Source of the DNA: Fidelibacterota bacterium
GTDB lineage: Bacteria; Fidelibacterota; Marinisomatia; SCGC-AAA003-L08; TS1B11
NCBI GenBank assembly: GCA_030640955.1
Contig: DAOWIJ010000104.1
Location: forward strand, 1-35,814
Direction of reading: 5' to 3'
Length of the DNA: 35,814 bases
Within the stretch, counting starts at the first letter, position 1. Every line of letters begins with the position of its first letter. Shown piece by piece: positions 1 through 35,814 of this stretch. The notes beneath the pieces were generated by a model that had not been told where the DNA came from, searched no databases, and saw only the letters and a list, made by a program, of their open reading frames with translations. Made by a program: the position numbers and the translations under genes.

Positions 1-348
1 GATAATATCCATTACTCGGAAGATGGACGCATCGCGTGGTCGGTATTTACTCAGGACGATCTTGCCAAGGCAGATGCCACGCTGGATGACATAGATGGCT
101 TCTCTGAATTTATGCGGATGATTAAGGGCGTTGAAGTATCGCTGCTCGTCACCGAGCTGGAACCGAACCTTACCAAAGTCAGCTTCAGAAGTAAGGGACA
201 GGTAACCATTAACGATGTGGCCCGGCAGTTCCAGGGCGGCGGACACGCGTTTGCAGCCGGCGCTGTTCTTGAAATGTCATGGCAGAAGACACTGGAAACG
301 CTATTACCGCAAGTGCAGAAAAAAATCGATTCCACCGAGTTCAACTAG
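1..348 (+). CDS. DHH-family phosphoesterase (NrnA-like), C-terminal part, 5' truncated by window
   Basis: The reading frame is open from base 1 to a TAG at 346-348, so only the last 115 residues of a longer protein are present. The segment is the C-terminal DHHA1 substrate-binding domain. The diagnostic part is a glycine-rich [10 protein letters not shown] stretch near the end, equivalent to the GGGHxxAxG motif that contacts RNA or nucleotide in NrnA/RecJ-type enzymes. NrnA-type proteins degrade nano-RNA and dephosphorylate pAp in the cytoplasm. The catalytic DHH domain lies upstream of the window and cannot be checked. dcd follows after 10 bases, suggesting one transcript. A cdaA gene for c-di-AMP synthesis lies further on, so a c-di-NMP phosphodiesterase role for this DHH protein is possible but unproven. 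Confidence 0.85.
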
Positions 349-358
349 GGGCATTTTA

Positions 359-916
359 ATGGGGGTTAAACCGGATTTCTGGATTGAGCAGATGGCCAGG
401 GAGCACGCCATGATTGAGCCCTTCGAGGCGGGACAGGTCAGTCAAGGCAAGATATCGTACGGTATCTCCTCCTACGGGTACGACCTGCGGGTTGCCGATG
501 AGTACAAGATATTCACTAATGTGAATAGCAGTATTATCGATCCCAAAAAGGTCGATCCTGAATCTTTCATCGATTTTAAGGGTCCTGTCTGCATTATTCC
601 GCCCAATAGTTTTGCATTGGCCCGCAGTGTGGAGTACTTTCGCATACCACGGGGGATCATAACCCTGTGCGTGGGCAAGTCAACATATGCGCGGTGCGGC
701 ATTATTGTTAATGTGACGCCATTTGAGCCGGAATGGGAAGGATTTGTCACCCTGGAGATTTCCAATACGACTCCCCTGCCGGCAAAGATTTACTCTTTTG
801 AGGGTCTCTGCCAGGTACTTTTCTTTGAGGGAACAGAGCCGTGCAGCCTTTCGTATAAGGAACGAAATGGCAAGTACCAGAAACAGACAGGGATTACAAC
901 CGCCATAGTGCAGTGA
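359..916 (+). CDS. dcd: dCTP deaminase
   Basis: This 185-residue protein deaminates dCTP to dUTP and so supplies dTMP synthesis in the cytoplasm. The dUTPase-like fold is recognisable from the conserved segment [20 protein letters not shown], followed by [16 protein letters not shown], which holds the catalytic glutamate of the family, and a C-terminal lid ending in KYQKQTG. The length is normal for monofunctional Dcd. I chose the ATG at 359 because homologues begin at about this point and a purine-rich AGGGG precedes it. An in-frame ATG at 215 would add 48 residues that overlap the preceding gene and look like shadow sequence. A bifunctional deaminase/dUTPase cannot be fully excluded from sequence alone. 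Confidence 0.93.
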
Positions 917-929
917 GCATATTGATTCT

Positions 930-1778
930 ATGGAAATAACTGTAGCAAAAGATGCCGGCTACTGCTTCGGCGTCCGAGATGCGGTGAAGCTGGCCTTTGA
1001 AGCTGCCGAGGAGTATGGCAATGTGTACATGCTGGGTGATGTTGTTCATAATGAGCGCGTTGTCGAAAACCTGGCCGATGCCGGCGCCAAAGTAGTGGAT
1101 TCTCTTGATGAGATCCCCGATGGGGCCCCGGTACTGTTTCGTGCCCACGGAACGGCCACCGAGGTCTGGGATCAGGCCAGGGGAAAAAACATCAGGATAA
1201 TTGATGCGACCTGTCCACTGGTTCAGGATATTCACGACGAAGTTCGGCGCACATCTGAAGATGGACGTCAGGTAATCATCATCGGTGACCACGGCCACGA
1301 TGAAGTGGTGGGCATTGCCAGCCAGGCGCGGACCCCGATAGTTGTAGCCACTCCCGATGAGGCCCGGCAGCTGCGGAAGATGAAGCGGGCAGCGGTGGTC
1401 AGCCAATCGACACAGATGATTGAAAACGTGCAGGCCATTATCAATGTACTCATGACAAAAGTGTATGATCTGCATTTTGTTAATACGATCTGTTTTCCCA
1501 CAAAGCGTAACCATGAGCAGATAAAGCGCTTAGCAGCTGAGTCTGATCTGATGATAGTGATTGGCTCGTTTACTTCCGCCAATTCCAAGCGTCTCACCCA
1601 GCTGGCTGGTGAGCGGAATGCTGATACTTACCAGGTCACGGGTAAAGATGCCCTTAAACCTGAGTGGTTTGATGGCGTGAATAAGATTGGCATATCCGCG
1701 GGCGCCTCGACGCCGGATGAGCTGATCGCGGAAGTCCGGGCAGGCATTGAAGAAATTTGCGCCGAATTAGTGGTTTAA
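930..1778 (+). CDS. ispH: 4-hydroxy-3-methylbut-2-enyl diphosphate reductase
   Basis: The 282-residue enzyme performs the last step of the MEP isoprenoid pathway, reducing HMBPP to IPP and DMAPP with an iron-sulfur cluster. The three cluster cysteines are visible: Cys12 in AGYCFGVRDA, Cys95 in DATCPLV and Cys188 in NTICFPTKRN. Substrate-binding histidines are at about 40, 73 and 123, with the HxE motif at 123-125 and GISAGASTPD near the end. Length is typical for short bacterial IspH. It starts 13 bases after dcd. dxs, the first enzyme of the same pathway, lies 1.5 kb downstream, so the entry and exit enzymes of the pathway are encoded close together here. Confidence 0.95.
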   Translation: MEITVAKDAGYCFGVRDAVKLAFEAAEEYGNVYMLGDVVHNERVVENLADAGAKVVDSLDEIPDGAPVLFRAHGTATEVWDQARGKNIRIIDATCPLVQDIHDEVRRTSEDGRQVIIIGDHGHDEVVGIASQARTPIVVATPDEARQLRKMKRAAVVSQSTQMIENVQAIINVLMTKVYDLHFVNTICFPTKRNHEQIKRLAAESDLMIVIGSFTSANSKRLTQLAGERNADTYQVTGKDALKPEWFDGVNKIGISAGASTPDELIAEVRAGIEEICAELVV

Positions 1779-1867
1779 CTTCAGTGCATAAAAAATCTCT
1801 TTCAAAATGGGATTTATCTCTGTAATTAATGGGAAATTCACAATTGAATCTGCTGGTTGGATGAAAA

Positions 1868-2755
1868 ATGGCTAAACAAACAGGTACGTTCGAAGTAAAG
1901 GTCGGCTTGGCGGAGATGCTCAAAGGTGGCGTCATTATGGATGTCACCAACGCGGAGCAGGCCAAAATTGCGGAAGACGCCGGGGCGGTTGCGGTAATGG
2001 CTCTTGAGCGTATTCCCGCGGACATCCGCCAGGATGGCGGAGTGGCCCGGATGTCAAATCCGACCATGGTCAGGGAAATCCAGGAGATGGTATCTATTCC
2101 GGTCATGGCCAAATGCCGCATCGGCCATTTCGCCGAGGCCCAGATACTGGAGGCCCTGGAGGTGGACTTCATTGATGAGAGTGAAGTACTCACACCTGCC
2201 GATGAGGCCAACCATATCTATAAGCACGATTTCAAGGCGCCCTTTGTGTGCGGCGCCAGAAACCTGGGCGAGGCCCTCAGGCGTATCGGTGAAGGTGCGG
2301 CCATGATCCGGACCAAGGGCGAAGCGGGATCGGGCAATATCGTGGAGGCCGTTCGCCACATGCGCACTATCCTGAGTGAGATTCACCGTCTCACAATATT
2401 GGATAAAAGCGAGTTGATGGCTGCGGCCAAGGAGATGGGTGCGCCGTTCAGCCTGGTGGAGCAGGTCGCCAGAATCGGCAAACTGCCGGTGCCCAATTTC
2501 AGTGCCGGTGGCATTGCCACGCCTGCGGATGTCGCTTTAATGATGCAACTGGGTGCAGAGGCGGTTTTTGTCGGGTCGGGGATTTTCAAGTCCGCTGATC
2601 CGGCCGACCGCGCCCGCGCGATTGTCCAGGCGACAACCTATTATAACGATCCAGAAAAGTTACGGGATATATCAGCGGGGCTCGGTTCGGCTATGGCGGG
2701 TCTGGAAATGTCTGAGATTCCAGCCGGGGAACGTCTGCAGGAGCGCGGTTGGTAG
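1868..2755 (+). CDS. pdxS: Pyridoxal 5'-phosphate synthase, lyase subunit
   Basis: PdxS (295 residues) forms the synthase core of the DXP-independent PLP pathway, joining ribose 5-phosphate, glyceraldehyde 3-phosphate and ammonia. The (beta/alpha)8 barrel is highly conserved. Asp25 (VIMDV), Lys82 (VMAKCRIGH) and Lys150 ([12 protein letters not shown]) match the catalytic aspartate and the two lysines that carry the ribose intermediate. The phosphate-binding [12 protein letters not shown] and [10 protein letters not shown] motifs follow. An 89-bp gap separates it from ispH, so it may have its own promoter, but I see no convincing -35/-10 pair. The end overlaps pdxT, consistent with stoichiometric production of the complex. 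Confidence 0.97.
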
Positions 2756-3324
2756 TGACGGTAGGTGTATTGGCCCTCCAGGGAGCCTTTGCCAAACATC
2801 AACAGATCGTGGAGCAGTTGGGTTTCCAGACATTGGCAGTGCGCTATGCCGACGAGCTGGCCAATTGCTCGGCCCTGATCATACCGGGTGGTGAATCATC
2901 CACCATCAGCCTGCAACTGGATAACAATGGACTGCGCGAGGCAGTAACCGAGTTCGCACGAAATCATCCGGTTATGGGCACCTGTGCCGGACTGATCCTG
3001 ATGGCCCAAAAGACCGATAGCCGGATGGTGACCACTTTAGGTCTGCTCGACATTTCGGTCTCCCGCAACGGTTGGGGAAGACAGGTTCATTCTTTTACCG
3101 CCAATATTACCATTGCGCTGGATAATGGTTCGGCCGATGTTCCGGCCGTTTTCATTCGTGCGCCCCGAATCGATAAAACCGGGCCGGGAGTGGAGGTGCT
3201 AGGAAGCTACGACCATCAACCGGTGCTGGTGCGCCAGGGAGGGCATCTTGGTGTAACTTTCCATCCGGAACTCACAGGCGACCAGAGTATTCACGACCTA
3301 TTTCTAAAATCGGTAGTCACTTGA
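2755..3324 (+). CDS. pdxT: Pyridoxal 5'-phosphate synthase, glutaminase subunit
   Basis: PdxT hydrolyses glutamine and channels ammonia to PdxS. It is a class I glutamine amidotransferase of 189 residues with the triad Cys77 (GTCAGL), His170 and Glu172 (FHPEL), plus the oxyanion-side PGGESST motif at 44-50. I prefer the GTG at 2755, which overlaps the last base of the pdxS stop and gives the usual N-terminus (MTVGVLALQGA). A TTG at 2749 would add two residues. AGGAG at 2739-2743 lies 11 bases before the GTG and 5 before the TTG, so the start is not settled. The 3' end overlaps dxs by four bases. Confidence 0.95.
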   Translation: MTVGVLALQGAFAKHQQIVEQLGFQTLAVRYADELANCSALIIPGGESSTISLQLDNNGLREAVTEFARNHPVMGTCAGLILMAQKTDSRMVTTLGLLDISVSRNGWGRQVHSFTANITIALDNGSADVPAVFIRAPRIDKTGPGVEVLGSYDHQPVLVRQGGHLGVTFHPELTGDQSIHDLFLKSVVT

Positions 3325-5219
3325 AAGACAAATATCCCTTATTAGCGACCATTAATGGTCCCGCCGAATTAAAACAGATTCCTCAAAAAGATTTGCCTAA
3401 ACTGGCCGGTGAGATCGGCGCTTACATCAAGTCCGTGGTGCAGGAAAACGGCGGGCATTACAGCTCACCCCTGGGCGTGGTTGATCTGTCCGTGGCGCTG
3501 CTGTATGTATTTGACAGTCCCCAGGACAAGCTCATCTGGGATGTCGGTCACCAGGCCTATGCCCACAAGATTCTTACCGGTCGACGGGACGAATTTCGAA
3601 CCGTGCGGACCAAGGATGGTGTCAGCGGTTACCTCAAGCGAGACGAATCGGAGCACGATATCTTCGGCGCCGGGCATGCCAGCACCGCTATCTCGGCCGG
3701 CGTAGGCATCGCTGAAGCCCTGCGCCTGGCAGGGGATTCCGATTCGCATGTTGTGTCAATTGTGGGTGATGGGGCCATGACCGGCGGCCTGGCTTATGAA
3801 GGCCTTAACAATCTGGGGCATAAAAAGCTTAAGATGACGGTTGTCCTGAATGATAACCGCATGTCCATTTCCCCATCGGTCGGTTCCCTTTCGACCTACC
3901 TGACCCATGTCGCCACCAATCCCCTTTACAACCGCGTACGTGATGATATCTGGAAGGCCACCGGATTACTGCCGTTGGGCACCGATGCCGTGAGGAAATT
4001 TCTGAAGCGGCTGGAGGAAGGCTTAAAGGGTTTTCTTACTCCTGGCTTGTTGTTCGAAGAGTTGGGGATGAGATACTTCGGACCCATTAGCGGCCACGAT
4101 TATGACTCCATGATCAAAGTATTCCGCAATGTGCGGGAGCTCAGTAACCCTACCCTGATTCACGTGCTCACCAAGAAGGGCCGGGGGGTGCGGGAAGCCG
4201 AGAATGACTCGCTCCAATACTATAGCATGCCCGGCCGCAAGGCAGCCCCGAACAAAAAGCCTGTGGCTCCTGATTATAGTAATGTGTTTGGCAAGGTTGC
4301 CGTGGAAATGGCGGAAGCGGATGAACGGGTATGCTGCGTGACTGCTGCAATGGAGGTCGGCACCGGCCTCACCGAATATGCCTCCCGGTTTCCAGACCGG
4401 CTTTTCGACGTGGGGCTGGCTGAGGAGCATGCCGTGACCTTCGCCGCCGGATTAGCTACCGAGGGCATGGTCCCCGTGTTAGCCATTTACTCCACTTTCC
4501 TGCAGCGCGCCTTTGATCAGATAATGCATGACCTGGCCCTACAAGACCTGCCGGCCATATTCTGCCTGGACCGAGGCGGACTGGTGGGTCCGGATGGTCC
4601 CACGCACCACGGTGTGTTCGATATGGCTATCATGCGCACTATACCGGGTGTGGTAGTGTGTGCTCCCAAAGATGGCAACGAGCTGCGCGATCTCATGTTC
4701 AGCGCTATCGAGTACAAGCAGCCGGTGCTTATTCGGTACCCCAAGGATAGCAGTGTGGCCTTTGATCCTAAGGGTACCCACAACTTTGTACCGAAGGGTC
4801 GCTGGCAGGTGCTGAAGGATGGCAGCGACGTTACCATTCTGGCGGTGGGCAGTATGGTTCAACCGGCGCTGGCTGCCGCAGCCGAACTGGGTACCGAACA
4901 TGATATCGATGCCACGGTAGTGAATGCCCGGTTCATAAAGCCGCTTGATGAGACCCTTTTGAAAGGATTCATTGATCGCAATCAACCTGTATTGACCGTG
5001 GAAGAGGGACTTCTGGCTGGCGGGTTTGGGTCCGCGGTCCGTGAATTTATCGGCTCAAGTAATGCCCTGTTGCCGGTGGAGTCAATTGGCATCGACGATG
5101 AATTTACCGAGCACGGCACACGGCAGGAATTGCTGGAGATGGTTGGCCTGACCAGCGCTAATATTGTGAAGAAAGCAGTTGTCCTGGCAGGCCTGGCTGT
5201 GGCCGATCCCTTACCCTGA
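3321..5219 (+). CDS. dxs: 1-deoxy-D-xylulose-5-phosphate synthase
   Basis: DXS condenses pyruvate with glyceraldehyde 3-phosphate, using thiamine diphosphate, to feed isoprenoid (MEP) and thiamine synthesis. The 632-residue length is standard. The thiamine-diphosphate motif starts at GDG 149-151 and continues to the DNRMSIS segment. The catalytic glutamate is Glu368 in LAEEHAVTFAAGLA, and the HHGVFD segment of the pyrimidine domain follows. A transketolase C-terminal domain completes the protein. The start is TTG at 3321, inside the pdxT stop (TTGA overlap), so translation is probably coupled. Although DXP is a precursor of vitamin B6 in other bacteria, the neighbouring PdxST route does not use it, so the pairing is more likely for isoprenoids and thiamine. 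Confidence 0.95.
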   Translation: MKDKYPLLATINGPAELKQIPQKDLPKLAGEIGAYIKSVVQENGGHYSSPLGVVDLSVALLYVFDSPQDKLIWDVGHQAYAHKILTGRRDEFRTVRTKDGVSGYLKRDESEHDIFGAGHASTAISAGVGIAEALRLAGDSDSHVVSIVGDGAMTGGLAYEGLNNLGHKKLKMTVVLNDNRMSISPSVGSLSTYLTHVATNPLYNRVRDDIWKATGLLPLGTDAVRKFLKRLEEGLKGFLTPGLLFEELGMRYFGPISGHDYDSMIKVFRNVRELSNPTLIHVLTKKGRGVREAENDSLQYYSMPGRKAAPNKKPVAPDYSNVFGKVAVEMAEADERVCCVTAAMEVGTGLTEYASRFPDRLFDVGLAEEHAVTFAAGLATEGMVPVLAIYSTFLQRAFDQIMHDLALQDLPAIFCLDRGGLVGPDGPTHHGVFDMAIMRTIPGVVVCAPKDGNELRDLMFSAIEYKQPVLIRYPKDSSVAFDPKGTHNFVPKGRWQVLKDGSDVTILAVGSMVQPALAAAAELGTEHDIDATVVNARFIKPLDETLLKGFIDRNQPVLTVEEGLLAGGFGSAVREFIGSSNALLPVESIGIDDEFTEHGTRQELLEMVGLTSANIVKKAVVLAGLAVADPLP

Positions 5220-5250
5220 CAAGCAGATTGAAGAGACTGTAACACTAGCC

Positions 5251-6918
5251 ATGCCCGAAAAAGGCAAACCAGATAATGAGTTTAGCGCCGCAAAGGAAAA
5301 GTGGGAGCAGGAATTTTCCCGTTCGCCGCTACGGGATTACAGCTTCAAGACCGTTTCCGGAGAGACCGTCGACCCTCTCCACCTGCCACCTGATATTGAT
5401 GGCGCATACCTCGATCAGCTTGGCTTTCCCGGGCAATATCCGTTCACCCGGGGGGCCCAGGCAAGTATGTATCGCGGCAAATTATGGACCATGCGCCAGT
5501 TCGCCGGGTTCGGGACCCCTGAAGAAACCAATGAACGCTACAAATTTCTGCTGAAGCACGGCCAGACCGGCCTGTCGGTAGCCTACGACATGCCCACCTT
5601 AATGGGCTATGACGCCGATGATGCGCTCGCCCGGGGAGAAGTGGGGCGCTGCGGGGTGGCCGTCAGTTCTCTCGATGATATGGAAACCCTGTTTGCCGGC
5701 ATCGACCTGGGTAGTATCTCCGTTTCGCAGACCATCAACGGTCCTTCCTTCATTCTATTGGCCTTTTATATTGCCGTTGCCCGGCAGCAGGGAGTGTCTT
5801 TGCGGAATCTGCGCGGTACCCTGCAGGCTGATATTCTGAAGGAGTATATTGCCCAGAAGGAGTGGATCTTTCCCCCGGTGGAATCGATGCGTATCATCAC
5901 CGATATGATAGAATACTGCAGCCGGGAAATGCCCCTTTATCATTCCATTTCCGTCAGTGGCTACCATATTCGCGAGGCCGGCAGCACCGCCGCCCAGGAG
6001 CTGGCCTTTACCCTGGTTGACGGCTTCGCCTACGTGGAGCACGGTATTGAGCGGGGCCTGGATGTGGATGCCTTTGCGCCCCGTATCTCATTCTTTTTCA
6101 ATTCCCATCTGGATTTCTTTGAAGAAATCGCCAAGTTCCGGGCGGCCCGCCGCATCTGGGCCAAACGGTTGCGCAACAAGTATGGCGCCAAGGACCCACG
6201 CTCCTGGCGACTGCGGTTCCACACCCAAACAGCAGGTTGCACCCTTACCGAGCAGCAGCCGGAAAACAACATTGCCCGCACCGCTTTCCAGGCCCTGGCC
6301 GCTGTATTGGGTGGCACCAACTCGCTGCACACCAACGCCATGGATGAGACTATCGCCCTGCCGACCGAGAAAGCCGCCATGATCGCCCTGCGCACTCAAC
6401 AGCTGATCGCCTACGAAACGGGAACCGCCAACGTAATTGATCCCCTGGCGGGATCCTGGTACATGGAGGAGATGACCGACCGCATGGAGACCCGTGCAGA
6501 GGAATATTTTAGCCACATTGACGAAATTGGCGGAGTAATTGCGGCCATCGAGGCCAGCTATTTCCAGAAGGAAATCGCCCAGGCCGCCTATGAGTATCAG
6601 CAGGCTGTGGATGCCGGCCAGCGCTACATCGTGGGAGTCAATGAATTTGCCAACGAGAATGATACACTGGATATCCCTATTCTGGAGATTTCTCCCGAAG
6701 TCGAACTGAGGCAGAAGGCTAAACTGCGCGGCCTGCGAGACCGTCGTAATGATGGCCAGGTCCATAAAGCATTGCAGGATATACAGGACGCCTGCCGCAA
6801 CAATACCAATATTATGTATCCTGTGATTGACGCCGCCGAGTCTTACGCAACTCTGGGGGAGATCGTTACCGCCATGAAGGCCGTATTTGGTACCTGGATA
6901 GAGGAGACGGTTTTTTAA
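5251..6918 (+). CDS. B12-dependent acyl-CoA mutase large subunit; residues match isobutyryl-CoA mutase
   Basis: The 555-residue protein is the catalytic TIM-barrel subunit of the methylmalonyl-CoA mutase family, without the C-terminal cobalamin domain, so it needs a separate small B12-binding subunit that is not adjacent. Conserved landmarks include YPFTRGAQASMY, GQTGLSVAYDMPT, SGYHIREAG (Tyr/His adenosyl contacts) and SLHTNAMDE. In methylmalonyl-CoA mutase, Tyr89 and Arg207 bind the substrate carboxylate. Here the aligned positions are Phe84 (RQFAGF) and Gln202 (EYIAQKEW), with the same 118-residue spacing. That Phe/Gln pair is the reported signature of isobutyryl-CoA mutase, so an isobutyryl/n-butyryl-CoA interconversion is more likely than propionate metabolism. 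The ATG at 5251 was chosen; an in-frame ATG at 5179 lies within dxs. Confidence 0.85.
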   Translation: MPEKGKPDNEFSAAKEKWEQEFSRSPLRDYSFKTVSGETVDPLHLPPDIDGAYLDQLGFPGQYPFTRGAQASMYRGKLWTMRQFAGFGTPEETNERYKFLLKHGQTGLSVAYDMPTLMGYDADDALARGEVGRCGVAVSSLDDMETLFAGIDLGSISVSQTINGPSFILLAFYIAVARQQGVSLRNLRGTLQADILKEYIAQKEWIFPPVESMRIITDMIEYCSREMPLYHSISVSGYHIREAGSTAAQELAFTLVDGFAYVEHGIERGLDVDAFAPRISFFFNSHLDFFEEIAKFRAARRIWAKRLRNKYGAKDPRSWRLRFHTQTAGCTLTEQQPENNIARTAFQALAAVLGGTNSLHTNAMDETIALPTEKAAMIALRTQQLIAYETGTANVIDPLAGSWYMEEMTDRMETRAEEYFSHIDEIGGVIAAIEASYFQKEIAQAAYEYQQAVDAGQRYIVGVNEFANENDTLDIPILEISPEVELRQKAKLRGLRDRRNDGQVHKALQDIQDACRNNTNIMYPVIDAAESYATLGEIVTAMKAVFGTWIEETVF

Positions 6919-8058
6919 TTGGCCAGCTATAAAAGTATATTTGCCCACAAGCACAGTTTTACGGTGGGTGTGGAAGAGGAATATATGCTCTGCCACCCCG
7001 AAACGGGCGATCTGGTTGGCCTTGCCGATGAAATACTTGAGCAGATCAACCCTGATGAGCAAGAGCGCTTCAGTTACGAACTGATTCAATCTGAAATTGA
7101 GATCAATACGCCGGTTGCCGGAACGGTGGATGAGGCCATGGCCCATGTGGGACACTTCCGGCGCCGGGTCCGGGAAATTGGTGAGCAGGTCGGCTATCGC
7201 CCCGGTATCAGCGGCACCCATCCAACAGCGCTGGCCGATGACCAGACCTTTGTTGATTCCGAAGGCTACCAGTGGGTGGCCGAACAACTGCATTTCTATG
7301 CGCGCCGCAATATTACCTTTGCCATGCATGTGCACGTAGCGCTGCCCAATGGCGACGTAACCGTGGCCGTGGCCAATGCCGCGCGCAGATGGCTGGCGCC
7401 GTTGCTGGCCCTTTCCGCCAATTCGCCTTTTTTCCACGCCCACAATACCGGTATGCTCTCATCACGAACCTTCCAGTTTGGCGCCTTTCCGCGGACCAAC
7501 ATACCAGCTACCTTCCGGTCGTTCGAGCACTTCTGTGAGGTAATGGATACTTATACCAGAATGGGTTCCATCAATCAGCCGCGTCAAATCTGGTGGAAAA
7601 TCCGGCCCCACGGCTATTACGGCACCATCGAATTCCGGGTGTGCGATGCCCAGCGTTCCCTGAAGCGGACCCGTATGCTGGTGGCCCTCAGCCAAGCTAT
7701 CGCACACCGTGTGGCGCAGGAGTATGAGGCCGGTATTTTGCAGCAGGATTTCGAACTGGAATACCTCAACGACGCTCTCTGGAAAGCGACCCGTTTCGGT
7801 TTTGAAGCCAGGGTCGTGGAGCCTGCTGGCAATCAGATAATGACTATGGGGGAGCATACGGAACTGATGGTGAATTACCTGGAGTCGTCTCTGATAGAGT
7901 TGGGAACAGCGGATATTATTCCAACAGTAGAGGAAGTGGTAGCCGGCGGAAGTGAAGCCCGGCAGCAGCTTGAAGTATTTCAGCAGGGTGGCTTCGCGCT
8001 CCTGCAGAAAATGCTCATGGATCACGTCGAATACGACGAATCTGGTGAGAATGATTAA
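6919..8058 (+). CDS. Carboxylate-amine ligase, YbdK/GCS2 family
   Basis: This 379-residue protein belongs to the glutamate-cysteine ligase type 2 (GCS2) family of ATP-dependent carboxylate-amine ligases; E. coli YbdK has weak gamma-glutamylcysteine synthetase activity. Visible marks are the N-terminal GVEEEYML motif (17-24), the SYELIQSEIEINTP segment, FAMHVHVALP, the central region around FQFGAFPRTNIP, and the IEFRVCDAQ segment. The substrate is unknown: the family includes low-molecular-weight thiol enzymes and others of uncertain role, so I do not assign a glutathione function. It starts with TTG immediately after the mutase stop codon, implying coupling. A 130-bp non-coding gap before ccmE follows and probably ends this transcription unit, though no convincing terminator is visible. 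Confidence 0.85.
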   Translation: MASYKSIFAHKHSFTVGVEEEYMLCHPETGDLVGLADEILEQINPDEQERFSYELIQSEIEINTPVAGTVDEAMAHVGHFRRRVREIGEQVGYRPGISGTHPTALADDQTFVDSEGYQWVAEQLHFYARRNITFAMHVHVALPNGDVTVAVANAARRWLAPLLALSANSPFFHAHNTGMLSSRTFQFGAFPRTNIPATFRSFEHFCEVMDTYTRMGSINQPRQIWWKIRPHGYYGTIEFRVCDAQRSLKRTRMLVALSQAIAHRVAQEYEAGILQQDFELEYLNDALWKATRFGFEARVVEPAGNQIMTMGEHTELMVNYLESSLIELGTADIIPTVEEVVAGGSEARQQLEVFQQGGFALLQKMLMDHVEYDESGEND

Positions 8059-8188
8059 CGAAAACTTTAATAACTCTTCATAAATCTTTTGCCGGAAAAA
8101 GATCCTGTTGGGGTAATTTCATCCACTTCAAATAATTGCGTCGGCCTGGTATAGCTCATCTTATCAGAACCTTGTTCAGGAGTTCCAG

Positions 8189-8611
8189 ATGGATAATCAA
8201 CGTTTAAAATTTGTGATACTGATCATAGCGGTGGCCGTAATCACCTTTGGGTGGATTACTGTAGGCGTCGGTTCTGAAGAAGTCCCTTATGTCAGCATTA
8301 TGGAAATTGTAGCCAACAACTACGAATTCGAGCAGAACCGTCTGCGTCTGGGTGGCCTGGTTGAGGAAGGCTCTATCACCTATTCGACTGATCGCCTGAA
8401 CGTAGATTTCGTGATTGCCCAGGAAGAGCACCGGCTGGCGGTGCATTACCAGGGCTTGACACCCGACATGTTCAATGACGGGGCCGAGGTCATTATTGAA
8501 GGTCGTCTGCAGGATGAGGTCTTTATCGCCGATAACCTCATGACAAAATGCGCCTCGCGATACGAAGCTGACATCATCAAGCCCGAGAGCAATCCACAGG
8601 GGGAAATCTGA
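8189..8611 (+). CDS. ccmE: Cytochrome c haem chaperone CcmE, Cys-type variant
   Basis: CcmE carries haem from CcmABCD to the CcmF/H ligation complex on the outer face of the inner membrane. The 140-residue protein has an N-terminal membrane anchor (about 8-27), then an OB-fold with LRLGGLVEEGSI and a GAEVIIEGRL strand. In the usual protein a histidine in HxxxY binds haem covalently. Here the motif is Cys121-Ala-Ser-Arg-Tyr125, so cysteine replaces histidine while the tyrosine is kept. This CxxxY form is known from sulfate reducers and some archaea. The ATG at 8189 follows a CAGGAG element. This is the first gene of the ccm operon, after a 130-bp gap that probably contains its promoter. Confidence 0.93.
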   Translation: MDNQRLKFVILIIAVAVITFGWITVGVGSEEVPYVSIMEIVANNYEFEQNRLRLGGLVEEGSITYSTDRLNVDFVIAQEEHRLAVHYQGLTPDMFNDGAEVIIEGRLQDEVFIADNLMTKCASRYEADIIKPESNPQGEI

Positions 8612-8616
8612 TTGTC

Positions 8617-10587
8617 ATGATTACTCTTGGCGCCTACTCACTTCAGTTGGGATTTTTATTCGCGTTGGTCAGCCTCGGATTCGGGGGCTGGACTCTGGCG
8701 CGTGACGACGGCAGATTTCAGGTAGCCGCTCAGCGTGCGCTGGTGATCAGCTCGGGATTCGTATTGCTTGCCACGGCAGTCCTGGTGCAGCAGCTGCTGA
8801 TCAGCAATCTTGATTTGGAATACGTGGTGCGTTACAGTAGTGTGGAAACACCGACCATGTACAAGTTTGCCGGTTTATGGGCCGGCATGGAGGGGTCTCT
8901 GCTGTTCTGGTCAGCTATTTTGGCCATCTATATTGTTCTGATCAATTTCCTCAACCGGCAGCGTAACCAGACCCTGATGCCTCTGGTGAATATCGTGCTG
9001 GGTATCATCCTGCTTTTCTTCTTACTGGTCAATATCTTCTTTGAGAATCCTTTCACTTTATTGCCGCCGGGCACCATCTTGCAGGGCAGTGGTATGGGGC
9101 TGAACCCACTCCTGCAGCACCCGGTGATGTTAATTCATCCACCCATTCTATATCTGGGTTATGTAGGCTTCGCTATCCCCTTTGCATTCGCTGTAGCGGC
9201 CCTTATACGGCGGCGCCTGGATGCCACCTGGATCAGGTCCACCCGCAGATGGACCCTCATTCCGTGGCTCTTTCTGGGCGTCGGCATTATACTGGGAGGC
9301 ATGTGGGCTTATGTGGAATTGGGTTGGGGTGGTTACTGGTCCTGGGACCCCGTGGAAAATGCCTCCTTGCTGCCGTGGTTGACCGGCACGGCTTACCTGC
9401 ATTCGGTGATCATCCAGGAGAAAAAGAACATGCTCAGGCTCTGGAACGTGATCCTGATAATGATCACCTTTATCCTGACCATTTTTGGCACCTATATTAC
9501 CCGCAGTGGGATTATATCGTCGGTGCATGCTTTTGCCGCCACCGACCTGGGTATCTGGTTTTTCGGGTTTGTGGTGTTCACCATAGTGGCCTGTGTGGGC
9601 CTGATCCTGCTCCGGTGGGATGAGTTCGCCTCCCCCAACCGCCTGGAATCATTCACCAGCCGCGAAAGCGGATTCCTGTTCAACAACATGGTATTCTTGG
9701 CCCTGACCCTGGCAGTGTTGTGGGGTACCATGTTCCCGGTTTTATCGGAAGCGGTACGAGGCGCCAAGATTACGGTAGGCTCACCCTATTTTAACCGCAT
9801 CACTACACCTATGGGACTCATATTACTGGCACTCATGGGTATTGGGCCGCTTCTGGCCTGGCGCAAGACCTCCAATGCTACGATCAAGAGGAACTTCATC
9901 TGGCCCGGCGTGGGAGCAGTCGTAGTGCTCGTGACAGGTCTGGCTATGGGCGTCTCCAGTATCTATGTAGTGGTAACCCTGGCACTGGCTTCGTTTGTGC
10001 TGGTTGGCATTGTACTGGAATTGGCCCGGGGGATTGCAGCCCGGCGGAGAATAGCCGGTGAAGGTATGTTAACCGCGCTGCTGAATATGGTAGACAAAAA
10101 TCGCAGCCGGTATGGTGGTTATACGGTGCATCTGGGCATTCTGATCATGTTCATCGGTTTCACCGGCAAGGCCTTTACCGTTGAGCAGGATATGACCTTA
10201 AGGGAGGGCGAAAAGACTCAGCTGAAAGACTACGTATTTACCTTGCAGCATCATTATATTGAGAAACGCCCTAATCATATTGCCAAGGTAATCGACTTGA
10301 CCGTAGCTAAGGATGAGCACATAATTGCAACTCTGTCCCCGGAAAAGCGCTTTTACACGGATAGTGATCAACCCAACACCGAGGTAGCCATATTCAGTCA
10401 CGGCTTGATCGATCTGTACGCCATTTTGGGAGATTTTGACCAGGAGACCGGTGTCGCCGTGCTCAAAATCATGATCAATCCGTTAGTGCAGCTGATCTGG
10501 TTGGGAGGTATTATCATGGTTCTGGGTACGATCATCGCCATCCTGCCCAGCCGGGCTGACCGGAAGCTCCAGGAGAAATTGACGTGA
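8617..10587 (+). CDS. ccmF: Cytochrome c haem lyase subunit CcmF
   Basis: CcmF is the large integral membrane component that transfers haem from CcmE to apocytochrome c CxxCH motifs. The 656-residue protein is strongly hydrophobic, with numerous membrane helices. It contains the tryptophan-rich WWD haem-handling domain at about 237-253 (WGGYWSWDPVENASLLPW), the upstream HPPILYLGYVG segment with a conserved histidine, and a C-terminal periplasmic region followed by a last helix near 620-640. Length agrees with the family. It starts 5 bases after ccmE and its stop overlaps the GTG start of ccmH, so translation is coupled. Confidence 0.96.
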   Translation: MITLGAYSLQLGFLFALVSLGFGGWTLARDDGRFQVAAQRALVISSGFVLLATAVLVQQLLISNLDLEYVVRYSSVETPTMYKFAGLWAGMEGSLLFWSAILAIYIVLINFLNRQRNQTLMPLVNIVLGIILLFFLLVNIFFENPFTLLPPGTILQGSGMGLNPLLQHPVMLIHPPILYLGYVGFAIPFAFAVAALIRRRLDATWIRSTRRWTLIPWLFLGVGIILGGMWAYVELGWGGYWSWDPVENASLLPWLTGTAYLHSVIIQEKKNMLRLWNVILIMITFILTIFGTYITRSGIISSVHAFAATDLGIWFFGFVVFTIVACVGLILLRWDEFASPNRLESFTSRESGFLFNNMVFLALTLAVLWGTMFPVLSEAVRGAKITVGSPYFNRITTPMGLILLALMGIGPLLAWRKTSNATIKRNFIWPGVGAVVVLVTGLAMGVSSIYVVVTLALASFVLVGIVLELARGIAARRRIAGEGMLTALLNMVDKNRSRYGGYTVHLGILIMFIGFTGKAFTVEQDMTLREGEKTQLKDYVFTLQHHYIEKRPNHIAKVIDLTVAKDEHIIATLSPEKRFYTDSDQPNTEVAIFSHGLIDLYAILGDFDQETGVAVLKIMINPLVQLIWLGGIIMVLGTIIAILPSRADRKLQEKLT

Positions 10588-11039
10588 AAGGATTCACCGC
10601 GTTAGTAACGATTTTTTCCCTGGTTGCTGTTTTGCCCGCACAGGAAGCCAAGAACCCGCTGCAGAGAGAACTGGAATATGAAATCATGGCGCCCTGCTGC
10701 TATGGCAGCCCTGTTGGGGACCATGAATCGGAAGCGGCGCAGCAGGTTAAGGTCCAGATCGCCCAACTGCTGGCGGAAGGCAAGACCAAGGAAGAGATCC
10801 TGGATATGTACGTAGCCATTTATGGTGAACGTATCCTGGCCAGGCCGCGGGCCCAGGGTTTTAATCTCATGGCCTATATCGTCCCGCCCCTGTTGTTGGT
10901 AGTTGGCGGATTGTTTCTCTTTTACTACCTTAATCGCGTGACGAGTCCAGCTGCGCGGCCCGTAAGTGCGAACCGTGAATCATACAGTGATGAATTCTTC
11001 AGTAAGATCGAGAAAGAGATGAAAGAATTGGACATTTGA
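10584..11039 (+). CDS. ccmH: Cytochrome c maturation protein CcmH-like, vicinal Cys-Cys variant
   Basis: CcmH normally reduces or presents the apocytochrome thiols through an LRCxxC motif. This 151-residue protein has the family layout: a signal or anchor segment (1-19), a short periplasmic domain, then a membrane helix at about 95-115. Conserved features are a helix with KTKEEILDMYVAIYGERIL and an RP pair before the second helix. The motif region reads IMAPCCYG. Aligned on the downstream Asp and Ala positions, the second cysteine (Cys39) is kept, the first is replaced by Ala36, and a new Cys38 is adjacent. A vicinal Cys-Cys cannot work like an ordinary CxxC disulfide. The GTG start lies within the ccmF stop. 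Confidence 0.85.
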   Translation: MKGFTALVTIFSLVAVLPAQEAKNPLQRELEYEIMAPCCYGSPVGDHESEAAQQVKVQIAQLLAEGKTKEEILDMYVAIYGERILARPRAQGFNLMAYIVPPLLLVVGGLFLFYYLNRVTSPAARPVSANRESYSDEFFSKIEKEMKELDI

Positions 11040-11040
11040 T

Positions 11041-11508
11041 ATGGAGCATCTGATTGCCCCTCTACTATTATTTCTGGCATTTACATCCGCGGCCTACTAT
11101 ATACTGCTGCCTTTTCTAACTGTAACCGGACCCGTAACGGAGAATGCATCTGTGGAGTCGAACGCTTTGCAGTTACGCAAGATGTCGCTGTACAAGCAGA
11201 TCCGGGAAGCCGAGTTCGACCAGGAAATGGGCTTGATCGACAGCGAAGATTATGAACGGACCAGGACGGATCTACTGGCTGAGACTGCCGTAGTCATTCA
11301 TCGACTGGAGGGCGGTAGTGACCCGGTGCAGACGACTGCTTTGCATACGCAGCCCACCTGCCCGAACTGTGATGACCCCATAACGCCTGGTGTCAAATTC
11401 TGCAGCAATTGTGGCAGCCAACTGGCGGCGAGCTGTCCTCAGTGTGGCTCTTCCACTGTGCCGGGTGACCGCTTCTGCAGCTCCTGCGGCAGGGGACTTT
11501 TAGAGTAA
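11041..11508 (+). CDS. CcmI-like membrane protein with two C-terminal zinc ribbons
   Basis: I do not recognise this as a named protein. It has 155 residues. An N-terminal membrane helix (about 5-26) is followed by a helical stretch (43-90) rich in charged residues, including YKQIREAEFDQEMGLIDSED and YERTR. That stretch resembles the juxtamembrane segment of CcmI, which escorts apocytochromes to the lyase. Two zinc ribbons follow: cysteines 107/110 with 121/124, and 132/135 with 146/149, each CPxC...CSxC. TPR domains typical of full CcmI are absent. Its position between ccmH and ccmA, two bases after ccmH, argues for a role in haem ligation. Which side of the membrane the ribbons face is unknown. 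Confidence 0.8.
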   Translation: MEHLIAPLLLFLAFTSAAYYILLPFLTVTGPVTENASVESNALQLRKMSLYKQIREAEFDQEMGLIDSEDYERTRTDLLAETAVVIHRLEGGSDPVQTTALHTQPTCPNCDDPITPGVKFCSNCGSQLAASCPQCGSSTVPGDRFCSSCGRGLLE

Positions 11509-11519
11509 TATTGTAACAG

Positions 11520-12218
11520 GTGGATCAGCTGTTAATCGCTCAGGGCATTGGCAAGTCATTTCACCTGCGCCCGGTACTCACTGATGTCACATTTTCCCTG
11601 GCTGCCGGTCAGATTACATACCTCATCGGCCGTAATGGCTGCGGCAAAACCACCCTTTTAAAGATTTTAGCCGGTGTAATGCGCCCCGAAGCCGGCATAG
11701 CCAGCCTGAATGGCCGTGCCATGTTTGGACTAGGCGGCTCCTGGCGGCGGGAGATGGTCTACCTGGGCCACCGGCCCATCATGTATCAAGCCTTCACGGC
11801 CCGGGAAAACATCCGCTTGGCGGTCCAGCTCCGTGGCCAGACCTGGGACGAGAGCCAATTCCGGGAATTGGCGCGGCAATATGGACTCGGTGGACGTGAA
11901 GACGACCGTATCGGGATTTATTCCGAAGGCATGCTCAAGCGGCTGGGATTGATCCGTCTGGAAATGTCAAGTTGGAGCCTGGCCTATCTGGATGAGCCCG
12001 GTTCGGCATTGGACGTGGATGGCAGTCTGATATTGCGCGAAACCTTTGATCGCTGGCGCTCACAGGGCCGTTCAATTCTGTTTACCAGCCATGATATGGG
12101 TTGGGGCGCGGCGGTAGCGGACCGGGCAATCATGCTTAGCGGCGGTACCGTTTCAGAAGACCTAGCCGCACCGGAAGAAGCGCATTTGGTAGACCTGCTG
12201 AAAGAGGCGGCCAAGTGA
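11520..12218 (+). CDS. ccmA: Haem exporter ATP-binding protein CcmA
   Basis: CcmA is the ATPase of the CcmABCD complex that loads and releases haem-bound CcmE. The 232-residue ABC domain shows Walker A GRNGCGKTT (37-45), an ABC signature altered to YSEGM (134-138, normally LSGGQ-like), Walker B with LAYLDEP (155-160), a D-loop GSALD and switch histidine in SHDMGW. Degenerate signatures with SxGM are seen in CcmA proteins, which supports this identity over a generic ABC ATPase. The start is GTG at 11520 with only a weak upstream ribosome-binding site. ccmB follows with a 4-base overlap. Confidence 0.92.
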   Translation: MDQLLIAQGIGKSFHLRPVLTDVTFSLAAGQITYLIGRNGCGKTTLLKILAGVMRPEAGIASLNGRAMFGLGGSWRREMVYLGHRPIMYQAFTARENIRLAVQLRGQTWDESQFRELARQYGLGGREDDRIGIYSEGMLKRLGLIRLEMSSWSLAYLDEPGSALDVDGSLILRETFDRWRSQGRSILFTSHDMGWGAAVADRAIMLSGGTVSEDLAAPEEAHLVDLLKEAAK

Positions 12219-12880
12219 ATTTTTGGGCGATACTGATGAAAGATTTGCGTATGGAGCTCCGCACCCGGGAGAGCCTGGCGGTGATGACGGTCTTTGCCCT
12301 GGCGGTAATCCTATTGTTCTCATTTGCTTTTGATATCGGTATGAACCGCTTCCCTTCCTTCGTTCCCGGACTAATGTGGTTGACCTATTTTTTCACGGCC
12401 GTGCTGGGCCTGATCAGATCATTCGGCTGGGAGAAAGAGCTGGATGCCTGGGATATCCTTCTGACTTCACCGGTTGACCGCAGCATGATCTATTTAGGCA
12501 AGTGCGCCGCCTTTTTTATTTTCCTGCTGCTGGCGCAACTCATCAGCCTGCCTTTTTTCATGCTGTTTCTCGGATTGCCGCTGTTGGCGGCGCCCCTGTC
12601 ATTCATCGCTATTTTGCTCACGGTCGATGGGGCGATTGCGGCCGTGGGAGTGCTGATTGCCGGTATGAGTCACCGAACGCCCGCGGGAGAGACCTTATTG
12701 CCCATTCTGTTGTTTCCAACCCTGACACCGGTCTTGATTGCAGCTACCAAAGCAACCACAACGGCGCTGGCAAGTAAGCCTTTTCAGGAATGGGATTTCT
12801 GGTTAATGTTAATTGTTACTTTTTTGGTGCTGTTCGTTTTAGCGGGCGCCTTTATTTTTGATTATATTGCGGAGCAATAG
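12215..12880 (+). CDS. ccmB: Haem exporter membrane protein CcmB
   Basis: CcmB is the six-helix permease partner of CcmA. The 221-residue protein has an N-terminal amphipathic stretch (FWAILMKDLRMELRTRES), then hydrophobic segments starting near 22, 48, 95, 127, 160 and 196. The family hallmarks GLIRSFGWEKELDAWDILLTSPVDRS and the MSHRTPAGETLLPILLFP-like segment in the C-terminal half are present. Length is normal. The start is GTG at 12215, overlapping the ccmA stop, and the stop abuts the ccmC ATG with no spacer. This tight packing is expected for subunits of one complex. Confidence 0.93.
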   Translation: MNFWAILMKDLRMELRTRESLAVMTVFALAVILLFSFAFDIGMNRFPSFVPGLMWLTYFFTAVLGLIRSFGWEKELDAWDILLTSPVDRSMIYLGKCAAFFIFLLLAQLISLPFFMLFLGLPLLAAPLSFIAILLTVDGAIAAVGVLIAGMSHRTPAGETLLPILLFPTLTPVLIAATKATTTALASKPFQEWDFWLMLIVTFLVLFVLAGAFIFDYIAEQ

Positions 12881-13570
12881 ATGCAGAGTTATCACTCACA
12901 TCCGCTTAACAGAATATTTCTGGGGCTGACGATCCTGGTTGCCATGATCAACCTCTGGCTGATTTACCAGGTAGCGCCGCTGGTAGTTGACCAGGAGATG
13001 GCCCAGAAGATTTTCTATTATCATGTTCCGCTGGCCTGGAACGCCTTCCTGGCCTTTGGATTGGTTGCCGTCACAGCCGCGCTGTACCTGGTAAAAAATG
13101 ATCCCAAATGGGATATCTGGTCACTGGCGGGGGCCGAGGTGGGCGTGCTGTTCGCCGCCCTGATCCTGGTCACTGGTCCTATCTGGGCCACACCTATCTG
13201 GGGCAAGCCCTGGAGCTGGGAACCCCGTCTCACAACCACCCTGGTGCTCTTTCTGATCTTTCTGGGATATTTCATGGTGCGGGAATTTGGCGGGCCTTAC
13301 GAACGGTCCTCCAGATACGCGGCTGTCATTGGCCTTCTAGCCGTCATCGATATACCGCTGATCCTTTTGGCGGTCAAGTGGTGGACCCCGGAAGTGCAAA
13401 GCCATCCCCAGATGGAAATGGGAAACCAGCCGTCCGCGGTCCTGTACGTATTTTTCTTCTCACTGTTCAGTTTCACCTTGATACTGATCCACATGATCCG
13501 TTACCGCTGGCATGTCAGGCGGCTGGTCCATAGTAATCTTATGGAACAGGAAGGAGGCTCCCATGTATAA
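12881..13570 (+). CDS. ccmC: Haem handling membrane protein CcmC
   Basis: CcmC binds haem and attaches it to CcmE. The 229-residue protein has six predicted membrane helices, two conserved histidines (His48 in YYHVPLAW and His175 in VQSHPQM) and a tryptophan-rich WWD box at 107-118 (WGKPWSWEPRLT). The usual aspartate after the last tryptophan is glutamate here (Glu114), a mild deviation. The ATG directly follows the ccmB stop. The last codons contain a strong ribosome-binding site and overlap the small ccmD gene. A ccsA-type protein is the main alternative, but length and neighbours favour CcmC. Confidence 0.93.
   Translation: MQSYHSHPLNRIFLGLTILVAMINLWLIYQVAPLVVDQEMAQKIFYYHVPLAWNAFLAFGLVAVTAALYLVKNDPKWDIWSLAGAEVGVLFAALILVTGPIWATPIWGKPWSWEPRLTTTLVLFLIFLGYFMVREFGGPYERSSRYAAVIGLLAVIDIPLILLAVKWWTPEVQSHPQMEMGNQPSAVLYVFFFSLFSFTLILIHMIRYRWHVRRLVHSNLMEQEGGSHV
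13551..13557 (+). promoter_or_regulatory. Strong ribosome-binding site for ccmD within ccmC
   Basis: AAGGAGG at 13551-13557 is a near-perfect Shine-Dalgarno sequence placed five bases before an ATG at 13563. It lies within the last codons of ccmC, so its presence supports translation of the overlapping small frame as ccmD. Confidence 0.75.
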
Positions 13571-13676
13571 GTACCACGGTTATTTGCTGGCTTGTATCAT
13601 CATTATCTGGGTAGCCATCATCGGTTTCTTTGTACGGACCTGGTTGTTGGAGCGCAAGCAACTTTCTCAGCGCTGA
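13563..13676 (+). CDS. ccmD: Small membrane protein CcmD
   Basis: This 37-residue frame starts inside the ccmC stop region (8-base overlap) and ends with TGA at 13674-13676. It encodes MYKYHGYLLA, then a hydrophobic helix (about 8-28) and a basic C-terminus (RKQLSQR). That is the plan of CcmD: a short N-terminus with an aromatic-His-Gly-Tyr patch, one helix and a positively charged tail on the cytoplasmic side. CcmD helps release CcmE-haem from CcmABC. Position directly after ccmC matches ccm operons elsewhere. Sequence conservation in CcmD is low, so identity rests on size, topology, position and the strong ribosome-binding site. Confidence 0.75.
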   Translation: MYKYHGYLLACIIIIWVAIIGFFVRTWLLERKQLSQR

Positions 13677-13698
13677 GAATAGCAAAACAGGAATTATT

Positions 13699-14769
13699 AT
13701 GGCACGGAAAATTGTCCACGTAGTCGGTACCGGCACCATCGGTGAACCGTTGATCGGACTGCTCTGTGATTATCAGGAGCAGTTAGGTATAGATGAAGTG
13801 AGTTTTCACAAGAATACTCCTCTCACCCGTGACCGTTCAAAAGTGCGCGATCTGATCCGGCGAGGCGCCCGCCTGGCGGTGAACCCCGATGCTAAGGATG
13901 GCTTCAAGAGCATCGGTCTGGATCCGGACCTGGCTACGGAAGAAGCCATCGAAAAAGCCTCCGTGGTAATCGATTGCACACCTAAAGGATCGGGGCACAA
14001 AAACAAGATCGATTATTATAACCGCTTTAGAAACAACACGCGTGGTTTTATTGCCCAGGGCAGCGAATACGGATTCGGTAAAATGTACGCCCGCGGCATC
14101 AATGATGACGCGTTGGTGCAAGGGGAGGATTCCTTTATACAGGTGGTGTCATGCAATACCCATAATATTGCCGGTCTCGTTCAGACGCTGGCTCTGGAAG
14201 ATAGTCCCCCGGAAAACCTGGTGGCGGGCCGTTTCGTTATAATTCGCCGGTCCAACGATATCAGCCAGGATACGGCCTTTGTGCCCTCGCCACAAGTAGG
14301 CAGGCATACCAATGAAACTTATGGTACCCACCATGCCCGGGACTGTGCCGAACTGTTTGCCACCAAAGGCCTGGACCTTAATTTGTTTTCTTCCGCGATG
14401 GTGGTAAACAGCCAATACATGCACATCATACACTTCAATATTACCGTGAAAGAACCGACAGCTCTCCAGAACGTCATCGATAAACTGGACGCCAATGACC
14501 GTATTTCACTAACCGAAAAGGCCACCGCCAACCAGGTATTCTCATTTGGACGTGACCACGGCCATTTTGGCAGAATCCTGAATGAGGCGGTCGTATCGGT
14601 GCCGTCGCTCCAGGTAAGGGATGAGCATGAAATTGTGGGATTCGCCTTTACTCCGCAGGATGGCAATTCTCTGCTCAGTTCCATGTCGGTGGCGGAATGG
14701 TTTCTCTATCCCCGTAGTTTTGAGGAAAAAATTCAGTGCCTGAAGGAATTGTTCTTCGATGAAATCTAA
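13699..14769 (+). CDS. Archaeal-type (type II) glyceraldehyde-3-phosphate dehydrogenase-like protein
   Basis: The 356-residue protein looks like a Rossmann-fold phosphorylating aldehyde dehydrogenase. The N-terminus has a nucleotide-binding VVGTGTIGEP motif (8-16), a VVIDCTPKGSGHKNK segment (89-103) resembling the DATP-G-G-KN motif of archaeal GAPDH, and Cys152 in VVSCNTHNIAGL, which aligns with the catalytic cysteine of SCNT. A THHARD motif (His211-His212) aligns with the catalytic histidine region. Classical bacterial GAPDH motifs (SCTTN) are absent. Substrate is not certain: glyceraldehyde 3-phosphate is the default, but divergence allows another phosphorylated aldehyde. The ATG at 13699 follows an AGGAAT element. 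The 3' end overlaps the hydrolase gene by 11 bases. Confidence 0.7.
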   Translation: MARKIVHVVGTGTIGEPLIGLLCDYQEQLGIDEVSFHKNTPLTRDRSKVRDLIRRGARLAVNPDAKDGFKSIGLDPDLATEEAIEKASVVIDCTPKGSGHKNKIDYYNRFRNNTRGFIAQGSEYGFGKMYARGINDDALVQGEDSFIQVVSCNTHNIAGLVQTLALEDSPPENLVAGRFVIIRRSNDISQDTAFVPSPQVGRHTNETYGTHHARDCAELFATKGLDLNLFSSAMVVNSQYMHIIHFNITVKEPTALQNVIDKLDANDRISLTEKATANQVFSFGRDHGHFGRILNEAVVSVPSLQVRDEHEIVGFAFTPQDGNSLLSSMSVAEWFLYPRSFEEKIQCLKELFFDEI

Positions 14770-15436
14770 AGGTACGGAATGGGAAACAATTGTAACCGGT
14801 CCTTTTCAGGAAAATACTTACCTGGTATGGGCCGGGGGCGCTAACCAGGCGCTCTGCATCGATCCGGGAGACGATCTCCCGCTTATCATGGCGGCCCTTG
14901 AAACAAACAACCTGGAACTGGCGTGTATTCTGGGAACGCACGGGCACGTTGATCATGTCGGGGCAGTTGCGGGGCTGCGTAAGGAAACCGGGGCCGCTTT
15001 CCTTTTTCCCGCTGGCGATCGCGAGCAGCTTGCGCACCTGCCGCAAGCCTGCCTGATGCTTGGGTTGCCTGTAATGGAGGCGCCCGAAGTTGACCTCTGG
15101 ATTACCCCTGACCAGCTAGTCCTGAACGCCCGGGTGCATGCCGCCATTCCCGAAGGCGTTGACATTAGCGTGCACCACACACCGGGTCATTCCGCTGGCA
15201 GCGTCTGTTACGAAATTGACGGCCTTCTGTTCACTGGCGATACGCTCTTTTTGGGATCTATCGGACGCACTGATCTGCCGGGCGGCAATGAAAGACAGAT
15301 AATGGAATCCCTTGACCAACTGGCCGCATTGCCCGGTGACCTGACGGTATTGCCGGGGCACGGACCAGACACCACAATTTTGCAGGAGCGGCGGGCCAAC
15401 CCATTTCTCAAGAACCGGCCAATGGAGGCAAGCTAA
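14759..15436 (+). CDS. Metallo-beta-lactamase-fold hydrolase (glyoxalase II/YcbL-like)
   Basis: The 225-residue protein has all binuclear metal motifs of the superfamily: THGHVDHVG near residue 60, TPGHSAGSVC near 140, FTGDTLF near 158 and LPGHGPDT near 198. The arrangement, with GSIGRTDLPGG after the aspartate motif, is that of YcbL-like and glyoxalase II-like thioester hydrolases. No C-terminal extension typical of true glyoxalase II is present, so the substrate cannot be assigned. The start overlaps the preceding GAPDH-like gene by 11 bases; coupling to an aldehyde dehydrogenase is compatible with aldehyde or thioester detoxification, but that link is speculative. Confidence 0.9.
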   Translation: MKSKGTEWETIVTGPFQENTYLVWAGGANQALCIDPGDDLPLIMAALETNNLELACILGTHGHVDHVGAVAGLRKETGAAFLFPAGDREQLAHLPQACLMLGLPVMEAPEVDLWITPDQLVLNARVHAAIPEGVDISVHHTPGHSAGSVCYEIDGLLFTGDTLFLGSIGRTDLPGGNERQIMESLDQLAALPGDLTVLPGHGPDTTILQERRANPFLKNRPMEAS

Positions 15437-15438
15437 GT

Positions 15439-17334
15439 ATGGCTGCTGATCGCAAAGACTTACTGGCGGCAGTAGAGGAAAAAGTACTGCTGTGCGATGG
15501 CGCCATGGGTACCATGATCTACGAGTCGGGGGTCTTCGTAAACCGCTGTTTCGATGAGCTCAACCTTAATGAAGGCCAGCTGATCACCAGTATTCACGAG
15601 CACTATATCCAGGCCGGGGCCGACATTATAGAGACCAACACTTTCGGGGCCAACCGGTTTAAACTGGAGAAGTTCGGTCTCGATGGCAAAGTTGACGAGA
15701 TCAACCGGAAGGCCGTGGGCCATGCCGCCAAAGCCGTTGGTGAAAAGAATGTATTCATACTCGGAGCGGTGGGACCATTGGGCCGCCCGATTGTGGCCAA
15801 CCGCGGTATTACCCCGGACCAGGCCCATGATGCCTTTGCCGAACAAGTCGCCGCTCTGTTAGCGGCCGGCGTTGACGGACTGGTATTCGAGACTATTTCA
15901 CGCCTGGGTGAGATGGCTATCGCCCTGGAGGCTGCCCGGGAGGTGAGCGGCGACATACCCATCATCGGTCAGTTCTCGTTTGCCGATGAGAACAATATCC
16001 TGGCCGGAGGCTCCATCCAGGAAGTGGTGGATTTGCTGGAAGCCAAAGGCGCCGACATAATGGGGGCCAATTGCGCCGTGGGCCCACGCACGCTCCTGGA
16101 AGTCATCACCCGGATGGCTTCCCTGACCGACAAACCGATCTCGGTTTTACCAAACGCCGGTCACCCGGAGTACGTTGATGGCAGACTGATTTATTTTGCC
16201 ACGGCGGATTATTTCGCCAAATATGCCAAACGTTTTGTTAATGCCGGCGCCAGCATTGTAGGCGGTTGCTGCGGCACTACACCGGCCCATATCAAATCCA
16301 TGGGGGCAGCCGTACGTGCGCTGGGTAAAGGCGAGCGGTCAGTAATACATGTACAGCCTGCAAAAGAGGCCGAGCGTATGCCGGTCGTGCCTTTAGCAGA
16401 CTGTTCTCCACTAGGTAAAAAGCTTGTGGAAGGCAACTTTGTTGTCAGTGTCGAGATTGATCCCCCCAAAGGGTTGGATTTGGCCAAAACCGCTGAGGGC
16501 GCCCGCCTGCTGCAGCAATCCGGCATCGATGTGGCCAACATCGCCGATGGTCCCCGGGCCACTGCCAGGATCAGCGCCCAGTCCATGGGCTTGATCCTCG
16601 AAAAGGAGCTGGGTCTGGAGACTATTCTGCATACCTCCTGCCGTGACCGTAACCTACTGGGGCTGCAGTCCGATATGCTGGGCGCCCACACCACTGGGTT
16701 CCGCAACATCCTGGCCGTCACTGGCGACCCGCCGCTGATGGGCGATTATCCCTCAGCCACAGGCGTATTTGACATCGATGCTATCGGTTTGGTGACGCTG
16801 CTGCGCAATCTCAACCAGGGGCTGGATATGGGTGGGCGCTCCATGAAGGGGCAAACCGCGTTTACGATAGGAGTAGCCGTCAACCCCGCGGCACAGAATC
16901 CGGATCGGGAGATGGACCGGCTGAAAAGGAAAATTGAAGCCGGCGCCGATTTCATGATGACCCAACCCATTTATGACCTCGATCTGCTGGACACATTCCT
17001 GAATAGTGTCCGGCCCTTGCAGATTCCGGCCCTGATAGGCATACTACCCCTGGCATCCTATCGTAATGCCGAATTTCTGCACAACGAGGTACCCGGCATG
17101 ACCATTCCTGACGATGTCCGCGAACGTATGCGTCTAGCGGAAGACAACGCCGCTGATGAAGGGATTGAAATTGCCCGTGAAATGCTCCTGGAAGTCAGGA
17201 AATCGGCCCAGGGAGTATATATTATGCCGCCGTTCAACAGATTTACCACCGCGCTGAAAGTGCTTGAAGTGGTAATGGAGGGTGGTAAATTCCCACCGGG
17301 CGGTCCAGCTGCTGTGGGCTCCACTAAAAACTGA
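15439..17334 (+). CDS. Bifunctional homocysteine S-methyltransferase / 5,10-methylenetetrahydrofolate reductase
   Basis: The 631-residue protein fuses two one-carbon enzymes. Residues 1 to about 295 form a homocysteine methyltransferase barrel with zinc ligands Cys212 (GANCAVGP) and Cys277/Cys278 (VGGCCGTTP). Residues from about 335 to 615 form a flavin-dependent methylenetetrahydrofolate reductase barrel, with VEIDPPKG at 339, LAVTGDPP and a MMTQPIYD segment. The same architecture occurs in B. subtilis YitJ. The product could reduce methylene-THF to methyl-THF and use a methyl donor to make methionine; whether the first domain uses methyl-THF directly or another donor is unknown. It starts two bases after the hydrolase. 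Confidence 0.93.
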   Translation: MAADRKDLLAAVEEKVLLCDGAMGTMIYESGVFVNRCFDELNLNEGQLITSIHEHYIQAGADIIETNTFGANRFKLEKFGLDGKVDEINRKAVGHAAKAVGEKNVFILGAVGPLGRPIVANRGITPDQAHDAFAEQVAALLAAGVDGLVFETISRLGEMAIALEAAREVSGDIPIIGQFSFADENNILAGGSIQEVVDLLEAKGADIMGANCAVGPRTLLEVITRMASLTDKPISVLPNAGHPEYVDGRLIYFATADYFAKYAKRFVNAGASIVGGCCGTTPAHIKSMGAAVRALGKGERSVIHVQPAKEAERMPVVPLADCSPLGKKLVEGNFVVSVEIDPPKGLDLAKTAEGARLLQQSGIDVANIADGPRATARISAQSMGLILEKELGLETILHTSCRDRNLLGLQSDMLGAHTTGFRNILAVTGDPPLMGDYPSATGVFDIDAIGLVTLLRNLNQGLDMGGRSMKGQTAFTIGVAVNPAAQNPDREMDRLKRKIEAGADFMMTQPIYDLDLLDTFLNSVRPLQIPALIGILPLASYRNAEFLHNEVPGMTIPDDVRERMRLAEDNAADEGIEIAREMLLEVRKSAQGVYIMPPFNRFTTALKVLEVVMEGGKFPPGGPAAVGSTKN

Positions 17335-17365
17335 CCGCCGGAACGATATCCCGGGAGAACTGGTT

Positions 17366-18676
17366 ATGACAACGAGTTTCAGCTTACACGAGCTGGAAAA
17401 ATACTTCGACAATTTGGATGTACCGCTTCAGGAGACCCACTGCCTGGTGGCCTTTTCCGGCGGCCTGGATTCGACGGTCCTGGCCCGGGCGATGATGGAG
17501 CTGGCTCGCCTGAGGGGTGGCAAAATTACGCTGGCACACGTCAACCACCGCCTGCGCCAGTCAGCTGCGGATGATGAGACCTTCTGCCGTTCATTTGCCA
17601 CAGACTTCAATGTGCCCCTGGTCGTTTGTCAGCTTGATTCGAGTGGGCGCGGGTCCGAATCGGTTGAAGCCTGGGCCCGTCGGGAGCGTTATGCAGCCTT
17701 GGAGAACATCGCCCACAATGTCGGTGCACAGTGGATTCTTACGGGGCATCATGCCGATGATCAGGCCGAAACGGTCCTGATGCGACTCAGGCAACAGGCC
17801 CCGTTTATCACTATGGCCGGCATCAGACCACGCCGGGGCAGGATTCTCCGGCCGTTGTTGGAGTTCACCCGCGCGGCGCTGCATACCTGGGCACAGGGCC
17901 ATGATCTGGTGTGGATCGAGGATCCGAGCAATGAAGATAGGGCCTATCTGCGCAACCGGCTGCGCTTAGACGATCTGACTGCTTTACGACGGCAGAATCC
18001 CGGCGCGGTAGATGCCCTTACTGGTTTGGCGGGACTGGCCCAGCAATATGAACACAGCTGTGCCCGAGAGGCAGAAGAACTGCTGCGGCAGTCAACGGCT
18101 GATCCGGTTGCGGGGATCCTCTCATTCCCTCTGAAGGCCGTTCGCTCTCAGGCAGACGATGTTCTCCGGCTGGCGATTTACTCCACGTTGGAGCAATACT
18201 TTGCCGCTACAGACCGCTTAAGTGGGGCACACTGGCATAGTTTACGCCAATTTGTCCGGTTTGCTGAGACAGGCAAGGTTTTTGACATCACTAAAAATGT
18301 AAAAATGCTGAAGGACCGGGAAGCGCTGTTGCTGTTTGATCCGCTGGCAAACGTATCTCCGGAACCCAGGCGATTACGGCCGGGTAAAACTACTTGGGGC
18401 GGTCATTTATTAGAAGTTGCCGGCCATGACGGCAAAGTGGATGATTTATCCCTCAGCCTGCGCAGCTGGCACAGTGGTGACCGCCTGGCAAACGGACGGC
18501 ATGGTAAAGGGAAATTAGTAAGTGATATTTTTATCAACGGGCGCGTGAACAGGCTGGATAAACAGCAGTGGCCGATGGTAACTGATGAGCATGATCGGGT
18601 CATCTGGGTACCGGGACTGATGGATCCCCGCAAACAACTGGAATATTCGAACTGGAAAATTAAATGGCAGCACTAA
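17366..18676 (+). CDS. tilS: tRNA(Ile)-lysidine synthase
   Basis: TilS adds lysine to C34 of the CAU anticodon of tRNA-Ile2, so that it reads AUA. The 436-residue protein has the PP-loop ATP motif SGGLDST at 31-37, the AHVNHRLR segment that follows it, TGHHADDQAETVLMRL in the middle, and a C-terminal TilS domain with the SGDRLANGRHGKGKLVSDIF segment that recognises tRNA. The ATG at 17366 was chosen because GGGAGA lies eight bases upstream; an in-frame ATG at 17282 lies inside the preceding gene. The 3' end overlaps hpt by 13 bases. The tilS-hpt-ftsH order is common in bacteria. Confidence 0.94.
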   Translation: MTTSFSLHELEKYFDNLDVPLQETHCLVAFSGGLDSTVLARAMMELARLRGGKITLAHVNHRLRQSAADDETFCRSFATDFNVPLVVCQLDSSGRGSESVEAWARRERYAALENIAHNVGAQWILTGHHADDQAETVLMRLRQQAPFITMAGIRPRRGRILRPLLEFTRAALHTWAQGHDLVWIEDPSNEDRAYLRNRLRLDDLTALRRQNPGAVDALTGLAGLAQQYEHSCAREAEELLRQSTADPVAGILSFPLKAVRSQADDVLRLAIYSTLEQYFAATDRLSGAHWHSLRQFVRFAETGKVFDITKNVKMLKDREALLLFDPLANVSPEPRRLRPGKTTWGGHLLEVAGHDGKVDDLSLSLRSWHSGDRLANGRHGKGKLVSDIFINGRVNRLDKQQWPMVTDEHDRVIWVPGLMDPRKQLEYSNWKIKWQH

Positions 18677-19239
18677 GTACATCTGAAGTGGAATTACCAG
18701 CATCAAGCCGTTTTGCCGGTCAGAAGCTGGAAATTTCTATCACGGAAGACGATATTCACCGGCGTGTGAAGGAGTTGGCTGACGCAATTTCCCATGATTT
18801 TCGTGGGAAACAGCCCATTATGATCGGGGTCCTGAATGGCTCATTCATTTTCATGGCCGATCTGGTCAGGGCCCTGGACATCGACTTCGAGGTGGATTTT
18901 ATCAAGTTATCTTCTTATGGCAAAGATACCGCCACATCCGGAACCGTAAGGCTGCTGAAAGATATCAGCGCCGATATTACCGGACGCGATGTAATCGTGG
19001 TGGAGGATATCGTCGATACCGGCCTGACCCTTAAATTCCTGCGCGCCAGGATGACCGAGGCTGGGCCGACGTCAGTCACTTTTGTTTCCCTTTTATTGAA
19101 GGAGGAAGTGGCAAATTTGGACTTTCCCCTTGATTATGTTGGATTTAACATCCCTAACCGGTTCGTGGTGGGATACGGCCTGGACGCCGATCAGAAAATG
19201 CGCGGTCTCGGTTCGCTGTATGCCTTCAAGGAGAATTAG
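18664..19239 (+). CDS. hpt: Hypoxanthine phosphoribosyltransferase
   Basis: This 191-residue purine salvage enzyme converts hypoxanthine or guanine and PRPP to IMP or GMP. The PRPP-binding loop is VVEDIVDTGLT (112-122), the N-terminal loop is VLNGSFIFMADL, the flexible-loop segment is KLSSYGKDTATSG, and the C-terminal purine pocket is VGFNIPNRFVVGYGLD. About 15 residues precede the usual family start, but the ATG at 18664 is the only in-frame methionine before the conserved core. It overlaps tilS by 13 bases and ends two bases before ftsH. Confidence 0.94.
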   Translation: MAALSTSEVELPASSRFAGQKLEISITEDDIHRRVKELADAISHDFRGKQPIMIGVLNGSFIFMADLVRALDIDFEVDFIKLSSYGKDTATSGTVRLLKDISADITGRDVIVVEDIVDTGLTLKFLRARMTEAGPTSVTFVSLLLKEEVANLDFPLDYVGFNIPNRFVVGYGLDADQKMRGLGSLYAFKEN

Positions 19240-19241
19240 AT

Positions 19242-21368
19242 ATGGCAACAGGTGATGGCGGAAAAAAAATAAGGAAAGGGGCCCCGAAAAAGTCTCCACC
19301 TCCGAGGAAGCGGGTAAAGCCCGCCCCCTCCAGCAGTCGTGGCAAAAGCGGTGAAAAAACGCCGGAGGGTAAAGGTCCGGGGGGACAGTTACCGGGTGGT
19401 TTCCAGATGGGCCGCGCCTTCAAAACCAGTCTTGGCTGGCTGGCGATCGTGCTGTTGGCGTTCATGTTGGCCAGTATATTTTCCACTGATACCGGAGTTA
19501 AACAGGCGACCTTTACAGATCTCCAGGAATATGTTCGCGATCGTCAGGTTGCTTCGGCCGTTATCACCGGATATGAGTTTCGGGGGCGTTTTCAGGAACC
19601 CCTCGAAGCTGTCAGTTTAACCGGGAAGGTGCAGCGTTATTCGGAGTTCAAGACGGTCCTGCCGTACGTTGACAGCGAACTGGTAAAGAGCTGGCAGGAA
19701 AACGGCCTCGAGTTTGAGTTCAAGGATAAAAGTCCCGGCTGGTTCGATTATATCTGGAGCGCCTGGCCGCTGCTGCTGATTGTTTTCTTCTGGTTCTTTA
19801 TTATGCGCCGCATGCAAGGTGGAATGGGCGGACAATCGGGCATTTTCAGTTTTGGCAAAAGCAAGGCCAAACTGGTTACCCCGGAGCGCTCCAAGGTAAC
19901 CTTCGATGATGTGGCCGGCGCTGATGAGGCCAAAGAAGAGTTAATGGAAATAATAGAATTCCTCAAGAATCCGCAGCACTTTGCCCGGCTGGGCGGCAAA
20001 ATACCCAAGGGAGCCTTGCTGTTGGGTCCTCCGGGAACAGGCAAAACACTTCTGGCGCGGGCCGTAGCAGGTGAAGCAGCGGTACCCTTCTTCAGTCTAT
20101 CAGGCGCCGACTTTGTGGAAATGTTTGTCGGTGTGGGCGCCAGCCGGGTTCGCGACCTGTTTGAAAACGGCAAGAAAAACGCACCCGCGATCATATTTAT
20201 CGATGAGATCGATGCCGTGGGCCGGACCCGAGGCGCCGGTTTGGGTGGCGGTCATGATGAACGCGAACAGACCCTGAACCAGCTGCTGGTGGAAATGGAC
20301 GGGTTCGAGACCGATACCGGCGTGATTTTGCTGGCGTCTACCAACCGTCCTGACGTGCTGGATAAGGCGCTGCTGCGGCCCGGCCGTTTCGACAGGCAGA
20401 TCATAGTGGATATCCCGGGCCGGAGAGGTCGCGAGGGTATCCTGAAAGTGCACACTAAAGACATCCCGCTGGCAAAGGACGTAGATCTGGGCGTACTGGC
20501 TCGCTCCACACCGGGCTTGGTGGGCGCTGATCTGGCCAACCTGGTCAATGAAGCCGCCCTTTTAGCTGCCAGAAAAAATAAAGATGAAGTCTTTATGGAA
20601 GACATTGAGGATGCCAAGGATAAAGTGATGATGGGGGTTGAGCGCAAAAGCGTCATTTTATCCGAAGATGAGCGCAAAACCACGGCCTATCATGAAGCGG
20701 GGCATGCTCTGGTGGCTTACCATACTGTTGAGGCTGACCCGTTGCACAAAATCACCATTATCCCCAGAGGCCGCTCCCTGGGTGTTACCGCCCAGCTGCC
20801 CATCGATGATAAGCACAGTTACTCTCGTACTTACATCATGGGCCGGCTCGACATATTAATGGGAGGCAGAGTAGCCGAGCAGGTAATTTTCAACGAAATG
20901 ACCACCGGAGCGGGCAACGATCTGGAAATAGCTACGGACCTGGCGCGCCGCATGGTGGTGGAATGGGGTATGAGCGATAAAGTTGGTCCCACCACGCTCG
21001 GTAAAACCGATCAGGAACTGTTTCTCGGCCGGGAGATACAGCAAGCCAAAAATGTCAGCGAGGAAACCGCCCGCACTATCGATAATGAGATCAAGGCCTT
21101 CGTCCGCGATGCTGAAAAGCACGCCAAAAAGATCATCACCGACAATATTGACCAGCTCCGGCTGCTGGGCGAAGCTCTGTTGAAACACGAGACTCTGCAC
21201 GGCGATGATATCCCCCGGCTATTTGATGGGAAACCGCTGCAGCTGGTATCTTCTGTCAACGGCAAGAAGAAAAGCCGAAAATCCGCCAAGCGAAAATCGG
21301 CTACAGATGGCAAAGTGAAAGCTAAATCAAAGGCACAGGCAGTTTCAAAAGAGGACGCTAAGAGCTAA
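19242..21368 (+). CDS. ftsH: ATP-dependent zinc metalloprotease FtsH
   Basis: FtsH is a hexameric inner-membrane AAA+ protease that degrades misfolded membrane proteins and some regulators. The 708-residue protein has two membrane helices (about 64-82 and 170-188) around a periplasmic domain, an AAA domain with Walker A GPPGTGKT (262-269), Walker B IIFIDEID and a second region of homology ([19 protein letters not shown]), then a peptidase domain with zinc motif HEAGH (484-488). Two additions stand out: a 55-residue N-terminal segment very rich in Lys, Pro, Gly and Ser before the first helix, and a Lys/Ser-rich C-terminal tail (about 675-708). Both are probably disordered. Confidence 0.97.
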
Positions 21369-21372
21369 TTAC

Positions 21373-22581
21373 TTGACCGCTATTCGTGAAATAATAACTG
21401 ATTCGGCTCAGGATATACAGAATGAGTTCGATTCGTTAAACGTTGACCGTGGCGGAAGCGGGATCATGATGCCCAAATCACGCTTCCACCTGATACGGGT
21501 CAGAGGCCTTAAATCCCCCGCGGCGAACATTCTGAAGCAGGAACTGCTCAGCCTTGGTGGCGAATGTGCTACCGGCCAGCAGGTTATCCTGGGCGATCCC
21601 GAACCGGGTGACGCGCTTATCATGGGCACCCGGAAGCAATTGGACCAACTGGTACCCAAACTCAAGTCACAGCCGTTCGGCCTCAAATCATTGGCCCGTG
21701 AATTGGCCGATTTCCTGAGCAGTGACAACGGCAAGCACAGCCATATCCCAGGCCCCCTAGCCGACCTGGGGGGAACTCCGGAAAACCTGCCGCTGATTAT
21801 GGGAGTCCTGAATGTGACGGATGATTCCTTCAGTGACGGCGGGGAGTATCTTGATCCGGATATGGCTGTTGAGCATGCCCTAAAGATGGTCGCGGATGGC
21901 GCGGATATAATCGATGTCGGTGGCGAGTCAACACGGCCCGGTTCGGACTCTGTTCCAGCTGACCGGGAAATGGCTCGCATATTGCCGGTTATCGAGCGCT
22001 TGAGCGCCAATTGCGAGCTGCCGATATCCGTCGATACAAAGAAGGCCCCCGTTGCCCGGACCGCCCTGGAAGCGGGAGCCCAGCTGGTTAACGATGTCAG
22101 CGGCGGCCGCCATGATCCTGAGATCCTGGAACTGGTTGCCACGATCGGCTGTCCTTACATTCTCATGCACATGCAGGGGGTACCGAAAACCATGCAGTCC
22201 AACCCCCAGTATGAATTACTGATGGATGATCTGCATCACTTCTTCAGCGAGCGTTTGGACGTGGCGCTGAAAACCGGAGTGAGCGCAGATCGGATTATCC
22301 TGGACCCGGGCATAGGATTTGGGAAAAGCCGCCGTGATAATTACGAGATATTGCGGCGTTTGCGGGAGCTGAAAGTGTTCGGCCGCCCCTTACTGGTGGG
22401 CGCCTCGCGAAAATCATTCCTGCAGAATTCTGCTGGAGATAACCCCCCGGAAAGAATTGATGAATCGGTGGCTGCCGGTACGATTGCCATGGCAAACGGC
22501 GCCTCAATTTTACGCGTCCACGACGTACGGCCGGCGCTAAAGGCCCGCGTGGTCCACCAGGGAATGAGGGCGTCCTTATGA
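21373..22581 (+). CDS. folP: Dihydropteroate synthase with N-terminal extension
   Basis: DHPS joins 7,8-dihydropterin pyrophosphate and p-aminobenzoate in folate synthesis. The barrel begins near residue 137 with LIMGVLNVTDDSFSDGG (Asp where Pro is usual), then DVGGESTRPG, ISVDT, NDVSGG, LMHMQG, ILDPGIGFGK and VGASRKSFL, with RVHDV at the end. All pterin and phosphate motifs are present. Before the barrel there are about 130 residues, including AANILKQELLSLGGE and KSQPFGLKSLA, a domain seen in some DHPS proteins. The start is TTG at 21373, four bases after ftsH. The stop overlaps cdaA. Folate supply here complements the MTHFR-fusion gene upstream. Confidence 0.94.
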   Translation: MTAIREIITDSAQDIQNEFDSLNVDRGGSGIMMPKSRFHLIRVRGLKSPAANILKQELLSLGGECATGQQVILGDPEPGDALIMGTRKQLDQLVPKLKSQPFGLKSLARELADFLSSDNGKHSHIPGPLADLGGTPENLPLIMGVLNVTDDSFSDGGEYLDPDMAVEHALKMVADGADIIDVGGESTRPGSDSVPADREMARILPVIERLSANCELPISVDTKKAPVARTALEAGAQLVNDVSGGRHDPEILELVATIGCPYILMHMQGVPKTMQSNPQYELLMDDLHHFFSERLDVALKTGVSADRIILDPGIGFGKSRRDNYEILRRLRELKVFGRPLLVGASRKSFLQNSAGDNPPERIDESVAAGTIAMANGASILRVHDVRPALKARVVHQGMRASL

Positions 22582-23357
22582 ATCTTGAGCTGTTTAAAGT
22601 CGGATTTGTCCCTGTATCGCTGTTCGATGTGATCGATATCATGGTTGTATCGTGGCTGTTTTACGTGCTGTATCAGTATTTTAAGAACACCAGGGCGGGC
22701 CAGATGCTGCTGGGACTGATTGTATTGGTGGTAGTATCACTGCTGGCCCGGCTACTCAACCTGAACGCCCTTTCCTGGTTGATGCGTATGGTCCAGACGG
22801 TCTGGGTGGTGGCGTTTGTGATCCTGTTCCAGCCGGAATTGCGCCGCCTGCTGGTGTATATCGGCCAGATGCCGATTATTCGGGGACTACTTCGAGGCGC
22901 AGGCGACCAGACTATTGATGCAGTCGTCAACGGGGCTTTTGAGCTTGCCGCTCGCGGTTGGGGAGGTTTGATGGTGATTCAGCGTGACTCCGGTTTGCGT
23001 GTCTATAAAGAAAACGGTATTTCCCTGCACGCCGATATCTCCAGGGAGCTGCTCATATCGCTTTTTAATCCTGCCTCGCCCATGCACGATGGCGCCGCTA
23101 TTATCCAGAACGAGGTGGTTGAAACCGCCAAAAGCATTCTGCCCCTGAGCGAAAGCGAAACCGTGGCTGTTGACATGGGTACCCGGCACCGGGCGGCGCT
23201 GGGATTAACGGAGGAATCCGATGCCCTGGTAGTGGTGGTATCCGAGGAGAAACGGCAGGTCTCCCTGGCAGTCGACGGTCATTTTCACCGTGATCTGGAT
23301 GAGGCTGATCTCAGGGGGCATTTGAACCGGCTGGTATCGATCAGCGGCGGTGAGTGA
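22578..23357 (+). CDS. cdaA: Diadenylate cyclase (c-di-AMP synthase), CdaA type
   Basis: CdaA condenses two ATP into cyclic di-AMP, which commonly controls potassium and osmolyte transport. The 259-residue protein has three N-terminal membrane helices (about 17-33, 43-60, 68-86), a short coiled region (FQPELRRLLVYIG) and a DisA_N catalytic domain with DGA at 171-173 and RHR at 203-205 (GTRHRAALG), both needed for catalysis. Its ATG overlaps the folP stop, a pairing familiar in Bacteroidetes/Chlorobi-type genomes. The DHH/DHHA1 protein at the left edge could be related to c-di-AMP turnover, but this is only a guess. Confidence 0.94.
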   Translation: MNLELFKVGFVPVSLFDVIDIMVVSWLFYVLYQYFKNTRAGQMLLGLIVLVVVSLLARLLNLNALSWLMRMVQTVWVVAFVILFQPELRRLLVYIGQMPIIRGLLRGAGDQTIDAVVNGAFELAARGWGGLMVIQRDSGLRVYKENGISLHADISRELLISLFNPASPMHDGAAIIQNEVVETAKSILPLSESETVAVDMGTRHRAALGLTEESDALVVVVSEEKRQVSLAVDGHFHRDLDEADLRGHLNRLVSISGGE

Positions 23358-23457
23358 CCTTTACCGAAGCACCCATAAGTTGTCCGGCCCATTTCAAGCT
23401 ACCATTTGATGACAAACACTTCGAACTTTAGCATCAGTTATTTCCGTAGTAATTATA

Positions 23458-24580
23458 ATGAGTAAAACCTTCGAATCATATCGCGATGACTTTCAAACCC
23501 TGGAGCCGCGCTACCAGGAACTTTGGAGGTACCTTTGACCTCGCCGAATTAAAAGACCGGATCACCACGCTGCAATCGGAAACGGCCGAGCCGGGCTTCT
23601 GGGACGATCAGAAGTCGGCCCAGACCGTCCTGAAGAAAATCAGCAGGCTTGAAAAAGAGCTCCGGATGTGGGAGCGATTGCGCGAATTTCATGACGAGGT
23701 AGAGATACACCTGGAACTTCTCCAGGAAGCAGGATCCGGTGAAGCGGCGTCTGATGCCCTGGAGGCGTTATCACAATACGGGTCCGATCTGGATTTTGCC
23801 GAGGTTCGCCACCTGTTGAGCGATCCTGACGATGAGAAAGATGCCATCCTGACTATTCATCCCGGGGCCGGTGGCACGGAATCACAGGACTGGGCGGCCA
23901 TGCTGCAGCGTCTGTATATCAGGTGGATCGAGCGGCACGGCTACCAGTATGAAATCCTGGATATTCAACCGGGAGAGGAAGCCGGTATCAAGGACGTGAC
24001 CATTGAAGTAAAGGGTCAGCACACCTATGGTTATTTAAAGGCCGAGGCGGGTGTGCACCGCCTGGTACGCATCTCGCCGTTCGACGCCCAGGCCAGAAGA
24101 CACACCTCATTTGCGTCCGTTTTTGTGTATCCCGCGGCCGAAGACAATGTTGAGATAGAAGTAAATGAAAAGGACCTGCGCATCGATACTTACCGGGCCA
24201 GCGGCGCCGGTGGGCAGCACGTTAATAAAACCGATTCGGCTGTGAGGATTACCCACATCCCCACCGGCATAGTGGCGCAGTGCCAGAATGAACGCAGCCA
24301 GATGAAGAACAAAGCTACCGCCATGAAAATCCTCAAATCCCGCCTCTACGATTTGAGGCGGGCAGAGCAGGATGCCGCGAAACAGAAGATGGAAGAAACC
24401 AAAATGGACGTGGCCTTCGGCAGCCAGATTCGCTCGTACGTGTTTCAGCCCTACACGATGGTAAAAGATCACCGCACCAAGGAGGAGTCGGGTAATATCC
24501 AGGCGGTCATGGACGGTGACATCGATAGTTTTCTGCGGGCCTTTTTGCTGCAAAATGCCAGGCCGGCGACCCAAAAGTAA
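23458..24580 (+). CDS. prfB: Peptide chain release factor 2, expressed by +1 programmed frameshift
   Basis: RF2 terminates translation at UGA and UAA. The coding sequence is two frames: 23458-23535 (26 codons ending RYL, followed by in-frame TGA 23536-23538) and 23537-24580, giving 373 residues after skipping one T at 23536. The first frame encodes MSKTFESYRDDFQ..., matching the RF2 N-terminal helix. The rest contains the stop-codon tripeptide SPF (RISPFDAQ), which identifies RF2 rather than RF1, and the peptidyl-hydrolysis motif GGQ at 251-253. The frame beginning at ATG 23486 gives a poor N-terminus and is not the real start. No obvious Shine-Dalgarno precedes ATG 23458. A 100-bp gap separates it from cdaA. 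Confidence 0.93.
23525..23539 (+). promoter_or_regulatory. prfB programmed +1 frameshift site
   Basis: GGAGG at 23525-23529 acts as an internal Shine-Dalgarno-like element, followed by a 3-base spacer (TAC) and CTTTGAC at 23533-23539. This is the same geometry as the E. coli prfB site. The ribosome slips from CTT onto TTT when RF2 is scarce, giving autoregulation of RF2. Confidence 0.93.
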
Positions 24581-24614
24581 CATCTGGCATATCAACAGAC
24601 AGGATAACAAATTC

Positions 24615-26114
24615 ATGCCGCCGATCCAGAAAACCCTGCAAGAACTCCGAAGCATCCGGCTGGAAAAACTCAATGAGCTGAAGGCCGAGGGTTATGACCC
24701 TTTCCCCTATAAGTATGAGGTCACACACCACAGCTCGGACCTGCTGGACCTGCCGGATGACCAGTTCCCCGACGATATTTCGATTGCCGGCCGAATCGTT
24801 TCTCTGCGCCGCATGGGTAAGGCCAGCTTTGCCCACGTGCAGGATAGGGCCGGTAAACTACAGATTTATGTCAAGCGCGATATAGTTGGCGAGGAAGCCT
24901 ATAAGAAAATCTTTGGCCGCATCGATCTGGGCGATTTTGTGGGCGCCAGGGGCAGGGTCTTTCGTACGCGCACAGGGGAAGTCACTCTGGAGACCTCAAC
25001 CTTTGAGCTGCTTTCAAAGAGTCTCCGCCCGCCCCCCGGCATGAAGGAAAAGGACGGCGAAATCTTTGATCCCTTTGATGACAAGGAGAACCGCTACCGG
25101 CGGCGCTACCTGGACCTGATCGTCAATCCTGGTGTAAAGGATATCTTCGTCAAGCGGGCGGCGATTATCAAGGCCCTGCGCGATATCCTTGATGAAAACG
25201 ATTTTGTTGAAGTGGAGACGCCCGCCCTGCAGCCGCTGTACGGAGGCGCCTCAGCCAGGCCTTTTGTTACTCACCATAACGCCCTCGACCGGCAGCTTTA
25301 CCTGCGCATCGCCGATGAACTTTATCTGAAGCGGTTGATTATCGGTGGATTTGAAAAGGTGTATGAGATGGCCAAGAACTTCCGTAATGAAGGCATGGAC
25401 AAGAACCATAATCCGGAATTCACGGCCCTCGAGTATTACCAGGCTTTTGTCGATTACAACGACTGTATGGATTTTACGGAAAGCCTGGTTCGAGATGTTG
25501 CCCGAAGGGTAGGTCACACCAAGCTGACTTTCCAGGGCCAGGAGGTGGACCTTGCCGCGCCATTTGCCAGAATCGCATTCCATGAATTAATGAACACATA
25601 TTCAGGTATCGATGTAAGCCAGGTCACTGAGCCAGGTGAACTCCGGCGCCTGGCGCGGCGGCAGTTCCCCGAGATTCCCGAAGGACTCAATTACGGGCAG
25701 CTGGTGGACAAGCTGTTCGGTCTGGCGGTGGAACCCCAGCTCATTCAACCCACATTCGTGGTGGATTACCCCAAGGCCATCTCGCCCTTAGCCAAACTGC
25801 ACCGTGATGGTAACAGCAATATTGTGGAGCGTTTTGAGCTTTTTATTGCCGGTATGGAGTTCGCCAATGCCTTCACCGAGTTGAATGATCCCATCGATCA
25901 ACGGCAGCGTCTGAATGCCCAGGCCAAGCTGGGTAGTGCGGGGGATGAAGAAGCTCAGACACTTGATGAAGATTTCATCGAGGCCATGGAGTATGGCATG
26001 CCGCCCACAGGTGGCGTAGGTATCGGTGTCGACCGCCTGGTGATGCTGCTCACCGGCCAGGACTCAATCAAAGATGTCATCCTATTTCCGGCCATGCGCC
26101 CCCGGAGCAGGTGA
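24615..26114 (+). CDS. lysS: Lysyl-tRNA synthetase, class II
   Basis: LysRS charges tRNA-Lys. The 499-residue protein has an N-terminal OB-fold anticodon domain (about 55-150), then a class II catalytic core with motif 1 around DFVEVETPALQP, motif 2 in AKNFRNEGMDKNHNPEF and motif 3 in GVGIGVDRLVMLLT. Length is normal. The ATG at 24615 was chosen: it follows CAGGAT and gives the usual MPPIQKTLQELR N-terminus, while the in-frame ATG at 24516 lies within prfB. The prfB-lysS order is widespread. The stop overlaps the GTG of the first lol permease gene. Confidence 0.96.
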   Translation: MPPIQKTLQELRSIRLEKLNELKAEGYDPFPYKYEVTHHSSDLLDLPDDQFPDDISIAGRIVSLRRMGKASFAHVQDRAGKLQIYVKRDIVGEEAYKKIFGRIDLGDFVGARGRVFRTRTGEVTLETSTFELLSKSLRPPPGMKEKDGEIFDPFDDKENRYRRRYLDLIVNPGVKDIFVKRAAIIKALRDILDENDFVEVETPALQPLYGGASARPFVTHHNALDRQLYLRIADELYLKRLIIGGFEKVYEMAKNFRNEGMDKNHNPEFTALEYYQAFVDYNDCMDFTESLVRDVARRVGHTKLTFQGQEVDLAAPFARIAFHELMNTYSGIDVSQVTEPGELRRLARRQFPEIPEGLNYGQLVDKLFGLAVEPQLIQPTFVVDYPKAISPLAKLHRDGNSNIVERFELFIAGMEFANAFTELNDPIDQRQRLNAQAKLGSAGDEEAQTLDEDFIEAMEYGMPPTGGVGIGVDRLVMLLTGQDSIKDVILFPAMRPRSR

Positions 26115-27322
26115 GTCCCGAACGCCTAATAGCTGCCCGCTACCTGCGCAGCAAGCATGCCTACGGCTTTATCTCGCTCATCGGCTACCTGGGCATGACC
26201 GGGCTGGCTATCGGCGTCGCGGCCTTGATCCTCACCCTTAGCGTGATGCGTGGTTTCACATCCGCCGTTGAAGATAAAGTGGCCGCCATGGATGGGCACC
26301 TGCGCCTGGCAAATGCCTTTGGCACGGGAATGCCGATACCTGATAGCGTGTACCAGGTAATAGCATCGCACCCGGCGGTGGTTTCCATAACGCCCTACCT
26401 CACGTCCCATGCCCTGATTCGCAAGGGTACCCTGACCGATGGTGTACTGCTTATGGGAGCCGATTTCCACAAATTGCAGCAGGCCATCGACGTTAACGCC
26501 TACTTGACCACCGGTACCTTACCGCAGGCCGGTGCAACCGCCCAGATCATACTGGGTGAGAAACTGGCTCAGAGTCTCCACGTCTCCCCAGGTGAAAAGG
26601 TCTATCTGTTCGACATCGGTTACATCCTCGAAAACCAGGGAATCCGCGGCCAGACTTTCAATGTGGCCGGCACTTATCGTTCCGGCATGGTGGAGTACGA
26701 TGAGCTGCTGGCGTTCACCGCCCTGGACCATGCTCAGGAGCTATTCGGGATAGACACGCCACCATCACGGGCCATTATCAATCTGGTGGACCGGAATCAA
26801 GCCGGTGCCGTAGCCGCCGAGCTGGAACAGCAAATCGGCTATTCGTACTATCTCACTTCCTGGAAGGAGCGCCACGCCGGCCTGTTCGCCTGGCTGACGG
26901 GTCAGCAGTTCCCGATCCTGGTAATCTTCGGCTTCATCGCATTGGTGGCATTATTGAATATTCTCAGCACTCTAGGGTTGGTAGTGCTTGAAAAGCAAAG
27001 GGACATAGGTATTTTGGGCAGTCTGGGCTTCAGCCGCCGGAGGATCAGGAAGATATTTTTCTATCAGGGAGGGCTCGTTGGCCTGATAGGTACTGTGGCA
27101 GGGATTGTGCTGGCCCTGGCGCTGGGCTTGTTGCAGCAGAAGCTTCAGGTCCTGTCCCTTGACTCGGACATCTATTTCATGGACGCGCTGCCGGTGATGT
27201 GGTCCTGGGAGGCGCTGGCGGGTATTCCGCTCATTGCGCTGGGACTGACCATCCTCATGTCCGGCTGGCCTGCCAGGAAGGCGGCCGCTATCAGCCCGGC
27301 GGAGTCACTGCGCTATGAATAG
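26111..27322 (+). CDS. LolC/LolE-type lipoprotein-releasing permease (first copy)
   Basis: This 403-residue ABC permease probably extracts lipoproteins from the inner membrane. It has an N-terminal helix (about 20-46), a large periplasmic domain, and three C-terminal helices (near 272-295, 315-340 and 365-385) with the FtsX-type segment LEKQRDIGILGSLGFSRRRI. The N-terminus ERLIAARYLRSKHAYGFISL is typical of LolC/LolE. The GTG start overlaps the lysS stop by four bases. The second permease overlaps it by eight bases and the ATPase follows, so the three form one exporter. I cannot tell LolC from LolE with certainty. Confidence 0.88.
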   Translation: MSPERLIAARYLRSKHAYGFISLIGYLGMTGLAIGVAALILTLSVMRGFTSAVEDKVAAMDGHLRLANAFGTGMPIPDSVYQVIASHPAVVSITPYLTSHALIRKGTLTDGVLLMGADFHKLQQAIDVNAYLTTGTLPQAGATAQIILGEKLAQSLHVSPGEKVYLFDIGYILENQGIRGQTFNVAGTYRSGMVEYDELLAFTALDHAQELFGIDTPPSRAIINLVDRNQAGAVAAELEQQIGYSYYLTSWKERHAGLFAWLTGQQFPILVIFGFIALVALLNILSTLGLVVLEKQRDIGILGSLGFSRRRIRKIFFYQGGLVGLIGTVAGIVLALALGLLQQKLQVLSLDSDIYFMDALPVMWSWEALAGIPLIALGLTILMSGWPARKAAAISPAESLRYE

Positions 27323-28508
27323 CTCCTGGAAACTGGCCCGGCGCATGCTCATCTGGCGGCAGGAGCGCCGCAGCCTCAGCTGGAGCGCCATGCTCTCTAT
27401 CGGTGGAGTGGCGGCGGGCACCGCGGTACTGGTTCTCTCAATGTCCATTCTGAACGGCTTTGAACAGCAGGTTTACGGCAGCCTGAGACAATTTGAAAAC
27501 GATCTGATACTACTACCTGTATCAAAGCGGGCAGACGCCGGGAAAACCGCCGCCGATCTGGCTGAAATCGGAATCCCGGCCCAACAGTATGCCGAGCGGA
27601 AACTGGTCATTAAATCGGATCGCGGCTACCGGCTGGTGATGGCCCGGATAGTACCCGACCTCAGCCAGGTGGTGGAACGCTTCGCCGGTAAAATACAGGA
27701 TGAAATGGTATACCAGCCCACGGGCCACGGCATACTGATCGGCGCCCTTCTGGCGGACAAGTTGGGTTTGTTCGCTGGCGATCAGGTGAAGCTGCTGTCA
27801 CCGCTGGATATCTCCTTGGCTGATCCGACGCCGCCACAACTGGAAGCCCGGGTGCAGGCCGTCTTTCAGTTTGGCGTACTGGACTTTGATGATGCTTATC
27901 TGTATCTGGATTTTGAAGCGGCGCTGCGGCTGATTCCCAATCTGCGGCAAATGGTAGGTTTGACCATCGAGACCGTCGGTGGTTCAGATAATAACGCATT
28001 GGTGGCGGAGTTGGAACAGCTCGCTGACTGGCAATTGCGCACTTGGGAAACCGACCACACGGATCTGATTACGGCCATGAAAATGGAGAAACTGGGCAGT
28101 GCGGCGGTACTGTTGTTGATCATCCTGGTGGCGACTTTCAACGCTACCAGTACCATGGTGATGACGATCATGGAAAAATACAGGGAGATCGGCATATTGC
28201 GGTCCCTTGGCGCCGGCAAGCGCTACATAAAGCGATTATTTATGATTCAGGGATTGATAGTGGGGGTCGCAGGCGCAAGTATGGGTGTTGCTCTTGGTGG
28301 AATCATCGGGTTGGGCCAGGTCCGCTACCGTTTCATTCCCGGCCCTGGCGGCCTGTATGCCGACGGCGGCTTGCCTATTGCATTACAGTGGACCGACTTC
28401 GCCCTGGTGACAGTCGCTGCCATCCTGCTTTGTATGCTGGCAGCCTGGTACCCGGCCAGACAGGCGGCCAACATCGATCCCGGCCAGGCAGTAAATTATC
28501 AGAAATAA
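27315..28508 (+). CDS. LolC/LolE-type lipoprotein-releasing permease (second copy)
   Basis: The 397-residue protein has the same plan as the preceding permease: a first helix at about 25-47 (LSIGGVAAGTAVLVLSMSIL), a periplasmic domain, and a C-terminal FtsX domain containing TIMEKYREIGILRSLGAGKR and a final AWYPARQAANIDPGQAVNY motif. The two copies are clearly paralogous but quite diverged in the periplasmic domain, as expected of a heterodimer. It ends two bases before the ATPase ATG. Alternative functions such as a MacB-like exporter are less likely, because two separate permeases with one ATPase is the Lol arrangement. Confidence 0.88.
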   Translation: MNSSWKLARRMLIWRQERRSLSWSAMLSIGGVAAGTAVLVLSMSILNGFEQQVYGSLRQFENDLILLPVSKRADAGKTAADLAEIGIPAQQYAERKLVIKSDRGYRLVMARIVPDLSQVVERFAGKIQDEMVYQPTGHGILIGALLADKLGLFAGDQVKLLSPLDISLADPTPPQLEARVQAVFQFGVLDFDDAYLYLDFEAALRLIPNLRQMVGLTIETVGGSDNNALVAELEQLADWQLRTWETDHTDLITAMKMEKLGSAAVLLLIILVATFNATSTMVMTIMEKYREIGILRSLGAGKRYIKRLFMIQGLIVGVAGASMGVALGGIIGLGQVRYRFIPGPGGLYADGGLPIALQWTDFALVTVAAILLCMLAAWYPARQAANIDPGQAVNYQK

Positions 28509-28510
28509 AT

Positions 28511-29200
28511 ATGATTAATCTGACCGCAACCGACATTTACAAGAACTATCAGCTGGACCATAGCGTTCTACAGATACTTAAGGGCGTCAGCCTGCAGGTT
28601 CAAGCTGGCGAAATCGTGGCCTTGCGGGGAGCTTCCGGCAGTGGCAAATCGACTTTGCTCAATATTCTGGGTACGCTTGACCGGGCTAATCGGGGCGAAG
28701 TCCTGTTTGATGGCGTTAATGTAACCGACCTCGCGGATGAACAGCTCTCCAGCTTCAGAAACCGGAACATTGGCTTCATTTTCCAGTTTCACCATTTGTT
28801 GCCCGAGCTCTCGGTCTGGGAAAATTTGGAGGTGCCGGTCAGATTGTCGGGACAAGTCGAAGGGCAGCGGCTGGATTTTCTGAAACACCTGCTGGAATTG
28901 ACTGGCCTGAATGACCGCAAGGAGCATTTTCCCAGCCAGCTTTCCGGTGGTGAGCGCCAGCGAGTGGCGGTAATCAGGGCTTTAGCGAACGAGCCTGGCA
29001 TTGTGTTTGCAGATGAACCTACTGGAAATCTGGATAGTGAGAATGGCGAGGTAGTCATGGAACTTATAGGGCATTTAAGGAAGCAGCATGGTCAGTCTTT
29101 CCTGATTGCCACCCACAGTTCCACGGTTGCATCCCGCGCCGATTACACTTTACTGCTTGAAAACGGGTTGGTAAAGCGAGCTGATCAGGTTGCCCGATGA
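28511..29200 (+). CDS. lolD: Lipoprotein-releasing ABC transporter ATP-binding protein LolD
   Basis: The 229-residue ABC ATPase powers the LolCE-type exporter encoded just upstream. Motifs are Walker A GASGSGKST (40-48), Q-loop FIFQFHHLLPELSVWEN, signature LSGGERQR, Walker B IVFADEPTGNLD and switch histidine in ATHS. The FQFHHLLPEL segment is characteristic of the LolD/MacB group. I chose ATG 28511, two bases after the permease stop; longer in-frame extensions to 28043 lie entirely inside the permease gene. A 40-bp gap leads to clpC. Confidence 0.93.
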   Translation: MINLTATDIYKNYQLDHSVLQILKGVSLQVQAGEIVALRGASGSGKSTLLNILGTLDRANRGEVLFDGVNVTDLADEQLSSFRNRNIGFIFQFHHLLPELSVWENLEVPVRLSGQVEGQRLDFLKHLLELTGLNDRKEHFPSQLSGGERQRVAVIRALANEPGIVFADEPTGNLDSENGEVVMELIGHLRKQHGQSFLIATHSSTVASRADYTLLLENGLVKRADQVAR

Positions 29201-29240
29201 TGGCGCTACCAACTAAATTGACGCAGTCGCAAAAGACATT

Positions 29241-31712
29241 ATGAGCATGAAAGAGAATTTTTCAAAACTGGTTCAGGATATCCTCAAGAACGCCAAAGAG
29301 GAGGCCCTTCGGCTGGGACACAGCTATGTAGGGTCCGAGCATCTCATGCTCGGAATTATCAAGGAAGGACAGGGCCGGGCCTTCGAAATACTCATGTCGC
29401 TGGTGAGCAGTATCCAGGAACTCAAGAACGAGATCGAGGAAATGGTGCGCTCCTCGGGGGGTACGCTGACTCTGGGTCATCTGCCCCTGACGCGGAGAGC
29501 TGAACGTATCCTGAGGACCGCTTTCACGGAAGCGAAGGCGTTGAATGAGGATGTAGGCGACGATATTCACCTGCTGCTGGCCCTCACCAAAGAGGCGGAA
29601 GGCGTGGCCAGCGATGTCTTGTCCCGCTACGGCATTGATTACGATGCGGTCCGGCAGAGGATTGCCAGCCAGCAAAAGTCAACTATTAAAACGCGGCGGG
29701 GACCACGCAAGCCCAAAAAAAGCACTACTCCTACCCTGGATCATTTCAGCCGCGACGTAACTGCCCTGGCAGCCGAATCGGCTCTCGATCCGGTGATCGG
29801 GCGCCATCAGGAAATCGAGCGGGTGGCACAGATTCTGTCACGGCGCAAGAAAAATAATCCGGTCCTGATTGGCGAGCCTGGTGTGGGCAAAACCGCCATT
29901 GTTGAGGGGCTGGCGCTGAAAATCCTGGCCCGGGAGGTTCCGCGGGTGCTCCATAATCAGCGCATTCTGGCCCTTGATTTAGGCAGCCTGGTGGCGGGCA
30001 CCAAGTATCGTGGCCAGTTCGAGGAACGGTTGAAGGCCCTGATGCAGGAATTGGAAACGGCCAAAAATGTAATCGTCTTTATTGACGAACTCCACACTAT
30101 CGTGGGCGCCGGCAGCGCCAGTGGCTCCCTTGACGCGGCCAACATGTTCAAACCAGCCCTGTCGCGCGGTGAGATTCAGATCATTGGCGCCACAACCCTG
30201 GATGAGTACCGTCGCCATATTGAGAAAGACGGTGCTTTGGAGCGTCGCTTCCAGAAGGTGCTGGTGAACCAGCCAAACAACGAGGACTGCCTGAAAATAC
30301 TTGAGGGGCTGAAGAAAGGCTACGCCGATCATCATCATGTGCGCTATACCGATGACGCCATCAAAGCATGCGTCAATCTGAGTGAACGCTATATCACGGA
30401 TAAATTCATGCCGGATAAGGCCATCGATGTCTTGGATGAAGCCGGCGCCCGTATCCACATCAACACTCTCGTTGTGCCACCGGAGCTGATGGACCTTGAG
30501 AAAGAGGTGGAAGATATCCGGCGGCAAAAAGAGCAGGTAGTCAGTCAGCAGGATTTTGAACAGGCCGCCAGGTTCCGCGACACTGAACGGCGGGTGGTGG
30601 AGAAAATTGAACAGTTTCAGCAACAGTGGGCTGATGAGGATCCCGGCTCCTGGCCAGAGGTGAATGAAGACGACGTAGCCGACACGGTAGCCATGATGAC
30701 CGGTATTCCGGTTAATAAAGTGGCCGAAAAGGAGATGGACCGTCTGTTGCATCTGGAGGATCTTCTCAAGCAGCGGGTGGTGGGCCAGGATGAAGCCATT
30801 CACAAATTAGCCCGCTCAATTCAACGCGCCCGTACCGGCCTGAAAGACCCCAAACACCCCATCGGTTCGTTTCTATTCCTGGGCCCCACTGGTGTGGGCA
30901 AAACCGAGCTGGCCAAAGTTCTGTCAGAAAGCTTGTTCAGCGTCAGTGACGCATTAATACGTTTTGATATGTCGGAATACATGGAGCGTTTCAACGTTTC
31001 CCGGCTGGTCGGTGCCCCACCGGGCTATGTAGGCTTTGAGGATGGTGGAGAGCTCACCGAAAAAGTACGCCGCAACCCCTTCGCGGTGGTACTGTTTGAT
31101 GAGATTGAAAAGGCTCATCCCGATGTGTTTAACATTCTGTTGCAGATCCTTGATGATGGCACGATTACTGACAGTCTCGGTCGTAAGGTAGACTTTCGCA
31201 ATACGGTCATTATCCTAACATCCAACATGGGTATCAAAGGGCTGGAAGGCGGCAGTTATGGATTCGGGGCTTCCAACGAGCCTGATGACCAGAAGATCCG
31301 TATGGAGCTGCAAGGCGAAGTGAAACGGATTTTCAATCCGGAGTTTTTAAACCGGCTCGACGACACCTTTTTCTTTAATTCGCTGACCAAGGATCACTTA
31401 TACAAGATTGTTGATCTCCAACTGCAGGACCTGGTTAATAACCTGGCCTTGAAAGGAGTCCAGTGCTCAATCACCAAGTCTGCCAAGGAGCTGATCATTA
31501 ATGAGGGCTATGATAAAGCCTACGGTGCTCGTCCCATGCGCCGCGTCATCCAGGCGCAGATAGAGAATGTGATAGCTGAAAAATTCCTGAACCGGCAGTT
31601 TATTGAAGAGGGCAAGATTTCTATAACTGCCCGGGGGAAAAAATTAAACTTTACGCAGAAGATCTCAGGAAAAAAAGACTCCGACCTCCCAGTGGCCCAG
31701 GAAACCGAATAG
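29241..31712 (+). CDS. clpC: ATP-dependent Clp protease ATP-binding subunit ClpC
   Basis: ClpC unfolds substrates and feeds them to ClpP. The 823-residue protein has the Clp N-domain with two repeats (about 1-150), AAA module 1 with Walker A GEPGVGKT (211-218), a short middle domain with a UVR-like segment (about 415-475) that separates ClpC from ClpB, and AAA module 2 with Walker A GPTGVGKT (548-555). The ClpP-docking loop position reads YGF (in GGSYGFGAS) instead of the usual VGF or LGF. The C-terminus is a charged tail. No clear Shine-Dalgarno precedes the ATG. A 132-bp gap containing a hairpin follows before dnaK. Confidence 0.95.
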
Positions 31713-31760
31713 TTTACTGTCCCGCCTTCCCTTATTACAGGAATATCCGCACTACACCGA

Positions 31761-31788
31761 GATTATCTGACAAAATGTCAGCATAATC
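31761..31788. promoter_or_regulatory. Inverted repeat between clpC and dnaK (candidate operator or weak terminator)
   Basis: GATTAT-CTGACA (31761-31772) is followed by an AAA loop and TGTCAG-C-ATAATC (31776-31788), a near-perfect palindrome with one unpaired C. The core TGACA-AAA-TGTCA is fully symmetric. No U-run follows, which argues against a strong terminator. It lies 57-84 bases before the dnaK ATG, where a heat-shock operator would be expected, but it does not match CIRCE (TTAGCACTC-N9-GAGTGCTAA). Confidence 0.5.
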
Positions 31789-31844
31789 GGGATGGGCACC
31801 ATTATTGTACTCAAGATAGTAAAATTATTTATGGAGATTTAGCT

Positions 31845-33755
31845 ATGGGCAAAATAATTGGCATCGACTTGGGAACCACAAATTCGTGCGTGGCGGTTAT
31901 GGAGGGTGGTTCTCCGGTTGTGATCGAGAATTCCGAGGGTGGACGTACTACCCCTTCCATGGTTGCCTTCACCAGTAACAGCGACCGCCTGGTGGGACAG
32001 CCGGCCAAGCGCCAGGCTGTTACCAATCCGGAGAATACGGTCTATTCGATCAAACGCTTTATGGGCCGACTGTATAATGAGGTTACCCAGGAAAAGAAGG
32101 AGGTATCCTATAAAGTTGAGAAAGGGTCCAAGAGTGAGGTTATCATTTCAGTAGGCGACAAGAAGCACACGCCGCCTGAAATCAGCGCCATGATCCTCCA
32201 GAAGATCAAGCAGAATGCTGAGGAGCACCTGGGCACCAAGATCACCGATGCCGTCATTACCGTGCCGGCCTACTTTAACGATTCCCAGCGTCAGGCGACC
32301 AAGGATGCAGGTAAAGTCGCCGGCCTGAATGTGCGTCGGATTATCAATGAGCCCACGGCCGCAGCATTGGCTTATGGTCTCGACAAGAAAGCCGATGAGA
32401 AGATCGCCGTATTCGATTTTGGCGGCGGTACCTTTGACATTTCCATCCTGGAACTGGGTGGCGGAGTCTTTGAAGTAAAATCAACCAATGGTGATACTCA
32501 TCTGGGTGGTGATGACGTGGACCAGGCTGTGATCGACTGGATGGCGGCCGAGTTCAAGAAGAACGAAGGTATTGATCTGCGTAAAGACGCCATGGCCTTG
32601 CAACGCTTAAGAGAAGCGGCCGAGAAAGCCAAGATCGAACTCTCCAGCGCCATTCAGACTGACATCAATCTGCCTTTCGTTACTGCTGATTCGTCAGGCC
32701 CCAAGCACCTGAATATGCAGCTGACCAGGGCCAAATTTGAGAATCTGAATACCGGCCTGTTCGACAGACTGAAAGAGCCGTGCCTGAAAGCGCTGGAAGA
32801 TGCCAACCTGAAGCCCACCGACATCGATGAGGTGATTTTGGTTGGTGGCAGTACACGCATTCCGAAAGTACAACAGATCGTTAAGGACATCTTTGGAAAA
32901 GAACCCAATAAAGGGGTGAATCCCGATGAAGTTGTCGCGGTGGGCGCCGCTATTCAGGGTGGCGTGCTGGGTGGCGAGGTGGAAGATGTCCTGCTCCTTG
33001 ACGTGACGCCCCTCTCCATGGGCATTGAAACCCTGGGCGGTGTGATGACACGGCTCATCGAAGCTAACACCACTATCCCAACCAAGAAGAGTCAGATATT
33101 TTCTACGGCATCGGACAGCCAGCCATCGGTAGAGATTCATGTTTTGCAAGGTGAACGATCCATGGCGGTTGACAATAAAACCAGCGGTCGCTTTCACCTG
33201 GACGGAATTCCTCCCGCTCCTCGCGGTGTGCCACAAATCGAAGTCACATTCGATATAGATGCCAACGGTATCTTGCACGTAACGGCCCAGGACAAGGCCA
33301 CCGGCAAGGAACAGAGTATCCGCATCGAGGCCGCTACAGGTTTATCAGACGAAGAGATTGAAGCCATGCGTCGAGATGCCCAGTCTCACGAGGAAGAAGA
33401 TAAGGCCAAGAGAGAAGAAGTCGAGCTGCACAACAACGCCGACCAGCTGATTCATCAGACGGAAAACCAGATTAAGGAATTCAAGGATAAACTGGCTGAG
33501 AGCGATGTAACTCAGCTTGATGAAGCTATCGAGCAGCTCAAGAAGGCCAATGCCGGTTCAAACACCGGTGATATTCAGGAGGCGATCGATAGCGTGAATA
33601 AGGTCTGGTCTGAGCTGGCTACCAAAATGTATGCCGAGACCAAGACCGATGAAGCTTCCGGTAAACAGACGGACGAATCAGAAAAAACCGGTGATGAGCC
33701 CGATGATAGTGAGATTGAAGATGCTGACTTTGAGGTCGTAGACGACGATAAATAA
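31845..33755 (+). CDS. dnaK: Chaperone protein DnaK (Hsp70)
   Basis: DnaK is the main cytoplasmic Hsp70 chaperone. The 636-residue protein begins with [19 protein letters not shown] and has the ATPase signatures [14 protein letters not shown] and [16 protein letters not shown], the linker [20 protein letters not shown], the substrate-binding beta domain, a helical lid and an acidic disordered tail ending EVVDDDK. All are standard. GGAG at 31833-31836 lies eight bases before the ATG. grpE and dnaJ are not adjacent. The gene is flanked by a palindrome upstream and an intrinsic terminator downstream, so it is probably transcribed on its own. Confidence 0.98.
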
Positions 33756-33778
33756 GCAGATTCTGCCCCATTAATATT

Positions 33779-33812
33779 GAGGACGGGTGATTTGATTTGC
33801 CCGTCCTCTTTT
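33779..33812 (+). terminator. Intrinsic terminator after dnaK
   Basis: GAGGACGGG (33779-33787) pairs perfectly with CCCGTCCTC (33800-33808) across a 12-base loop, and TTTT follows directly at 33809-33812. It starts 23 bases after the dnaK stop and is the clearest terminator in the window. Confidence 0.9.
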
Positions 33813-33856
33813 GTAATATGTAGACTGGTCGTAACTTTAACCGATTGGATGCTTCA

Positions 33857-35814
33857 TTGAAGATTATCTGGAAAAAGAGCTGGGCTTTCATATGGCGTGC
33901 GCTGGTGTTCCTCGCCCTGGGATCCGCCACCCTGATCATCTTTTTCCCCAGCATCATGACCCGGTACTTCCAGTTTTATGCAAATCGTTTGTACTTAGAG
34001 CCTTACGACCTGCGCATATCTTATACCGGTTTCGAGGGCGACGTATTCGATCTGTTCACTTTCCAGCAGATAGTGATTGAAGCTAGAGACGGCCGGTTCG
34101 CCGTTTCACTCGAGAATACGGGGCTAGATATTGATTTCGTGCGCTTACTGAAGCGCGACCTTTCTTTCGATGAAGTAGCAATTGAAAAGCTGGTAGTGCG
34201 ACTACCTCAGGCTGGCGGGCATTCACCCTGGCCTGCTGTTCAAGTGGCTGATTTGCCGTGGATTACGGTGGGTAATTTGACTTTGCGGGATGGCTTGATT
34301 ATCCAGGGTGATCAGCGAAGCTGGCTGCGCCTGAATGGAGCGGTAGATATAAACGGCGTGCTCAACCTTGGCAATATGGACCTGGAACTATCGAATAGTC
34401 TGCTTGAAGATACGCTGCAATTCAGGGCGGAGTTAATCACAGTCGATGACGAACACATCAATATTCAAAACGGTTTGCTGTCTTACCTGGACTATACGGT
34501 TAACACCACTGGGCAGCTGGAACGGGCTGAACCACTGAACATTGCAGTCGATATTGAATCTGAGCAGTTGCCGCCAGGTATTGATTTACCTCCGTGGCTG
34601 ACGGCTGGGAGCACCTACGGCCAGGTGAGGGGGACGGCCGATAGCCTGATTGCGCGATTATACCTGGATTTGAACTGGCGGGGCCATGCTCTGGATAGTG
34701 CCCTTGTCGATATCAGCCTGATCGATGAAAAAGTGGGTTTATCTTATGCCCTGATAGCTCGTGGGGCCCAGAGAGTAGAGCTTCGTGGCGCCGTGGACAT
34801 GTCTGGCGCAGCTAATGTGGAGGCTCAGTTCACCGGCTTCAACCTGATTGATTTTTTCCCCAATGCCCCCGCAATAGTGGTTAACGGCTCAGCCGGAGTC
34901 CTGGCCCGCTGGGAAAGCGGGTCACTTGATTCGCTGCAGTTAAAATTGAACCTCGATAGCCTGGAATATCAGGGTGTTTCGCTGGCCGAGGTCAGTGGAT
35001 TGGTGAACATGGAGGATAACCGTTGGATAGTTGGAGATTCCACCTCCATAGTATTTGCCGGCAGCCAATTCAAGGTGCGCGGCTCTTTTGATCAGGTAAC
35101 CGAACAGATTGATCTGGAGCTGTATCTGCAGACGGATACCTTGGCCTCGTTGCTGGCCGCTGTCGGTCTTCCGATTATTCAAGGCCAGGCGCATGGCCGG
35201 TTATGGGGTAACGGTCTTTGGCGGGATCCTGCTTTGACGGGCGCCGTCATGCTCTCGGATGTGCGTTATAAATCGATAACCGTTGGCCAGAGTTTTATTC
35301 AGTTCGTGTTCGATAAGGCTTTTTCCAGTGTTAGAGGTCGCCTGATGGCCTCCAGCGGTGATCTGGATTTTGCAGGTCTTCGTGCCGAAGGTGGTGAAGC
35401 TGAATTTATCTTCCAGGGAGATTCCGTGCAGGCCTCTTCAATCAGGCTTTATCAAGGTTTCGACAAACTTGATACACGTGGCTATCTGTCCTTATCTGGT
35501 ACCCCTGGTTTATTCCTCGATACGTTGACTGTTATCCGCAATTCGGAGTTCTTGAGCGTGCCTCCAGTAATGCTGGCCCTGGACGGAACCGGGGCCAAAC
35601 TGCAACCGGTTAATGTGCAGGTTGCCGGCGGCGAATTCGCCCTGGCCGGTACCTGGGTTGATGGACGCAACTATAATATGCATATTTCATCATCGCGACG
35701 CATTGATATCGAAAGGTTATATCGCTTTCTTGGTCGTCCACCCGGTGCAATGGGTAATGTTGACCTGACAATTGCGGCCACAAATAAACTTGGACGACTG
35801 CGTGTTGACGGAAC
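33857..35814 (+). CDS. TamB/AsmA-like envelope protein, 3' truncated by window
   Basis: An open frame runs from a TTG at 33857 to the end of the window, at least 652 residues with no stop. It begins with a basic segment (KIIWKKSW) and a membrane helix (about 10-30). The rest is poor in charged helices and rich in alternating hydrophobic beta-strand patterns, with phrases such as DLSFDEVAIEKLVVRLP near the N-terminus and repeated loops resembling the TamB/AsmA family, which bridges the periplasm for phospholipid transport or outer-membrane assembly. No ATG is available near the start; TTG 33845 (four residues longer) is an alternative. GGAT at 33847-33850 supports 33857. The conserved TamB C-terminal domain lies beyond the window, so the family call is tentative. 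Confidence 0.65.
   Translation, partial: MKIIWKKSWAFIWRALVFLALGSATLIIFFPSIMTRYFQFYANRLYLEPYDLRISYTGFEGDVFDLFTFQQIVIEARDGRFAVSLENTGLDIDFVRLLKRDLSFDEVAIEKLVVRLPQAGGHSPWPAVQVADLPWITVGNLTLRDGLIIQGDQRSWLRLNGAVDINGVLNLGNMDLELSNSLLEDTLQFRAELITVDDEHINIQNGLLSYLDYTVNTTGQLERAEPLNIAVDIESEQLPPGIDLPPWLTAGSTYGQVRGTADSLIARLYLDLNWRGHALDSALVDISLIDEKVGLSYALIARGAQRVELRGAVDMSGAANVEAQFTGFNLIDFFPNAPAIVVNGSAGVLARWESGSLDSLQLKLNLDSLEYQGVSLAEVSGLVNMEDNRWIVGDSTSIVFAGSQFKVRGSFDQVTEQIDLELYLQTDTLASLLAAVGLPIIQGQAHGRLWGNGLWRDPALTGAVMLSDVRYKSITVGQSFIQFVFDKAFSSVRGRLMASSGDLDFAGLRAEGGEAEFIFQGDSVQASSIRLYQGFDKLDTRGYLSLSGTPGLFLDTLTVIRNSEFLSVPPVMLALDGTGAKLQPVNVQVAGGEFALAGTWVDGRNYNMHISSSRRIDIERLYRFLGRPPGAMGNVDLTIAATNKLGRLRVDG

Follow-up and report, generated by a model that had tools for sequence, protein, structure and literature searches.

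The window, the whole stretch of 35,814 nucleotides that was analysed, contains eight head-to-tail genes in the order ccmE-F-H-I-A-B-C-D, with ccmE in the first position (Table 1).

Table 1. Genes and features of the ccm operon in the window.
Feature	Positions	Strand	Basis
ccmE, 140 aa: N-terminal TM helix, OB-fold domain, C-terminal tail	8189..8611	+	PF03100, AF2 model, Foldseek
C121-A-S-R-Y125, predicted haem-attachment motif (HDENY in E. coli)	8549..8563	+	codons, profile alignment
ccmF, 656 aa, predicted holocytochrome c synthase, WWD domain	8617..10587	+	PF01578, PF16327
ccmH, 151 aa, vicinal site MAP-C38-C39-YG in place of LRCxxC	10584..11039	+	PF03918
CcmI-like protein: one TM helix, coiled-coil-like stretch, double zinc ribbon	11041..11508	+	PF12773/PF13240
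ccmA, ABC ATPase	11520..12218	+	PF00005; TIGR01189 under its cut-off
ccmB	12215..12880	+	PF03379, E=2e-23
ccmC, 229 aa	12881..13570	+	PF01578, TIGR01191
Candidate ccmD, 37 aa, single TM	13563..13676	+	short ORF that overlaps the stop of ccmC

Alignment to E. coli CcmF recovers the four conserved haem-ligand histidines (H174, H262, H304 and H505), and CcmC retains both periplasmic histidines, P-His1 as H48 and P-His2 within ...QSHPQ.... The CcmI-like protein has no TPR domain; its gene occupies the equivalent position in most of the ccm operons of the phylum. A similar architecture (TM, coiled coil and zinc ribbon) occurs in Acidobacteriota as well (locus L172). The candidate ccmD yields no Pfam match, and the ORF is also present in relatives of the family. 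The operon (8189-13676) was found to carry no ccmG, as is typical of System I*, the Cys-type variant of System I, in which CcmG is absent from the operon. Another contig of the same genome encodes a 652-aa DsbD adjoining a WCPPC thioredoxin of the ResA/TlpA type, and at least one CXXCH cytochrome is encoded in this genome.

The product of the first gene (ORF 8189-8608) matches PF03100 with E=1.2e-27 (96.6 bits; cut-off 24.6). The codons TGC GCC TCG CGA TAC translate to C121-A-S-R-Y125, and in a profile alignment built from the window CcmE and 15 relatives, which was preferred to a pairwise alignment that misplaced the C-terminus, the E. coli CcmE residues opposite C121 and Y125 are H130, which binds haem, and Y134. 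The AF2 model (mean pLDDT 82) consists of a TM helix at residues 2-25 and a beta barrel that ends at residue 119, which would place C121 directly behind the last OB strand. The best Foldseek matches of this model are CcmE structures (8ce8, 1sr3, 1lm0, 1j6q and 2kct), of which 2kct is the Cys-type CcmE of D. vulgaris. The protein thus displays the System I* signature, Cys for the haem-binding His and Tyr or Phe four residues on. The CASRY motif described in the earlier note is confirmed, as is its assignment to the variant System I of Desulfovibrio and archaea, to which the tree placement (see below) also points.

By analogy with homologues, Cys121 probably binds haem: the Cys of D. desulfuricans CcmE forms a covalent bond to haem (reviewed in PMC3601427), and C120 of M. 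acetivorans is required for holo-CcmE (PMC9084895). These results, and the invariance of the Cys and the Tyr among the CcmE relatives compared, make it quite improbable that Cys121 is something other than the attachment site, for example, a structural thiol in a protein that holds haem non-covalently. The report of non-covalent ferric haem binding through C127 in D. vulgaris CcmE (PMC3884852) speaks for that alternative and implies that not every Cys-type CcmE need attach haem covalently.

Named relatives assign the window to Candidatus Neomarinimicrobiota. Of the 199 genomes sampled from this phylum, 111 encode CcmE, and every CcmE that was read there carries CASRY, CASKY, CASRF or CPSKY; the relatives include three chromosome-length records (CP070787, CP070656 and CP070638). 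Therefore, the substitution is neither an error nor unique to the window genome, which excludes chance as well as the sequencing error from His to Cys that the earlier note named as a possible refutation. Across all the loci gathered, CcmE is Cys-type at 183 of 200, a proportion that is no frequency estimate given that the set was partly picked with the Cys pattern. Pseudomonadota, Chloroflexota and archaea entered the survey unsystematically. One of the chromosome-length records, CP070787, contains an additional CcmE, an orphan of the Cys-type that lies far away from the ccm operon (L057:2975-3397, L075:9956-10378). In one family of the phylum (CPSKY; L052 and L054), ccmE directly precedes ccmA-B-C, with no ccmF within the fetched stretch.

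For the phylogeny, 88 CcmE domains were analysed in IQ-TREE after masking of the motif, with two kinds of support; the sequences span Neomarinimicrobiota, Acidobacteriota, Planctomycetota, the phylum of the Mailhella record, Bacillota, Actinomycetota, Deinococcota and Pseudomonadota. All 17 sampled His-type CcmEs fall on one side of a single branch (support 99/95), that is, His and Cys are separated by one change on the tree, and the window CcmE groups with the Cys-types, apart from the His-types. Many of the other forks in this tree of a short domain are poorly supported, whereas the His/Cys split is well supported; the tree is unrooted, so the direction of the change is not inferred. Phylum-wide and deeply rooted, the Cys is a feature of the CcmE lineage of the window and no recent substitution. 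The tree of His- and Cys-types that the earlier note proposed accordingly gives one His-type clade, and the single change implies no intermediate, contrary to one of the two readings offered there.

Retention of CcmH beside a Cys-type CcmE is usual and not a transitional oddity. Among the 111 ccmE-positive Neomarinimicrobiota genomes, 94 also encode CcmH, and the 17 CcmH-negative ones come mostly from a part of the phylum in which CcmH is so divergent that its scores lie close to the threshold. Of the 18 genomes with CcmE in the phylum of the Mailhella record, 17 have the Cys-type, and CcmH is present in 10 of these 17. Acidobacteriota loci combine ccmE-F-H with a Cys-type CcmE, and two Bacillota plasmids show a like arrangement with an annotated CcmH. 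The co-occurrence as such is already known: CcmH was found in about one-third of the bacteria with a Cys-type CcmE, and its absence was considered not characteristic (PMC3601427, 2011). The absence of CcmH belonged to the 2006/2010 description of System I* and was dropped in PMC3601427; the ccmH at 10584-11039 departs from that description, as do most of the Cys-type genomes surveyed. The genome counts rule out the generalization that Cys-CcmE systems are devoid of CcmH, and the survey corrects a common summary to this effect. The premise of the earlier note, that the variant usually lacks CcmH, was thus outdated, with PMC3601427 already reporting otherwise.

The location of ccmH bears on the possibility that the window operon is transitional: a System I of the His-type in which Cys recently replaced His and which is on the way to losing CcmH. 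Among the families fetched, ccmH is operon-linked only in the order of the window and in one other family; the others have the operon order E-F-I-A-B-C, with ccmH elsewhere in the genome. Such a pattern could be taken for progressive loss, but operons without ccmH mostly have the gene elsewhere in the same genome and the His/Cys change is single and deep. Moreover, the window CcmH is a conserved APCC form instead of a decayed RCxxC protein, and the window CcmC has the His-Pro pair of the Cys-types (both described below). Taken together, these observations render a transitional origin highly improbable.

The CcmH-like gene noticed earlier in the operon is borne out by a PF03918 match with E=1.1e-20 (73.7 bits against a cut-off of 25); its profile matches the CcmH structures 2kw0 and 2hl7 in the PDB, and the AF2 model is helical (pLDDT 88). 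The canonical site of CcmH is LRCxxC. The window protein instead reads A36-P-C38-C39, where C39 aligns with C46 of E. coli, so that the second canonical Cys alone stays in place, with the first shifted to the adjacent position. None of the 55 distinct sequences of operon-linked CcmH beside a Cys-CcmE has RCxxC or MCxxC; the sites comprise 13 vicinal CC, 34 C-x-C-G and 8 other forms. All the readable operon-linked CcmHs of His-type operons have RCxxC (RCLVCQ at L308; L303 was left out, its match being out of frame at the site). No prior report of this correlate was found in the literature consulted. Larger genomes have vicinal-CC forms, whereas small-genome Neomarinimicrobiota (0.7-1.0 Mb; L160, L161 and L203-L220) encode an unlinked MCPxC CcmH of about 120 aa beside a Cys-CcmE. 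This rules out the proposition that a canonical CxxC CcmH never occurs in Cys-type genomes and makes the non-CxxC site a tendency of the operons, not a cell-wide rule.

A comparison of the columns of CcmA, B, C, E and F between His- and Cys-types yielded only two that separate the types fully, namely, the H/C of CcmE itself and the CcmC residue that follows the equivalent of E. coli His184. This residue is Pro in 107 of the 110 Cys-type rows (which include some duplicate genomes), and of the three exceptions, two seem to be copies of the same broken ORF and the third a contig end; it is Gln in all 9 aligned His-types and in the His-type operons L299, L352, L353 and L355. A haloarchaeal system that lies outside both types has His-Ala at this position. 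His184 of CcmC has been proposed as the second ligand of the haem, and models put the haem-receiving residue of CcmE beside it (PMC10457321, PMC6204919), although axial ligation in CcmCD is contested by a 2026 paper (PMC13141917). In the model of PMC10457321, the separating residue adjoins the site where CcmE receives haem. No prior report of the Pro/Gln correlate was found in the literature consulted. PMC3601427 poses as an open question the lack of any compensatory features identified in the remaining Ccm proteins of System I*, and the residue after His184 offers a specific hypothesis for it.

These correlates suggest, tentatively, a distinct Cys-type subsystem in which CcmC (the His-Pro loop) and CcmH (a vicinal or Cys-rich site) would be co-adapted to the thioether chemistry of CcmE, and in which the job of CcmH would differ from that of RCxxC CcmH. 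The contrasts in the operon-linked CcmH and in CcmC, the latter being the sole fully separating column besides the CcmE H/C, favour this possibility. Given that His/Cys changed once on the tree, though, the CcmC and CcmH correlates amount to one evolutionary observation, and the unlinked MCPxC CcmH of the small-genome members, which have a Cys-CcmE, also counts against it. Co-adaptation of CcmC and CcmH with the Cys-CcmE, as it might be read from the sequences, is unproven. The 'distinct variant' of the earlier note survives weakly, in the vicinal APCC CcmH and the CcmC His-Pro; in other respects the window operon is an ordinary member of the known Cys-type System I*. A speculative and rather doubtful generalization is that Cys-type Ccm is an ancient, self-contained System I lineage with a matched CcmC (Pro for Gln after His184) and a non-CxxC site in CcmH, the window operon being the version with operon-encoded CcmH. 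If true, these two features would explain the failure of CcmE-only His/Cys swaps in both systems. Two features merit following up: the His-Pro/His-Gln marker in CcmC and the CcmH with vicinal cysteines.

The subsystem reading extends, and does not oppose, the explanation that we prefer, with a probability of roughly 0.9, namely that the window operon is a complete Cys-type Ccm system (System I*) that keeps CcmH. This explanation builds on the observed gene content, motif, phylogeny and conservation, and its haem chemistry and partner interactions are drawn from homologues, the chemistry from those of D. desulfuricans and M. acetivorans. CcmABCD would load haem at the periplasmic side of CcmC, and Cys121 of CcmE would take it covalently, through a thioether to a vinyl group, with Tyr125 as the likely axial iron ligand. 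CcmE would then hand the haem to the CcmF/CcmH synthase, which would attach it to reduced CXXCH apocytochromes. The unlinked DsbD and the ResA/TlpA-type thioredoxin are the probable reductants that keep the apocytochromes reduced, and CcmH would work via the vicinal Cys38-Cys39 site instead of CxxC.

The System I* of D. desulfuricans (Goddard et al. 2010, via PMC3601427) shares with the window the CxxxY CcmE, CcmABCDF including CcmD, and an operon without ccmG, but has no CcmH; the window further differs in the motif (CASRY against the commonest CPSKY) and in the zinc-ribbon CcmI-like protein. The streamlined Ccm of M. acetivorans (PMC9084895) shares the CxxxY of CcmE, the Cys of which is required there, whereas the window also has CcmD, CcmH and an undivided CcmF. 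The Bacillota plasmids of Cytobacillus firmus and Metabacillus share the order ccmE(CPSKY)-F-H-x-A-B-C, the annotated CcmH and the CcmC His-Pro; they differ in a CcmH site with neither CxxC nor CC and in a TlpA at the end of the operon. E. coli System I has homologues of CcmA, B, C, E, F and H with the conserved haem-ligand histidines but differs in the His-type CcmE, an RCxxC CcmH fused to TPR, a CcmG in the operon and the CcmC His-Gln. Archaea are described as lacking CcmD and carrying CxxxY. The CcmE on a plasmid of Natronorubrum bangense (L348:3634-4107) reads LTVRAHEGEH at the haem site, which is neither HxxxY nor CxxxY, and the same haloarchaeal record annotates a CcmD.
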